A DNA stretch of 64,000 bases from Ancylobacter radicis (lineage in GTDB: Bacteria > Pseudomonadota > Alphaproteobacteria > Rhizobiales > Xanthobacteraceae), in assembly GCF_018449475.1 (NCBI RefSeq), contig NZ_JAHCQH010000014.1:1-64000 (forward strand). Direction: 5' to 3'. Position 1 is the first letter of the stretch. Each line of letters begins with the position of its first letter. Made by a program: the position numbers and the translations under genes. The notes under the pieces are model-generated. The model saw nothing but the letters and a program-made list of their open reading frames with translations, had not been told where the DNA came from and ran no database searches. Below are positions 1-64,000 of this stretch, one piece after another.

Positions 1-624
1 AAACACCGCGTGCGGGGCGCCGGGGACGGCGTGTCGGTTGGCTGAGTGAAGGCTTGCACCACCTTTTAAAACAAAGGTGCAGGCGGCCGCCGGTGGCGTC
101 CGCCCCGGTGCCCCGCGCGCCCTTCATTGGGCGGATGGGAAATGGCGCAGAACCCCGGCCGCGAGGCGGCGCGGGGCTTTTGGTGTGGGCGTGAGGGCGG
201 CGCTCTTGGGGCCGGGTGCGCCGGGACTCCATCCTTCGAGGCTCGCTGCGCTCGCACCTCAGGATGACGGCGCTCTTTGACATGACGACGCGTCGTCATG
301 CTGAGGTGCCCGGCGGCAGCCGGGCCTCGAAGCACACTGGCACGCTCCATCCCCTCACGCCGTCATGGCCGGACTTGATCCGGCCATCCCCGTCTTCCCG
401 CCCGTGCACCCGGCTTCAAGTCGTGGATCCCCGGGTCAAGCCCGGGGATGACGTGGTTCCATGAGGGAGCCGCCGCGCGGACCGGGCGCGGTGGTTCTAT
501 GAGGGAGCCGCCGCGCTGACCGGGCACCGCGTGTGGCTTTGGCTCGACGCGCGGGACGGGGCGGGTCATCGTGGCTTCACATCCGTGGCTCAAGGGAACC
601 GGATGGAATCTCAGGGGAATGGGC
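1..624. repeat. Repeat-rich intergenic region
   Basis: No convincing gene. Positions 60-79 hold a 7-bp-stem hairpin (CACCTTT / AAAGGTG). Positions 229-337 hold two facing units of a Rhizobiales-type interspersed repeat: one contains CATCCTTCGAGGCTCG, the other GTCATGCTGAGGTGCCCGG. Positions 361-452 hold a second type with the self-complementary core CCCCGGGTCAAGCCCGGGG. Positions 453-525 hold a 35-bp direct duplication. The short reading frames here are high-GC noise over these repeats. Confidence 0.7.
453..525. repeat. 35-bp direct repeat, two copies
   Basis: Copy 1 (453-487) and copy 2 (491-525) both run from GTGGTTC through ATGAGGGAGCCGCCGCGC to ACCGGGC, differ at about two positions and are separated by 3 bases. 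This looks like a recent local duplication at the edge of the interspersed repeat cluster. Confidence 0.75.
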
Positions 625-2142
625 ATGGCTGGCGGGAATAAGGGGCGCTCGGTTCAGGACTATATCGACGAGACGCCGGTCTGGGCCGACGGTACCACGG
701 TCGGGCGCGTGCCGATGACCGCCATGCAGTGGCGCATCTGGTGGCTGGCCGCCTTCGGCAAGTTCTTCGAGGGCATGGTCGTGTTCATGACCGGCGTGGC
801 GCTGCCGCTGATCTCCGCCGAGTTCGGGCTGGGGGCCACCGAGCATGGCGTCATCGGCGCGGCGAGCCTGGCCGGCATTCTGGTCGGCGCATTGGCGCTG
901 GGCGGGTTGTCCGACACGTTCGGGCGCAAATTCATGTTCGTGGTCGAGATGGTCATCTTCATGATCTTTCTCGTCCTGCTCTCGGTCAGCCCGACCTATC
1001 TCTGGCTCGCCGTGTTCCTGTTCGGTGTCGGCGTGGCGCTGGGCTGCGATTACCCGACCGCCCATTTGATCATCTCGGAGAGCATTCCCAGCGCCAATCG
1101 CGGCCGGCTGGTTCTGGCCGCCTTCGGCTTTCAGGCGCTCGGCGCGCTGGCCGGGACCGCCGTGGGTTACGTGGTGCTGGTCAATGATCCGAGCGTCACC
1201 GCGTGGCGGCTGATGTATGCGGCGGTGATCCTGCCGGCGGCGCTGGTCACGGTGGCGCGGTTCTACGTCACGGAATCGGCGCCCTGGCTGTTCGCCCGCG
1301 GGCGGGCGAGCGACGCGGCGCGCGAGACAGCGCGGCTGCTGCATCGCCACCCGACCTATCCGCACCATGTGGCGCTGAAGCCCTGTCCCACCGGGGAGGG
1401 CGCGCAGGGCCGTGCCGGCTCGCGCTGGCGCGACCTGTTCGGCAAGCGCAACCGGCGCGCTACCATCCTCGCCTCGGTGCCCTGGTTCATGCAGGATCTG
1501 AGCACCTATGGCATCGGTCTGTTCACCCCGACCATTCTCGCCGCAGCCTTTGGTCACGGCGCGGCGGTGAGCCACGACGTCACCGATATTGTTGCCGGGC
1601 AGGTTCTGGCGGCGGAAGGCGCGGCGCTGATCGACACGCTGCTGATCGCCGGCGTCGTGGCGGCGGTGATGCTGGCCGATCGGGTCGGGCGCATCCCCTT
1701 GCAGATACTCGGCTTTGTCGGCTGCGCGGCTGGGCTGATGCTGGCGGCGCTGTCGAGCTATTACGCGGATCCGACTCGCACGCTGCTGATCTTTGCCGGC
1801 TTCATGCTGTTCAATTTCATGACCAATATGGGCCCGAACGCGCAGACCTACCTGCTCGCCGGCGAGGTCTTCCCCACCGCCGTGCGCGGCAAGGGCGCGG
1901 GATTTGCCGCCGCGGTCGGCAAGATCGGCGCGGTGCTGACCGCTTTCCTGTTTCCGATCCTGCTCGCCGATCTCGGCACCACGGCGCTGCTGATCGGGCT
2001 GGCCGGCACCGCCCTCATCGGCGCCACCGTGACCTGGATGTTCCGGGTGGAGACGACCGGCGTCGATCTGGAGCGTATGCACCAGCACGATCTCGACACC
2101 GTGCTCGACAGCGCCGCCGGGGAGGGCCGCGAGGCGGCATGA
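625..2142 (+). CDS. MFS transporter (sugar/organic-acid type)
   Basis: A 505-residue multi-pass inner-membrane transporter of the major facilitator superfamily. About twelve hydrophobic segments are visible. The signature loop between TM2 and TM3 reads GGLSDTFGRK near residue 93, and the second half carries the related loop ADRVGRIPLQ. Length and sequence style fit the sugar/aromatic-acid symporter branch, but the substrate cannot be read. The start is set at 625 because AGGGGA lies 6 bases upstream; an in-frame ATG at 619 and one at 571 are less well placed. The gene stands alone and converges on groEL, with which it shares the hairpin at 2168-2193. Confidence 0.85.
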   Translation: MAGGNKGRSVQDYIDETPVWADGTTVGRVPMTAMQWRIWWLAAFGKFFEGMVVFMTGVALPLISAEFGLGATEHGVIGAASLAGILVGALALGGLSDTFGRKFMFVVEMVIFMIFLVLLSVSPTYLWLAVFLFGVGVALGCDYPTAHLIISESIPSANRGRLVLAAFGFQALGALAGTAVGYVVLVNDPSVTAWRLMYAAVILPAALVTVARFYVTESAPWLFARGRASDAARETARLLHRHPTYPHHVALKPCPTGEGAQGRAGSRWRDLFGKRNRRATILASVPWFMQDLSTYGIGLFTPTILAAAFGHGAAVSHDVTDIVAGQVLAAEGAALIDTLLIAGVVAAVMLADRVGRIPLQILGFVGCAAGLMLAALSSYYADPTRTLLIFAGFMLFNFMTNMGPNAQTYLLAGEVFPTAVRGKGAGFAAAVGKIGAVLTAFLFPILLADLGTTALLIGLAGTALIGATVTWMFRVETTGVDLERMHQHDLDTVLDSAAGEGREAA

Positions 2143-2167
2143 GCCCTCGCGCCCTGATGCGCAACAA

Positions 2168-2193
2168 AAAGGCGCGGCTTTCGCCGCGCCTTT
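2168..2193 (-). terminator. Rho-independent terminator after groEL
   Basis: Perfect 11-bp stem (AAAGGCGCGGC / GCCGCGCCTTT) with a 4-base loop. Read on the minus strand it is followed by a T-run (TTTTTGTTGC), so it best terminates the groESL transcript. It may also stop the convergent MFS transcript. Confidence 0.75.
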
Positions 2194-2220
2194 GAAGCTT
2201 GAGAGGTCCGAAGGACGTTC

Positions 2221-2250
2221 TCAGAAATCCATGCCGCCCATGCCGCCGCC
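2221..2250 (-). pseudogene. Duplicated groEL 3' tail
   Basis: Thirty bases encode GGGMGGMDF plus a stop, differing by one base from the true groEL end at 2313-2342. The copy lies 62 bases downstream of the groEL stop and in a different frame, so readthrough would not produce it. Between the copies is a 22-bp palindrome at 2254-2275 (arms GAAGTCGGCC / GGCCGACTTC). The likely origin is a small tandem duplication or a recombination scar from a second groEL copy. Confidence 0.7.
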
Positions 2251-2312
2251 CGAGAAGTCGGCCTTGGCCGACTTCGTTCTTGCGTCTTGCCGGGCGGCCT
2301 CGGGGACTGTCC

Positions 2313-4317
<2,005 letters not shown>

Positions 4318-4405
4318 CGGTTCTCTCCAGAAAAGCTTGAACGATCATCTGGTGTCACGGCAGCGCGCCGGCCGATGACGGCTCCGATCACGCTGCCGCG
4401 AGGAC

Positions 4406-4434
4406 ATCTAGGGGGCGGGGGGGAGGGGCGCAAG
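4406..4434 (-). promoter_or_regulatory. Candidate heat-shock (sigma-32) promoter of groESL
   Basis: On the minus strand CTTG (4434-4431) is followed after 16 bases by CCCCTAGAT (4414-4406), resembling the alphaproteobacterial RpoH consensus CTTG...CCCCTATNT. It lies about 90 bases upstream of the groES start. The spacer is almost all C, so the alignment has some freedom. Confidence 0.45.
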
Positions 4435-4451
4435 GGTTCGAGGCGAAAAAA

Positions 4452-4478
4452 CTAGCAGTCGAGCGAAGTGAGTGCCAG
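4452..4478. promoter_or_regulatory. CIRCE-like HrcA operator
   Basis: CTAGCAGTC, nine bases, then GAGTGCCAG. This matches the CIRCE consensus TTAGCACTC-N9-GAGTGCTAA at 7 of 9 positions in each arm with exactly the right spacing. It lies between groES (minus) and usg (plus). HrcA control of groESL in alphaproteobacteria is established; the functional status of this degenerate copy is inferred. Confidence 0.6.
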
Positions 4479-4617
4479 GGGCGCCGCCGCGCGCGTGTCA
4501 GCACTCCGACATATATGCTGCCAACGCCTTGATATTGAACATCAAATGTCTTTTTTGGACTTGTTCACGCAAGCGTCATGCGCTCACAATGGAGTCGTCA
4601 GCGAAAGGAGGTCCCGC

Positions 4618-4923
4618 ATGGTCCATCATGAAGCGGCGTCGCCCGGCAGGCGTGAAGCATCCGCGGATTTCGTCCGGCAGATCGCCGGTTACGGGCTCAC
4701 CACGGCCGAGATACTCTACCGCATGCCGGACCATCCGGCGCTGCTGCAGAGCTATCTCTGGCAGCATTACGACCTCTATCCCCATTTTCCCGAGCTGAAC
4801 CGCTTCCTCGATTTCTGGAAGCGCGAGCTTGAGGGGCCGCTGCACTCGGTGACGGTGGCGCATTCGCGGCTCATCAAGCCGGCGGAGCTGCGCAGTGTCA
4901 GCGGGATGTTCCAGTTGCACTGA
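4618..4923 (+). CDS. usg: Usg-family protein
   Basis: A 101-residue soluble protein of the Usg family, small conserved alphaproteobacterial proteins of unknown biochemical role. The core reads GLTTAEILYRMPDHP, then LNRFLDFWKRELEGPLHSV and VAHSRLIKPAEL, all family hallmarks. The start is set at 4618, not at the longer frame opening at 4468, because AAAGGAGGT sits 6 bases upstream and the upstream residues do not look like the family. Divergent from groES. Confidence 0.88.
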   Translation: MVHHEAASPGRREASADFVRQIAGYGLTTAEILYRMPDHPALLQSYLWQHYDLYPHFPELNRFLDFWKRELEGPLHSVTVAHSRLIKPAELRSVSGMFQLH

Positions 4924-5249
4924 GACACCCCGCCCGCCGGGGCCGCCGCCGCTTACCGGGCGAGGAAGTTGAACGGTTTGCTGGGGCGAGGCGGGCCGAC
5001 GTCTGCCGGACAGGATGGGGTGGTCTTGAGGTTCAGGCGGGCGGGCGTGGCCCGGGAGCGCGGCCGGGCTCGGCCATATCCATGCGGCAAAATCGAAGTC
5101 TTTCGGTCGGCTGATATAGATGCGCCGGGTCGGTCGCGAGAGCGCGGCGAGCGGCACGGCCGGGGGATTTGGCACGGGTGCCCTCTCCTTGCCGCTTTCG
5201 CCGTGCTATGAGGACGGCGCAAACGGGTGCCGTGGTGGTGTCCCAAGGC
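4924..5249. other. Intergenic region without recognisable gene
   Basis: About 326 bases of high-GC spacer between usg and exoD. A long minus-strand frame crosses it and runs into usg, but it lacks a ribosome site and resembles no family. Nothing else was seen. Confidence 0.5.
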
Positions 5250-5879
5250 ATGAATGAAGGCACCGGGCCGCCCGCCGTGGATCACCGCTCGCCCCGCACC
5301 TCGGAGTTGCTCTCCGCCCTCGTGACCGCCCATTCGGCGGAACGGATCGGCGTGGGCGAGATCGTTCACGCGCTGCGCAACCGCGCCTTCGGCCTGTCCA
5401 TCCTGCTGCTCGGCCTGCCCAACTGCCTGCCCATGCCGCCTGGCATTCCGGTGATCTGTGGCGTGCTGCTGTGCCTCGTCGGGGCACAGATGCTGGTCGG
5501 GCGCGACGAGCTGTGGCTGCCGCGCTGGCTCGCCGCCCGCACCTTATCGCGCACGCTGCTGGAGAAGATCGTCCACGGCGCGCTGAAATGGATCCGCCGC
5601 TTCGAGGGCTATTCGCGCCCGCGGCTGGCCTATTTCTCCAGCGCCGCCGCGCGTCTTGTGCTGGGCGGGGTGGTGGTTGTGCTCGGCCTGCTGCTGATGC
5701 TGCCGATCCCGATCTTCGGCAATCTGCCGCCGGGCATCGCCCTGTGCATTCTCGGCCTCGGCCTCGTCGAGCGGGACGGGGCCTTCATCGCCGCCGGCCT
5801 CGTCGCCAGCCTCATCAGCCTCGGCGTGATGGGTCTGTTAAGCTGGCTGCTCTTTCAGGGCGCGCTGGCCGTCATCTGA
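5250..5879 (+). CDS. ExoD-family membrane protein
   Basis: A 209-residue inner-membrane protein of the exopolysaccharide-synthesis ExoD family. The N-terminal cytoplasmic part contains RTSELLSALVTAH and IGVGEIVHALRNRAFG. A hydrophobic block LSILLLGLPNCLPMPPGIP follows, then a charged middle segment, then two or three further membrane helices with PIPIFGNLPPGIALCILGLGL. ExoD affects exopolysaccharide output and alkaline sensitivity in rhizobia; its biochemistry is unknown. Starts at 5169, 5208 and 5250 are possible; 5250 gives the usual family length. Confidence 0.82.
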   Translation: MNEGTGPPAVDHRSPRTSELLSALVTAHSAERIGVGEIVHALRNRAFGLSILLLGLPNCLPMPPGIPVICGVLLCLVGAQMLVGRDELWLPRWLAARTLSRTLLEKIVHGALKWIRRFEGYSRPRLAYFSSAAARLVLGGVVVVLGLLLMLPIPIFGNLPPGIALCILGLGLVERDGAFIAAGLVASLISLGVMGLLSWLLFQGALAVI

Positions 5880-5935
5880 CCACCAGCGCGCAGAGCGGCT
5901 CGACCCGGCGCGCCGTCCGGGGTGTGCGGCGGGCG

Positions 5936-6418
5936 TCAGGCTTCTGCTGTTTCCGCCTCCTGATCAGACGTCGCCGAGACATTGGAGTCGATGTAGAGCG
6001 TCACCGCCGCCCAACTCGGCTTGACGTCGATCTTGCCGTCCGTGCCCCAGCCGCCATTGTCCTGACTGACCGTGAGCGACAGCGACTTGTCGAGACTGAC
6101 CAACTGGAAGGCGTTGCTGCCGGTCTGGGTCGCCGTTGCCGTGAAGCTCTGCGATTGCGCCGCGAAGGTGCCGGTGAGCTGGAAGGAGGCGAGGAAGTTC
6201 GCGCCAGACGGGGTAACCGAAATGTTGAACGTTCCCGACCCGACCCAGGCATTGTAGTTGCCCTTCGCCATGAGAACGGAGGGGGTGAAGGTGACCACCG
6301 TGCCATTTCCGATGGTGGGGTTGAACGGCGCGATGATGCCGATGATGCAGGGCTGGTTGATGTTGGTGCCGGTCTTGAACGGATTCTTGGTCGGGTTGAC
6401 GATGGTGAAGTCGACCAT
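5936..6418 (-). CDS. Orphan beta-rich hypothetical protein
   Basis: 160 residues, not assigned to a family. It is rich in Thr, Ser, Asn and Gly with alternating hydrophobic residues (for example GTFNISVTP, SFTATATQTGSN), which suggests a beta-sandwich. The acidic C-terminus ends EAETAEA. There is no signal peptide, no membrane helix and one cysteine. The start at 6418 follows GGGAGGC at good spacing; a longer frame to 6481 adds residues without that support. The leader ATGGGAGGCAT is shared with the glycoside hydrolase gene that starts at 27372. Function unknown. Confidence 0.72.
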   Translation of the reverse strand: MVDFTIVNPTKNPFKTGTNINQPCIIGIIAPFNPTIGNGTVVTFTPSVLMAKGNYNAWVGSGTFNISVTPSGANFLASFQLTGTFAAQSQSFTATATQTGSNAFQLVSLDKSLSLTVSQDNGGWGTDGKIDVKPSWAAVTLYIDSNVSATSDQEAETAEA

Positions 6419-6628
6419 GGATGCCTCCCATATCGATTGACCCAGGGCGGTCGGGCTGCCGGCCCCGATCCGCCACGGCACGGCGGCGGGCGCCCGCCGC
6501 GTAGGTCGGCAGGGTCCTGTCGCATCGTCAAAGTGGCATCGAGACGCCGTCTATACAACCATAGCGAGCATGCAAGTCAATGCGAAACCCGCTCCGTCCT
6601 TACACGGCGCGGGTTTCGACGGGCGGTG

Positions 6629-7375
6629 TCAGCCTCGACCGACGAAGGGGGCGTTGGTGGCCATGATGGTCATGGTCAGCACATTCGCGTCGAGCGGCAG
6701 GCTGGCCATGTAGGCGACGGCGCGGCCGGCGTGGACGGGGTCGAAGGTCGGCTCGACCATGATCTGGCCGTTGGCCTGCAGGATGCCGGTCTTCATCTTC
6801 ACCGCCATGTCGGTATCGGCATTGCCGATGTCGATCTGCCCGCAGGCGATGTTATGGGCCCGCCCTTCCAGCGCCACCTGCTTGGTCAGGCCGGTGACGG
6901 CATGCTTGGTCGCCGTATAGGGGCCGGTGAACGGGCGCGGGGCATGCGCCGAGATCGAGCCATTATTGATGATGCGCCCACCCTTGGGGCTTTGCGTCTT
7001 CATCAGCCTTATGGCGGCCTGCGTGCACAGGAACACGCCGGTGAGGTTCACATTCACCACGCGCTGCCAATCTTCCAGAGGGATGTCCTCGATCGGCATC
7101 CCCGGCGACCAGCCGCCGGCATTGTTGAACAGCACGTCCAGCCGACCGAAGCGGCGTGCGATCTCGTCGAACAGTGCGGCGACCGAGGCGGCGTCCGCCA
7201 CATCCGATGTCACCACGTGAGCCCTGGCGCCGATCTCTTCGGCCACCGCCTGGAGCGGTTCGGCGCGGCGGCCGGTGAGCACGACGTCGAAGCCATCCGC
7301 CGCGAGGGCGAGGGCGGCGGCCTTGCCGATACCGGTGCCTGCGCCGGTGACGAGAGCGATGCGCGATGGTGTCAT
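6629..7375 (-). CDS. SDR-family oxidoreductase
   Basis: A 248-residue classical short-chain dehydrogenase/reductase, a soluble NAD(P)-dependent enzyme. The Rossmann motif TGAGTGIG sits at about residues 10-17 and the NNAG motif near residue 86. The catalytic serine lies in NNGSISAH, and the Tyr/Lys pair is YTATK near residue 152. R37 after the second strand (TGRRAEP) suggests preference for NADP. The substrate is not predictable. It is monocistronic on the minus strand. Confidence 0.9.
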
Positions 7376-7546
7376 GTTGTTTTTCCTCCCCAGACGGTGA
7401 CGATGAACCAGCGGCTCACTGGCGGCAAGATGACGATGCTACCTTCCGGGAACTCCTGTCAGCCCATGGCGTTATCAGGGCGACAGACAGTCGAGCGCGG
7501 TGAAAAGACAAGCGCCGCAAGAAATCACTGAGAGAGGAGAACGGTC

Positions 7547-7618
7547 ATGCCCGCCATTCTGATGTGGCTCATCGGTATTCCGATTCCGCTTATCATCCTG
7601 CTTTATTTTCTCTTCTGA
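7547..7618 (+). CDS. 23-residue single-helix membrane peptide
   Basis: A 23-codon ORF, ATG to TGA, encoding almost only hydrophobic residues: MPAILMWLIGIPIPLIILL followed by YFLF. It is preceded by AGAGGAGA at ideal spacing. The pattern WLIGIPIPLIILL resembles short single-TM proteins that recur in Hyphomicrobiales genomes and often go unannotated; that resemblance is from memory, not a search. A single inner-membrane helix is predicted. Function unknown. An imperfect hairpin follows at 7643-7702. Confidence 0.65.
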   Translation: MPAILMWLIGIPIPLIILLYFLF

Positions 7619-7642
7619 CAAGAAGAGACGAACTCTGCGTCT

Positions 7643-7702
7643 GACAAGTCAGGCGCGAAGCGAGGGTCGCACATCTCAGATGCGCGGCCCTTCGCGCTTG
7701 TC
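7643..7702 (+). terminator. Imperfect hairpin downstream of the small membrane ORF
   Basis: GACAAG and GCGCGAAG on the left pair with CTTCGCGC and CTTGTC on the right, with a 4-base bulge on the left arm. There is no clear T-run, so it may be a weak terminator, an RNA-stabilising structure or part of a small RNA. Confidence 0.4.
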
Positions 7703-7846
7703 ATGGCGTGGGGAAAGTCTTCTGATCGATATGACCAGAAAAGGTGATTAAGCTCTTTTGCTGCCATCCAGCGCAGCGAAGGGCTCAATCCTATCGTTTG
7801 AACACAATCTCCATGCGAACGAGACTGCGCTGTACTCCAATATAAC

Positions 7847-8593
7847 CTAGCGCGTGCGTCCATAGGGCGGGCGGGGGATCGACGTGTGGGCGGCCCGCAG
7901 CGCCGCCGACCACCGCTCGCGCAGATCATGGAAATAGGGCTCGCCCGGCTCGATGCGATAATTCAGCTCGGACTCACCGCCATCGCGACGCGCGACGAGA
8001 ATGTCGATCGGCATACCGACGCCGAGGTTTGACCGCATGGTCGAATCCATTGAGATCAGGCCGGATTTCAGCGCGTCGTAGAGATCGGTGTCGAAGGTAA
8101 TGGAACGGTCCAGCACCGGCTTGCCATATTTGTGCTCGCCGATCTGCAGGAAGGGCGTGTCGCTGCTGCATTCGATGAAATTGCCGGCGGCGTAGATCAT
8201 GAACAGCCGCAGTCGGCCGCCATTCACCTGACCGCCAAACAGGAACGAGACATCGAAGCGGATGTCCGACTGCTTCAGCCCCTCGCCATAGAGGCGATGG
8301 ACATGGCGGATGGCGCGGCCGACCAGTTGGGTCGCGCGGAACATGCTGCTGGCCCCGGTCAGCGTGTCCTTCTTGCCGGTCTCGGGGTTGTCCAGCCCCT
8401 CCATCAGCGTGCTGATGACCGCCTGCGAGATCGAGAGGTTGCCGGCCGTGGCGAGCGCCATGACATGGCGGCCCGGCTCCTCGAAAACGTGGAGTTTGCG
8501 GAAGGTCGAGATGTTGTCGAGCCCGGCATTGGTCCGGGTATCGGCGATCATGACGAGCCCGTCACGCACCAGAAGACCGCAGCAATAGGTCAT
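7847..8593 (-). CDS. Anbu, proteasome-like peptidase (20S/HslV superfamily)
   Basis: A 248-residue Ntn-hydrolase of the Anbu family, the bacterial HslV/proteasome-like group. The mature enzyme should expose Thr1 after removal of the initiator Met (MTYCCGLLVRDGLVM), followed by the typical IADTRTNAGLDNISTFRK segment and the later GGQVNGG and SMDSTMRSN blocks. The start at 8593 is chosen because it places Thr second and follows GGGGAAG. Anbu proteins form open helical rings; physiological substrates are not established. It is the last gene of a minus-strand cluster with transglutaminase-like, alpha-E and ATP-grasp partners, which is the known Anbu neighbourhood. Confidence 0.92.
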   Translation of the reverse strand: MTYCCGLLVRDGLVMIADTRTNAGLDNISTFRKLHVFEEPGRHVMALATAGNLSISQAVISTLMEGLDNPETGKKDTLTGASSMFRATQLVGRAIRHVHRLYGEGLKQSDIRFDVSFLFGGQVNGGRLRLFMIYAAGNFIECSSDTPFLQIGEHKYGKPVLDRSITFDTDLYDALKSGLISMDSTMRSNLGVGMPIDILVARRDGGESELNYRIEPGEPYFHDLRERWSAALRAAHTSIPRPPYGRTR

Positions 8594-8680
8594 GGAAGGC
8601 ACTTCCCCCTGGTCGCATCCCCGCGGGACGCGGCTATCCACCCGCGCCCTTATAGCGGGGCGCTTTCGCGGCCGGCAACC

Positions 8681-9565
8681 TCAGCCCTGAATTTGCCGGC
8701 TCGACTGGTCGACATTGAGGGCGACGGAGAGGTTCTCCTCGCCGCCGCCATAACGGTTGCCGCGGACCGGCGCGGCGCCGAGGTAATCAAGACCGACGGC
8801 GAGGCGCACATAGGCTTCCGTCGGGCACTGGCGGTTGGTGGGGTCGAAGCCGACCCAGCCAAGGCCCTCGATATGGGCTTCCGCCCAGCCATGGCCGGCT
8901 TGCAGGCTGGCGCCCTGCAGGGGCTTTTGGCTCTGGCTCTGGCTTTGTCCCTGTCCCTGGCCTTGCGACGGGGCCTGCCCGTCGCTGACGATGTAGCCAC
9001 TGGCATAGCGCGCGGGTATGCCGAGATGGCGCGCCCCGGCAATGAAGATGTGGGCATAGTCCTGGCAGACGCCGCGCTTCAGCGCGAAGGACTGCTTGGC
9101 GGTGGTCGTCACCTGCGTCGGCTCGGGATCGAAGGTCATCACCCCGGCGATCGCCTCCATCAGCGCGTGCAGCTTCTCGATGCGGTCGCCGACCCCGATC
9201 ACCGCCTCCTCGCAGAAGCCGCGAAGCGTCGGGTCCGGGGCGGTGAGATCGGTCTCGCGCATGAACAGGGAGGGCGGGAACCGCTCCTTGACGCCGCGCA
9301 CCACGCCGGCCGTGTCCTGCGTCTCCACCTCGCCGTCCACAATGACGCGGAGCTGCGCGATCGGCCCTTCGACGGCGAAGGTGTGGGTCAGGTTGCCGAA
9401 GGCGTCCTCATGGGCGCGCAGCCGGCAGCTCTCGGACACGTCGATCCGCCAGGACACGACATATTGCCCGTCATGGTTGCGGGGCGTGAGGCGCAGCGTC
9501 TGGATCGCGCCATTGGCTGGCGGATCATAGGTGTAGAGGGTGGTGTGGTTCACATGGATACGCAT
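8681..9565 (-). CDS. Transglutaminase-like protein of the Anbu cluster
   Basis: 294 residues. An N-terminal beta domain (MRIHVNHTTLYTYDPP start) is followed by a transglutaminase-like papain fold. The likely triad is C167 (RGVCQDYAH), H225 (AGHGWAEAH) and D241 (GFDPTN). Between the Cys and His segments lies a low-complexity QGQGQGQSQSQSQ insert encoded by hexamer repeats (8925-8966). The family may act as an amidase or peptide transferase; its reaction is unproven. It lies 38 bases downstream of the alpha-E gene and 87 bases upstream of Anbu. Confidence 0.9.
   Translation of the reverse strand: MRIHVNHTTLYTYDPPANGAIQTLRLTPRNHDGQYVVSWRIDVSESCRLRAHEDAFGNLTHTFAVEGPIAQLRVIVDGEVETQDTAGVVRGVKERFPPSLFMRETDLTAPDPTLRGFCEEAVIGVGDRIEKLHALMEAIAGVMTFDPEPTQVTTTAKQSFALKRGVCQDYAHIFIAGARHLGIPARYASGYIVSDGQAPSQGQGQGQSQSQSQKPLQGASLQAGHGWAEAHIEGLGWVGFDPTNRQCPTEAYVRLAVGLDYLGAAPVRGNRYGGGEENLSVALNVDQSSRQIQG
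8925..8966 (-). repeat. Hexamer repeats encoding a QG/QS linker
   Basis: Inside the transglutaminase-like gene the minus strand repeats CAGGGA and CAGAGC/CAAAGC units in tandem, giving alternating Gln-Gly and Gln-Ser dipeptides. The tract lies in a surface loop between catalytic segments and should be prone to slippage. Confidence 0.8.
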
Positions 9566-9603
9566 GACGCAGGCGCGGCCTCAAGGGTCCGATCAGTTCG
9601 GGT

Positions 9604-10548
9604 TCAGAGCAGATATTGTTCGGCAACGGTGCTGCCGAGACGGTTATTCTCGACGACGAAATCGTCGATGTACTCGTGTAGTCCGGTCTGGAAGACGTCG
9701 TCGATCCGGCTATTGCCCAGCCGGGTGAGGGTGGAGCGGGCAAGGCGCTGGGCCGAGCCCTGCCGGCCATAATAGGCGGCAATATCGTCGAGATAGCGCG
9801 TGATGTTCTGATAGCAACTGGTCAGCGAGCGTGGCATCTGCGCGTTGAGGATCAAGAGATCCGCCACCAGCCAGGGCTTCACGCTCTCGCGATAGACCCA
9901 GTGGAAGGAGGTCAGCGCCGACACCGAACGCAGGATCGAGGTCCACTGGAAATAGTCGAGCGGCCCGCCGACATGCTCGGAGTCCGGCAGCAGCACGTGA
10001 TATTTGACGTCGAGGATGCGGGCCGTGTTGTCGGCGCGCTCGACATACATGCCGACACGCGAGAACCAGAAGGCGTCGTTGCGCAGCATGGTGCGGTAGG
10101 CCGCGCCGTCGAAGCGCAGTGAGGTTTCCTTGACGAAGGACAGGAAGCGGGCGAGTTCCTCGCGCGTCATGCTCTTGGTCGAGTAACGCTTCAGCTCCAG
10201 CCAGGCCGAGTTGATCGTCTCCCACATCTCGATGGTGAGCGCGGTACGCACCGAACGCGCATTGGTGCGGGCGATCTCGAAGCAGTTGCGGATGGAGGAG
10301 GGGTTCTCCGGCGCGAAGGCGAGAAAGGAGATGACGTTCTGCTCGGTCGCGTCGTCGCCATGGACCTGCTTGAACAGCTCGGCGCAGCCGGCGGTGAGCA
10401 GCGCGGAGCGCCACTCATTGGTCGAGCCGCCATAGGCCGCCGGAAGCTGGGCCAGGCGCTGCGTCACGTCGAGGATGCGGGCGAGGCAATCCGCGCGCTC
10501 CATGTAGCGGGCGAGCCAGTAGAGATTGTCTGCAGTGCGAGAGAGCAT
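9604..10548 (-). CDS. Alpha-E domain protein (COG2307)
   Basis: A 314-residue, largely alpha-helical soluble protein of the alpha-E family. The start MLSRTADNLYWLARYMERAD at 10548 is the family N-terminus; the longer frame to 10593 adds unrelated residues. Later conserved blocks include FHWVYRE and SVKPWLVADLLILN. Biochemical role unknown; the family is always found with the circularly permuted ATP-grasp protein and often as its C-terminal fusion. Only 13 bases separate it from the upstream LysE-type gene. Confidence 0.9.
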   Translation of the reverse strand: MLSRTADNLYWLARYMERADCLARILDVTQRLAQLPAAYGGSTNEWRSALLTAGCAELFKQVHGDDATEQNVISFLAFAPENPSSIRNCFEIARTNARSVRTALTIEMWETINSAWLELKRYSTKSMTREELARFLSFVKETSLRFDGAAYRTMLRNDAFWFSRVGMYVERADNTARILDVKYHVLLPDSEHVGGPLDYFQWTSILRSVSALTSFHWVYRESVKPWLVADLLILNAQMPRSLTSCYQNITRYLDDIAAYYGRQGSAQRLARSTLTRLGNSRIDDVFQTGLHEYIDDFVVENNRLGSTVAEQYLL

Positions 10549-10561
10549 GGGAACCCGCGTT

Positions 10562-11185
10562 CTATTTCGCGTTACGCCAGGCGAGCGTCGCAACGCCCGC
10601 CCCGATCAGGAGAGTGCCGCCGATCCGATTGATGGCGGCGACGATGCGCGGCGTGCCGATGGCGCCGCGCAGCCGGCCCGCGATCAGCGCGTAGCCGAAG
10701 GCATTGGTGGCGGCGAGCACGAGGAAGGTGGTCTCGAAGATCGCCATCTGGGTGAGGAAGTCCCCGGCGGGATCGAGGAACTGCGGCAGGAAGGCAACGA
10801 AGAAGGTGATGCTCTTGGGGTTGAGCGCGGTGACGATCCAGGCGTGCAGCAGCATACCGGTAGGCGATCCCGCACTTGTTGCTTCGCTCACCAGCGGGGT
10901 GGAGCCGGCGCGCCAGAGCTTGATGCCGAGCCAGATGAGGTAGAGCGCGCCGACCCATTTCAGCACGGTGAACAGCGCCGCAGAGGTGGCAAGCAGCGCG
11001 CCGAGGCCGAGCATGGACAGCGTCATGGCGGTGAAGTCGCCGAGCGCGACGCCGGTGGCCACGGGAAGCGCCACCTTGCGGCCCTGACCAAGCGCATAGG
11101 ACACGACAAGCAGGATGGTCGGGCCGGGAATGACCAGAAGGACGGCGGAGGCGGCGACAAAGGCCAGCCAGGTTTCGATCGACAT
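10562..11185 (-). CDS. LysE/RhtB-family exporter
   Basis: A 207-residue inner-membrane protein of the LysE/RhtB amino-acid exporter family with about six hydrophobic segments. The N-terminus carries the family motif VIPGPTILLVVSYALGQG, followed by LYLIWLGIKLWR and ALNPKSITFFVAFLPQF. The start at 11185 (MSIETWLAF) matches the family better than 11203. It sits between the ATP-grasp and alpha-E genes of the Anbu cluster in the same direction, so it is probably expressed with them. Whether it exports a product of the cluster or is a neutral insertion is open. Confidence 0.9.
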   Translation of the reverse strand: MSIETWLAFVAASAVLLVIPGPTILLVVSYALGQGRKVALPVATGVALGDFTAMTLSMLGLGALLATSAALFTVLKWVGALYLIWLGIKLWRAGSTPLVSEATSAGSPTGMLLHAWIVTALNPKSITFFVAFLPQFLDPAGDFLTQMAIFETTFLVLAATNAFGYALIAGRLRGAIGTPRIVAAINRIGGTLLIGAGVATLAWRNAK

Positions 11186-11208
11186 CTGTCTCTGCGCTCC
11201 CACCCTGC

Positions 11209-11298
11209 ATCATCCCGGTCGCACCGAAGCGAAGAGCCGGGATCGTTCACCAATTCTGCAGACGATCCCGGATCGGCCTGCGGCTTTCCGGGATGACG
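11209..11298. repeat. REP-like palindromic repeat, copy 1
   Basis: Built of two palindromic halves: CATCCCGG...CCGGGATCG, then ACGATCCCGGATCGGCCTGC...CCGGGATGAC. The second half (11262-11297) matches the inverse of 43938-43973 with about two mismatches. It occupies the gap between the ATP-grasp and LysE-type genes. Confidence 0.8.
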
Positions 11299-11314
11299 AT
11301 CCGACCGCAGCCCC

Positions 11315-12736
11315 TCAACTCTCCTCCAGCACCCAGGTATCCTTGGTTCCACCGCCCTGGCTCGAATTCACCACCAGCGAGCCCTCTTGCAGCGCCACGC
11401 GGGTGAGGCCGCCCGGCACGATGCGGGTGCGGTCCGAGCCGGTGAGCACGAAGGGTCGCAGATCGACATGGCGCGGGGCGATGCCTTCCTCCACGAAGGT
11501 CGGGCAGGTGGACAGCGCCAGCGTCGGCTGGGCGATGAAATTGGTCGGGTCCTGCTTCAGCTTGGCGCGGAACAGCTCGATCTGCGCCTTGTCCGCGCGC
11601 GGGCCGATGAGCATCCCATACCCGCCGGAGCCGTGGACTTCCTTCACCACCAGCTCGTTCAGATGGTCGAGCACATAGCTGAGATGATCGGCCTCGCGGC
11701 AGCGCCAGGTTGGCACGTTCTTCAGCAGCGGCTCCTCGCCGAGATAGAAGCGGATGATCTCCGGCATGTAGCTGTAGACCGCCTTGTCGTCGGCGACGCC
11801 GGTGCCAACCGCGTTGGTCAGCGTGACATTGCCGGCGTTGTAGGCGCTCATCAGGCCGGGCACGCCGAGCGAGCTGTCCGGCCGGAAGGCGAGGGGATCG
11901 AGAAAATCGTCGTCAAGGCGACGATAGATCACGTCCACCCGGCGCGGGCCCTCGGTGGTGCGCATATAGACCACGTCGTTGCGCACGAAGAGATCGCGCC
12001 CTTCCACCAGTTCCACGCCCAGCTTGTCGGCGAGGAAGGAGTGCTCGTAATAGGCCGAATTGAAGATGCCGGGCGTCAGCACCACGACCACGGGATCGCT
12101 GGTTGCCGTGGTCGGGGCGAGCGATTTGAGCGTGGCGAGCAGTTCGTCCGTGTAGTTCTCGACCGGGGCGACGCGGTTCTCCGCGAACAGCTCCGGGAAC
12201 AGCCGCATCATGATCTCGCGGTTCTCCAGCATATAGGAGACGCCCGAGGGGGTGCGCGCATTGTCTTCCAGCACGTAGAAGGTCTCGGAGTCCACGCGCA
12301 CCACGTCGATGCCGGCAATGTGGACATAGAGGTCGTGCGGGACCTTCTGACCGTTCATTTCCGGGCGGAAGACGGGGTTCTGATAGACGAGATCCTCCGG
12401 CACGATGCCGGCCCGCAGGATGTCCCGCTTGGAATAGACATCCTTGATGTAGAGGTTCAGCGCCTTGGTGCGCTGTTCCAGCCCCTTGGAGAGCCGGCCC
12501 CATTCACCATTGGTGAGGATGCGCGGGATGATGTCGAACGGGATCAGCCTTTCCTGCGCATCGCTGTCGCCATAGACGGCGAACGTGATGCCGATGCGCC
12601 GGAAGATGAACTCGGCCTCCTTGCGTCGGTAATCGAGCACGTCAGGCGGAACATCCTTCAGCCAGCGTGCGAGGGTGGTGTAGGCGGCACGGATCGAGCC
12701 GTCCGCATTTGTCATCTCGTCGAAAGCGACGCTCAT
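11315..12736 (-). CDS. Circularly permuted type 2 ATP-grasp protein (COG2308)
   Basis: 473 residues, a circularly permuted ATP-grasp fold proposed to activate a carboxylate for amide-bond formation. Visible family blocks are FDIIPRILTNGEWGRLSKGLEQR near the N-terminus, YVLEDNARTPSGVSYMLENRE in the middle, VHGSGGYGMLIGP, and a C-terminal GSLVVNSSQGGGTKDTWVL. The start at 12736 (MSVAFDEMTN) is better than 12757. First gene of the Anbu cluster; a REP-like element separates it from the next gene. Substrate unknown; peptide or amino-acid ligation is inferred from the fold. Confidence 0.9.
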   Translation of the reverse strand: MSVAFDEMTNADGSIRAAYTTLARWLKDVPPDVLDYRRKEAEFIFRRIGITFAVYGDSDAQERLIPFDIIPRILTNGEWGRLSKGLEQRTKALNLYIKDVYSKRDILRAGIVPEDLVYQNPVFRPEMNGQKVPHDLYVHIAGIDVVRVDSETFYVLEDNARTPSGVSYMLENREIMMRLFPELFAENRVAPVENYTDELLATLKSLAPTTATSDPVVVVLTPGIFNSAYYEHSFLADKLGVELVEGRDLFVRNDVVYMRTTEGPRRVDVIYRRLDDDFLDPLAFRPDSSLGVPGLMSAYNAGNVTLTNAVGTGVADDKAVYSYMPEIIRFYLGEEPLLKNVPTWRCREADHLSYVLDHLNELVVKEVHGSGGYGMLIGPRADKAQIELFRAKLKQDPTNFIAQPTLALSTCPTFVEEGIAPRHVDLRPFVLTGSDRTRIVPGGLTRVALQEGSLVVNSSQGGGTKDTWVLEES

Positions 12737-12938
12737 AGGTGCAAATTCACTCCCCAACTTCTGGAAGTTAGCTACAAACGTCGTGCCAGCGAAAGAGGCG
12801 GAACAAACCGGACGGCGAATATCGCCGTAGAATGTGCTGAATGCCTAAATTGCGGGCGGTGCGCCGCCTTTCGGGGCGGGTGCTGCGTTCATTTGCGGCG
12901 TTTCTAGGCGCCTTTGCGGAAAGCGGGAGTAGAATCGA

Positions 12939-13700
12939 ATGGTCGGGCAAGCTGAAGCGGTGACGGCGGGGCTGCTGGTGATCGGCGACGAGATCCTCTC
13001 GGGGCGCACCAAGGACCGCAACATCGGCTATATCGCCGAGTATCTCACCGCTGTCGGTATCGACCTCGCCGAGGTGCGTGTCGTTCCCGATATCGAGGAC
13101 GAGATCGTCGCCGCGCTCAACGCCCTGCGGACCCGCTACACCTATGTCTTCACCACCGGCGGCATCGGGCCGACGCATGACGACATCACCGCCGACGCTG
13201 TGGCCAAGGCCTTCGATGTCTCGATCGATGTCGATCCGCGAGCGCGGGCGATGCTGCTGGAGCGCATAGCCGAGGCCGATCTCAACGAGGCGCGGCTGCG
13301 CATGGCGCGCATTCCCGCCGGCGCCGAACTGGTGGCGAACCCGGTCTCCAAGGCGCCGGGCTTCTGGATCGGCAATGTCATCGTCATGGCCGGCGTGCCG
13401 ACCATCATGCAAGCCATGCTCGACGAGGTGGCGCCCAAGCTCAGGACCGGCGTGCGCATGCTCTCCGAGACGGTGACCGCCAATGCCAAGGAAGGCGATA
13501 TTGGCGGGCCGCTCAAGGCCGTGGCCGAGATCCATACGGATGTGAGCATCGGCAGCTATCCCTTCATGGGCGAGGATGGTCGGCCCAACACCAACCTCGT
13601 GCTGCGCTCGCGCGACCCGGCACGCCTTGCCGCCGCCGTCGCCGCCGTGCGGATGATGGTCGCCGAAGTCCACGCGGCGCGCGGCACTGTGGGAGCCTAA
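12939..13700 (+). CDS. CinA-like molybdopterin-binding-domain protein
   Basis: A 253-residue protein of the competence/damage-inducible CinA N-terminal (MoCF-binding) family. [17 protein letters not shown] at about residues 13-29 and [20 protein letters not shown] near residues 71-90 are the canonical motifs. The C-terminal nicotinamide-nucleotide amidase domain of full CinA is absent, as in many alphaproteobacterial homologues. The catalytic role of the isolated domain is not settled. The gene is divergent from the ATP-grasp gene. Confidence 0.88.
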
Positions 13701-13791
13701 GCCGGGGAATTCTGCCCGGTGCTACTGGAGAAGCCGCGACGCTCCAGCTAATGCTCTGCCAATTGCACACGCAGCCGGGATCAATGCCTCG

Positions 13792-14298
13792 ATGTCCGAC
13801 GACCGCCAGAACAAGGCCTTTCCCGTTTCCTGGGACCAGTTCCATCGCGATGCGCGCGCGCTCGCCTGGCGTCTGGCCGGGGCGGGGCCGTTCGTCGGCA
13901 TCGTCTGCATCACGCGCGGCGGGCTGGTGCCGGCTGCCATCGTGGCGCGCGAACTGGGGATCCGGCTGATCGAGACGGTCTGCATCGCCAGCTACCACGA
14001 CTACAAGAACCAGGGCGAAACCGAGGTCATCAAGCCCATCGCCGACATCGTCACCGCCGCGGCAGGGCCGGGCGGGCAGGGGCTCCTCGTCATCGACGAT
14101 CTGGTTGATACCGGCTCCACCGCCAAGGTGGTGCGCGAGATGCTGCCCAGGGCGCATTTTGCCACCGTCTATGCAAAGCCGGCGGGACGGCCGATCATCG
14201 ACACCTTCATCACGGAAGTGAGCCAGGACACCTGGATTTATTTTCCGTGGGATATGGGTCTCAGCTTCCAGCCGCCGATCCGCGACGGCGTTGCCTGA
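13792..14298 (+). CDS. gpt: Xanthine(-guanine) phosphoribosyltransferase
   Basis: A 168-residue type I phosphoribosyltransferase salvaging xanthine or guanine with PRPP. The PRPP-binding motif is [14 protein letters not shown] at about residues 100-113. [18 protein letters not shown] upstream and the C-terminal YFPWDMG segment match bacterial Gpt. The start ATG lacks an obvious strong ribosome site. A hypothetical gene follows after 18 bases, likely in the same transcript. Confidence 0.92.
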
Positions 14299-14316
14299 GA
14301 CCGCAAGGAGACGCGC

Positions 14317-14706
14317 ATGGCCGGGCCAGACGAGATCAACCAGGGCGACGAGAGCGACGAGGCCTATGACGCGGCGTTCGAGACGCATCGCGCCGCGCTC
14401 TATGAGCAGCTTCTGACCTATGCCGACGAGCACGATCTGAGCGACGGCTTCATCGCCGACCTCGTCTCCGATCTTGGGCTGTCGCTGCGCATGGTGGCCT
14501 ACGCCGCCGAGACCGAGAAGCCCTCGGTCGGCGGGCTGCGGCTCGACCTTGATCGCTATGCCCGTGAACTGGGCGAGGCCGTGCGCGACGCCAAGAAGTA
14601 CGCCGCCGATTTCATCGCCGAAGCCAAGGCCACCCGCGAGCGGGAAGAGGCGGACGGCGACGAGGAGGGCGACAGTGCCGAGGGCGAAGGCGAGAGCCGG
14701 CAGTGA
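14317..14706 (+). CDS. Conserved hypothetical acidic protein
   Basis: 129 residues, not assigned to a named family. Strongly acidic N- and C-termini flank a helical core (THRAALYEQLLTYADEHDL, then SDGFIADLVSDLGLSLRMV). The tail is an E/D/G-rich disordered stretch. No signal peptide or membrane segment. AAGGAG precedes the ATG. It is immediately downstream of gpt and upstream of doxX, probably one operon. Function unknown. Confidence 0.75.
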   Translation: MAGPDEINQGDESDEAYDAAFETHRAALYEQLLTYADEHDLSDGFIADLVSDLGLSLRMVAYAAETEKPSVGGLRLDLDRYARELGEAVRDAKKYAADFIAEAKATREREEADGDEEGDSAEGEGESRQ

Positions 14707-14787
14707 CGGCATCGCGGTAAGGATCGCCAGAGTGCCGCGCTTGGGCTATGCCGATCAGCGCGGCACTCCCCTTAAGGAAAGCTACCG

Positions 14788-15198
14788 ATGACTCCGGCGA
14801 TCATTTCCACCATCCTGCGGGCTTCCGTCACCGCTTTCATCGCTCGTCTCCTGCTGGTGTTCATGTTTCTCGGCAGCGCCGTCTCCAAGCTTGCCGATTT
14901 CACCGGCGCCCAGGCCGAGATGGCCCATTTCGGCCTGAATCCGCCCTGGCTGTTTGCGGCGCTCACCATCATCACCCAGCTCGGCGGCGGCCTGCTCATC
15001 CTTGCCAACCGTGCGACCTGGCTTGGCGCCGGGGCGCTGGCCGTCTTCACCGCCCTCACCATTCCGATCGCGCATCATTTCTGGACCATGGAAGGTCCGA
15101 TGGCGCAGATCGAATTCTATTTCGTCATGGAGCATCTGTCGGTCCTCGGCGGCATGCTGCTCGTCGCCATTCTGGCGGAGCGCACACGCGCCACCTGA
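14788..15198 (+). CDS. DoxX-family membrane protein
   Basis: A 136-residue protein with four predicted membrane helices, family DoxX/SURF4-like. The diagnostic beginning is [20 protein letters not shown], followed by [17 protein letters not shown] and AHHFWTMEG. Members are associated with quinone or thiol redox functions in membranes but the activity is mostly undefined. It lies 25 bases upstream of fhs. Confidence 0.88.
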
Positions 15199-15223
15199 CC
15201 GCCTCTTCTCAACGGGAACCACG

Positions 15224-16918
15224 ATGAACACCGCCGTGCGCACGATCGACCCCAACAGCGATGCCGCCATTGCCGCCGGCATCGAGCCGCGCCCGATCGA
15301 GGAGATCAGCGGCCGGCTCGGCGTGCCACTCGAGGCGCTCTACCGCTACGGGCCGTACAAGGCGAAGATCGACCTCGGCTTTGCCGGGCAGGCCGCGGCG
15401 AAGGCGGATGGCCGGCTGATCCTGGTGACGGCGATCAACCCGACCCCGGCTGGCGAGGGCAAGACCACCACCACGATCGGCCTCGGCGATGCCCTTTCCC
15501 GCATCGGCAAGAGCGTCGCCATTGCGCTGCGCGAGCCGAGTCTGGGCCCTGTGTTCGGTTCCAAGGGAGGCGCGACCGGCGGCGGTCACGCCCAGATCGT
15601 GCCGATGCAGGACATCAACCTGCATTTCACCGGTGACTTCCACGCCATCACCGCCGCGCATAACCTGCTGGCGGCGGCGATCGACAATCACATCTATTGG
15701 GGCAATGCCCTCGACATCGACGCCCGCCGCATCAACTGGCGGCGCGTGGTCGATCTCAACGACCGGGCGCTGCGCAGCGTCATCGTCGGTCTTGGCGGGC
15801 CGGGCAATGGCTTTCCCCGCGAGGATGGCTTCGATATCACCGTCGCCTCCGAGGTGATGGCGATCTTCTGCCTCGCCCGCTCGCTAGAGGATCTTGAGGA
15901 GCGGCTTGGGCGCATGGTGGTGGCGCAGAACCGCGCCCGCCAGCCGATCACGGCCGCCCACCTCAAGGTGACCGGTGCGATGACCGCGCTGCTGCGCGAC
16001 GCCTTCCAGCCCAATCTCGTGCAGACGCTGGAGGGCACGCCCGCCCTCGTTCATGGCGGGCCCTTCGCCAACATCGCCCATGGCTGCAATTCGGTGATAG
16101 CCACCCGTGCCGCGCTGGGCCTTGCCGATTATGTGGTGACGGAGGCCGGCTTCGGTGCCGACCTCGGTGCCGAGAAGTTCCTCGACATCAAGTGCCGCCA
16201 GGCCGGGCTTACCCCGCGCGCGGTGGTGATCGTCGCGACCGTGCGTGCGTTGAAGATGCATGGCGGCGTCGCCCAGAAGGATCTCGGGCCGGAGAATGTG
16301 GAAGCCGTCGCGCGCGGCACCGGCAATCTCGTGCGCCATATCGAGAACATGAAGGCGTTCGGCTTGCCGGCAGTGGTTGCCATCAACCGCTTCACCAGCG
16401 ACACGTCCGCTGAGATCGCCGCCATTGAGGCCGCCTGCGCGGCGGTCGGCGCGAGCGTGCATCTGTGCGCGCACTGGGCCGAGGGGTCGGCCGGCGCCGT
16501 CGCGCTGGCCGAGGAGGTTGTTCGCCTCGCGGACGGCACCTCTCATTTCCAGACGCTCTATGACAACGATCTTTCGCTTGCCGGAAAGATCGAGACCATC
16601 GCCACGCGCATCTACCGCGCCGGCTCGGTCGCCATCGAACCGGGCGCGTTGAAAAAGCTCGGCGAGTTCGAGGCCATGGGCTATGGCGGCCTGCCGGTGT
16701 GCATGGCCAAGACGCCGTACAGCTTCTCCGCCGATCCCAGCCGGCGCGGCACGCCGGAGGGCTTCGTCCTGCCGATCCGCGAGGTCCGCCTTTCCGCCGG
16801 CGCCGGCTTCGTGGTGGCGCTGGCCGGCGAGGTAATGACCATGCCCGGCTTGCCCTCACATCCGGCGGCGGAAAACATCTTCGTCGACGACACGGGCTTC
16901 ATCGGCGGGGTGTTTTAG
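15224..16918 (+). CDS. fhs: Formate-tetrahydrofolate ligase
   Basis: 564 residues; makes 10-formyl-THF from formate, THF and ATP in one-carbon metabolism. The P-loop region reads [18 protein letters not shown] near residue 72, and [18 protein letters not shown] is the family-specific block. Later parts ([32 protein letters not shown]) are equally typical. The start at 15224 follows GGGAACC and gives the normal length; the open frame extends upstream to 14954 over doxX without coding sense. Confidence 0.97.
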
Positions 16919-16990
16919 GCTTGCAGGGGCACGTGCCCTTGCGGCGCACGGCACGGCATGGAACACACGGCCCCGCCAGCGTGGGCCGGA

Positions 16991-17075
16991 GCGGGCGTGG
17001 CGAAACTGGTAGACGCGACGGACTTAAAATCCGTTTCTTCACAGAGTGCCGGTTCGAGCCCGGCCGCCCGCACCA
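16991..17075 (+). tRNA. tRNA-Leu (anticodon UAA)
   Basis: Acceptor GCGGGCG pairs with CGCCCGC. The anticodon arm ACGGA-CTTAAAA-TCCGT gives UAA. A variable arm of class II size is present, the T arm contains GGTTCGAGCC, and CCA is encoded. It lies upstream of the polysaccharide region. Confidence 0.97.
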
Positions 17076-17210
17076 GCCACCTGCGGCTGATTGGATCAAG
17101 CTTCCCGCTTGTGTTGCGCTGTGCCGGGGTAGGTGTCGGCTTTCGGCTGGGTGGGCGATGCGGTATCTTTGTCATCGCAGGCCGGGCCGCCATGAGACGA
17201 ATCGGGATCG

Positions 17211-18575
17211 ATGAGTTCAATCGACACAAGCATCTATGGTCGCGGGGTCGGTCGGCCGGTACCTGCCCGCCCACAGGGCGCGGCTCGGCGCAGATGGCCC
17301 CTGCCCTGGTGGACATCACCTTGGGGGATGCTGCTTTTCATCGTCCTGCCGATCTATCTGGCGGCCTGCTATTACAACGCGACCGTCTCTTACAATGTCG
17401 GGCAGCCGATCGACTTCGTCGATCGAGAGGCCGTTCTCATCGGTCTTTTCAGCATTGTTGTCTTCGCGCTGGGCTGCGGATTCGGAAGCTATGTCGGCTT
17501 CGCGTCCGGGCGAAGTGGCCCATTGGTGGATGGATTCACTGATACCCTGAGCGTGCGATATTTTCGGATGTTGCGCGTCTGTGGCTATCTTTCGATTTTG
17601 GCCTATGCGCTGTTCCTCGGCTCGCTGCTGACCCGCATGGACCTCATCGCGGCGATGCTTGCCGGCACCCGTGGCGCTTCGGCTCAATTGCATGAGGCTC
17701 TGGGGCGCATTCCGGGAATTACGTCTTTTATTCAGATTGGTTACGTTTTCTTCGCGCTGCTGGCGGGGCGGTCATTCTTCACCCGAAAACCGATTCCGTT
17801 CGACATTCTGGTGTTCGCCCTTGCAATTTTCCTTCTGACACTGGCGCGGTCGATTTTTGCCTCCGAGCGCCTCGCGCTGCTTGAGGTTCTCGCGGCCATT
17901 GCCGTTCTGCCGCTGAGTTTCTATTGGCGCCCCTCGCTGCTGCGTCTGCTCATTCCATTCATCGGTGTAGTTTTCGTTTTCGTATTTTTCTCTATCGCCG
18001 AATATTTTCGGAGTTGGCAGTACTATCAGAATTTTTATAATTCGTTTTACGACTTCATGATTGAGCGTTTTATCGGGTATTTTTCGACATCAGTAAATAA
18101 TGGTGCTGGTGTCCATGCTCTAAATATAGAATTAACCTGGAGCCAGGCGTTTGCTTGGCTTTATAAATTTCCCATTATTGGAAATAAAATTTTTGGTGAT
18201 GTTGCCGACAATTGGGGCTTGTATTTAACGCTTTACGGAACGTTGGAGTTCAATAATCCCGGCGGCATGTTCGTGGCGGTGAACGAGTTTGGGTTTTTCT
18301 TCGGTACGCTGCTCAATTTTGCCTTTGGCATGTTCGTTGGAGGCGCCTATGCGTCGTTCGCGAAGCGCAACCCCTATGGGGTCGTTCTCTATCCCTGCCT
18401 TCTGCTGGGGGTGAGCGATTTTGTCCGTATCTTCTATTTTGGCGGTGCGCGGCTTTTTCCGATTTTCATGTTCGCCGTGTTGATTGCCTATTATCTGAAT
18501 CGGCCCGGGAGGCCCGCCATACATGCTTCCCCACAACGTTTCGGTGGAGGCCTCGCGGTCCAGCGCGACGCCTGA
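17211..18575 (+). CDS. Wzy-like oligosaccharide repeat-unit polymerase
   Basis: 454 residues with about ten to twelve hydrophobic segments and a large loop between helices in the second half (SIAEYFRSWQYYQNFYNSFY onward), as in O-antigen/exopolysaccharide polymerases. Sequence identity in this family is low, so the call rests on topology and context. The middle of the gene, about 17950-18260, is much AT-richer than the surroundings, with codons such as TTT, TTA and ATA. It is the first gene of the polysaccharide region after tRNA-Leu. Confidence 0.72.
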   Translation: MSSIDTSIYGRGVGRPVPARPQGAARRRWPLPWWTSPWGMLLFIVLPIYLAACYYNATVSYNVGQPIDFVDREAVLIGLFSIVVFALGCGFGSYVGFASGRSGPLVDGFTDTLSVRYFRMLRVCGYLSILAYALFLGSLLTRMDLIAAMLAGTRGASAQLHEALGRIPGITSFIQIGYVFFALLAGRSFFTRKPIPFDILVFALAIFLLTLARSIFASERLALLEVLAAIAVLPLSFYWRPSLLRLLIPFIGVVFVFVFFSIAEYFRSWQYYQNFYNSFYDFMIERFIGYFSTSVNNGAGVHALNIELTWSQAFAWLYKFPIIGNKIFGDVADNWGLYLTLYGTLEFNNPGGMFVAVNEFGFFFGTLLNFAFGMFVGGAYASFAKRNPYGVVLYPCLLLGVSDFVRIFYFGGARLFPIFMFAVLIAYYLNRPGRPAIHASPQRFGGGLAVQRDA

Positions 18576-18728
18576 TTTTTGACTTTCATGACAGGCGCGA
18601 CGGGGCCATTGGTCGAGCCACGCAGCCTGTCTGGCACTTGCCTGGTCCCCATCCTGCATGTCTCCGCATAAAAGTGTGGGACCGCCGGTCCCGAGACGCG
18701 CTCTTCTCCTGCGCCTACAGGATTGTTC

Positions 18729-19865
18729 ATGCCCAAGCTAACCATCGTATCGACCCACGTTTATTCGGGGCTCGGCAGGAAGGCGAGCATACACTTCCTG
18801 GCCGATGCCTATGCCCGGCGCGGCTACGCGGTCAGCTTTGTCTCAGTCGGTCGTGGGCCACTCCATCGCGTGCGCAACAAGGCGTACCGGACCATTCGCG
18901 CGACCGTTGGCGTCAATCAGTGGCGATCCTATGGGGGGGTGTCGGCCATCCTGACGGAACAGGCGCTGGAGATCATCAACCTGCGCAAGAAGCCGCTGAA
19001 CGAGCTCTGGGGCCGGATTATCCAGATGAGCGGCTGCCGCATTGCCGCGCCGGCCCGGCAGGCTGTCATTGATGCGGATATCCTGATTATCGACAGCGGG
19101 GTCTCGCTGCTCTTTGCCGACGCGGTGCGGGCGCTCAATCCACACGCGCCCTTGGTGTTCAATGCCGCGGACATCATGGCCTGCATCGGGGCCCACCCTC
19201 TGCTGACGCAGCTCGAGCAACGCCTGGCGCTGAATGCCGATGTGACGCGCATACCAAGTCCGCTGATGCAGTCTCTGTTGCCGGCTGGAGCGCGCTGCCT
19301 CGTCGCCCCGCACGGGCTGGACAAAAGCGTCTTCGACGCGTGCCGTCAGTCGCCCTACAAGGACGGGACGATCAATATCGTTTCGGTCGGCAACACGCTT
19401 CACGATGCGGCGTCCTTCGACCTGTTCGCCGGCGCGCTTGAAGGCAACGTAATCCTGCATTGTTTCGGCGGATCGGTGTCAGCCGTCACCAGCCCGAACG
19501 TGATTTATTATGGCGAACGGCCTTTCGCCGAGATCATTCCCTATCTGAAATTCGCTGACGCCGGCCTCGCTGCTTACCGCGTGAGCGCGTCGACGGCCTA
19601 CATGGCCGATTCAAGCCTGAAGATGATCCAGTACCGTTATTGCGGGTTGCCAGCCTTTGTTCCCAACACCATCCGCTGGAGTTATGAGGGCGTCATCACC
19701 TACACACCCGGCGACCGTGAGAGTATCGGCCGGGCGCTCATGCTGCTCCTTCACGAGAAGCGTGGCCGCAAGATCGAAGGCGCGCCGGTGCTCTCTTGGG
19801 ACGATGTGGCTGGCATGATTCTGGCAGAACTCGATCGCTCGGCGGGACGCCGGCTCAGCGCCTGA
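18729..19865 (+). CDS. Glycosyltransferase, GumK-like
   Basis: 378 residues. The N-terminal Rossmann half begins KLTIVSTHVYSGLGRKASIH and continues FLADAYARRGYAVSFVSVG, resembling GumK-type glucuronosyltransferases, which add glucuronate to lipid-linked intermediates. The C-terminal half has VSVGNTLHDAASFDLFAG and KMIQYRYCGLPAFVPN, the nucleotide-sugar side of a GT-B fold. Cytoplasmic or peripheral to the inner membrane. The ATG at 18729 is chosen over the upstream TTG at 18723; AGGA lies upstream. Donor and acceptor are inferred only. Confidence 0.75.
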   Translation: MPKLTIVSTHVYSGLGRKASIHFLADAYARRGYAVSFVSVGRGPLHRVRNKAYRTIRATVGVNQWRSYGGVSAILTEQALEIINLRKKPLNELWGRIIQMSGCRIAAPARQAVIDADILIIDSGVSLLFADAVRALNPHAPLVFNAADIMACIGAHPLLTQLEQRLALNADVTRIPSPLMQSLLPAGARCLVAPHGLDKSVFDACRQSPYKDGTINIVSVGNTLHDAASFDLFAGALEGNVILHCFGGSVSAVTSPNVIYYGERPFAEIIPYLKFADAGLAAYRVSASTAYMADSSLKMIQYRYCGLPAFVPNTIRWSYEGVITYTPGDRESIGRALMLLLHEKRGRKIEGAPVLSWDDVAGMILAELDRSAGRRLSA

Positions 19866-20062
19866 GGGGGCAGGGCTGGCAAACCGCTAGCCTTGCGCCG
19901 CATGAATCAGGCGATGAAGGGTTGTCGTCATCTGGATATGGGATTGTGCGTTCGCGGCTCGACGTGCATCCACGTGCGGAGACGCGCTGCACAGGATTCC
20001 ACTGCTGCGCGACACCTTACTAGATACCTCTTCGCCGTCCCGTCTTGTGAGATGTCCAACTG

Positions 20063-21151
20063 ATGCTCGTGTCGATAAATGGCCGGTTCCTTGATCGACC
20101 GATCACCGGCGTTGAGCGCTATGGCTGGGAGATCATGCGCGCGCTCGATGGTCTCGTCACGTCCGGCCATCCTGATACGCGGGGCTTCGATTTCCGCATC
20201 CTACGGCCGAAAGGTGGTGCGCCCATCGATTTTCTGGAGGGCATCCGGCAGGAGTTTGGCGGGCGGGGGCATGGACATGCATGGGAGCAACTGTTTCTCC
20301 CGTTTCTGGCGCGCAAGGGGCTGCTGCTCAATCTTTGCAACTTCACCCCCCTGCTGAATGGGCGTTCCGTCACCGTGGTCCACGATGCTCATGTGTGGCT
20401 GATTCCGGACAATTTCTCCCTGCCGTTTCGGGCCTTCTACAAGGTGATGCTGCCGCTCTCGATCCGACGCAGTGCGCGCTGGATCACCATTTCACGGTTT
20501 TCGGAGAGCGAACTCCTGCGCTTTCGCGCGGCTCATCGCTCTGCCGATCGGATCGTCGGCAATAGCGGCGAGCATATATTACGCTCCGCCGATACGGCGA
20601 CGGCGGCGGGCGGTGCGGAGGAGGCTCCCTTCGTGCTCGCGCTCGGCAGCCAGTCCCGCAACAAGAACTTCGCGCTGGTCCGCCGGATCGCACCGCGTCT
20701 TGCGGAGTTGGGCATTTGCGTCCGTGTGGTCGGCGGCACCAATGCCAGCGTTTTCTCCGGCGGCTCTGCCGAGCCGGAGAGCGGGACGGGCCTCGTGTGG
20801 CTTGGCCGTGTCAATGATGAGCAGCTTGCAGATCTTTACAGCAGGGCCGCCTGTTTCCTGTTCCCCTCGCTGTTCGAAGGCTTCGGCATTCCGCCTCTGG
20901 AGGCAATGATGCTCGGCTGTCCAGTGGTGGCTTCAAATCGCACGGCGCTGCCGGAAGTTCTGGGTGAATCCGCCGTGCTGCTCGATCCGCATGCCGATGA
21001 CGCATGGGTAGAGGCGGTCGCTGAGATTGTCCGTGATCCGGTCAAGCGGCAAGCCTTGGTGGCGGCCGGCCACGAACAGGCGACACGCTATTCCTGGACC
21101 CAGTCCGCCCTCGGCATTCTGGCGAGTCTCAAGGAGGTGCAGAATGCTTGA
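20063..21151 (+). CDS. Glycosyltransferase family 1/4 (GT-B)
   Basis: 362 residues. It begins MLVSINGRFLDRPITGVERY, typical of mannosyl/rhamnosyl-type family 4 enzymes. The C-terminal GT1 domain contains VLALGSQSRNKNF and LFPSLFEGFGIPPLEAMMLG, with the donor-binding glutamates (FEGFGIPPLE). A 197-base spacer precedes it. It overlaps the next gene by 8 bases, which suggests translational coupling. Sugar specificity is not readable. Confidence 0.88.
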   Translation: MLVSINGRFLDRPITGVERYGWEIMRALDGLVTSGHPDTRGFDFRILRPKGGAPIDFLEGIRQEFGGRGHGHAWEQLFLPFLARKGLLLNLCNFTPLLNGRSVTVVHDAHVWLIPDNFSLPFRAFYKVMLPLSIRRSARWITISRFSESELLRFRAAHRSADRIVGNSGEHILRSADTATAAGGAEEAPFVLALGSQSRNKNFALVRRIAPRLAELGICVRVVGGTNASVFSGGSAEPESGTGLVWLGRVNDEQLADLYSRAACFLFPSLFEGFGIPPLEAMMLGCPVVASNRTALPEVLGESAVLLDPHADDAWVEAVAEIVRDPVKRQALVAAGHEQATRYSWTQSALGILASLKEVQNA

Positions 21152-22319
21152 TATGGCGCGACAAACGACGATTAAAAACGCTGAGACGCGTCAGGGGCTG
21201 CGTGTCCTGCATGTCTGCGAGAGCCTGCCCGGCGGGCCCGCGAGCTATCTCAACGAGATCATTCCGTATCAGCGTGCCATATATGGCGCGGGCAATATCG
21301 CCGTCGTGGTTCCCGAAGGCCAGAAGCAGGCGCTCACCGAGATTGGCGGCCTTCCAGCCTATACTTACGCACGTGAGGGCCGCTCACCGCGCGATCTCAC
21401 CCGCCTTTTCATCACGCTGCGAAACGCATGCCGCGACTTCCAGCCAAATCTGGTGCATCTGCATGGCACCTTTGCCGGTCTTGTCGGCCGACTGCTGAAG
21501 GTTACCGGTGGCACGCGGGCGCCGATCCTCTACTGCGCCCATGGATGGGCGGTGGACCCGGATCGTCCTTCGCGGGCACGGGTCTTTTTCGGCTGCATCG
21601 AATACATGCTGTCTTATGTAACAACCCGCATTATCAATATTTCGCCTCATGAGGAGGTGTTTCTGCGTCGTTGGGGCATTGGCGGCAGACGCTGTACGCT
21701 GATCGTCTCCGGCATCGCTGACCTTGCCGAGCCGCCCGCTCTGGTGGAACCGAGTGAGGTGGCCGGGGGGCCGCTCCAGCTTCTGTTCATCGGCCGTACG
21801 GACCCGCAGAAAGGCTTTGATCTCCTGAGTGCTGAATTCGACCGTGCCCCGGACGTCGATTTTCAACTGCGTGTCGCTGGCTCCAGTGTGGTCAGCCGCA
21901 GTCATGGCACGCCCGGACAGGACGATCCGCGCGTGAGCTTTCTTGGCTGGGTCGACCGTGACAGCCTGCCGGCCCTGCTGGATGCCAGCGATGCGCTGAT
22001 TATGCCCTCGCGCTGGGAGGGGCTGCCGCTTGCCGCGCTGGAGGCACTGCGCTCCGGCAAGGCGCTGATCACCAGCCATCGCGGACCCTTCCCCTTCCTG
22101 GTGAAGGACGGCCTCAACGGTGTGATGATGAATATAGACGAGCCGGGCTTCTTCGCCCGCGCGATGCGCGGTATCGACCGCCCCGCGCTGCGCCGCATGG
22201 GCCGGCAGGCGCGGGCGGATTTCGAGGCGAAGTACCGCAGCGAGCGCATGAACAAGGAACTTGCGGCGCTGTATGATGAGGTGGTGGGCGCAGGCGTGAT
22301 GGGGACGCGTCCAGCCTGA
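21144..22319 (+). CDS. Glycosyltransferase family 4
   Basis: 391 residues, GT-B fold. LRVLHVCESLPGGPASYLNE opens the acceptor domain and LLFIGRTDPQKGFDLL opens the GT1 domain. PSRWEGLPLAALEALRSGKA is the donor-binding motif. The start at 21144 sits 4 bases after AAGGAGGTG and inside the end of the previous gene; the longer frame from 21027 is the overlap. It acts on cytoplasmic lipid-linked sugars by family analogy. Confidence 0.88.
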   Translation: MLDMARQTTIKNAETRQGLRVLHVCESLPGGPASYLNEIIPYQRAIYGAGNIAVVVPEGQKQALTEIGGLPAYTYAREGRSPRDLTRLFITLRNACRDFQPNLVHLHGTFAGLVGRLLKVTGGTRAPILYCAHGWAVDPDRPSRARVFFGCIEYMLSYVTTRIINISPHEEVFLRRWGIGGRRCTLIVSGIADLAEPPALVEPSEVAGGPLQLLFIGRTDPQKGFDLLSAEFDRAPDVDFQLRVAGSSVVSRSHGTPGQDDPRVSFLGWVDRDSLPALLDASDALIMPSRWEGLPLAALEALRSGKALITSHRGPFPFLVKDGLNGVMMNIDEPGFFARAMRGIDRPALRRMGRQARADFEAKYRSERMNKELAALYDEVVGAGVMGTRPA

Positions 22320-22421
22320 TGCTTGACTGCCACCAGAGATTGCCGGGAGCGGGTCTACCTGACCATCGCTCAGATCATGAATTTTTCAGTTACGCCGGCT
22401 CATTGGAATAGAGATAATTGA

Positions 22422-23483
22422 ATGTTCAATTCCGTCCAATATTTAAGAGCTATCGCGGCCCTTGCGGTTGTCCTGTATCACGAGGCAACCGTCATGAACA
22501 CAAAGACAAACGTCGGCATATTTTTACTTGGTGAGTATGGTGTCGATCTATTCTTTGTTATCAGTGGCTTCATAATGGTTGTAACCACGCAGCGGCGCGA
22601 GGCGGAGCCGCTGAAGTTCTTTGGTAAGCGTCTGAAACGCGTCGTGCCAATGTATTGGATCGCAACCTTCTGCGTCGTGCTGGGGCTTCTGATTCTACCC
22701 AATGCCTTCAAATCGACGGTGCTCGACATCCCAACTCTCGTGATGTCGCTTCTTTTCATCCCGCATTATCACCCTGTTGTATCGCACCAGATTTGGCCGG
22801 TGCTCATCCAGGGCTGGACACTCAATTATGAGATGATCTTCTACTGCATCTTCGCACTGTCGCTGGTCATATCGCATCGCTATCGTGTTCTTTCTGTTAG
22901 CCTCATCATCCTGACACTCGTGACACTCGGTCATCTTGTTCACCCCACCAGCGCCATCGGCCGTACGGTGACCGGTAGTCTGTCACTCGAATTCATCTGG
23001 GGGGCGCTCATCGGTTATGTGATGACAGAGAAGCGCGCCTATCTTGGTCACCTCCTTCTTGGGCTGCTGGCGGTGAACGCCGTCTGCCAGGGGGTATCCA
23101 TCGCGATGGGCGAGTTCAACCGCGCGATCAATGTCGGACTGCTGGCCGCCCTGGCGATGGCGACGCTGCTGTGGGTCGAGGAGCGCCATAAGATCTTCAC
23201 CAACAGGGTGATGCTCTATCTCGCGGACGCCTCCTATTCGATCTATCTGTTCCACGCCTTCGGTTTGGGGGCCGTGCGCTTCGCCGCTGCCAAGCTCGGC
23301 CTTGATGTATCCCAGCCCTTGTGGGACGGCGTGACGCTTGTCCTTGGCTTTGCTGCCGGCGTGCTCCCGGGCGCGGTCATCCACTATGTGATCGAGCGGC
23401 CGATCATGAAGTTCAGGTTCTCGTCCATACTTCCCAAGCGCCGCGCGCCGCCTCTCCGCCCGGACCAGCCGCCTGTTTCCTGA
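22422..23483 (+). CDS. Acyltransferase 3 family (OafA/ExoZ-like)
   Basis: 353 residues with about ten membrane helices, the integral-membrane acyltransferase-3 fold that O-acetylates surface polysaccharides. The first helix carries YLRAIAALAVVLYHEA with the catalytic-type His, and YGVDLFFVISGFIM follows near residue 40. The later motif VLIQGWTLNYEMIFY fits ExoZ-like proteins. The 5' part and spacer are AT-rich (about 22370-22560). It probably decorates the glycan made by neighbouring glycosyltransferases. Confidence 0.9.
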   Translation: MFNSVQYLRAIAALAVVLYHEATVMNTKTNVGIFLLGEYGVDLFFVISGFIMVVTTQRREAEPLKFFGKRLKRVVPMYWIATFCVVLGLLILPNAFKSTVLDIPTLVMSLLFIPHYHPVVSHQIWPVLIQGWTLNYEMIFYCIFALSLVISHRYRVLSVSLIILTLVTLGHLVHPTSAIGRTVTGSLSLEFIWGALIGYVMTEKRAYLGHLLLGLLAVNAVCQGVSIAMGEFNRAINVGLLAALAMATLLWVEERHKIFTNRVMLYLADASYSIYLFHAFGLGAVRFAAAKLGLDVSQPLWDGVTLVLGFAAGVLPGAVIHYVIERPIMKFRFSSILPKRRAPPLRPDQPPVS

Positions 23484-23589
23484 ACCGGGCCGCGCCTTAT
23501 TTTCGGCCCCTGTGACTGGGGAGGATGGGCAAGGATTTGTCCCGTCGCCGCGACGGGGCGGTCTGGCAGGGTAGGCGAGGGGGGCAGGT

Positions 23590-24870
23590 ATGAAGAAGCT
23601 GGTGGGCGTTGTCCTGTTGTTGCTTGCGCTCGTGCCCCAGGCCTCTGCCGCGGACATGGCGCCTTGCCCCTCGAACGACTTCGCGTGCATCCGCGGTCAA
23701 CTCGCCACGGCATTCGAGCGGAGCCTTGACGCGATTCCGACGGAGATGGTCAGGCTTGACGACGTCTATGATCCCGAGGCCGGACGCGATTTCTCCGCTG
23801 CGATCAAGGCGATCCAGGAGGCGCATCCGACTGGCGCTGTGGTCGTCCTTGGCAAGCATCGGTATCTTCAAGACCGCGTGGCTCCGGTGAACAGGCCGAA
23901 TATTCTGATCTATGGGCCGGAGGCGGAAATCCACGCGACTGATCCGCTCGCGCAACTCATCAATGTTTCCGGCGCCCATAGCGCCATTTACGGTGCGCAA
24001 CTATCAGGCGTCAGCCGACAGCGTGGCCAAAAACTGACCATGGTGCGGCTCGTCCTCAGCGGAGAGGGCAATGGCGTCGCTGCGGCGAAGGTCGTTGATT
24101 CCGGCGCGGCGGGCATCGCCGCCGTCGGCGCCCGTCACTTTCGCATCACGGACAATCTCGTGCGCGATACCAAGGCAGATGGCATCCACGTCACGCAGGG
24201 CAGCCGGGGAGGCCTGATCGCGCGCAATGTCGTGGAGAATTCCGGTGACGACCTGATTGCGGTGGTTTCCTACGACAATGGTAAGCGCCTCGTGCAGGAC
24301 GTGCTCGTCACGGACAATGTAGGCGTCGGCAATCGCTGGGGACGGGGCATCACCGTGATTGGCGGTCGTGATGTGACAATCACCGGCAATGTCATTGAGG
24401 GCGTGGCGGCCGGTGCCTCGATCCGGATTGCTCAGGAGCGGGTCTATGGCACCTACGGCGTGCGCAACATTCTCGTCGAGCGCAACACGCTGGTGAACAC
24501 GCAGACCCGCACCCGGCCTCTGCATACGCCCGGCTACACGCCGCAAGGGGCCATCGATCTGTATGCCGATGAGGGTGCCGAGCGTTCGGAAACATCCGGG
24601 ATCTATGGGGTAACGATCCGCGACAATCTCATTGTCGGCAGCCGCGTCGGCGGCGTGACCGTCAGCGGCGTCGATATGGGCAACGTCATTATCGAGGATA
24701 ACAACTTCGTCTCCGTCGAGCCGGATTATGTGTTCGTGCTCCGCGGGGAGGATGCCTGCGCCACCGACTGCCGCGTCGCCGGCAATCGGCTCAACGGTCA
24801 GAAGCTGCCGGATGCGAAGGCAGACGGCAAGGTCTGGCCGGCATCGGGAAGCTCTCAGCCAGCGCCCTGA
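23590..24870 (+). CDS. Exported right-handed parallel beta-helix protein
   Basis: 426 residues. A clear signal peptide (KKLVGVVLLLLALVPQASAA) precedes a beta-helix of pectate-lyase/mannuronan-epimerase type. Repeated short coils are visible, for example FRITDNLVRDTKADGIHV, LIARNVVENSGDDLIAV and VTITGNVIEGVAAGASI. Such proteins cleave or epimerise acidic polysaccharides in the periplasm or outside. No catalytic residues can be assigned with confidence. It lies last in the plus-strand polysaccharide run, so it may process that polymer. Confidence 0.82.
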   Translation: MKKLVGVVLLLLALVPQASAADMAPCPSNDFACIRGQLATAFERSLDAIPTEMVRLDDVYDPEAGRDFSAAIKAIQEAHPTGAVVVLGKHRYLQDRVAPVNRPNILIYGPEAEIHATDPLAQLINVSGAHSAIYGAQLSGVSRQRGQKLTMVRLVLSGEGNGVAAAKVVDSGAAGIAAVGARHFRITDNLVRDTKADGIHVTQGSRGGLIARNVVENSGDDLIAVVSYDNGKRLVQDVLVTDNVGVGNRWGRGITVIGGRDVTITGNVIEGVAAGASIRIAQERVYGTYGVRNILVERNTLVNTQTRTRPLHTPGYTPQGAIDLYADEGAERSETSGIYGVTIRDNLIVGSRVGGVTVSGVDMGNVIIEDNNFVSVEPDYVFVLRGEDACATDCRVAGNRLNGQKLPDAKADGKVWPASGSSQPAP

Positions 24871-24886
24871 CTGGAGTTGAGCGCCG

Positions 24887-25885
24887 TCAGCTCGCCCGCT
24901 TGCCGGGGTGCTGGAGTGTCTGATGCACGCGCCAGGCGTCCTCGATCATCTGGGAGAGCGTGGAGCGCGCCGGCTGCCAGCCGAGATCGCGCGCAGCGGC
25001 CACGCTGCCGGATACCAGCCGCGCGGCATCGCCGCCCCGCCGTGGCCCGATCTCCGTGCGGATCTGGCTGGCGGTTACCTCCTGCGCCTCGGCGATCACC
25101 TCGCGAACCGAGAAGCCCCGGCTGCTGCCGAGGCAGAACACGCGGTTGCCTTTGCCGGCCTCCAGCCAGTGCACCCCCGCCACATGGGCGTCGACGAGAT
25201 CGCTCACATGGACATAGTCGCGGATGCAGGTGCCGTCGGGCGTGGGGTAATCGGTACCGAAAATGGTGACCTTGTCGCGCTCGCCGCTCGCCACGTCGAG
25301 CAGGATGGGGATGAGATGGGTTTCGGGGGTATGGAACTCGCCGATCTCTCCCTCTGGGTCGGCGCCGGCGACGTTGAAATAGCGGAAAATCACACTGTTC
25401 AGGCCATAGGTGGCGCCGAAATCGCTGATCATGTCCTCAATGGCGCGCTTGGACGCACCATAGGCGTTGATCGGGCGCTGTGGCGTCGCCTCATCAAGCA
25501 GCACGCCGTCCTGATCGCCATAGGTGGCACAGGTTGAGGAGAAGACGATGTCGCGGCAGCTATGGTCGGCCATGGCCTGAAGTAGGGTGACAGCCCCGCC
25601 GATATTCGCACTCCAATATTTGCCGGGATCGCGCACCGCTTCGCCGACCTGGCTGAGCGCGGCGAAATGCATAACCGCCTTTGGTTTCCACCGATCGAAC
25701 ACGTCATCGAGCCGGGCGCGGTCGCGCAGGTCGCCCTTTTCAAAGGGGCCGAATTTGACGACCTCGGCCCAGCCGGTCTCGAGATTGTCGAAAGTGATCG
25801 GAGTGTAGCCGGCGCGCTGAAGCGCCTTGCAAGCGTGGGAGCCGATATAGCCGGCGCCGCCGGTGACTAGGATATTGTTGTTCAT
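24887..25885 (-). CDS. galE: UDP-glucose 4-epimerase
   Basis: 332 residues, an extended SDR that interconverts UDP-glucose and UDP-galactose. NAD motif GGAGYIGSH at about residues 8-16, FSSTCATYGD with the catalytic Ser, and YGASKRAIE with the Tyr/Lys pair. The C-terminal part contains IFGTDYPTPDGTCIRDYVHV, typical of GalE. The start at 25885 (MNNNILVTGG) is chosen over 25906. Convergent with the polysaccharide genes, it likely supplies their UDP-galactose. Confidence 0.95.
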   Translation of the reverse strand: MNNNILVTGGAGYIGSHACKALQRAGYTPITFDNLETGWAEVVKFGPFEKGDLRDRARLDDVFDRWKPKAVMHFAALSQVGEAVRDPGKYWSANIGGAVTLLQAMADHSCRDIVFSSTCATYGDQDGVLLDEATPQRPINAYGASKRAIEDMISDFGATYGLNSVIFRYFNVAGADPEGEIGEFHTPETHLIPILLDVASGERDKVTIFGTDYPTPDGTCIRDYVHVSDLVDAHVAGVHWLEAGKGNRVFCLGSSRGFSVREVIAEAQEVTASQIRTEIGPRRGGDAARLVSGSVAAARDLGWQPARSTLSQMIEDAWRVHQTLQHPGKRAS

Positions 25886-26049
25886 TCGGCTTGTCGCTGT
25901 TCCCACCCATCACGCTTGCTGACCGCCCCGCAACGTCCGGCATCGCTCCGGCCGGGGCGCGGGGAGGATGGGCGATTCGCGCGGGTGCCGCGTTGGCACA
26001 GAATAGAGCGCGGCCCCGGCCGGCGGTAGCCGGCTGGGGCTGTACTGGA

Positions 26050-27372
26050 TCAGCGTGGCCAGCCCGCCATCAGCGCGGTGATCACTGCCTGGCGCGGGCT
26101 GCGTTGGTCGAGCGGCAAGGCGGGGGCGCTGGTGCTGTTGTCCCAGGGATTGGCTGGATCGCGCCCCGTGCCGACCGCGACGCTGTAGAGGCCGAAGCCA
26201 TCCTGATCCCAGTAGTAATTGGGGAAGCCGCAGGCGATGGGGCCACCATACCAAGTGTAGATGTTTGGCATGGCGAAGGGGCCGCCACCGTCGCTGCCCG
26301 CTGGGATATCCGGCGCCGTCGCGTCCGGGCAGCTGGCATTGGGAGCGATGGAGTAGGACGACTGGTTCCACCATTCATCGCAGAACTCAAAGTAGCAGAC
26401 CCCGGCGCAGACCGCCTGCTGATAGGCCTGCGGGATCATGGTCGCGACCACGGTAGCGGTGCGCCCTTCGGTGGTGGCGTCGGAATAGATGCCGGTCGGG
26501 TCGAGCGCGTCGGGTCGGCTGGTCGCGGGGAAACCATATTCGCTGAGCAGCACCGGCTTCAGCGCCGCGCCAGTGAGCGTGGCATAGCCGGTCGGGTAGG
26601 AGGTGGTGCCGCCGAATACCGGGGCCAGCGTCTGCGGCTGGTAGCTGTTCACGCCCCAGAAATCGATGTCCGGGCATTGGGCCATGTAGCTCTGGCAGTT
26701 CTGGCAGATGCCGGGGTCGTCGTGATTGGCGATGCCGACCAGCTTGGTGGGGGCGAGTTGCTTCACCAAAGCGGCGATGGCCTGCACCTGCCCCCACCAG
26801 TACTGCGCATTGGCGGTGGGGCCATAGGTATCGACCGCACCATTATCGACCTCATTGGCCACGGTGAAACCCATCACCGCCGGGTGGTCCGCCATCTGGC
26901 TCACCGTGGCGATGATATTGTTCTTCCACCAGCTGGCGTCCGGGTCCGGTGTCTGGCCGAGGCAGAAAAGCTGGATCGGCAGGGGCAGGCCGACCAGTAC
27001 ATAGAGCCCGGCCGCCTCGCAGGCGTCGAGGAAATTGGTGTGGGTGTAAATCTGGCTGCTGAGCGGATTGGTGTTTTGGTAGGCGATCATCGAATAGACG
27101 CGGATCACATTGATGCCCAGCGCCTGGAGCATCGGCAGATCCTGCGACCAGGTGCCCTGCCAGCTGGTGGTGCCGGGATAGGAATCCCAGAAGAAGTCAC
27201 CGATCGCCGCGAAATTGTCGGAACTGCCGATCGGGCAGGGGGAATAGCAGATGCCCTTCACCGCAAAGGGCAGGGGCGTTCCCAGATTGACCTGGCGGAT
27301 GAAAGTGGCGGCCGGGCCGCCCGTGGTCTGGGTGATGCGGGTGGACCAGATACTGCTCGGCGCTCCTGACAT
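26050..27372 (-). CDS. Glycoside hydrolase, GH72/GH5-like TIM barrel
   Basis: 440 residues resembling glucanosyltransferase-type TIM barrels. LQALGINVIRVYSM near residues 80-95, TVANEVDNG (candidate acid/base Glu) and LLSEYGFPATSRPD (candidate nucleophile Glu) fit clan-A hydrolases. Cysteines are unusually many (CYSPCPIG, CQNCQSYMAQC, CAGVCYFEFC), typical of an extracellular protein, yet no signal peptide follows the start. That start (27372) is supported by GGGAGGC; the frame extends to 27597 without improving this. It is divergent from putA. The substrate, perhaps a beta-glucan, is inferred. Confidence 0.72.
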   Translation of the reverse strand: MSGAPSSIWSTRITQTTGGPAATFIRQVNLGTPLPFAVKGICYSPCPIGSSDNFAAIGDFFWDSYPGTTSWQGTWSQDLPMLQALGINVIRVYSMIAYQNTNPLSSQIYTHTNFLDACEAAGLYVLVGLPLPIQLFCLGQTPDPDASWWKNNIIATVSQMADHPAVMGFTVANEVDNGAVDTYGPTANAQYWWGQVQAIAALVKQLAPTKLVGIANHDDPGICQNCQSYMAQCPDIDFWGVNSYQPQTLAPVFGGTTSYPTGYATLTGAALKPVLLSEYGFPATSRPDALDPTGIYSDATTEGRTATVVATMIPQAYQQAVCAGVCYFEFCDEWWNQSSYSIAPNASCPDATAPDIPAGSDGGGPFAMPNIYTWYGGPIACGFPNYYWDQDGFGLYSVAVGTGRDPANPWDNSTSAPALPLDQRSPRQAVITALMAGWPR

Positions 27373-27549
27373 GAATGCCTCCCATGCCCCGCATTGTTCC
27401 ATTCCAGGGCGGAATGGCCGGCGGGTGTGGTGGCATGGTACGTCAACTCGTGGATGAATGCTGCCCCATGGTAATCTGGACCCGATGGTGCCGGATGTTG
27501 CCCCGGTCGGGCGGTCGAATGCCCAGGCATTCGGGAGCTTTTGACCGAT

Positions 27550-27581
27550 AGGTGCAACCTTGTGCTTGCCGGGTTGCACCT
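27550..27581. promoter_or_regulatory. PutA operator (inverted GTTGCA sites)
   Basis: AGGTGCAACC at 27550-27559 and GGTTGCACCT at 27572-27581 form a perfect 10-bp inverted repeat with a 12-base gap. Each arm contains GTTGCA, the core bound by the ribbon-helix-helix domain of PutA in enterobacteria. It lies 44 bases upstream of a putA gene that encodes such a domain, so autoregulation by proline is the straightforward reading. Confidence 0.75.
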
Positions 27582-27588
27582 GTATGCT
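27560..27588 (+). promoter_or_regulatory. Candidate putA promoter
   Basis: TTGTGC (27560-27565), 17 bases, then TATGCT (27583-27588). The elements overlap the GTTGCA inverted repeat, so a bound PutA would block polymerase. Only a moderate match to sigma-70 consensus. Confidence 0.4.
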
Positions 27589-27624
27589 CTTGGCCATTCA
27601 TTTTGACGCGAGGAGAGCCGGGCC

Positions 27625-30600
27625 ATGTCTGCCACAACCATGGGCGTGAAGATCGACGAGGAGCTTCGGGCCCGGTTGAAGGCGGCGGCGGAGCGGCAGG
27701 GATGCACGCCTCATGCCCTTGTGAAACAGGCGATCATGCACGCGGTCGGTCGGGTGGAACTCGGTCTTCCGCCCCAGGCGGAGGAAGGGGGCGGCGACGC
27801 GGAGGCGGGGGTATCTCTTGAGGGGGTCGAGAGCCCGTTCCTGCCCTTCGCGCGCTCGATCCGGCCGCAGGGTGTGCTGCGGGCGCGGATCACCAATGCC
27901 TACCGGATGCCCGAGACCGAGGCGGTGCCGCTGCTGATCGGCGCGGCCGATCTGCCGGCCCCGCGCGCCGAGGCGGCAAGGGCCCGCGCGCAGGGACTGG
28001 TCGAGGCGCTCAGGGCGAAGGGTCAGAAGGGCCCGGTGGAAGGGTTGATCCACGAATATTCGCTCTCCAGCCAGGAGGGCGTCGCGCTCATGTGCCTGGC
28101 CGAGGCGCTGCTGCGCATTCCCGACCGGGCGACGCGGGACGCGCTGATCCGCGATAAGATCGGCCGCGGCGACTGGCAGTCCCATCTCGGACATAGCCCC
28201 TCGCTGTTCGTCAATGCGGCGACCTGGGGGCTGGTGCTCACCGGCAAGCTGACCACCACGTCGAGTGAGATTGGCCTGACTGGCGCTCTCACCAAACTCA
28301 TCGGTCGCGGCGGTGAACCCGTCATCCGCAAGGGCGTCGATGTCGCCATGCGGATGATGGGCGAGCAGTTTGTCACCGGCCAGACCATCTCCGAGGCGCT
28401 GGCCAATTCCCGCCGCATGGAGGCGAAGGGCTTCCGCTATTCCTTCGACATGCTGGGCGAGGCGGCCACCACCGAGGCCGATGCGCAGCGTTACCTCGCC
28501 GATTACGAGCAGGCGATCCATGCCATCGGCAAGGCCTCGGCCGGGCGCGGCATCTATGAGGGGCCGGGCATCTCGATCAAGCTGTCGGCCCTGCATCCGC
28601 GCTACAGCCGCGCGCAATATGGGCGCGTTATCAGCGAGTTACTGCCGCGTGTTAAAACGTTGGCGAAGCTCGCGCGGCACTATGACATCGGCCTCAATAT
28701 CGACGCAGAGGAAGCCGACCGGCTTGAAATCTCGCTCGACCTGCTGGAGGCACTGTGTTTCGATGAAGGCTTAAGTGGCTGGAACGGCATCGGTTTTGTC
28801 GTTCAGGCGTATCAGAAGCGCTGCCCTTATGTGATCGATTACCTGATCGACCTCGCGCGCCGCTCGAACCACCGCATCATGGTGCGGCTGGTGAAGGGCG
28901 CCTATTGGGACAGCGAGATCAAGCGCGCGCAAATGGACGGGCTGGAAGGCTTTCCGGTCTATACGCGCAAGATCCACACCGACATTTCCTATCTCGCCTG
29001 CGCCCGCAAGCTGCTGGCGGCACCCGACGCGGTGTTCCCGCAATTTGCCACCCACAACGCCCAGACGCTCTCCACCGTGATGGAAATGGCGGGCGCTAAC
29101 TACTATGCCGGACAATATGAATTTCAGTGTCTTCACGGCATGGGCGAGCCGCTTTACGAGGAAGTGGTGGGCCGCGAGAAGCTGGGCCGGCCGTGCCGCG
29201 TCTATGCTCCCGTCGGCACGCATGAGACGCTGCTCGCCTATCTGGTGCGCCGGCTGCTGGAGAACGGCGCCAACTCCTCTTTCGTCAATCGCATCGCCGA
29301 TGAGAGCGTGCCGGTCGAGGAACTGACCGAGAGCCCGGTCGAGGGCGCCCGGCGGATCGAGCCGCTTGGCGCGCCGCATCCGCGCATCGCCGCCCCCGTC
29401 GATCTGTTCGGGCCGGCACGCCGCAATTCGGCGGGGCTGGACCTGTCCAATGAGCAGCGCCTCGCCTCGCTCGCCGCCGCGCTGCTGGCCGGTAGTGCCG
29501 CCCCGGCGCGGGCGGTGCCGCTGCTGGGCGACGGGCCGGCTGCCGGTATCGCGCACGCCGTCACCAACCCTGCGGATCGGCGCGATGAGGTGGGCACGGT
29601 CGAGGAGGCGACGCCTGCCCTGGCGAGCCGCGCCATGGAGATCGCGCAGGCCAGCGCCCCGATCTGGCAGTCGACCCCGCCGGCCGAGCGTGCCGCCTGC
29701 CTGATGCGCGCGGCCGAGATCATGGAGGCGCGGCTGCCGGCGCTGATCGGTCTCATTGTGCGGGAGGCCGGAAAATCCTTCGCCAATGCTATTGGTGAAG
29801 TGCGCGAAGCCGTTGATTTTCTGCGCTATTATGGCGCCGAGGTGCGCGAGCGTTTCGCCGCCGAAACCCATCGCCCGCTCGGCCCGGTGGTCTGCATCAG
29901 CCCGTGGAATTTCCCGCTCGCCATCTTCACAGGGCAGGTGGCCGCCGCGCTGGCCGCCGGCAATGCGGTGGTGGCCAAGCCCGCCGAGGAAACGCCGCTC
30001 ATTGCCGCCGCCGCCGTCGAGATCCTGCGCGAGGCCGGGGTGCCGGCGGGTGCGGTGCAGCTTGTACCGGGCGCGGGGGACATTGGCGCGGCGCTGGTCG
30101 GGGATGCGCGCACGCGCGGCGTGATGTTCACCGGCTCGACCGATGTGGCGCGGCTGATCCAGCGCCAGCTTGCCGAGCGGCTGAGCCCGGAGGGTCGCAC
30201 CATTCCGCTGATCGCCGAGACCGGCGGGCAGAACGCGATGATCGTCGATTCCTCGGCGCTGGCCGAGCAGGTGGTGGCGGATGTGCTGGCCTCCGCCTTC
30301 GATTCCGCCGGCCAACGCTGCTCGGCGCTGCGCGTCCTCTGCCTTCAGGAGGACGTCGCCGATCGGGTTCTGGAGATGCTGCGCGGCGCCCTGCGGGAAC
30401 TCGTGGTCGGCAATCCCGTGCATCTGGCGACCGATATCGGGCCGGTCATCACCCCTGAGGCCAAGGCGATGATCGAGGCCCATGTCGAACGGATGCGCAA
30501 GGCAGGTCACCGCGTCGAGCAGACCGCGCTTTCCGAGGCGACCGGGCAGGGCAGCTTTGTGCCGCCCACCCTCATCGAGATCGACAGCATCGCCGCGCTC

Positions 30601-31458
30601 ACGCGCGAAGTGTTCGGCCCGGTGCTGCATGTGGTGCGCTACCGCCGCGACGAACTCGACCGGCTGATCGCGGATATCAACGCCACCGGCTATGGGCTGA
30701 CCTTCGGCCTGCACACCCGCATTGACGAGACCATCGCCCATGTCAGCCGCCGCATCGAGGCCGGCAATCTCTATGTGAACCGCAACATCATCGGCGCCGT
30801 CGTCGGCGTCCAGCCCTTTGGCGGGCATGGGCTTTCCGGCACAGGACCGAAGGCCGGCGGACCGCTTTATCTCGGCCGATTGCTGGCGACGCGCCCGGCC
30901 ATGCCCGCGCTGTCCGGCTATGCCCCCGAGGCGGCGCGGCTCTGGACCGACTTCGTGAACGAGCCCGCGACGCGCGAGCATTGCGGCGTCGTGCTCGCCG
31001 CCTCCCCCTGCGGCGCCGCTGTCGAGCTGGCGGGGCCTGTGGGCGAGCGCAACCTCTATGAGCTGGCGCCGCGCGGCACCGTGCTGTGCCTCGCCGCGAC
31101 CGAACGGGGGCTCGATGTGCAGATCGCCAGCGCCCTCGCCACCGGCAACAAGGTGCTGCTGCAGGGCAGCTCCATGCCCGCCCTGCCGGCGGGGATCGAG
31201 GATCGGTTCATCATCGTCGAGACCATCGAGGGGGTAGATTTTGATGCCGTGCTGTTCGAGGGAGATGGTGACGCATTGGCGCGGCTGAACCAGCTCGTCG
31301 CCACGCGCGAGGGCCCGATCGTTCTGGTGCATGGGCTCGATCCCGATGCTCTGGCACGCGGCGAGTGCTATCCGCTCGACCTGCTGATGCTGGAACGTTC
31401 GATCAGCACCAACACGGCGGCGGCGGGCGGCAATGCCAGTCTGATGAGCATCGGCTGA
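27625..31458 (+). CDS. putA: Trifunctional PutA: RHH regulator, proline dehydrogenase, P5C dehydrogenase
   Basis: 1277 residues. Oxidises proline to glutamate in two steps using FAD and NAD at the membrane, and represses its own gene when unreduced. The N-terminal ribbon-helix-helix (VKIDEELRARLKAAAERQ, about residues 8-45) is followed by the PRODH barrel (SIKLSALHPRYSRAQYG; LVKGAYWDSEIKRAQ). The aldehyde dehydrogenase domain has E865 (AETGGQN) and catalytic C899 (SAGQRCSALR), and a C-terminal domain follows. Length is close to the 1320 residues of the E. coli protein. GAGGAG precedes the ATG. A PutP transporter is not next door. Confidence 0.97.
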   Translation: MSATTMGVKIDEELRARLKAAAERQGCTPHALVKQAIMHAVGRVELGLPPQAEEGGGDAEAGVSLEGVESPFLPFARSIRPQGVLRARITNAYRMPETEAVPLLIGAADLPAPRAEAARARAQGLVEALRAKGQKGPVEGLIHEYSLSSQEGVALMCLAEALLRIPDRATRDALIRDKIGRGDWQSHLGHSPSLFVNAATWGLVLTGKLTTTSSEIGLTGALTKLIGRGGEPVIRKGVDVAMRMMGEQFVTGQTISEALANSRRMEAKGFRYSFDMLGEAATTEADAQRYLADYEQAIHAIGKASAGRGIYEGPGISIKLSALHPRYSRAQYGRVISELLPRVKTLAKLARHYDIGLNIDAEEADRLEISLDLLEALCFDEGLSGWNGIGFVVQAYQKRCPYVIDYLIDLARRSNHRIMVRLVKGAYWDSEIKRAQMDGLEGFPVYTRKIHTDISYLACARKLLAAPDAVFPQFATHNAQTLSTVMEMAGANYYAGQYEFQCLHGMGEPLYEEVVGREKLGRPCRVYAPVGTHETLLAYLVRRLLENGANSSFVNRIADESVPVEELTESPVEGARRIEPLGAPHPRIAAPVDLFGPARRNSAGLDLSNEQRLASLAAALLAGSAAPARAVPLLGDGPAAGIAHAVTNPADRRDEVGTVEEATPALASRAMEIAQASAPIWQSTPPAERAACLMRAAEIMEARLPALIGLIVREAGKSFANAIGEVREAVDFLRYYGAEVRERFAAETHRPLGPVVCISPWNFPLAIFTGQVAAALAAGNAVVAKPAEETPLIAAAAVEILREAGVPAGAVQLVPGAGDIGAALVGDARTRGVMFTGSTDVARLIQRQLAERLSPEGRTIPLIAETGGQNAMIVDSSALAEQVVADVLASAFDSAGQRCSALRVLCLQEDVADRVLEMLRGALRELVVGNPVHLATDIGPVITPEAKAMIEAHVERMRKAGHRVEQTALSEATGQGSFVPPTLIEIDSIAALTREVFGPVLHVVRYRRDELDRLIADINATGYGLTFGLHTRIDETIAHVSRRIEAGNLYVNRNIIGAVVGVQPFGGHGLSGTGPKAGGPLYLGRLLATRPAMPALSGYAPEAARLWTDFVNEPATREHCGVVLAASPCGAAVELAGPVGERNLYELAPRGTVLCLAATERGLDVQIASALATGNKVLLQGSSMPALPAGIEDRFIIVETIEGVDFDAVLFEGDGDALARLNQLVATREGPIVLVHGLDPDALARGECYPLDLLMLERSISTNTAAAGGNASLMSIG

Positions 31459-31528
31459 GGCATGCGTTCACGGGCGCTGACCTTGGGTCACGCCTTGCGC
31501 GCCGTCCGGGCGCGCCTAAGTGAGGGAG

Positions 31529-32557
31529 ATGTCCCAGCTCTCCGATATCCCCCTCTCCGTACTCGACCTCTCCTTTGTCGCCGAAGGCGGCACGGGGCCG
31601 CAGGCGCTGCACGGCACGCTCGATCTGGCCCGCCATGTCGATACGCTCGGCTATGATCGGTTCTGGGTCGCCGAACATCACAATCTGCCATCCGTCGCCT
31701 CCGGCGCGCCGGATGTGATGGCCGGGCAGATCCTCGCCGCGACCTCGCGCATCCGCGTCGGCTCGGGCGGTGTGATGCTGCCCAACCACGCCCCGCTGAT
31801 GGTGGCCGAGCGTTTCAAGGTGCTGGAGGCGCTCTATCCCGACCGGGTCGATCTCGGCCTCGGCCGGGCGCCGGGCACTGACCAGATCACCTCCCACGCG
31901 CTGCGCCGGCGGCAGGATATCGATCCGGGCGACGATTTCCTCGACCGGCTGAAGGAACTGATGCTGTGGGACACCGGCCAATGGCCGGCCGATCATCCCT
32001 ACCGCACCATTCAGGTCATGCCGGTCGATGTGCGCCTGCCGCCGATCTGGCTGCTCGGCTCGTCCGGCTACAGCGCGCGCCTGGCGGCGCAGATCGGGGT
32101 GGGCTTCGCCTTCGCCCATCACTTCGCCCAGCATGACGTGCTCGACGCCATGCTGAGCTACCGTGCCGGTTTCCAGCCTTCGGAGCGGTTGGCGGCGCCG
32201 CATGCCATCCTTGCGCTGTCGGTGGTGTGCGCGCCGACCGATGAGGAGGCCGAATGGCTGGCCGGCAGCGTCGATCTCGCCCATCTGCGCCGCGCGCGGG
32301 GCGATTACCGGCCGATCCCGAGCGCCGAGGCGGCCGCCGCCTTTCCCTATAGCGAGGCGGACCGTGTCTTCATCCGCCGCAATCGCGAGAAAGTGCTGGT
32401 GGGTGGCCCGGACCGGGTGGCGGAAGGCTTGCAGCGTTATCTTGATACCACCCAGGCGGATGAGCTGATGATCACCACGCCCATTCCCGATCTCGCCGCC
32501 AAGAAACGCTCCTACACGCTGGTCAAGGCGCTGCAGGCGGCGGCTGTCGCCGCCTAG
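31529..32557 (+). CDS. LLM-class flavin-dependent oxidoreductase
   Basis: 342 residues, a luciferase-like TIM-barrel monooxygenase that uses reduced [22 protein letters not shown], then [19 protein letters not shown] and [11 protein letters not shown], identify the MsnO8/alkanal-type subgroup. The ATG at 31529 directly follows GAGGGAG with no spacer, so the GTG at 31520 could be the true start. It ends 4 bases inside the convergent DMT transporter gene. Substrate unknown. Confidence 0.88.
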
Positions 32558-33498
32558 GTGGAGGCCGGCTGTGTTGTGGCCGGCTCGGCAGTGGCGCGGG
32601 CTGGCCGCGTCACCAGCCAGATGCCCAGCGCGATGGGGGCGATGCCGAGGAAATCGAGCGGCGGCACGGCCTCATTCAGCAGCAGCCAGCCGAACAGCAG
32701 GCCGAGCGGCGGCATGAGGAAGTGCAGGCTGGAGGCCGCCGTCGCGCTGGAGCGGGTGAGCAGATAGAACCACAGCCCATAGCCGCCGATCGACACGGCG
32801 ACGACCAGAAAGGCAAGGCCGCCGAACAGGTTGGCGGTGAAGCGGATATCACCGAGGCTTTCGGTCGCCAGTGCGATGGGCACCAAAATGAGCCCGCCGG
32901 ACAGGCACTGAATGGCATTGCCGGTCCATACGCCGCCGCGCGGCGCGAAATATTTGAACGCCAGCGTGCCGGCGGAGAGGGCGAGCATGCCGCAGGCGAT
33001 GAGCATCGTGCCGGTCAGCGTCTCATGCGCGCCGGCAAGGCGGGAGCGCAGCACGATGACGACGCCGACAAGGCCGAGCGCGATGCCCGCCCATTTCAGC
33101 CCGGTCATCCGCTCGCCCAGCACCGGCCCGGCGAACAGCGCCACCACCAGCGGCAGGCAGCTGGTGAGCACGGCAGTATAGGCCGAGGAGGTGAAGGTCA
33201 GTGCGGTCCAGTTCAGCCCGAGATAGACCGCATTGTTGAGCAGGCCGATGAAGATCAGCGCCGCCACGTCGCGCCGGCGCATTTTCGGGCGCCCATCCAC
33301 CAGCCAGGCCAGCGCCAGCATGATGATACCGGCGAGGACGAGGCGGGTGGCCAGAAGGGTGAGCGGCGGGCAGTCGGCCAGCGCCATCTTCGCGCCGGCA
33401 AAAGCCGAGGACCACAGCACGCAGAACACCGCGACCAGCAGCGGCAAGGGCAGGAAAGTGCGCGTGGGGGCGGCGAGGGATGGGGGCGCGGCGGGCAT
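32554..33498 (-). CDS. EamA/DMT-family transporter
   Basis: 314 residues, ten predicted membrane helices in two EamA repeats ([20 protein letters not shown] in the first; [14 protein letters not shown] and [14 protein letters not shown] in the second). These drug/metabolite transporters export amino acids or other small molecules, and the substrate here cannot be read. GAAGGAGA lies before the ATG. The 3' end overlaps the convergent LLM oxidoreductase by four bases. Confidence 0.92.
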
Positions 33499-33601
33499 GG
33501 GCGGGTCTCCTTCAGGCGGGGGCGACCCTAGTGACGCGCCGTCAGATCGGGAAACGAGATGTTTTCATGGGTGTCATGAGAAAGCGCGATCTCACCCGCC
33601 G

Positions 33602-34780
33602 TCACGGCCGCCAGCCATAGATCCAGCGGTAACGCTCCAGCACCGCCTTGCCGGAGCGGGCGCGCATCACCAGATCGCGGGCGATCCGCGCCGGGCCACT
33701 GAGGTGATAGATCCGGTCCATGCCGCGCGCGGCGCTCTGCACCCGCGCGGTGCGCGGCCGGCGCAGCGCCTCGTAGCGGCGCAGGCTCGCGGGAATGTCG
33801 GTGCCCGTCTTGAGGCAGGCGGCCAGCACCACCGCGTCCTCGATCGCCTGCGCCGCGCCCTGCGCGAGGAAGGGGCACATGGCATGGGCGGCGTCGCCCA
33901 GCAGCGTCACCGGGCCGGCGCCCCAGACGGCGAGCGGATCGAGATCGAACAGCGCCCAGCGCAGCCAGCCCGGCGGCGCGGTAAGCAGCGTGTGCGCGTC
34001 ATCGCACCAGCCGCGGTAATGGGCGAGCAGCTCCTGTGGCGCGGCGGGCACGCCCCAGCCATGGGTCTGGCGTTCATCCGGCGTGATGGCGACCAGATTG
34101 ATCGCCGCGCCGGCCTTCACCGGATAGGACACGAGATGCGCGCCGGGCCCGAGCCAGAGCCGCGTTACCGGGTCGGAAAGCCGCGCCGGCAGGGCGGCGG
34201 CGGGGATGGTGGCGCGCCAGGCGGCGCGATGGCGGAAGGAGGGGGCGACGCCGGGATGCAGCCGCCCACGCACGGACGAGCGCAGCCCGTCGGCGCCGAC
34301 CAGCGCGCAGGCATGGACCGATTCACTGTCGTCGCCATGCTCGGCCTGCACGGCAATGCCATTGGGCAGCGCGGTGAAGCCGTCAATGCGGCGTCCGAGG
34401 CGGATCTCGATGGCGGGATGTTCACGGGCGGCCTCCGCCAGCGCCTGTTGAAGATCGGCGCGGTGGATGACGAGGAATGGCCCGTCGAAGCGGGCTTCCG
34501 CCGCCGCGCCCATCGGGGCGCTGGTGAGCGTGCGCCCGCTGCGTCCGTCGATCACGGCAAAGCCGGTCGGGACCACGGCGCGGGCGCGCACGCGCTCATA
34601 GACGCCGAGCGATTGCAGGCATCGCGTGGCATTGGCGGCGAGCTGGACGCCCGCCCCGACCTCCTCGATCGCGCCGGCGCGTTCCAGCACGGTGACGCGG
34701 AAACCGGCCTTTGCCAGGGCGAGGGCGGCGGTGAGGCCGCCTATGCCGGCGCCGGCGACGACGATGCTGCGAGGCGCCAC
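33602..34780 (-). CDS. FAD-dependent monooxygenase (salicylate hydroxylase-like)
   Basis: 392 residues, a group A flavoprotein hydroxylase. The FAD-binding GAGIGGLTAALALAKAGF sits at about residues 10-27, and LLGDAAHAMCPFLAQGAAQA near residues 285-305 is the GD motif with the family's helix. The start is GTG at 34780. It lies 25 bases downstream of the zinc-finger gene on the same strand. The aromatic substrate is not predictable, and no other aromatic-degradation gene is nearby. Confidence 0.9.
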   Translation of the reverse strand: MAPRSIVVAGAGIGGLTAALALAKAGFRVTVLERAGAIEEVGAGVQLAANATRCLQSLGVYERVRARAVVPTGFAVIDGRSGRTLTSAPMGAAAEARFDGPFLVIHRADLQQALAEAAREHPAIEIRLGRRIDGFTALPNGIAVQAEHGDDSESVHACALVGADGLRSSVRGRLHPGVAPSFRHRAAWRATIPAAALPARLSDPVTRLWLGPGAHLVSYPVKAGAAINLVAITPDERQTHGWGVPAAPQELLAHYRGWCDDAHTLLTAPPGWLRWALFDLDPLAVWGAGPVTLLGDAAHAMCPFLAQGAAQAIEDAVVLAACLKTGTDIPASLRRYEALRRPRTARVQSAARGMDRIYHLSGPARIARDLVMRARSGKAVLERYRWIYGWRP

Positions 34781-34805
34781 GTCATGCAGGTCCCATTAGA
34801 CGGCG

Positions 34806-35063
34806 TCAGGCCGCGGCCGGCGTCTCGTAGAGGGCGCCCGGCGGGGTCGATTCGGTGCCGTGCAGATGGTGGTCGTATTTGTAGAGGGTCGAGCAATAGG
34901 GGCAGATGATCTCGACATCCGAGCCCATGTCGAGGAACACATGGGGGTGGTCATAGGGCGGGTGGGCACCGACGCACATGAATTCCTTGGCGCCGATGGA
35001 GATGCTCGGCACGCCCGCCGAATTGTGGAAGTGGGGAACGACGTGGCCCGCCATGATAGACAT
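34806..35063 (-). CDS. zf-CHCC zinc-finger protein
   Basis: 85 residues, related to the zinc-binding NDUFS6-like domain. The zinc ligands are visible: C in EFMCVGAHPPYDHPHVF, the His pair there, and CPYC in EIICPYCSTLYKYD. It is a short conserved alphaproteobacterial protein; the related mitochondrial subunit belongs to complex I, but this stand-alone form has no proven role. Start at 35063 (MSIMAGHVV), with 35054 as alternative. Probably co-transcribed with the FAD monooxygenase. Confidence 0.85.
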   Translation of the reverse strand: MSIMAGHVVPHFHNSAGVPSISIGAKEFMCVGAHPPYDHPHVFLDMGSDVEIICPYCSTLYKYDHHLHGTESTPPGALYETPAAA

Positions 35064-35252
35064 CCGCTCTCGTGATGAGGTCGGGCGGAACATAGCCGCT
35101 GCCGGCGCCCGGTCCAAGGGGGAAGCGCGCGTGATGCCCGCCTCGCCGCCACGATATGATAAACCCTTGTGGATCAAGCACTCCCTGCCTTCGCCACATT
35201 GCTGGGCGATGACCATGCGGCAATCCCGCGCGTGCCGCCCCATATCCATGTG

Positions 35253-36230
35253 ATGCGCCGTTTCCTTGCCGCCGCCGCTTTCCTGCTCGCCTTTGCCGGG
35301 GCCGCCCATTGGGTGCTGCCCGCCGGGCGGCTGGCCTATGGGCTGATCGCCGCCGGGGATGATTCCGCGCGCATCGCTGATCTCCAGCTCGCCGGTGTGC
35401 TGGACGCAGCCCGCGCCGAGAGCGAGATCGCGGCGGCGCTGGCGGTCGATGATGGCGAGATGGCGCAGAGCTTCCTCGATCTCGCCGATGCGAGGGGTGT
35501 TAAAATACCTGTCGAGACCCGCGCGCGGGTGCTGCTGGCCAATAATGCGGGGGCCCAGGCGGCGCGCGGGGCGGGCAATTTCGGCCATGGTTTCGTGACC
35601 GGTGAGGTGGACGATGAGGCCAGTCTGGCCGGCTCTGTCGCGGGCGATCTAACGGTCTGGGGCGATGTGCGCGACCTCGGCCGGCAGGCGATCCACTGGG
35701 CGCGGGGCGAGCCGGTGGACGAATTCATGGTTGCACTGGCCGGCGTGGGTATCGTCGCCACGGGTGCAACCTATGCCGCGTTCGGGGCGCCACTCACCCT
35801 GCGCGCCGGCCTCAGCGTGGTGAAGGGCGCGCGCCGCGTCGGGGCCCTCGGCGGGCGTTTCGCTGGCCATCTGGTCGATGCGGCCCGTAGCGGGCGCCGG
35901 GTGCAGGCGGTGGGCGCGGTGGCCGATCTGGGGCGTGCCTCGACCAAGGCGGGCACGCGCGCCGCCTTTGCCGGTCTCACCCATGTCGACGATGCCGCCG
36001 GGGCCGCGCGCCTCGCCCGGCTTGCCGACGTCAAGGGCGGGAAGACGCTGGCCATCGTCAAGCTGCTCGGGCGCGGGGCGCTGTTCGTGACCGAAGCACT
36101 GGCCAAGCTCGCCTTCTGGACCATCGCCGCCCTCATCAACGTGATCGGCCTCGTCGCCTCCTTCAATGCGATGGGGGTGGCAATGGTTCGCCCGCTGTGG
36201 AGGCGCCGTTCGGGGTTTCTGCCGGCGTGA
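35253..36230 (+). CDS. Conserved hypothetical membrane protein
   Basis: 325 residues, no named family recognised. An N-terminal hydrophobic segment (RFLAAAAFLLAFAGAAHWVL) is followed by a helical Ala-rich region. A membrane pair then appears around FMVALAGVGIVATGATYAAF, and another near the C-terminus (LAFWTIAALINVIGLVASFN). The likely periplasmic segments contain repeated AGAARLARLADVKGGK-like helices. The start at 35253 (ATG after CATGTG) is favoured over 35169. Function unknown. Confidence 0.72.
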   Translation: MRRFLAAAAFLLAFAGAAHWVLPAGRLAYGLIAAGDDSARIADLQLAGVLDAARAESEIAAALAVDDGEMAQSFLDLADARGVKIPVETRARVLLANNAGAQAARGAGNFGHGFVTGEVDDEASLAGSVAGDLTVWGDVRDLGRQAIHWARGEPVDEFMVALAGVGIVATGATYAAFGAPLTLRAGLSVVKGARRVGALGGRFAGHLVDAARSGRRVQAVGAVADLGRASTKAGTRAAFAGLTHVDDAAGAARLARLADVKGGKTLAIVKLLGRGALFVTEALAKLAFWTIAALINVIGLVASFNAMGVAMVRPLWRRRSGFLPA

Positions 36231-36252
36231 GCGGCGCGCGGGCGGGGCGTGT

Positions 36253-36297
36253 GTGGCGGGTGCTTGCGTGGCGGGTGCTTGCGTGGCGGGTGCTTGT
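36253..36297. repeat. 15-bp tandem repeat, three copies
   Basis: GTGGCGGGTGCTTGC at 36253-36267, 36268-36282 and 36283-36297, the last with one terminal change (T for C). It lies in the short spacer upstream of the alpha/beta hydrolase gene and is a candidate variable-number tandem repeat. Confidence 0.9.
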
Positions 36298-36352
36298 CGG
36301 GCCTTGCCCCACTCACTAGGTTGCGCGCTCCCCGCGACGGAGCCCACGACCC

Positions 36353-37105
36353 ATGCCGACTTTCCATCATGACGGTGTCGACTTCGCCTATCTCGACGAG
36401 GGGCAGGGCGAGCCGATCCTGCTCATTCATGGCTTCGCCTCGACCAAGGAAATCAACTGGGTCGGGCCCGGTTGGGTGGCGGCTCTCACGGGTGCCGGAA
36501 GGCGGGTGATCGCGTTCGACAATCGCGGCCATGGCGCTTCCGGCAAGGTCTATGAAAGCGCGGCCTATGACCCGGCGGTGATGGCCGGGGATGCGCTGGC
36601 GCTGCTCGACCATCTCGCCATCCCGCGCGCGGATGTGATGGGCTATTCGATGGGCGGGCGTATCGGTGCGTGCCTCGCCCTTTCCGCACCCGAGCGTGTG
36701 CGCGCGCTCATTCTGGGCGGCATCGGCATTCATCTGGTGGAAGGGGCGGGGCTGCCGGTGACGGTGGCCGAGGCGCTGCTGGCGCCGAGCCTCGATGAGG
36801 TGACCGACCCGGTCGGGCGCACCTTCCGCGCCTTTGCCGAGCAGACCGGCAGCGACCGGCAGGCGCTCGCCGCCTGCATCTATGGCTCGCGTCGCACGTT
36901 GACCCGCGAGGAGGTGGGGCGGATCAGTGTCCCCACGCTGATCGCCATCGGCACGCGCGACGAGGTCTCCGGCGCCGGGGCGCCGCTGGCCGCGCTGATC
37001 CCCGACGCGCGGGCGGTCGACATTCCCGGCCGCGATCACATGCGCGCGGTGGGCGACAAGGCCTATAAGGAGGCGGTGCTGGCCTTTCTGGCCGAGCATG
37101 GCTGA
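36353..37105 (+). CDS. Alpha/beta hydrolase
   Basis: 250 residues, a complete alpha/beta hydrolase fold. The oxyanion region is LIHGFAST, the nucleophile is S99 in GYSMGGRIG, the acid lies in GTRDEVSGAG and the histidine is in GRDHMRAV. A conserved DNRGHGASGK segment follows the second strand. Soluble, no signal peptide. Substrate class (ester, lactone or similar) cannot be decided. Confidence 0.92.
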   Translation: MPTFHHDGVDFAYLDEGQGEPILLIHGFASTKEINWVGPGWVAALTGAGRRVIAFDNRGHGASGKVYESAAYDPAVMAGDALALLDHLAIPRADVMGYSMGGRIGACLALSAPERVRALILGGIGIHLVEGAGLPVTVAEALLAPSLDEVTDPVGRTFRAFAEQTGSDRQALAACIYGSRRTLTREEVGRISVPTLIAIGTRDEVSGAGAPLAALIPDARAVDIPGRDHMRAVGDKAYKEAVLAFLAEHG

Positions 37106-37220
37106 GGCGTCCGCGCGACCGCCTCTGGACAGCGTAGGCTCGCCGACCCACCTGTGCTAAAACAGGCCAAAATCAGGGAGCCGGCGCCCCGGACACGGGC
37201 GGCGCCGAGGGAAGAAGCCA

Positions 37221-38066
37221 ATGGCGCAGAACTCACTTCACCGCGTGGAGTTGCATGGCCGGACGCTGGACAAGGTCGACCCTGTCTGGTCGCGGATCCG
37301 CGCCGAGGCCGAGGAGATCACCGCCCGCGAGCCGGCCCTGGCCAGCTTCGTGTTCTCCACCGTTCTCTACCATCACTCGCTGGAGCGGGCGGTGGCGCAC
37401 CGCATCTCGCAGCGGCTCGATCATGCGGATGTGCCGGGCGAACTGATCCGTCAGGCGTTCGATGACGCGGTGGCCGATGATCCCGGTCTCGGCGTTGCCA
37501 TCCGCGCCGATATTCTCGCCGTCTGCGACCGCGACCCGGCGACCGAGCGGGCCATCGAGCCGCTGCTCTATTACAAGGGTTTCCACGCCATCCAGACCCA
37601 CCGTCTGGCGCACTGGCTGCTGAAAAGCGGGCGCAAGGATTTCGCGCTCTATCTGCAGAGCCGGGCCTCGGTGGTGTTTCAGGTCGACATCAACCCGGCG
37701 GCCCCGTTCGGGCGCGGCATCTTCTTCGACCATGCCACCGGGATCGTGGTCGGCGAGACGGCGGTGATCGAGGACAATGTGTCGATCCTTCAGGGCGTGA
37801 CGCTCGGCGGGACCGGCAAGGAACATGGCGACCGCCACCCGAAAATCCGCCGCGGCGTGCTGATCGGCGCCGGCGCCAAGGTGCTCGGCAATATCGAGGT
37901 GGGCCATTGCGCCCGCATCGCCGCCGGCTCGGTGGTGCTCAAGCCCGTGCCGGCCAAGACCACGGTGGCCGGCGTGCCGGCCCGCGTAGTCGGGGAAGCG
38001 GGCTGTGCCGAGCCCTCGCGCACCATGAACCAGATCCTCGATCCCTCCTCCGGCGAGGCGATCTGA
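37221..38066 (+). CDS. cysE: Serine O-acetyltransferase
   Basis: 281 residues; makes O-acetylserine from serine and acetyl-CoA, the committed step of cysteine synthesis. An N-terminal helical domain (VWSRIRAEAEEITAREPALA) is followed by the left-handed beta-helix with FFDHATGIVVGETAVIEDNV and SILQGVTLGGTGK, including the catalytic His. The hexapeptide coils and C-terminal tail (SRTMNQILD) are typical; the tail would bind cysteine synthase. A DUF3126 gene follows. Confidence 0.96.
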   Translation: MAQNSLHRVELHGRTLDKVDPVWSRIRAEAEEITAREPALASFVFSTVLYHHSLERAVAHRISQRLDHADVPGELIRQAFDDAVADDPGLGVAIRADILAVCDRDPATERAIEPLLYYKGFHAIQTHRLAHWLLKSGRKDFALYLQSRASVVFQVDINPAAPFGRGIFFDHATGIVVGETAVIEDNVSILQGVTLGGTGKEHGDRHPKIRRGVLIGAGAKVLGNIEVGHCARIAAGSVVLKPVPAKTTVAGVPARVVGEAGCAEPSRTMNQILDPSSGEAI

Positions 38067-38084
38067 CCCTTCCGGCGGGGCGGC

Positions 38085-38147
38085 ACGCAAACGCGGTACG
38101 CAAACGACGTATCGGAAGCGACGTAGCGGAAGTAGCGTCGGAAGCGG
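38085..38147. repeat. Degenerate 13-14 bp tandem repeats upstream of DUF3126
   Basis: Units ACGCAAACGCGGT, ACGCAAACGACGT, ATCGGAAGCGACGT, AGCGGAAGTAGCGT and a partial CGGAAGCGG lie head to tail between cysE and the DUF3126 gene. Confidence 0.65.
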
Positions 38148-38244
38148 CTTGCAGGAAGCTGCGGATCGGCTCCGCGCCGGGTTGCGCCCCGGCGCCCGGC
38201 ATGGCAAGCCTGCCGCCCAACCCACCCATCGCGGAGCACGGATT

Positions 38245-38457
38245 TTGGAAAAGAAAGATTTCGAGCGCGTCCAGACCTATATGCGGCGCCTGTTCAGCAA
38301 CACCCAGATCCGCGTCGTCGGGCGTCCGAAGAAGAAGGACTCGGCTGAAGTCTATATGGGTGACGAGTTCATCGGCGTCCTGTTCGAGGACAAGGAAGAC
38401 GGCGAACTCTCCTATAACTTCCAGATGGCGATCCTCGACACCGACCTCGAGGACTGA
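38245..38457 (+). CDS. DUF3126 family protein (TTG start)
   Basis: A 70-residue protein of the DUF3126 family, restricted largely to alphaproteobacteria, function unknown. The core FERVQTYMRRLFSNTQIRVV, then KKKDSAEVYMGDEFIGVLF and SYNFQMAILDTDLED, covers the whole family. The start is a TTG at 38245 with GGAG upstream; the longer frame from 38149 would add 32 residues that look non-coding. It sits between cysE and a gamma-carbonic anhydrase-like gene. Confidence 0.85.
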   Translation: MEKKDFERVQTYMRRLFSNTQIRVVGRPKKKDSAEVYMGDEFIGVLFEDKEDGELSYNFQMAILDTDLED

Positions 38458-38475
38458 GACCGGGGACACACGCTG

Positions 38476-39006
38476 ATGCCGGTCTATGCGCTGGACGGGG
38501 TGGTGCCGGATCTTCCGGCGCCCGGCCGTTACTGGATTGCTCCGACGGCCGAGCTGATCGGCAATGTGGCGCTTGGAGACGAGGCGAGCCTGTGGTTCGG
38601 CTCGGTCATCCGCGGCGACAATGAACGCATCACCATCGGCGACCGGGTGAACATTCAGGAGCTGTGCCTGCTCCACACCGACCCCGGCTTCCCGATGACC
38701 ATCGGCGCGGACTGCACGATCGGCCACAAAGCGACGCTGCATGGCTGCACCATCGGGCCGAACAGCCTGATCGGCATGGGCGCCACCCTGCTCAACGGCG
38801 CCCGGATCGGGCGCAATTGTCTGGTCGGCGCCGGCGCGCTGGTGACCGAGGGCAAGGAATTTCCCGACAATTCGCTGATCGTCGGGGCGCCCGCCAAGGC
38901 AATCCGCACCCTCGACGAGGCCATGGCCGCGCGCATTCACGGCACGGCGGCGCATTATGTGCGCAACTGGCGGCGCTTTGCCGAAGGTCTGGCGCGGGTC
39001 GACTAA
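38476..39006 (+). CDS. Gamma-carbonic anhydrase family protein
   Basis: 176 residues forming a trimeric left-handed beta-helix. Conserved parts are WFGSVIRGDNERITIGD, LLHTDPG and IGHKATLHGCTIG with the two metal-ligand histidines of the GHxxxxHG motif. Some members hydrate CO2 and others bind CoA or have unknown activity. The gene overlaps nothing and follows DUF3126 by 18 bases, probably in one transcript. Confidence 0.92.
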   Translation: MPVYALDGVVPDLPAPGRYWIAPTAELIGNVALGDEASLWFGSVIRGDNERITIGDRVNIQELCLLHTDPGFPMTIGADCTIGHKATLHGCTIGPNSLIGMGATLLNGARIGRNCLVGAGALVTEGKEFPDNSLIVGAPAKAIRTLDEAMAARIHGTAAHYVRNWRRFAEGLARVD

Positions 39007-39088
39007 CGGGGACGGCCCCCGCTTCGCCCAATTTTCCTGTCCAGCCTGGCGTGCGGGCACGCTCGCCCGTCGCCGCCGGAGATCCCGC

Positions 39089-39634
39089 ATGGACGCGATC
39101 CGAACCGAACGGCTGGTCCTGCGGAACTTCTGGCCCGAGGATGGCCCGGACCTGCTGGCCTATCTGCGGGAGCCGGGGGCCAGCTGCTATCTCTCCCTCA
39201 AGCTGGACGATCTGGCGGCCGCCGAGGCCGAGGCGGCCAAGCGCGCCGGCAGCGACGAGACCATTGCCGTCTGCCTCGCCGCAACCGGCCGGGTGATCGG
39301 CGATGTGTTCGCCATGCCGGAGCCGCCCGACACCTATGCCGTCGGCTGGAACTTCAACGCGGATGTCGGTGGGGCGGGCTTGGCCACCGAGGCCGCGCGG
39401 GCGCTGTTCGATCATCTGTTCACAGCCAAGCAGGCGCGGCGTCTCTATGCCTATGTCGAGGAGGACAACACCCCCTCGCGGCGCCTGTGCGAAAGGCTCG
39501 GCATGCGCGCGGAGGGGCTGTTCCGGGAGTTCATCTCCTTCCGCGAGGATGAGCACGGCCGACCGGTTTTCGAGAACACGCTGCAATACGCGCTGCTGCG
39601 CAAGGAGTGGCAGGGGCCGGCGCGGGCCGGTTGA
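39089..39634 (+). CDS. GNAT-family N-acetyltransferase (RimJ-like)
   Basis: 181 residues. DAIRTERLVLRNFWPEDGPD starts the GNAT fold, and the acetyl-CoA loop is in VGGAGLATEAARALFDHLF. The C-terminal YAYVEEDNTPSRRLCERLG is the standard last motif of the ribosomal-protein acetyltransferase group. The start at 39089 follows GGAGA; the longer frame from 38957 overlaps the previous gene out of phase. Substrate unknown. Confidence 0.88.
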   Translation: MDAIRTERLVLRNFWPEDGPDLLAYLREPGASCYLSLKLDDLAAAEAEAAKRAGSDETIAVCLAATGRVIGDVFAMPEPPDTYAVGWNFNADVGGAGLATEAARALFDHLFTAKQARRLYAYVEEDNTPSRRLCERLGMRAEGLFREFISFREDEHGRPVFENTLQYALLRKEWQGPARAG

Positions 39635-39652
39635 CCACCCGCGCCGCTCGCC

Positions 39653-40321
39653 TCAGTTCTGGCCGACCGTGGCGGGCGCCAGCACGTCGCCCAGCGAGAC
39701 CCAGCGGTCCGGGAAGCCCTGCGCCTGCCGCTTGACGAAGCGATAGCCGGTTTCGTGCCAGAGCAGGATGGCGGCTTCCTGATTGTCCAGCACCAGATCG
39801 CCCCGGTCGCTGACCACGGTGAGCACCGAATGGCCGTCGCCCTGATGGTCGCGCACCACGGTGATGAGCAGCGTCTCGGCCGGCCAGCCGGCCTCGATCA
39901 GCCGGCGGCGCTTGAGCAGGACATAATCCTCGCAGTCGCCATAGCCGTCCTGCGGGTAGGTCCAGTGCTCGATCTCGCCATAGTGCTCGATGTCGGTGAG
40001 CGGCTGGATGGCGGCGTTCACCTCGTCATTGATGCGGCGCAGCTGGGCGAAATTCGCCTCGGTCAGCGCCACCTTGCCGCCGCGCCCATTGCCATTGCCG
40101 CAATCGGCGGGCTGCTCCGCGCAGAAGCGGGCATAGCCGATCGGCGTGGCGGTGTTGGCGCCGGTCATCATGTTCGAGCCGGGGGCGCTGCGCATCGCCA
40201 GATGCACATCGCCGACCCGCTCGCTCGCCTGCGCCGGGGAGGTGCCCCACACGCCCGCTATCGCCGCTATCACGACCGCTGCCGCCGCCGCGAGACGGGC
40301 TCGTTCGAGCCTCTTGTTCAT
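39653..40321 (-). CDS. Transglutaminase-like cysteine peptidase (BTLCP)
   Basis: A 222-residue exported protein of the bacterial transglutaminase-like cysteine proteinase family, related to LapG. A signal-type N-terminus (RLAAAAAVVIAAIAGVWG) precedes the fold. The catalytic Cys lies in GYGDCEDYVLLKRRRL, the His in GDGHSVLTVVSDRG and the Asp in LVLDNQEA. Periplasmic proteolysis of surface adhesins is known for LapG; for this subgroup it is inference. GAGG precedes the ATG at 40321. Confidence 0.88.
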   Translation of the reverse strand: MNKRLERARLAAAAAVVIAAIAGVWGTSPAQASERVGDVHLAMRSAPGSNMMTGANTATPIGYARFCAEQPADCGNGNGRGGKVALTEANFAQLRRINDEVNAAIQPLTDIEHYGEIEHWTYPQDGYGDCEDYVLLKRRRLIEAGWPAETLLITVVRDHQGDGHSVLTVVSDRGDLVLDNQEAAILLWHETGYRFVKRQAQGFPDRWVSLGDVLAPATVGQN

Positions 40322-40636
40322 CGCGTACCTCATTCCTGTCTATGGAAGACATCATGACAGCGATGTTTTTATTCTCGTCTAAGCGACGTCGAAGATTCAC
40401 GACTACCTTGGATAGAGGTCGTTAACACCTGTTTCTCTTGCCATTAACCATTGATATTGGCAGGCTGTTCATCACGCGAATTAAGCCGGCCGCAACCCGG
40501 CGCCGCTAGAGCACGCGCCGACGCGCTTGCGCGACAAGCGCGTCGGACAACGCGTTCTCTATCTTGGAGTTGGAGGGCGATTGACCGATCAGATTGATTC
40601 AATCTGACCGGATCGCGCTCCGGCGCGCTCGATTCT
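40322..40636. other. Intergenic region with palindromes
   Basis: Contains a perfect 12-bp-stem hairpin at 40518-40546 (CCGACGCGCTTG / CAAGCGCGTCGG, 5-base loop) and a 9-bp inverted repeat around one base at 40589-40607 (TCAGATTGA / TCAATCTGA). Together they look like one interspersed repeat unit. The part nearest the peptidase gene (40340-40460) is AT-richer and may hold its promoter. No gene seen. Confidence 0.65.
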
Positions 40637-41470
40637 TTGATCAGGCGCGCGCTGCGGGCGCTTGCCGGGCCGCGTGGCGGCGCCTATGTCATCGGCGTGC
40701 TTGACCCATCCCAGATTGCCACCCAACGCCGCCAGCCCATCCTCAACGTGCCGACGGTGATCACCGTCCTGGCGGCGGTGATGCTGGCCATCCAGCTCGT
40801 GCGCGACTGGGTCGACCCGGATACGGGCATCGAGATCCTCGCTCTGTTCGCCTTCATCCCGGCGCGGTTCGATCCTTCGATCCTCGCCGAGGGCGTGCTG
40901 CCGGGCGGAACGGGCGCGGATGTGTGGACCTTCGTCACCTATGCCTTCCTGCATGGCGGCTGGAGCCATGTCGGGCTGAACCTGCTGTGGATGCTGGCCT
41001 TCGGCAGCCCGGTGGCGCGCCGCTTCGGCACGCTGCGCTTCCTGGCGTTCTTCGTCGTCACGGTGGCGGCGGGGGCGGGGCTGCACCTTGTGACACATGA
41101 GGGCGAGCTGGTGCCGATGATCGGCGCCTCGGCGGCGGTGTCGGGCTGCATGGCGGCGGCGATCCGCTTCATGTTCGCTTCCGAAGGCCATGTGCGCTGG
41201 CAGCCGGACATGATGAGCGCCTCGGTGCGCTATCCCGCCCCGCCGCTCACCGTGGTGCTGCGGGACCGGCGGGTGATCGGCTTCGTCGGCGTGTGGTTCC
41301 TCATCAATATCGGCTTCGGCCTTCTCGGCCCGGCCGGGCTCACCGATGGCAGCATCGCCTGGGAAGCGCATATTGGCGGCTTCCTGGTCGGCCTTTTGAT
41401 GTTCCCGCTATTCGATCCGGTGCGCCATTACCCCGACGAGCCCAGGCTCTCCGGGCGTTATCGGGGCTGA
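40637..41470 (+). CDS. Rhomboid-family intramembrane serine protease
   Basis: 277 residues with six to seven membrane helices. The catalytic Ser lies in MIGASAAVSGCMA and the His in WEAHIGGFLVGLL, and the L1 region HGGWSHVGLNLLWMLAFG is conserved. The protein cleaves membrane proteins within or near the bilayer; targets are unknown. The start is uncertain: the frame opens with TTG at 40637, and GTG at 40697 is an alternative. Upstream lies the palindrome-rich spacer. Confidence 0.9.
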   Translation: MIRRALRALAGPRGGAYVIGVLDPSQIATQRRQPILNVPTVITVLAAVMLAIQLVRDWVDPDTGIEILALFAFIPARFDPSILAEGVLPGGTGADVWTFVTYAFLHGGWSHVGLNLLWMLAFGSPVARRFGTLRFLAFFVVTVAAGAGLHLVTHEGELVPMIGASAAVSGCMAAAIRFMFASEGHVRWQPDMMSASVRYPAPPLTVVLRDRRVIGFVGVWFLINIGFGLLGPAGLTDGSIAWEAHIGGFLVGLLMFPLFDPVRHYPDEPRLSGRYRG

Positions 41471-41609
41471 TTTCCCCGCCTCCAGCAAGCCTCTTGCCTC
41501 CCGCAGCGTTAGGGTCGATCATTTCCGGCTCAGGCCACGCTCAAGCGCGGCTCTAACGAGCGACCGGCGGGCGAGCCGACCGGTTGCCGATGTGGGAAGG
41601 AGGCATGCC

Positions 41610-42041
41610 ATGACGGTGCGTTCGATTCTGGACGAGAAGGGTTACGACGTGCAGACCATCGGCCCCGACGCGACCTTGCGCGAGGCGGTGGAGGCGCTGG
41701 CCGACAAGCGCATCGGCGCGATCGTGGTGACCGATGCCGAGCGCCGGGTGGTCGGCATCCTCTCCGAGCGCGACTGCGTGCGGGTGATCGGCCTCGACGG
41801 TCCGGGACGGCTCGACGATGCCGTCTCGACGGTGATGACCTCCAAGGTCGTGACCGCCGACGGCAACGAGACCGTGCATCAGGTGATGGAGCACATGACC
41901 GCCGGCCGCTTCCGCCATCTGCCGGTGGTGCAGGGCGGCAAGCTGCTCGGCATCATCTCGATCGGTGACGTGGTGAAGCATCGCCTGGCGGAGATGGAGC
42001 GCGAGAGCCACGCCATGCGCGAATACATCATGTCCACCTGA
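41610..42041 (+). CDS. CBS-domain protein
   Basis: 143 residues made of one tandem pair of CBS motifs (Bateman module). VRSILDEKGYDVQTIGPDAT opens the first; SERDCVRVIGLDG and STVMTSKVVTADGNET lead to the second, with ISIGDVVKHRL at the end. Such modules sense adenine nucleotides and regulate partners, often IMP dehydrogenase-like or transport proteins. GAAGGAGG lies 6 bases before the ATG at 41610. Confidence 0.92.
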   Translation: MTVRSILDEKGYDVQTIGPDATLREAVEALADKRIGAIVVTDAERRVVGILSERDCVRVIGLDGPGRLDDAVSTVMTSKVVTADGNETVHQVMEHMTAGRFRHLPVVQGGKLLGIISIGDVVKHRLAEMERESHAMREYIMST

Positions 42042-42095
42042 CCGAACGGCGCTCCCGGCCGAGAGCCGGGAGCGTGACGATGTCCGGCACGGAGA

Positions 42096-42590
42096 TCAGA
42101 AGCGCGGCGTGTCGGTCTTCTTCGGCGTGCCATAGACCTGCGCGGGGTCGAACAGCTTGCCCCCGTCATTGACGGTGAGCGTCAGCTCCGGGGTCGGCGC
42201 GGTGCCGAGCGGCACGGAACGGAAGAAGCAGGAGCGGTGCCCGGTATGGCAGGCCGCGCCGGTGCCGCCCATCCGCACGCGCATCACCACCGCGTCCTGA
42301 TCGCAATCGACGCGCAGCTCGACCAGCTTCTGGAGATGGCCGCTCTCCTCGCCCTTCTTCCACAGCCTGCCGCGCGAGCGGCTGAAATAATGCGCCTCGC
42401 CGGTCTCGATGGTGAGGGCCAGCGCCTGTGCATTCATGTGTGCGACCATGAGCACGGTGCCGTCATCGGCATCGACGGCCACCGCCGTGATCAGCCCGTC
42501 CGCGTCGAATTTCGGCGACAGGCGCTCGCCTTCCTCGATCTCGGCCTTGCTGCCGGGGGCCGCGAAGGCCGGGGAAACGGTCTCAGCCAC
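42096..42590 (-). CDS. hisI: Phosphoribosyl-AMP cyclohydrolase
   Basis: 164 residues; third step of histidine biosynthesis, opening the purine ring of PR-AMP. Metal ligands are in [12 protein letters not shown] and [12 protein letters not shown], and the family block [20 protein letters not shown] is intact. The HisE pyrophosphohydrolase domain is not fused, as usual in alphaproteobacteria. It overlaps folE by 8 bases, suggesting coupled translation. Confidence 0.95.
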
Positions 42591-43221
42591 GCATGCCCCG
42601 CAAGAGGCTCATGAAGCGCACCTGCTCCTGCGGGTCGTCGCGGAAGATGCCGGTGAACTGGGTGGTGACGGTGGAGGCGCCCTGCTTGCGCACGCCGCGC
42701 ATAGCCATGCACATGTGCTCGGCCTCGATCAGTATGGCAACGCCGCGCGGCTTCAGCGCCTCGTCCATGGCGGTGATGATCTGCGAGGTGAGGTGCTCCT
42801 GCGTCTGCAGGCGGCGGGCGAACAGATCGACGATGCGGGCGATCTTCGACAGGCCGACCACGCGCTCGACTGGGAAATAGGCGACATGCGCCTTGCCGAT
42901 GAAGGGCACCATGTGGTGCTCGCAATGCGAGTGGAATTCGATGTCGCGCACCAGAACCATGTCGTCGAAATTGCCGATCTCGCCGAAGGTGCGGTCGAGG
43001 ATGGCGTCGGAATCCGCGCGGTAGCCGCTGTAGAGTTCCTCATAGGCGCGCACCACGCGCTTGGGGGTATCGAGCAGCCCTTCGCGGGTCGGGTCGTCGC
43101 CCGCCCAGGCGATGAGCGTGCGCACCGCCGCTTCCGCTTCCTCGCGGCTGGGACGGCGCTGCTCGGCGGCGGCGCTCTCGTTCTGCGCGCTGCGCATCAG
43201 CGACTTCAGCACGGCATCCAT
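42583..43221 (-). CDS. folE: GTP cyclohydrolase I
   Basis: 212 residues; converts GTP to dihydroneopterin triphosphate, the first step of folate synthesis. The zinc/catalytic region is [19 protein letters not shown], followed by [19 protein letters not shown] and the C-terminal [15 protein letters not shown]. The start at 43221 (MDAVLKSLM) is chosen over 43245. Operon with hisI; both enzymes handle purine-ring opening chemistry. Confidence 0.96.
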
Positions 43222-43471
43222 GACGAACTCCGTTCGACGGCGCATTTACGACCGGGCGCCGAGGTGTCACCGGTAACTGTCGACATACGTGCCATCACCA
43301 ATCGCGGATCAGCGCAGTACCATGATCTTAGCGGCCTCGCGAGGGTGCCGGAAGCGACATCCGGTTGCTTTCGCGGGCGGTTGCTTTCGCTCACAGCCAC
43401 CCGATCCTATATAGGGTGGCAAGGGTGGCCTGCAACGCAGCCGCGGCACGCGACGCGATGGACGGACAAGC

Positions 43472-43915
43472 ATGCTGAACGAGGTCTATAATCGCCGCAT
43501 CCTTGAACTGGCAGCCGATATACCACGCCTCGGGCGGCTGGCGGCGCCGGATGCGACGGCAACCGCGCATTCCCGACTTTGCGGCTCCACCGTGACGGTG
43601 GATCTCGCTATCAAGGACGGAGTGGTGACGGATTTCGCCCATGATGTGCGGGCCTGCGCGCTCGGCCAGGCGTCGTCCTCGGTGATGGGGGCGCTGGCGG
43701 TCGGCTCGACCCCGGCCGAGCTGCGCGCCGTGCGCGAGGCGGTGCGGCGGATGCTGAAGGAGAACGGTCCCGCCCCGGAAGGGCGCTGGGCCGAACTCGC
43801 CGTGCTGGAGCCGGTGCGCGACTACAAGGCGCGCCATGCCTCGACCCTGCTGACCTTCGACGCCGTGGTCGACGCGCTCGAAAAGATCGAGGCGAAGGCG
43901 ACCGCGGCGGAGTAG
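43472..43915 (+). CDS. IscU/NifU-like Fe-S scaffold homologue
   Basis: 147 residues, an iron-sulfur cluster assembly scaffold homologue (COG0822). The N-terminus YNRRILELAADIPRLGRL and the two cysteine segments SRLCGSTVTV and VRACALGQASSSV match the fold. The third cluster ligand expected near VRDYKARHASTLL is not a cysteine, so classical cluster assembly is doubtful. It is placed between folE-hisI and yidD-thrS. A role in Fe-S or sulfur handling remains inference. Confidence 0.82.
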   Translation: MLNEVYNRRILELAADIPRLGRLAAPDATATAHSRLCGSTVTVDLAIKDGVVTDFAHDVRACALGQASSSVMGALAVGSTPAELRAVREAVRRMLKENGPAPEGRWAELAVLEPVRDYKARHASTLLTFDAVVDALEKIEAKATAAE

Positions 43916-43937
43916 GGGCGACGGTGGCTCCCAATGT

Positions 43938-44029
43938 CGTCATCCCGGACGGCCGCAGGCCGATCCGGGATCGTGGGCAGAACGGCGAGCGATCCCGGCT
44001 CTGCGGCTACGCCTCCGGCCGGGATGACG
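43938..44029. repeat. REP-like palindromic repeat, copy 2
   Basis: Same element as 11209-11298 but inverted: 43938-43973 matches the reverse complement of 11262-11297 with about two differences, and the second palindromic half follows. It sits between the convergent Fe-S scaffold gene and the secreted hypothetical. Confidence 0.8.
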
Positions 44030-44061
44030 TTCTCTCTTCGGGACGACGAGAGGTGTCCGCC

Positions 44062-44520
44062 TCAGCGTTCGGTGAAGAAGGTGAACAGCACCTCGTCATT
44101 CTCGCCGGTGAGGCAGAGGAAGCGGTTGGCGGTGTCGGAGCGATCGCGTTGGATATAGGCCTCGCCCATGATGATGCCCTTGACCTTCGTGTCGCCGAGC
44201 TTGGATTCGGCCTGCGCGATGGTGAGGCCGTCGATCTCGATATAGATGTCCTCGATCGAGGGGGAACGCTGCTTCAGCTTGGCCAGGGCGTCGGCCTTGC
44301 AGGCGGCGACGCGCTGCATGTCGGGATCGACATCGGGCTGATTGGCCGCCGCGGGATCGGGCTGCGTGCCGCCGTCGGGGCCGGGCGGAGCGGCCGGCGC
44401 CGGGTGGGGCGCAACGGCGGCCGGCGGGTTGTGCGCGGCTGGAGGCTCCTGGGCGAGAGCGGGAAAGGCAAGGGCGGCTACCAGAATCGCCGCGAGAGTG
44501 AAGGACGCCGTCTTCCGCAT
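44062..44520 (-). CDS. Secreted hypothetical protein with Pro/Ala linker
   Basis: 152 residues. The signal peptide RKTASFTLAAILVAALAFP ends at ALAQ, then a Pro/Ala-rich linker of about 40 residues leads to a small C-terminal domain (CKADALAKLKQRSPSIEDIY; RFLCLTGENDEVLFTF) with two cysteines that could pair in the periplasm. No family recognised. Divergent from yidD. Confidence 0.8.
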   Translation of the reverse strand: MRKTASFTLAAILVAALAFPALAQEPPAAHNPPAAVAPHPAPAAPPGPDGGTQPDPAAANQPDVDPDMQRVAACKADALAKLKQRSPSIEDIYIEIDGLTIAQAESKLGDTKVKGIIMGEAYIQRDRSDTANRFLCLTGENDEVLFTFFTER

Positions 44521-44596
44521 GAAATGAACCTTCTGACCGCTTGTGCGTCGGCAACGCGCGGGAGTCCCGGCGGTTCCTCGTTAGGGGTGCGTGTCG

Positions 44597-44926
44597 ATGA
44601 ATAAGAGCGCGCGCGGCGTCATTTCCCGCCTGCCGCGCCTCGCGCTGCGGCTGCCCATCCTCCTCTACCGCTATACCTTCTCCGCCTTCATGGGCCGGCA
44701 ATGCCGCTATCTGCCGACCTGCTCGGAATTTGCCGAGGAGGCGATCGACCGGCATGGCGCCTGGGTCGGCGGCTGGATGGCGGCCGGGCGGGTCTGCCGC
44801 TGCAACCCGTGGGGCGGGTCGGGCTTCGAGTGCGTGCCGGCCGAATTGCCCGCGAAAGCCGCGTGGTATATGCCGTGGCGCTACGCGCGCACGCCCGAAA
44901 AGCAAGAGGGCCCGCGCGACACCTGA
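44597..44926 (+). CDS. yidD: Membrane protein insertion efficiency factor YidD
   Basis: 109 residues. The central block is typical of Yid[37 protein letters not shown] and [17 protein letters not shown]. It is membrane-associated and assists the YidC insertase. Usually yidD lies in the rpmH-rnpA-yidC cluster; here it precedes thrS, an arrangement seen in some Hyphomicrobiales. The GTG at 44591 is an alternative start. Confidence 0.9.
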
Positions 44927-44975
44927 CCAACAAGCCTACCTGCGTGGTTCGCAGGAGTGGGCGGGAGAAAATCCG

Positions 44976-46976
44976 ATGTCTGATAATCTCGCGAGCCAGA
45001 ACGTTGCCGGCGGGCCGGCAACTGTGCACCTCACCTTTCCCGATGGCGCCGTCCGAGCCTATGCCTCCGGCACCACCGGCACCGAGGTCGCCGCCTCCAT
45101 CGCCAAGTCGCTGGCCAAGAAGTCGCTGGCGATGAAGCTCGACGGCGTGCTGAGCGACCTGTCCGACCCCATCACATCAGACGCGAAATTCGAGATCGTC
45201 ACCCGCGAGAGCCCCGAGGCGCTGGAACTGATCCGCCACGACGCCGCCCATGTGCTGGCGGAAGCCGTGCAGGCGCTGTGGCCGGGCACCCAGGTGACCA
45301 TCGGCCCGGTGATCGAGAACGGCTTCTATTACGACTTCTTCCGCAACGAGCCCTTCACCCCGGAGGATTTCGGCGCGATCGAGAAGAAGATGCGCGAGAT
45401 CATCGCCCGCGACGCGCCCTTCACCAAGGAGGAGTGGGACCGCGAGACGACCAAGCGCGTCTTCGCCGAGAAGGGCGAGGCGTTCAAGGTCGAGCTGGTG
45501 GACGCGATCCCGGCCGACCAGTCGATCAAGATCTACAAGCAGGGCACCTGGTTCGACCTGTGCCGCGGCCCGCACATGCCGAGCGTCGGCAAGGTGGGCG
45601 ACGCTTTCAAGCTGATGAAGGTGGCCGGGGCCTATTGGCGCGGCGACAGCAACAACCAGATGCTGACCCGCATCTATGCCACCGCCTGGCGCAATCGCGA
45701 AGAGCTCGACGCCTATATCCTCCAGCTGGAGGAAGCCGAGAAGCGCGACCATCGCCGGCTCGGGCGGGAGATGGACCTGTTCCACTTCCAGGAGGAGGGG
45801 CCGGGCGTCGTGTTCTGGCACCCCAAGGGCTGGAACCTGTTCCAGAACCTCGTCGCCTATATGCGCCGGCGCCTTGCCGCCGACTATGCCGAGGTCAACG
45901 CCCCGCAGGTGCTCGACAAGTCGCTGTGGGAGACCTCCGGCCATTGGGGCTGGTACAAGGACAACATGTTCAAGGTGCAGCCGGCCGGCGACACCGAGGA
46001 CAATGATCGCGTCTATGCGCTCAAACCCATGAACTGCCCCGGCCATGTACAGATCTTCAAGCACGGCCTGAAGTCCTATCGCGACCTGCCGATGCGCCTC
46101 GCCGAATTCGGCGCGGTGCATCGCTACGAGCCGTCGGGCGCGCTGCACGGCCTGATGCGCGTGCGCGGTTTCACCCAGGACGACGCCCACATCTTCTGCA
46201 CCGAGGAGCAGATGGCGGCGGAGTGCCTGAAGATCAACGAGCTGATCCTCTCCACCTATGCCGATTTCGGCTTCGAGGAGATCGTCGTGAAGCTCTCCAC
46301 GCGCCCCGAGAAGCGCGTCGGCTCGGACGCGGTGTGGGATCACGCCGAGGATGTGATGGGCCGGGTGCTGACCCAGATCGAGGCGGAGTCCGGCGGCAAG
46401 ATCAAGACCGGCATCCTGCCGGGCGAGGGCGCCTTCTACGGCCCGAAATTCGAGTACACGCTGCGCGACGCGATCGGGCGCGAATGGCAGTGCGGCACGA
46501 CGCAGGTCGATTTCAACCTGCCGGAACGCTTCGGCGCCTTCTATGTCGATGCCGACGGCACCAAGAAGACGCCGGTAATGATCCACCGCGCCATTTGCGG
46601 CTCGATGGAGCGTTTCACCGGCATCCTGATCGAGCACCATGCCGGGCATTTCCCGCTCTGGCTGGCGCCGGTGCAGGCGGTGGTGGCGACCATCACCTCC
46701 GAGGGCGACGACTACGCCCGCGAGATCGTCGCGCTGGCGAAGAAGCGCGGCCTGCGCGTCGAGCTCGACCTGCGCAACGAGAAGATCAACTACAAGGTGC
46801 GCGAGCACTCGCTGGCTAAGGTGCCGGCGCTGGTGGTGGTCGGCCGCAAGGAGGCCGCCGAGCGCACCGTCTCGATCCGCCGCCTCGGCTCGCCGAACCA
46901 GACCGCGATGACGCTGGACGAGGCGCTGGCCTCGCTGGTGGCGGAGGCGAGCCCGCCGGACCTGCTGCGCGACTGA
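44976..46976 (+). CDS. thrS: Threonine-tRNA ligase
   Basis: 666 residues, class II aminoacyl-tRNA synthetase. It has an N-terminal TGS domain ([20 protein letters not shown]), an editing domain ([20 protein letters not shown]) and a core with the zinc Cys in [27 protein letters not shown], motif 3-type [15 protein letters not shown] and the anticodon-binding C-terminal domain ([10 protein letters not shown]) follow. The start at 44976 follows GGGAG; the frame itself extends much further upstream over yidD without meaning. A strong terminator follows. Confidence 0.98.
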
Positions 46977-47012
46977 GCGGCAAACCGCTCCGCCCTGCGC
47001 CGTCAGACCTTG

Positions 47013-47043
47013 AAAGCCCGGAGCGCGATCTCCGGGCTTTTTA
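47013..47043 (+). terminator. Rho-independent terminator of thrS
   Basis: Perfect 11-bp stem AAAGCCCGGAG / CTCCGGGCTTT with a 6-base loop, followed by TTATT. It lies 37 bases after the thrS stop. Confidence 0.9.
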
Positions 47044-47261
47044 TTGGCGCGGTGCGGGCGCCTTCATCCGCAAGGGCCGGTGCGGTTGTGAAGCCGGGGG
47101 CGCGTCTGTAGCGTCGTTCGGATACAGGTCACGCTGATTCTTGGTGATTATTGGGGGCGGTCATCATCGTCCCCGGCCTGTCGCGATGTTTCATTCTCCG
47201 TCGCGGCCCGGAGACGGTCGTTCTTTTCGGCATTGGCCCATCGGGCCGCAGGAGGAACGTC

Positions 47262-48161
47262 ATGAAGACCGTCAGCTTATTCTGTGCGGTGGCTGGACTC
47301 GCCGCCACGGGTACGATCACGCAGGCGCAGGTGGTCAACAAGGCCCCCGCAGCGCCCGTCACCGTCACCTCGCTTGTGCCCGACAGCGCGTTCTTCATCG
47401 GCGCCGGCGGCAGTATCAACTCCACCCGTTTCACCGACCAGACCCTCTATGCGCAGGGTGTTTCCACGATCTACCAGAATGGGGTGGAGGTGGGATCCGG
47501 CTGGGCCGGCGGGCCGATGAGCCCCGGCTTCGACACCTCGAACGATCTCGCCGGGGCGGCGCAACTGGGCTATTTCCAGCATATTGCCGGTACCAATTGG
47601 CTGTGGGGCGCCAAGTTCACCTATAATTACGTCGGCGGCGACGCGCAGATCCAGCCTGTGGTCGTGCCGCAGGTCGGGGCGTTCACCGGCGCCTCGCCAT
47701 CGACCTTCACCGGCAATGTCGTCGCCCGCTCCTACAGCACCAGCATCGACAACCAGTTCGGGCTGGTGCCGTTTATCGGCCGCTCCTTCGATTGGGGGTT
47801 CCTGTATCTGGGCGCCGGGCCGACCTTGTCGCGGGTGAACTACACGTTCAACGATGTCGTCGGTCTCGCCGACATCAATGGCGTGCACTACGACATCACC
47901 GGACGATCAGACAGCTATTCGGCCTCCGACTGGGCGTGGGGCGGCGAGATCATCGTCGGCGCCACCTACTTCCTCACCGCGAACTGGTTCGTCGATTTCA
48001 GCTACAGCTATGCGATGACGGAAACCGTCAGCCTGTCCTATGCGGGGCCATTCTCCACTTCGGCCCGCGGCGGCTTCGAGGATACCGGCATATTGAGCGG
48101 CACCTTCTCCGGGGCGACGACGACCCAGGCGTTCACGGTGTCCATCAACCGGGCCTTCTGA
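47262..48161 (+). CDS. Outer-membrane beta-barrel protein
   Basis: 299 residues. Signal peptide (KTVSLFCAVAGLAATGTITQ, cleavage near AQ), then alternating-residue beta strands (FFIGAGGSINSTRF, WGAKFTYNYVGG, FLYLGAGPTLSRVNYTF) and a C-terminal Phe (VSINRAF), the signature of BAM-inserted barrels. Resembles small OmpA/Omp25-like barrels without a periplasmic domain. GGAGGAACGTC lies before the ATG; the frame upstream to 47151 is not used. It is single and behind the thrS terminator. Confidence 0.82.
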   Translation: MKTVSLFCAVAGLAATGTITQAQVVNKAPAAPVTVTSLVPDSAFFIGAGGSINSTRFTDQTLYAQGVSTIYQNGVEVGSGWAGGPMSPGFDTSNDLAGAAQLGYFQHIAGTNWLWGAKFTYNYVGGDAQIQPVVVPQVGAFTGASPSTFTGNVVARSYSTSIDNQFGLVPFIGRSFDWGFLYLGAGPTLSRVNYTFNDVVGLADINGVHYDITGRSDSYSASDWAWGGEIIVGATYFLTANWFVDFSYSYAMTETVSLSYAGPFSTSARGGFEDTGILSGTFSGATTTQAFTVSINRAF

Positions 48162-48190
48162 TCATCTCCCTCAGCCCCCTCCCTCCCGCG

Positions 48191-48487
48191 TCAGCTCGCC
48201 GGTTTCTTCGGCGGCGGCGCGGTCGGCAAGGGCGGGGGCGGATAGGGCCCGGTGTCGCGGCGCAGGCTGGGATTGGCGGTGGCGCCGGGCACATTGAGCC
48301 GGCGCTGCTGAGGGGTCCAATAGGACGGGCCCTGCATCAGGTTCTGGCTGTTCGGCTTCACCGAGTCCGGGCGCTGCGGCATGTAGCGGTTTCCCTGGCT
48401 GGTCGATGTCTGGGCGGCGGCAGGCAGGCTCGACACCAGCAGCACGGCGAGGATGATAGCCACGCGGGCGCCCAAAAATCTTTGCAT
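48191..48487 (-). CDS. Small secreted Pro-rich protein
   Basis: 98 residues. Signal peptide with core VAIILAVLLVSSLPAAAQ, then a short mature part with many Gln, Pro and Arg (QQRRLNVPG) and a tail of prolines (YPPPPLPTAPPPKKP). No cysteine or domain recognised; probably periplasmic or envelope-associated. The start at 48487 follows GAGGTGG; the longer frame to 48679 is discarded. Divergent from the phosphatase gene. Confidence 0.75.
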   Translation of the reverse strand: MQRFLGARVAIILAVLLVSSLPAAAQTSTSQGNRYMPQRPDSVKPNSQNLMQGPSYWTPQQRRLNVPGATANPSLRRDTGPYPPPPLPTAPPPKKPAS

Positions 48488-48678
48488 CGGATCCACCTCG
48501 TCTCCCGTCCTATCTAGGCAGCCGCGCGCCCTATTGCCATGCCGCTGCGTCCGCGGGACGCTATTGTGACGTGGAGAGGCCCGTCCCTGACCCAGCGTGA
48601 GGCGGCTTCGGGCGTTGCTAAGTCCGTGCTTTGCGTGGATATTCCGCGCGGCTTCATGGAGCGGGGACAGGCGGGCCA

Positions 48679-49863
48679 ATGGCAGACCCGAACGCGGCGA
48701 TTCTGGTGGTTGATGACGTCGCCGAGAACCGCGACCTGCTGATCCGCCGGCTCAAACGCTACGGCTTCAGCCGCATCGACGAGGCGGCGAACGGCCATGA
48801 GGCGCTCGCCGCCATCGCCAAGACGCCCTATGACCTCGTGCTGCTCGACATCATGATGCCGGAGCTGGACGGTTTCGGCGTGCTGGATGCGTTGCGCGCG
48901 GACGGCACCATCCATGATCTGCCGGTGATCGTCGTCTCCGCGCTCAACGAGATCGACCCGGTGGTGCGCTGCATCGAGCTGGGCGCGGATGATTTCATCT
49001 TCAAGCCGTTCAACCCGACGCTGCTGCGCGCGCGGGTGATGACCACGCTGGAGAAGAAGGCTCTGCGCGACCGCACCCGCGACGAGCTGCGCCGCAAGCA
49101 GCTTGAGCTGAACGAGGCGCGCACGCTCCAGCTCGCCCTCGTGCCGCCGCCCTTCGAGGGCGAGGTGGCCGGCCGCGCCATTGCCATCGACGCGCTGCTG
49201 GAGCCGGCCAAGGAAGTGGGCGGCGATCTGGTCGACTATTTCACGGTCGGCGAGGATCTTATGGTCCTGGTGATCGGCGACGTGTCCGACAAGGGCGCGG
49301 CCGCCGCGCTGATGATGGCCCGCACCCACGCCATGTGCCGCTCGCTGGCGTCGCGGCCGGATGCGCCGGCGCTGTTTGGCGATCCCGCGCGGGCGGTCTC
49401 CATGGTCAATGACGCGCTCGCCCGTGGCAATGCCGGCTGCATGTTCGTGACCTTCCTGCTGGCGGTGCTGCACGCGCCAAGCGGCCAGCTTGCCTATGTC
49501 CGCGCCGGCCATGTCGCGCCCTTCCTGCGCGGCGCGGATGGCGAGGTGACCCGGCTGAACGGATTTGGCGGTCCGGCGCTCGGCATCATGGAAGAATTCC
49601 CCTACCGCTCGGCCAGCGCCACGCTGGCGCCGGGCGACCGGTTGCTGGTGGTGACGGACGGCTTCACCGAAGCGCAGAATGCCGGCGAGACATTGTATGG
49701 CGAGGAGCGGCTGAGCGCCCTGTTCGCCGCACTCGGTGCGGAGAAGGCGAGCCCGCTGCACCGTCTGGTCCGCGATGTGCGCGCCTTCGAGGAGGGGCTG
49801 CCGGCCTTTGACGACATGGCGGCGATCCTGCTGACGCTGATGCCGGACACGGACAAGCCTTAA
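48679..49863 (+). CDS. Response regulator with PP2C/SpoIIE phosphatase output
   Basis: 394 residues. N-terminal receiver (ILVVDDVAENRD; phospho-acceptor D57 in LLDIMMPELDG; K in FIFKPFNP), a short coiled linker around residues 125-150, then an SpoIIE/RsbU-type PP2C domain. The PP2C metal residues are in KEVGGDLVDYF, IGDVSDKGAAAALMMA and DGFTEA, with FDDMAAILL at the end. It should dephosphorylate a STAS antagonist under receiver control. First of four plus-strand genes (25 bases to the hybrid kinase), opposite STAS and GHKL genes at 54.3-55.1 kb. Confidence 0.93.
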   Translation: MADPNAAILVVDDVAENRDLLIRRLKRYGFSRIDEAANGHEALAAIAKTPYDLVLLDIMMPELDGFGVLDALRADGTIHDLPVIVVSALNEIDPVVRCIELGADDFIFKPFNPTLLRARVMTTLEKKALRDRTRDELRRKQLELNEARTLQLALVPPPFEGEVAGRAIAIDALLEPAKEVGGDLVDYFTVGEDLMVLVIGDVSDKGAAAALMMARTHAMCRSLASRPDAPALFGDPARAVSMVNDALARGNAGCMFVTFLLAVLHAPSGQLAYVRAGHVAPFLRGADGEVTRLNGFGGPALGIMEEFPYRSASATLAPGDRLLVVTDGFTEAQNAGETLYGEERLSALFAALGAEKASPLHRLVRDVRAFEEGLPAFDDMAAILLTLMPDTDKP

Positions 49864-49888
49864 GAACACGGCGCGAGGGGAGGGACAC

Positions 49889-52219
49889 ATGGACAAGCCC
49901 ACGGAGAACGCCGCCGGCGGTACGCTGGCCGACGAGGGACTGGACGGGCGCGAGGCGACCCTGCTGCGGGCGACGCTGGAGAACATGTCCCAGGGCGTCG
50001 CCATGTATGATGGCGAGCACCGTCTGGTGACGTGGAACAAGCTGTTCCGCGAATATCTCGACATGCCCGACGAGTTCCTGACCTCCGAGCACACTTTCGC
50101 CGACTACATTCGCTATCTCGGCGCGCGCGGCGAGTTCGGCGAGGTCGATATCGAGGTGGCGCTGGCCCAGCGCATCAAGCAGCTCGACCATCCCCATTCC
50201 TTCGAGCGCGTGCGCCCGGACGGCACCTATCTCGAAGTGCGGCGCGACCCGGTGCCGGGCGGCGGCTTCATCGCCATCTATACCGACATCACCGAGCGCA
50301 AGCTCGCCGAGATGAAGCTGCGCGAGGATGAGGAACAGTTGCGGGCCATCGACGCGGCCGCGCCGGTCGGCCTCGTCATCATGGACATCAAGACCCATGT
50401 GGTGCGCCATACCAATGGCTGTTTCGGCCGCCTCATCGGGCGCGATGCCGCCACCATCATCGACCGGCCGATCGCCGCGCTGGTGGGCGACACCGAACAG
50501 ACCGCGCGGCTGATCGACATTCTGCTCAGCCCCTCCACCGAGCGGCAGGAATTCAGCCTGCCCCGCGCCGACGGCACGCCGATCTTCACCATCGTCTCGC
50601 ATGAGCATCTGGAGTTCCGCGGCGCGCCGGCGATCATCGCCACCTTCGTCGACATCAGCGACCGCGTGCGCATGGAGCACCAGCTGCGCGAGGCCAAGGA
50701 GGCCGCGGAATCGGCCAGCCGCGTGAAGTCCGCCTTCCTCGCCAATATGAGCCATGAGCTGCGCACCCCGCTCAACGCCATCATTGGCTACAGCGAGATC
50801 CTCTCCGAGGATGCCGCCGATGAGGGCAACACCGCCATGGTGGCCGACCTCGACAAGATCCAGGCCGCTGGCAAGCACCTGCTCGGGCTGATCAACGACA
50901 TTCTCGACCTGTCGAAGATCGAGGCCGGGCGGATGGATGTCTATCTGGAACAGGTCTTCCTCTCCCGCATGGTGGAGGAGGTGAAGACCATCGTCAGCCC
51001 GATGATGGCGAAGAACGAGAACCGCTTCGTCATCGACAGCCCGATCGACATCGGCTCGCTGCGCACCGATGTGACCAAGCTCAAGCAGAGCCTGATCAAC
51101 CTGCTCAGCAACGCCGCCAAATTCACCAAGAATGGCGAAGTGGTGCTGCGCCTCGTCCGCGACCAGAGCGCGGCCGGCGAGGTGGTGCGCTTCGAGGTGT
51201 CCGATAGCGGCATCGGCATGAGCGAGGAGCAGATGGGGCGGCTGTTCCAGGCCTTCACCCAGGCCGACAGCTCGACCACCCGCAATTTCGGCGGCACCGG
51301 GCTCGGGCTCACCATCACCAAGCATTTCGCCGCCATGCTCGGCGGCACTATCAGCGTGAGGAGCGAGCCGGGCATCGGCTCCACCTTTACCATCGAATTG
51401 CCGGCCGAGACCAAGGCCGCGTTGGATAGCGTGGCGGCGCCCGAGATCGCCGATCCCGGCGCGCCGGCGGAGCCCGGCGCCATCACCGTGCTAGTGGTCG
51501 ATGACGACCCGGCGGTGCATGAGGTGCTGGCGGCGACGCTCGGCAAGGAAGGCTATGTGCTGCGCCATGCGCGCGACGGCATCGAGGCGCTGAACATCAT
51601 GCGCCGCGAGCCGCCGGACATCGTGACGCTCGATGTGATGATGCCGAAGATCGACGGCTGGTCGGTGCTCGGCATCATGAAATCCGAGCCGGCGCTGGAG
51701 CATATTCCGGTCATCATGCTCACCATCGTCGACGACCGGAACCTTGGCTATTCGCTCGGTGCCTCCGAATACATGACCAAGCCGATCGACCGGCAGCGGC
51801 TGATCGCCCTGATCCATAAATTCGCGCCGGGTGCGGAGGAGGGGCTGGTCCTCGTGATCGACGACGATCCGCATGTGCGCGCCATGGTGCGCTCGACCAT
51901 CGAGGATGTCGGCCTGCATGTGGCGGAGGCCGCCAATGGCAAGGCCGCCATTGAGTGGCTCGATGCCCATCACCTGCCGGCGCTGGTGCTGCTCGACCTG
52001 ATGATGCCGGAGATGGACGGCTTCGAGTTCCTGACCCGTGTGCGGACCGATGCCCGCTTTGCCGATCTGCCGATCGTGGTGCTCACCGCCAAGGAACTGA
52101 CCAGCGAGGAACGTGAGTTCCTCGCCCGCAACACGCTGCTCATTCTCAACAAGAGCGCCCAGCCCATCGGCACGCTCGGCTCGGCGCTGGCGAGCATCGC
52201 CAGCCACCGGAACGGGTGA
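49889..52219 (+). CDS. Hybrid sensor histidine kinase, two PAS and two receiver domains
   Basis: 776 residues, predicted soluble. Two PAS domains (about 25-135, beginning LENMSQGVAMYDGEHRL, and about 150-265) precede HisKA with phospho-His H289 (NMSHELRTPLNAIIGY). The HATPase has NLLSNAAKF, SDSGIGM and GGTGLGLTITKH. Two receivers follow with D582 (LDVMMPKIDG) and D703 (LLDLMMPEMDG). No membrane segment, so the signal is likely intracellular. It overlaps nothing and is followed after 9 bases by a single receiver. A phosphorelay to the PP2C or RR neighbours is inferred. Confidence 0.95.
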   Translation: MDKPTENAAGGTLADEGLDGREATLLRATLENMSQGVAMYDGEHRLVTWNKLFREYLDMPDEFLTSEHTFADYIRYLGARGEFGEVDIEVALAQRIKQLDHPHSFERVRPDGTYLEVRRDPVPGGGFIAIYTDITERKLAEMKLREDEEQLRAIDAAAPVGLVIMDIKTHVVRHTNGCFGRLIGRDAATIIDRPIAALVGDTEQTARLIDILLSPSTERQEFSLPRADGTPIFTIVSHEHLEFRGAPAIIATFVDISDRVRMEHQLREAKEAAESASRVKSAFLANMSHELRTPLNAIIGYSEILSEDAADEGNTAMVADLDKIQAAGKHLLGLINDILDLSKIEAGRMDVYLEQVFLSRMVEEVKTIVSPMMAKNENRFVIDSPIDIGSLRTDVTKLKQSLINLLSNAAKFTKNGEVVLRLVRDQSAAGEVVRFEVSDSGIGMSEEQMGRLFQAFTQADSSTTRNFGGTGLGLTITKHFAAMLGGTISVRSEPGIGSTFTIELPAETKAALDSVAAPEIADPGAPAEPGAITVLVVDDDPAVHEVLAATLGKEGYVLRHARDGIEALNIMRREPPDIVTLDVMMPKIDGWSVLGIMKSEPALEHIPVIMLTIVDDRNLGYSLGASEYMTKPIDRQRLIALIHKFAPGAEEGLVLVIDDDPHVRAMVRSTIEDVGLHVAEAANGKAAIEWLDAHHLPALVLLDLMMPEMDGFEFLTRVRTDARFADLPIVVLTAKELTSEEREFLARNTLLILNKSAQPIGTLGSALASIASHRNG

Positions 52220-52228
52220 GGAGGGGAC

Positions 52229-52600
52229 ATGCCGAAGATTTTGCTGGTCGAAGACAATGAGATGAATCGCGACATGCTGAGCCGGCGCCTCGCGCGCAAC
52301 GGCTTCGAGGTCGTGGTCGCGGTCAACGGGCAGGAGGGGGTCGACCTGGCCCTCGCCCAGCAGCCGGACCTCATTTTGATGGATATGAGCCTGCCGATCC
52401 TCGATGGCTGGGAGGCGACGCGGCGGGTCAAGGCCGACCCGGCGACCGCCGCCATTCCCGTCATCGCGCTCACCGCCCATGCCATGGCGCAGGACCGCGA
52501 GGAGGCGCTGGCGGCCGGATGCGACGACTTCGACACCAAGCCGGTGGAGTTGCCGCGGCTGATGGGCAAGATCAACGCGCTGCTCGGGCTCGGCGGATGA
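52229..52600 (+). CDS. Single-domain response regulator (DivK/CheY-like)
   Basis: 123 residues, receiver only. MPKILLVEDNEMNRDML, phospho-acceptor D52 in LILMDMSLPILDGWE, Thr in VIALTAHAM and Lys in FDTKPVEL are all present. With no output domain it must act by protein contact or as a phosphate shuttle. It lies 9 bases after the hybrid kinase and 47 before the Na/Pi-type transporter. Confidence 0.93.
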   Translation: MPKILLVEDNEMNRDMLSRRLARNGFEVVVAVNGQEGVDLALAQQPDLILMDMSLPILDGWEATRRVKADPATAAIPVIALTAHAMAQDREEALAAGCDDFDTKPVELPRLMGKINALLGLGG

Positions 52601-52647
52601 ACGCCATGGATCGGACCGGCGCGCGGCCGCGGGGCGGAGCCTGAGGC

Positions 52648-54243
52648 ATGGGACCGATCGGCTTTCTGCTGAGCGGGCTCGGCCTGTTCTTCATCGGCGT
52701 GCGCGGCCTCTCGGCCAATCTGGTGCCCCTGATCGGGCGCCGGGCGCGTGCCGCCTTCGCTCATGCGCTCAAGGGGTCGGCGAGTTCGGCGATCAGCGGC
52801 ATGATCGCCGGCATGGTGACGCAGAGCTCCACCGCCGTCTCCTGGATCATCGTCTCCTTCGTGCGCGGCGGCGTGCTGCCTGACGGCCCCGCGCTGATGG
52901 CGCCGACCTGGGCCAATGTCGGCACCGCGCTGCTGCCGCTGATCGTGGCCATCGACACGGCGACGCCGGCGGCGATCGTGATCGGCCTGGTCGGCTTCGC
53001 GACCTATTTCAAGCTGGCGCGCGGCGACCGCATGCGCAACGCGCTGGAAGCGGCGCTCGGCGGCGCGCTGCTGCTGTTCGGCATGCATCTGGTCTCCATC
53101 GCGGTGGGGCCGATGCGCGAAAGCCTGATGGGCAATCCGCTATGGGCGATCGCCCTCGGCAATCCGTGGCTCCTGGCCGGGATCGGAGCCGCCTTTGCCT
53201 TTGCCGCGCAATCCTCCTCGGTGGCGGCGGCGATCGCGGTGGCGGCGGTCAGCGGCGGGCTGCTGGACATCTCGGCGGCGCTGCCGCTGCTGGCCGGCGC
53301 GAATTTCGCCAGCTCCTTTAACAACATGCTGATGATTCCCGGCGAGGCGACCTCCGGCCGGATCGTCTTCGCGCTGCAGGCGGTGCAGAAGATCGCCGGC
53401 TCGGTGCTGCTGGCCCTGCTTTGCCTCGGCGCGTCCCAATATCCCGATCATGTGAGCGGGATATTGGGAATGGCCGGGGAAGAGGCCGGGGCGCAGGTCG
53501 CCATCGTCTTCCTGCTGACGCAGATCGGCGGGGCCTTCATCACCAATCTGGTCGAGCTGCCGACCCGGCGCCTGCTCCTGCACCTGCTGCCGGCCAATCC
53601 GGCGGAGACGCTGGCCCAGCCCGTCTTCCTGCTGCGCGCCGCGTCCGCCGATCCGGCGACCGCGCTCGACCTGTCGCTGCGCGAACTGGCCCGGCTGACC
53701 GCGCGCCTGCCGCTGATGCTCGATCATGTGCGCGACGATGCCGACACTTCGACGCCGCCGGCGGCGACGCTCAAAATTGCCGGCCAGTCGCTCGCCGGCA
53801 CCATAAAGGCGTATCTCGCCACGCTGCTGGATGGCGCGCTGACCCGCGAGCAGGTGGCGAGCGCGCTGCTGATCGATGAGGGGGCAAGCGATGTCGGCGC
53901 CCTGCATGAGGCCCTGGCGGAGTTCGCCGAGGCCGCGCGCGAGGCGCAGGGCATCGACACCGCGCAGCGTCTGATCGAGGCGCTGCATGCCATCCTGTAC
54001 GCCGTCGCCGACCATGGCGAGAGTCTCGGCACGGAGGATGCGTCGCTGGTTCTGGGCCTGCTCGGCCACCGCGACCATCTGATGGAAGAACTGCGCCAGC
54101 GCCTGTCCGCCCAATACGAAATCGCCCCGGCGGCGCAGAACGCGCTGTTCCGCATGACCATGCTGTTCGAGCGGATCGTGTGGACGGCGCGGCGGCTGGT
54201 GAACGACTTCACCCAGGCGCATCGCTCGATCGACGCGAGCTGA
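52648..54243 (+). CDS. Na/Pi cotransporter-family protein
   Basis: 531 residues. Two inverted Na/Pi-cotransporter repeats are marked by TQSSTAVSWIIVSF near residue 57 and AAQSSSVAAAIAVAAV near residue 190, both with the QSS motif, across about nine membrane helices. The last 200 residues are helical and soluble (LRQRLSAQYEIAPA), like the PhoU-like tail of bacterial NptA/YjbB proteins. It probably moves phosphate, likely outward by analogy to YjbB. Last gene of the signalling operon. Confidence 0.88.
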   Translation: MGPIGFLLSGLGLFFIGVRGLSANLVPLIGRRARAAFAHALKGSASSAISGMIAGMVTQSSTAVSWIIVSFVRGGVLPDGPALMAPTWANVGTALLPLIVAIDTATPAAIVIGLVGFATYFKLARGDRMRNALEAALGGALLLFGMHLVSIAVGPMRESLMGNPLWAIALGNPWLLAGIGAAFAFAAQSSSVAAAIAVAAVSGGLLDISAALPLLAGANFASSFNNMLMIPGEATSGRIVFALQAVQKIAGSVLLALLCLGASQYPDHVSGILGMAGEEAGAQVAIVFLLTQIGGAFITNLVELPTRRLLLHLLPANPAETLAQPVFLLRAASADPATALDLSLRELARLTARLPLMLDHVRDDADTSTPPAATLKIAGQSLAGTIKAYLATLLDGALTREQVASALLIDEGASDVGALHEALAEFAEAAREAQGIDTAQRLIEALHAILYAVADHGESLGTEDASLVLGLLGHRDHLMEELRQRLSAQYEIAPAAQNALFRMTMLFERIVWTARRLVNDFTQAHRSIDAS

Positions 54244-54276
54244 GCGCGGTTGCCACCTTGCGCGGCTGGGGGCGGC

Positions 54277-54723
54277 TCAGGCCGGCGCGGACGACGCCGG
54301 TGCCTCACCCAGAGCGAGGCGCAGCGACACCACGTTGCGGCCGTCCTCGCGCTTATAGGCGAAGCTGTCGGCCATCGTGCGCACCAGATGCACCCCCAGC
54401 CCGCCGATGCGCCGCTCCTCCAGTGAGCCGGTCAGGTCCGGGGGCGGAGCGTTGAACGGATCGAACGGGTCGCCGTCATCGGTCAGGGTAAGCTCCAGCG
54501 CGTCGCCCAAATGGCGCACATGAACGCCGATCTCGCCGGGCCGCCCGTCGCCATAGCCGTAATCGACGGCGTTGTTGACGAACTCGTCGACGGCCAGGGT
54601 CAGCCGGTAGGCCGGCTTGGGCGGGATCGCGCAGGTCTCGGTGAAAAACTCCAGCGCGGCGACCAGCTTCTCCATCTGCGAGAGCTGGTTCGGCAAGCGA
54701 AGGTCGATCTCCCGGATGATCAT
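54277..54723 (-). CDS. RsbW-like GHKL ATPase (anti-sigma/switch kinase)
   Basis: 148 residues, stand-alone GHKL fold. The N-box is LAVDEFVNNAVDYGYG, the G1 region is TLTDDGDPFDPFNAP and the G2 region is IGGLGVHLVRTMADSF. Such proteins phosphorylate a STAS partner and sequester a target, classically a sigma factor. No sigma gene lies in the window, so the target is elsewhere or unconventional. 38 bases downstream of the STAS gene, and convergent with the Na/Pi transporter. Confidence 0.9.
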   Translation of the reverse strand: MIIREIDLRLPNQLSQMEKLVAALEFFTETCAIPPKPAYRLTLAVDEFVNNAVDYGYGDGRPGEIGVHVRHLGDALELTLTDDGDPFDPFNAPPPDLTGSLEERRIGGLGVHLVRTMADSFAYKREDGRNVVSLRLALGEAPASSAPA

Positions 54724-54761
54724 TGCCTGCCTGCCCTGATTCTTCCGTTAGGGAAGATGGC

Positions 54762-55094
54762 TCACGCGAAGGAAGCGAGGGCCGCGCCGCGGTCCGGGTG
54801 AATCGGAATCAGCGTGGTGAAGCCGCTGACGTCGAACACCTCGTGCACCTGCGGGACGAGGCTGCAAATGGCGAGCGCCACGCCATGGCTGCGGGCGAGC
54901 TTGGTCGCCTTCAGCACGACGCGCAGGCCGGCCGAGCTGATATAGGTGAGCTCGGCGAAATCCAGCAGGATCGCGTTGTTGCCGGCCGGGATCTCGGCCA
55001 GAAAATCATCCAGCTTGTGCGAGGAACTGCTGTCGAGCCGCCCCTTCACGGTGGTGATGATGACATCCTGCTCGATGAAGCGATCGATCTGCAT
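54762..55094 (-). CDS. STAS-domain antagonist (SpoIIAA/RsbV-like)
   Basis: 110 residues, a single STAS domain. ILLDFAELTYISSAGLRVVL holds the conserved phosphorylatable serine region (ISSAGLR). It is the expected partner of both the GHKL kinase downstream and the PP2C phosphatase encoded at 48.7 kb. It is 119 bases downstream of the permease gene, same strand, possibly one transcript. Confidence 0.92.
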   Translation of the reverse strand: MQIDRFIEQDVIITTVKGRLDSSSSHKLDDFLAEIPAGNNAILLDFAELTYISSAGLRVVLKATKLARSHGVALAICSLVPQVHEVFDVSGFTTLIPIHPDRGAALASFA

Positions 55095-55213
55095 AGGCGT
55101 GATAATCCCGTCCGGTCACCAGCGGGCAGCGCCATGGGGCGCCGCGTCCGGCGATTGAGCTAGCCACAAAGAACCAGGCTGCGCAAGCCTGAGTGGTATT
55201 TAGAAACCTCTGA

Positions 55214-56920
55214 TCAATGCTCGAAACGCAGGGTCAGCGCCTGCCGCTCGCCGCGCTTGCCCAGCACCAGCTTGTCCGCCCGCTTGCTCAGCATGTAGCC
55301 GACGAAACGCGCGACCGCCTTTGCGTCGCCGAGCAGGTCCTCGGGGGAGGGGCGCAGCGTGGGTATCTCGATCGCCTCGCCCGTGTAGAGCAGCGAGACA
55401 TCGAAATTGGTCTCGTCGAAACGCGCCTCCATCTCCAGCGCGCCGTCGGCCACGCCCGTGTCGATGAGCGTTTCCACCGCCTCGGCCACCACCGGGATCG
55501 CGGCGGCGATGACATCGCGCCGCGCGCCCCACAGATCGCCCTGCCGCTCCAGGAACTCCATCGCGGTTGTGAAGGGGTTGTCCTCCGCCGTCACCGGGAC
55601 GGAGGCGGTCTGGCGGATGCCGATCTGGAACACGAGGTTGAGGATCACGGCGACCGCCGTGGAGACCGAGAGCGGCGATTCAAGGATCGGCTGGGCCCAT
55701 TCCGGCGACTGGTGGACCAGTTCCGGGAGCACCGCGACGGCAAGGCCCGCCAGCACGGCGAAGCCGACGGTGAAGATGCGCCGGTCGGACAGGCGGCGGG
55801 ACAGGATCAGCTCCATGCCGGCGACGATCAGGAAGGCGGCGCTGTAGAGCAGGATGGCGCCGATCACCGGCGCCGGAATCACGGTCAGCGAGGCGATCAG
55901 CTTGGGCGAGAAGGCCGCGAGCAGCATGACCACGCCCGAGACGATGCCGATGCGCCAGGAGGTCGAGCCAGTGGCAAAGGCGACGCCGATGGCGGCGGAG
56001 GAGGAGGCGCTGGCAAAGCCCCCGGTCACCGCCGTGCCCATGTCGCTCACCGTATTGGCGCGGATGGCGCGGGCCGCCTGATTCATGTCGGCCCGGCGCC
56101 AGTCGGCATCGTCCATGCGCTGCATGGAGACGACGGTACCCAGCATGTCCACCGCCGAGATCACTCCGGTCAGGATCGCCGCCGGGAGGATGGCCCAGGA
56201 AAAGCCGAGGCCGGGCCAGCCCAGGCTCGGCAGGTCGATATAGGGCAGGGTGGAGTACGTCGCCTCGTCCGGCGCGATCGCGACGCCGGTATAGATGGCG
56301 AGGAACCAGCCGACGGCGGCGCCGATCGCCACCGCGAACAGCCGCAGCAGGCCGCGCGAGAAAATGGCCAGAAGCACGATCACCGCGAGTGCGGTGAAGC
56401 TCACCAGAATATAGCGTCCATCCGCCAGCGAGCCTGCTTCCTCGCCGAGGCCGAACATGCGGCGCAGCGAGGGCTCGGCCAGCGCCACGCCCAGCATGGT
56501 GACCGCCACGCCGCAGATTTCCGGCGGGAACAGCGTGCGCATCGCGTTCATGAAGCGGGTGAGCGAGAGCTGCGTGAGCGCCGCGATCAGGCTCATCGTC
56601 ACATAGACCGCCGGGCCGCCCGCCGCATAGGACTGCATCGCCAGCGGCAGATGCGCCATGTTCGGGATCTGCACGAGCAGCAGCCCCGACCCGGTGCGCG
56701 GCCAGCATTCCAGCAGCGTCGCCACGCCCATGAAGATGATGCAGCTGGTGATCAGCGTCTGGGTGGCATCGAAGGACAGGCCTGCCTCGGTGGCCGCCAC
56801 CAGCGGATAGACGATGAACAGCAGCGACAGCGTCGCGTGCTGGACGCCGAGAATCAGCAGCGTGGTGACGGGGGGCTTCTCGTCGGCGGCGTAGAGGATG
56901 TTCTGTGGCTTGCGCGGCAT
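55214..56920 (-). CDS. Uracil/xanthine-type permease with GHKL-like C-terminal domain
   Basis: 568 residues. The first 445 form a NCS2/SLC23 nucleobase-cation symporter (QHATLSLLFIVYPLVAATEA, GLASASSSAAIGVAFATGST-type helix 10, LAEPSLRR). The last about 115 residues are soluble and show the order helix (AAIPVVAEAVETLIDTG), two strands (GALEMEARF; FDVSLLYTGEAIEIP), helix (AKAVARFVGYMLSKRAD), two strands (LVLGKRGE; ALTLRFEH), as in RsbW-like GHKL domains but without N-box or glycine motifs. Transport substrate is a purine or uracil-type base by family. Confidence 0.85.
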   Translation of the reverse strand: MPRKPQNILYAADEKPPVTTLLILGVQHATLSLLFIVYPLVAATEAGLSFDATQTLITSCIIFMGVATLLECWPRTGSGLLLVQIPNMAHLPLAMQSYAAGGPAVYVTMSLIAALTQLSLTRFMNAMRTLFPPEICGVAVTMLGVALAEPSLRRMFGLGEEAGSLADGRYILVSFTALAVIVLLAIFSRGLLRLFAVAIGAAVGWFLAIYTGVAIAPDEATYSTLPYIDLPSLGWPGLGFSWAILPAAILTGVISAVDMLGTVVSMQRMDDADWRRADMNQAARAIRANTVSDMGTAVTGGFASASSSAAIGVAFATGSTSWRIGIVSGVVMLLAAFSPKLIASLTVIPAPVIGAILLYSAAFLIVAGMELILSRRLSDRRIFTVGFAVLAGLAVAVLPELVHQSPEWAQPILESPLSVSTAVAVILNLVFQIGIRQTASVPVTAEDNPFTTAMEFLERQGDLWGARRDVIAAAIPVVAEAVETLIDTGVADGALEMEARFDETNFDVSLLYTGEAIEIPTLRPSPEDLLGDAKAVARFVGYMLSKRADKLVLGKRGERQALTLRFEH

Positions 56921-57257
56921 TCGGGAGCTCGAAAGAGAGGGAGCGTCCCGTCCGCGAAACGAGGGGCGCCGGCCCCGCGCGGGCGGTGCCGGAACGGCGC
57001 GCGTCGAGGCCGGGAATCCGTGGCGCGACTATGGCGTCAAGCCGCCACGCCCGCAAGCGCGCGGCGCGGCTGAGGCGGGCGCGAGACGCCGCCATCCCGT
57101 CTCGGACACCGGGTTCAGTTTCGTGTGCTGTGGTAGGTGCCGGCGGACATCACGGTGACGACAGGCCGCCGGATGCCGAGGGTCGCGACAAGGGTCCACG
57201 CCGCCTCGATGAAACGGCGCGGGGGCATAAGCCGGACAATGTGGGGATGAGAAAGAG
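56921..57257. other. Intergenic region upstream of the permease
   Basis: About 337 bases between the permease start and tRNA-Asn. High GC, no repeats or gene recognised; it must contain the promoter of the minus-strand permease-STAS-GHKL set. Confidence 0.5.
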
Positions 57258-57333
57258 TGGCTCCCTGAGCAGGACTCGAACCTGCGACCATTCGATTAAC
57301 AGTCGAACGCTCTACCAACTGAGCTATCAGGGA
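57258..57333 (-). tRNA. tRNA-Asn (anticodon GUU)
   Basis: Minus strand: acceptor TCCCTGA pairs with TCAGGGA, D arm GCTCAGTTGG, anticodon loop CTGTTAA gives GUU, T arm GGTTCGAGTCC, and CCA encoded at 57258-57260. Confidence 0.97.
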
Positions 57334-57423
57334 ACAGAGACGCGCCTGAGCGCCTCGGAGGCCGGCCATATAGCAACGCGATTCCGGTTTGTGAAGTCGC
57401 AACCGCGTTGCCTGTGGATATTC

Positions 57424-59223
<1,800 letters not shown>

Positions 59224-59436
59224 CAGGCAATTCCTTTGCAGAGGGCCATTGCGGTGCCGACAGGCTCCGCCCGAGGCGCGGTCGCGGGCCGCGCGCGGCG
59301 GCGGCCTCATCAACGACGATCGGCTGGCGTTGTCAAACCTGCGGCCCCCGCGCAGGCACCGGCAAGCTACGAGTGTAGCATGCGCGACACGCGCCGCCGG
59401 GTGCGTTGCGGCAATCCCGGCGGCGCGCGCGTGAAC

Positions 59437-59510
59437 TGGAGGCCACGGAGGGAATCGAACCCCCGTACGCGGATTTGCAGTCCGCTGCGTAACCACTCCG
59501 CCACGTGGCC
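59437..59510 (-). tRNA. tRNA-Cys (anticodon GCA)
   Basis: Minus strand: acceptor GGCCACG pairs with CGTGGCC, anticodon stem CGGA-CTGCAAA-TCCG gives GCA, T arm GGGGGTTCGATTCCC, and CCA encoded at 59437-59439. Confidence 0.97.
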
Positions 59511-59786
59511 GATCGGTGCGCGGGATGTCTCCCGACCGAAGGACCGGGCGCCTCATAACAGAGCCGTTAGGGATCGGCAACGGACCTCATCGGTTCCATC
59601 CCCGGCGACATGACGCCAGGGTGACGATCCGGGCTGTGCGGGACGGGCGCCGCGACAAGGGAAACCGGCGACGAGGGAATCCTGCAACGAGGCTTGCATT
59701 GCGTCCGCGTGTGCCGCAATTCTGCTGCGACGTTACCGCCTGAGCCTCCCTGGGGGGCCGGGCCCGTTTCCGAAGGTTGTCTCGAC

Positions 59787-60449
59787 ATGATCGATTTCGC
59801 TGAGATGCGTCGTGCCATGGTGGACGCGCAGGTGCGCGCCAACGACGTGACCGACCTGCGCATCGTCGCCGCCATGATGGAGACACCGCGCGAGCGTTTC
59901 GTTCCGGCCGGTCTCCAGAACTTTGCCTATATCGACGATGATCTGGTGGTGAAGGAAGGCAGCCCCGCGCGCTGCCTGATGGAGCCGATGGTGCTGGCCA
60001 AGCTGCTGCAGGCCGCCGAGATCGGCCCGGATGCGCTGGTGCTCGATATCGGCGCCGCCACCGGCTATTCCACGGCCGTGCTGGCCAAGCTCGCCGGGCA
60101 GGTGGTGTCGCTTGAGGAAGATGCCGAACTCGCTGCGCAGGGTTCGAGCGTGCTGGTCGATCTCGGCCTGCTCAACGCGGCCTATGTGCAGGGGCCGATG
60201 ACGGCGGGCTGGGCGGCTGAAGCCCCCTATGACGTGATTTTCATCAACGGCTCGGTTGATGATGTGCCGCCCGTGCTGTTCAGCCAGCTCAAGCCGGGCG
60301 GCCGGCTGGTGGCCGTGATCGGCCGCGGCCGGGCCGGACGGGCCACCGTGTTCACCAATACGCCCGGCGGAATCGGCTCGCGCATCGTGTTCGATGCCGG
60401 CGTGCCGACGCTTCCCGGTTTCGAGGCGCGTCCGGGTTTTGTGTTCTAA
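59787..60449 (+). CDS. Protein-L-isoaspartate O-methyltransferase family
   Basis: 220 residues, a SAM-dependent methyltransferase of the PCMT family. MRRAMVDAQVRANDVTDLRI opens it, and the SAM motif I is VLDIGAATGYSTAVLA near residue 87. Compared with true Pcm the isoaspartate-binding loop is shorter, and alphaproteobacterial members next to tolC are of unproven substrate. The start at 59787 is favoured over 59694. It precedes tolC by 182 bases. Confidence 0.85.
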   Translation: MIDFAEMRRAMVDAQVRANDVTDLRIVAAMMETPRERFVPAGLQNFAYIDDDLVVKEGSPARCLMEPMVLAKLLQAAEIGPDALVLDIGAATGYSTAVLAKLAGQVVSLEEDAELAAQGSSVLVDLGLLNAAYVQGPMTAGWAAEAPYDVIFINGSVDDVPPVLFSQLKPGGRLVAVIGRGRAGRATVFTNTPGGIGSRIVFDAGVPTLPGFEARPGFVF

Positions 60450-60631
60450 GGGTTTGCGGACAGGCTGTGGCTGATCTGCCGCGCGTCCGATTAAATCGTC
60501 CGGCGGCGCGGTGGGGACGGTTCACAGCCCCCCGCCCAGCACCTATCCTGCATAGGCGTCAGACGTGAATCAGAGAGCCGCCCTATTGTAGGCGGCTCCG
60601 AACAAGTAATGAGTTCGCAGGGGTTTGGACC

Positions 60632-62041
60632 ATGTGGCTGTCTGCTACCGGGGGCAGGATCGTCGCGTTTGCGGCGGTCGCTTTTTTCAGTGCTTCCTCG
60701 CTTTCGGCGCACGCGCAGACCCTCGAACAGGCTCTCGCTGCCGCCTACAAGAATAATCCCACGCTTAATTCCCAGCGTGCCGCCACGCGTGCCACTGACG
60801 AATATGTGCCGATCGCCCTGGCCGGCTATCGGCCGCAGGTCTTCGGCAGTGCCTATGCTGGCGCGCAATGGGCGGAGACGCGTGTCGATTCCGGCTATGC
60901 GCTGCTGCAGGGCAACAATGCCATCAGCAACACCCGCACGACGCCGACCGGCGTCGGCGTGACCATCAGCCAGACCATCTATAACGGCCTGAGGACCGCG
61001 AACTCCGTGCGCAGCGCCGAGTCGCAGGTGAAAGGTCAGCGCGAATTGCTGCGCAATACCGAGCAACTCGTGCTGCTCGATGCCGCCACCGCCTATATGA
61101 ACGTGCTTCAGAACGCCGCGCTGGTGGAACTGCAGAAGCAGAACCTTGAGGCCCTGCGCGAGGAGTTGCGGGCCGCCCGCGATCGATTCGCCGTGGGCGA
61201 GATCACCCGGACCGACGTCGCCCAGGCGGAGGCCAGCGTGGCCGACGCACAGAGCCAGCTCGCGCTCGCCGACTCCAACCTGAACGCCTCCAACGCCGTG
61301 TTCTATCAGGTGATCGGCCTGCGTCCGACCAAGCTGTCGCCGGGCCGCCCGATCGACGGCATGCTGCCCAAGACGCTGCCGGCGGCTGTGAGTTCCGGGC
61401 TCAGCAACCATCCGGCGGTAAAGTCGGCCGAGTTTGCCGTGGATGCGGCGGTGGCCAATGTTAAGGTCGCCGAAGCCGCCCTGTCGCCGACGCTGACCCT
61501 GAACGGCTCCGCGTCGTCCGACTATAACAGCGCGCAATACACCGAGCGGCAGACCGCCGCTTCGGCCACGCTCAACCTCTCCGTGCCGATCTACCAGGGT
61601 GGCAGCGAGTTCGCGACCATCCGGCAGAGCAAGGAGACGCTCGGCCAGTACCGCATCGAGGTGGATGTGAACCGGGAGCAGGTCCGCGCCAACGTGGTCC
61701 AGTACTGGGGCAATCTCGAAGCGGCCAAGGCGGCCATCGAATCGGCGCAGGCCTCCGTCGCCGCCAATGAGATCGCGCTGCGCGGCGTTCGCGAGGAATG
61801 GCGTGTCGGCCAGCGCACCACGCTCGATGTGCTGAACGCGCAGACGGCGCTGTTCGACGCCCGCGCCAATCTGGTCATCGCCCAGCGGGACCGCGTTGTC
61901 GCCTCCTATGCCGTGCTTTCCGCCACCGGCCAGTTGAATTCGACCCGGCTGGGGCTGAAGGTCGCGACCTATAACCCGCAGGTGCACTACAATCAGGTGC
62001 GCGATGCCTGGATCGGCGTGCGCACGCCCGGCGGCCAGTGA
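60632..62041 (+). CDS. tolC: TolC-family outer-membrane efflux protein
   Basis: 469 residues. Signal peptide (RIVAFAAVAFFSASSLSAHA), then TLEQALAAAYKNNPTLNSQR, the TolC N-terminus, two tandem outer-membrane efflux repeats and a second-half YQGGSEFATIRQSKETLGQY. It forms a trimeric outer-membrane channel used by RND, ABC (type I) and MFS exporters. The final about 20 residues (NQVRDAWIGVRTPGGQ) form a variable tail. A terminator follows at 62101. Confidence 0.93.
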   Translation: MWLSATGGRIVAFAAVAFFSASSLSAHAQTLEQALAAAYKNNPTLNSQRAATRATDEYVPIALAGYRPQVFGSAYAGAQWAETRVDSGYALLQGNNAISNTRTTPTGVGVTISQTIYNGLRTANSVRSAESQVKGQRELLRNTEQLVLLDAATAYMNVLQNAALVELQKQNLEALREELRAARDRFAVGEITRTDVAQAEASVADAQSQLALADSNLNASNAVFYQVIGLRPTKLSPGRPIDGMLPKTLPAAVSSGLSNHPAVKSAEFAVDAAVANVKVAEAALSPTLTLNGSASSDYNSAQYTERQTAASATLNLSVPIYQGGSEFATIRQSKETLGQYRIEVDVNREQVRANVVQYWGNLEAAKAAIESAQASVAANEIALRGVREEWRVGQRTTLDVLNAQTALFDARANLVIAQRDRVVASYAVLSATGQLNSTRLGLKVATYNPQVHYNQVRDAWIGVRTPGGQ

Positions 62042-62100
62042 GCCAGGGCTGACCAGCCCGAGCCGGCGGCCAGCGCCGCTATCTCATCTGATTTTTCGCG

Positions 62101-62128
62101 CGGGCCGGCTCATGCCGGCCCGTTTTTT
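62101..62128 (+). terminator. Rho-independent terminator of tolC
   Basis: Perfect 9-bp stem CGGGCCGGC / GCCGGCCCG with loop TCAT, followed by six T residues. About 60 bases after the tolC stop. Confidence 0.92.
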
Positions 62129-62265
62129 CATCCACAGAGACAACCCTGTCGTGCGTGGCGCGCCGCTTGATGCGGTGCCATATTCATGAAGCGTTAACGA
62201 GTGATTCGTGCCGGTCGCACGCCCTCGCTCCCGCGCCAGTTGTGTCAAAGATCGGGATCCAGCGC

Positions 62266-63519
62266 ATGTCAGCGAGCGCGAGGGCGAGCGAGCCATCCAT
62301 GGAAGAGATTCTCGCCTCCATCCGGCGCATCATCTCGGACGAAGTGGCGAGCGGCTCGCGTGACGCATCGTCGTCCGCCGTGCCGATGCGCGCCGTCGGC
62401 GACGAGCATCCGGCTTCCAGCCGACTCGGGGCTGATGCGGCAGGTTCCGCGCTTTCGCTGACGGAAGCCGAGGCCTTCGACGACGTTGCCCCGGCTCCTG
62501 AGGATCAGCGAACCGCTCCCGATCTGCCTCCCTTCGTCTCGCGCGGCGGCATGAATGCAGCGCGCGCCGAGTCCTTGCGTGTAGAGACCCCGCGCGCCGA
62601 GACCCCACGCGCCGAGGCGTCCCGTCCCGCCTATTCGAGCTACGCCCCGCTCGGGCGGACCCCCTCCACCGATCCTTTCGCGGCCCGCCGCCGCCCGGCC
62701 GGCTCTGCGGCACTGGCCGAGGAGGCCGCGCCTCCGCTCCGCTCCGCTCGGCCCGAGCCGCTATCCGCCCCGGCGCCGCGCCCCTCGCTTGCCCGGCAGG
62801 CGGCGGCCACGGCTGCGGTGCGCGCGGTTGCCGCGGCGCCCGTCGCGGTGGAAGTGGTCGATCAGGACGAACGTCTGGCGGCGGCGCTGCTCGATCTCGA
62901 TCTGGTCGAGCAGGCGGTGCAGGCCGAACTGGCGATCATGTCGAACGATGCCGTGCTGGAAGCCGCTACCGCCGATTCGGACGAGACTCGGCCGATGATG
63001 GACGCAGAGCCGGCGCCGGAGGAATTCGTCGCCGATGTTCCGCCGGCTGCCTTCGTGGCGCCGCCCGCCGAGACGCCACGGCAGGAGGCCGCAACGATGG
63101 AGGTCTCCCGCCCACACGAAATCCCGTCCGTTCCGGAGAACGCCGACATGCAAGCGAAGCCTGCCCCCGTTTCGCGCTCCGCCGCCTCCGAACTGGTGGA
63201 TGAGCGTCGCCCCGAGCCCCGCGCCGAACCGCGCTTCCTCCCCTCGGCGCGCCCCACCGAGCCTGCGCACATGTCCACGCCCGCGCCTGCGGCCGATGCT
63301 GCGCCGCAGCGGCTTGTGTCCGGCTCGACCACGACCGCCGTTTCCACCGCCTTCGGCACGCTGGCGCGGACCGTGGCGTCCAATTCGCGCACGGTGGACG
63401 ATCTCGTCACCGAGGCGATCCGGCCGATGCTGAAGGAATGGCTCGACGAGAACCTGCCGGCCCTGGTCGAGCGGCTGGTGCGGGCGGAGATCGAGCGCGT
63501 GTCCCGCCAGGGGCAGTGA
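62266..63519 (+). CDS. popZ: PopZ-like polar organizing protein (DUF2497)
   Basis: 417 residues. The N-terminal helix EPSMEEILASIRRIISDEVA is the conserved PopZ element that recruits client proteins. About 310 residues of disordered sequence rich in Pro, Ala, Glu and Arg follow (including ETPRAETPRAEASRP), and the C-terminal oligomerisation helices are RTVDDLVTEAIRPMLKEWLD and NLPALVERLVRAEIERVSRQ. PopZ scaffolds pole identity and ParB-parS anchoring in Caulobacter, and the linker there is shorter. The start at 62266 matches the family N-terminus. valS follows. Confidence 0.92.
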   Translation: MSASARASEPSMEEILASIRRIISDEVASGSRDASSSAVPMRAVGDEHPASSRLGADAAGSALSLTEAEAFDDVAPAPEDQRTAPDLPPFVSRGGMNAARAESLRVETPRAETPRAEASRPAYSSYAPLGRTPSTDPFAARRRPAGSAALAEEAAPPLRSARPEPLSAPAPRPSLARQAAATAAVRAVAAAPVAVEVVDQDERLAAALLDLDLVEQAVQAELAIMSNDAVLEAATADSDETRPMMDAEPAPEEFVADVPPAAFVAPPAETPRQEAATMEVSRPHEIPSVPENADMQAKPAPVSRSAASELVDERRPEPRAEPRFLPSARPTEPAHMSTPAPAADAAPQRLVSGSTTTAVSTAFGTLARTVASNSRTVDDLVTEAIRPMLKEWLDENLPALVERLVRAEIERVSRQGQ

Positions 63520-63650
63520 TCCCCTCAGGCTAGGTGGGTCCGAACCGGCCCACCGGGCCCGCCATCTGAGTGACTTGGCCGTCCTGTGTTGACTTGGCGG
63601 CCCGGCTCCGCTTTCTCTCGCACCCATCGAAACGAGGTGCCGGAGCCAAA

Positions 63651-64000
63651 ATGCTCGAAAACAGGTTCGATCCCGCCGCAGTCGAAGACCGCATCTACCA
63701 GAGCTGGGTGGATGGCGAGGCGTTCAAGGCCGGACGGGCGGATCGTGTAGGCGCCGAGCCCTACTGCATCGTCATCCCGCCGCCGAACGTGACCGGCTCG
63801 CTCCATATGGGGCACGCGCTCAACAACACGCTGCAGGACATTCTCTGCCGCTTCGAGCGGATGCGCGGCAAGGACGTGCTGTGGCAGGTCGGCACCGACC
63901 ATGCCGGCATCGCCACGCAGATGGTGGTCGAGCGCCAGCTTGCCGAGCGCCAGCTTCCCGGCCGCCGCGAGATGGGCCGCGAGGCCTTCGTCGAGCGTGT
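63651..64000 (+). CDS. valS: Valine-tRNA ligase, 5' part
   Basis: The first 116 codons of a class I aminoacyl-tRNA synthetase, cut by the window edge. [19 protein letters not shown] starts it, and the HIGH motif is in [20 protein letters not shown] near residues 44-63. [20 protein letters not shown] is conserved in ValRS. The 131-base gap from popZ contains a weak hairpin (63533-63554). Confidence 0.96.

Follow-up and report, generated by a model that had tools for sequence, protein, structure and literature searches.

Does a trifunctional PutA repress its own gene in the alphaproteobacterium Ancylobacter radicis? The question is raised by an inverted repeat in front of putA, in a stretch of 64,000 nucleotides (referred to as the window, G000:C6) from a 4.2-Mb genome of the Ancylobacter genus group (Xanthobacteraceae). 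Judging from sequence comparison and from analogy with other PutA proteins, the two boxes in this region are very probably operators for PutA itself, with putA under autogenous repression by PutA. The features of the locus are as follows.

27550..27560, minus strand: PutA box A (putative), quasi-palindromic, reading AGGTTGCACCT on the minus strand and AGGTGCAACCT on the plus strand; exact match to the consensus.
27560..27565, plus strand: possible −35 element, TTGTGC, called by eye; weak, 17 bp before the −10 element.
27571..27581, plus strand: PutA box B (putative), GGGTTGCACCT; one mismatch to the consensus, 21 bp start-to-start from box A.
27583..27588, plus strand: possible −10 element, TATGCT, called by eye; plausible.
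27611..27615, plus strand: likely ribosome-binding site, AGGAG, called by eye; 9 bases before the ATG.
27625..31458, plus strand: putA, 1,277 aa, with RHH, PRODH, and P5CDH parts.
27625..27759, plus strand: N-terminal ribbon-helix-helix (RHH) DNA-binding domain, about residues 1–45 (PF21775 on residues 11–39; PDB chains on residues 1–44).

The original prediction held that putA encodes its own RHH domain, and this was borne out by two kinds of search. PF21775 matched residues 11–39 with 36.6 bits (cut-off, 27; E = 2.9e-9), and phmmer aligned residues 1–44 with PDB chains 2jxg, 2gpe, 2rbf, and 2ay0 (E = 6e-9 to 2e-7), which are PutA RHH domains from P. putida and E. coli. PutA of E. coli has the identical residue at 23 of the first 47 positions. 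T5, G7, K9, H30, and K34 are invariant in 13 aligned RHH sequences picked from 34 loci, and it is Thr5, Gly7, and Lys9 that contact DNA in E. coli PutA. Pfam models PF01619, PF00171, PF14850, and PF18327 match the PRODH/P5CDH part, and about 195 of the 1,277 residues, matched by no Pfam model, lie beyond the P5CDH match (after residue 1081). The length of the protein and this last stretch appear compatible with the type C architecture as defined in an excerpt of PMC5293562.

The arms AGGTGCAACC (27550–27559) and GGTTGCACCT (27572–27581) are 100% complementary across a 12-nt spacer and lie 75 to 44 bases 5′ of the putA ATG at 27625, in agreement with the initial description of two perfect 10-bp inverted arms at this distance. 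The span first assigned to them, 27550–27588, does start with the first arm, but 27588 is the end of the plausible −10 element and not of an arm. Inverted symmetry alone is only mildly unusual, because 63 of 5,000 simulated versions of the 250-bp upstream stretch (order-1 Markov) also contained perfectly inverted 10-bp arms separated by ≤30; it is conservation that lifts the box above chance. GTTGCA shows no excess in the window (10 copies versus a mean of 23.4 in shuffles), and another GTTGCA pair at 35730/35765 was discarded, being inside a 353-aa open frame. As a separate observation, another small perfect palindrome, CGAATGCC-CA-GGCATTCG, occupies 27516–27533 immediately 5′ of box A; its exact form occurs in this strain only, among the 200-bp upstream regions of 81 RHH-bearing putA loci.

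The conserved unit is the 11-bp box AGGTTGCACCT accompanied by a second box 21–24 bp away in any orientation, and the perfect inversion is incidental. We scored the 11-bp consensus AGGTTGCACCT on either strand, with ≤2 mismatches allowed within 200 bp of the putA start as the standard rule. The 81 RHH-bearing loci comprised 30 from the genus, 4 further members of its family or order, and 47 named loci (71 minus 24 duplicates, with near-identical metagenome loci still among the 47). A box was present at 30 of 30 genus loci and at 46 of the 51 other loci. Under the same rule, coding windows of RHH-bearing loci yielded a box in 17 of 1,142 cases and reversed upstream regions in 5 of 81, with no pairs in either control. 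The box is itself a quasi-palindrome in which GGT and ACC are near-invariant, the centre is mostly TGC, and the second box of the genus often has TAC, although these base counts are biased towards the consensus because the boxes were chosen by similarity.

The phased pair was found at 40 of the 81 RHH-bearing loci under the standard mismatch limit, leaving 41 without it. When we relaxed the rule to ≤3 mismatches in each box and ≤5 in total, 20–25 bp apart, pairs were found at 61 of 81 RHH-bearing loci, including 30 of 30 in the genus, versus 0 of 55 RHH-less loci, 0 of 1,142 coding windows, and 1 of 81 reversed upstream regions; 20 RHH-bearing loci had no relaxed pair. The observed spacings of the relaxed pairs were 21–24 bp. 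With spacing left unrestricted and ≤2 mismatches allowed, the genus loci together with other alpha-like ones gave 57 distances between successive boxes, 39 of them at 20–25 bp. A third, weaker box-like sequence was seen about 13–27 bases before the ATG at six loci (L014, L016, L017, L019, L034, and L035), 53–55 bp downstream of the first box; the window has none with ≤2 mismatches at that place.

Orientation is freer than spacing. Among the 61 relaxed pairs, 30 are direct, 20 are inverted like that of the window, and 11 are inverted the opposite way; for the 30 genus loci, the corresponding numbers are 21, 5, and 4. The arrangement of the window is common to its two nearest relatives (L009 and L010) and recurs, among others, in Inquilinus (L111–L114), in L110 (titled Mycobacterium), and in Roseomonas-like loci (L160–L162 and L166). 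Since orientation differs between species, we dropped perfect inversion as the functional feature. In our reading, orientation would drift while spacing does not because an RHH dimer with two-fold symmetry could accept a box either way round.

The box also emerged when seeds were taken from the sequences themselves. In the non-genus loci, no seed did better than the box, which occurred in 46 of 51; the best seed left after masking reached 20 of 51, and the best seeds of two control stretches reached 37 of 51 and 34 of 47. In the genus, the best seed in the remainder of the 200 bp after masking reached 15 of 30. The unmasked genus test is weak, as a control stretch, probably of conserved coding sequence, also reached 28 of 30, and we therefore put weight on the masked and non-genus tests.

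We then compared these loci with putA loci from the same family or order whose PutA lacks the RHH domain. Absence of the domain was judged from a match that stops short of it together with a motif search of the same frame, and by HMM for 15 rows; one locus, L048, is flagged, since a stop interrupts its match, apparently upstream of the true start. Over 450 bp, counted back from the start of the similarity match and not necessarily from the start codon, a box was present at 3 of 55 RHH-less loci and a pair 20–25 bp apart at none; box counts with and without the RHH domain are not independent trials, because domain and box trace back to a single origin on the tree. A divergent Lrp/AsnC gene was found at 21 of the 55 when all six frames were read (upstream stretches of at least 509 bases, below 1,000 in 17) and at 20 of 55 when the scan covered each locus's two longest divergent frames. 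An Lrp/PutR-like gene adjoins each of the four RHH-less PutAs nearest to that of the window (L042–L045). Upstream of RHH-bearing putA, the six-frame search over 1,500 bp (shorter for L033, L038–L041, and L165) found an Lrp-type gene at 0 of 81 loci, the window included.

Sinorhizobium-type control offers a partial parallel: Soto, in 2000, is said to have proposed PutA of S. meliloti as an autogenous repressor of putA, without a putR, and this PutA reportedly has no RHH domain. By this account, S. meliloti would resemble Ancylobacter in having an autogenously repressed alphaproteobacterial putA without putR and would differ from it in the missing RHH domain. The putA-putR systems of Agrobacterium, Rhodobacter capsulatus, and Caulobacter likewise represent putA control in the same class, but they use a separate PutR, and the 81 RHH-bearing loci have no such gene upstream. 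According to excerpts of PMC6168545, putR adjoins putA in many alphaproteobacteria and activates it, and this Lrp/AsnC activator is encoded divergently in Caulobacter and many others. The RHH domain is absent from R. capsulatus PutA (PMC5293562, excerpt).

Similarity to the operator of enterobacteria had been argued from GTTGCA, the core of the E. coli PutA operator. The same box does occur in the E. coli put region, several times within the 422-bp putA-putP gap (AGGTGCAACTT, AGGTGCAACCG, GAGTGCAACCT, and others), but the conserved operator is larger than GTTGCA and extends to GGTTGCACCT. The put system of enterobacteria and P. putida, represented by E. coli K-12, resembles that of Ancylobacter in its long PutA with a PutA-type RHH domain and in the GGTTGCACC/GGTGCAACC box that both have close to the start of putA. 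It differs in layout, in that the Ancylobacter boxes are 21–24 bp apart and the several E. coli boxes are spread across the gap. In a sample of the phylum, 22 further PutA-RHH loci had a box within 300 bp in 20 cases and none in 2. The putA-proximal pair was 10–11 bp apart at 13 of these 22 loci. At 13 Thiomonas-type and other beta-like loci, which are close kin, 10 of 15 successive distances were 33–34 bp. The phylum loci are labelled gamma- or betaproteobacterial because they group with E. coli in the trees, and "beta-like" on the basis of record titles and similarity. Whole-turn spacing suggests docking on the same face of the DNA, and because of shared ancestry it represents few independent observations.

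These comparisons bear on the possibility that a different transcription factor, for example one of the Lrp/AsnC proteins of this genome, binds the boxes while the RHH domain of PutA acts elsewhere or not at all. We regard this as improbable. The window genome does contain five matches to a putA-adjacent PutR-like protein, and PutR is used by some alphaproteobacteria (PMC6168545, excerpt), but the five matches are only 28–37% identical and no such gene was found in the stretch searched upstream of the 81 RHH-bearing putA genes. Moreover, the box tracks the RHH domain in the genus, class, and phylum samples, and RHH-less loci lack the phased pair whether a putR-like gene is present or not. The same box also occurs in E. 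coli, where the putA/putP spacer is the sole target of PutA (PMC8249747, excerpt).

We infer the position of the likely putA promoter by eye, because a sigma-70-like consensus scan of the region upstream of putA found no site above threshold. One box touches the likely −35 element, and the other lies between the likely −35 and −10 elements. What we observed directly is the sequence, the RHH domain, and how the boxes are conserved and spaced; from homology with PutA of E. coli, Salmonella, and P. putida, we infer binding, repression, and a proline switch as follows. When proline is low, PutA dimers would bind both boxes through their N-terminal RHH domains, and with the boxes about two helical turns apart, the dimers would sit on the same face of the DNA. 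Because the distal box adjoins the likely −35 element and the proximal box lies between it and the likely −10, bound PutA would be expected to exclude RNA polymerase and so repress putA. When proline is abundant, PutA would act as a membrane enzyme, off the DNA, and putA would be derepressed.

PutA might instead bind the boxes and activate putA, or act as a dual regulator, which we consider quite unlikely. In excerpts of PMC9132996, Ralstonia PutA is reported to act positively on its own promoter, its activity being enhanced by proline, and R. solanacearum PutA is described as a positive, global regulator. However, the footprint mapped there on the epsA promoter is a sequence unrelated to the Ancylobacter box, and boxes on or between the likely promoter elements, themselves predicted, occupy the position of a repressor. 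Enterobacterial and P. putida PutA are also repressors (PMC5879082, excerpt). Least probable is a chance palindrome or a transcript hairpin with no protein ligand, since, although the simulations show that such repeats do arise by chance, the box is present in 30 of 30 congeners versus 15 of 30 for the best remaining seed, the direct repeats at 21 genus loci are unable to pair as a hairpin, a terminator search found none, and the arms lie 5′ of the likely transcript start, as predicted from the promoter.

We also searched the genomes for additional boxes. In the window genome, the exact inverted pair is unique. Single near-matches (≤1 mismatch) occur at 16 places versus 32 for a control pattern, so there is no enrichment, and none of the 14 near-matches outside putA has a partner box (≤2 mismatches) within 80 bp. 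These searches give no support to a PutA regulon reaching beyond putA in the window genome. Excerpts of PMC8249747 list E. coli PutA as a single-target regulator, and no convincing second pair was found in the window genome either. Across the 30 genus genomes, pairs were searched with ≤2 mismatches in all and one fixed spacing per pattern. Direct pairs occurred at 29 places versus 4 for the control; 19 of the 29 are at putA, as are all 13 with ≤1 mismatch. The window genome has another direct pair (G000:C6:305124; two mismatches in all), inside an aldehyde-dehydrogenase-like frame. Opposite inverted pairs were found at 7 places (5 at putA) versus 1 for the control. For inverted pairs of the window type, it is the location that is informative and not the number, because the control places (6) exceed the 4 found, 3 of which are at putA.

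A palindrome resembling the PutA box, of the form GGCTGCACC-N13-GGTGCAGCC, was noticed as a separate site in four genus genomes, where it is orthologous (L298, L300, and L303 near 1501; L304 near 1504). It lies at a gene junction, seemingly in a flagellar cluster as judged by eye from FliR- and FlgJ-like frames.

The E. coli put system has a divergent putP, and the Ancylobacter locus has none. The divergent neighbour of putA matches Glyco_hydro_72, and a search of the 30 genus genomes with the putP model TIGR02121 gave no match over the cut-off and weaker matches in 9. In this genus, the transporter part of the circuit known from E. coli seems to be absent or different.

The RHH domain, the conserved box, its occurrence in E. 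coli, the RHH-less loci without pairs, and the 81 RHH-bearing loci without an adjacent putR-like gene together argue for a PutA operator with autogenous control in an alphaproteobacterium, as originally proposed on the basis of this one locus. On this comparative evidence, the site is probably an ordinary but well-supported PutA operator in this branch. PutA self-control in alphaproteobacteria is not wholly new in print, as an excerpt of PMC6168545 states that putA of R. capsulatus is under the control of both PutA and PutR; we found no description of an operator of this kind in Ancylobacter among the best-matching open-licence literature. The alphaproteobacterial set (Ancylobacter, Aquabacter, Inquilinus, Roseomonas-like, and other loci) appears to follow the E. 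coli pattern, in which the enzyme would repress its own gene, and not that of activation by PutR. From this set come a consensus for the operator and a rule for the spacing. The four most similar RHH-less PutAs, beside PutR-like genes, provide a natural contrast that makes it testable how a metabolic enzyme acquires or loses a regulatory role.

More tentatively, we can envisage one PutA operator grammar across proteobacteria, in which a quasi-palindromic GGTTGCACCT box would be repeated at whole helical turns (about one on the putA side in E. coli-like loci, two in alphaproteobacteria, and three in Thiomonas-type loci), with orientation free and dimers on one face of the DNA. Such a system would exclude an Lrp-type PutR switch, and gain or loss of the RHH domain would switch putA between enzyme-mediated repression and activation through a dedicated sensor. 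The Ancylobacter circuit may be a minimal case, with a regulator that targets only its own gene.

The RHH-box association has a single origin and long conservation, with some losses or weakenings of the box. RHH presence requires one change on a 67-row FastTree tree, and a 48-row IQ-TREE tree contains a branch that separates the RHH-less rows from the others (SH-aLRT 94). In the latter tree, the 11 gamma/beta RHH rows group together, with the alphaproteobacterial rows outside it, so that recent transfer from gammaproteobacteria is not needed; a single clade of alphaproteobacterial RHH rows was not rejected (AU P = 0.536). One locus titled Gammaproteobacteria, L122, falls among the alphaproteobacterial rows of the 67-row tree and was left out of the 48-row tree. 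PF21775 matched in 23 of 385 genomes drawn from the class, a lower bound given that the model is short, and 13 of these (the window's included) have the match in frames of 1,283–1,359 aa. Eight short frames of 88–153 aa were set aside, as the six that were read look like stand-alone RHH proteins and not PutA. Two Aquabacter genomes are among the RHH-bearing loci (L141 and L154), and putA of another Aquabacter species is annotated as trifunctional (PMC11059613, excerpt).

Five of the 81 RHH-bearing loci (L121, L125, L150, L151, and L157) are without a box at ≤2 mismatches within 200 bp; L121 and L125 have boxes with three mismatches only, and L151 has no box. L150 and L157 come from Ferrovibrio-type genomes of the same record series, which carry two RHH-bearing PutA copies each (L130 with L157, and L133 with L150) that are 77–78% identical. 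Only one copy per pair has a box within 200 bp, and the boxless copies, L157 and L150, may have abandoned self-control.
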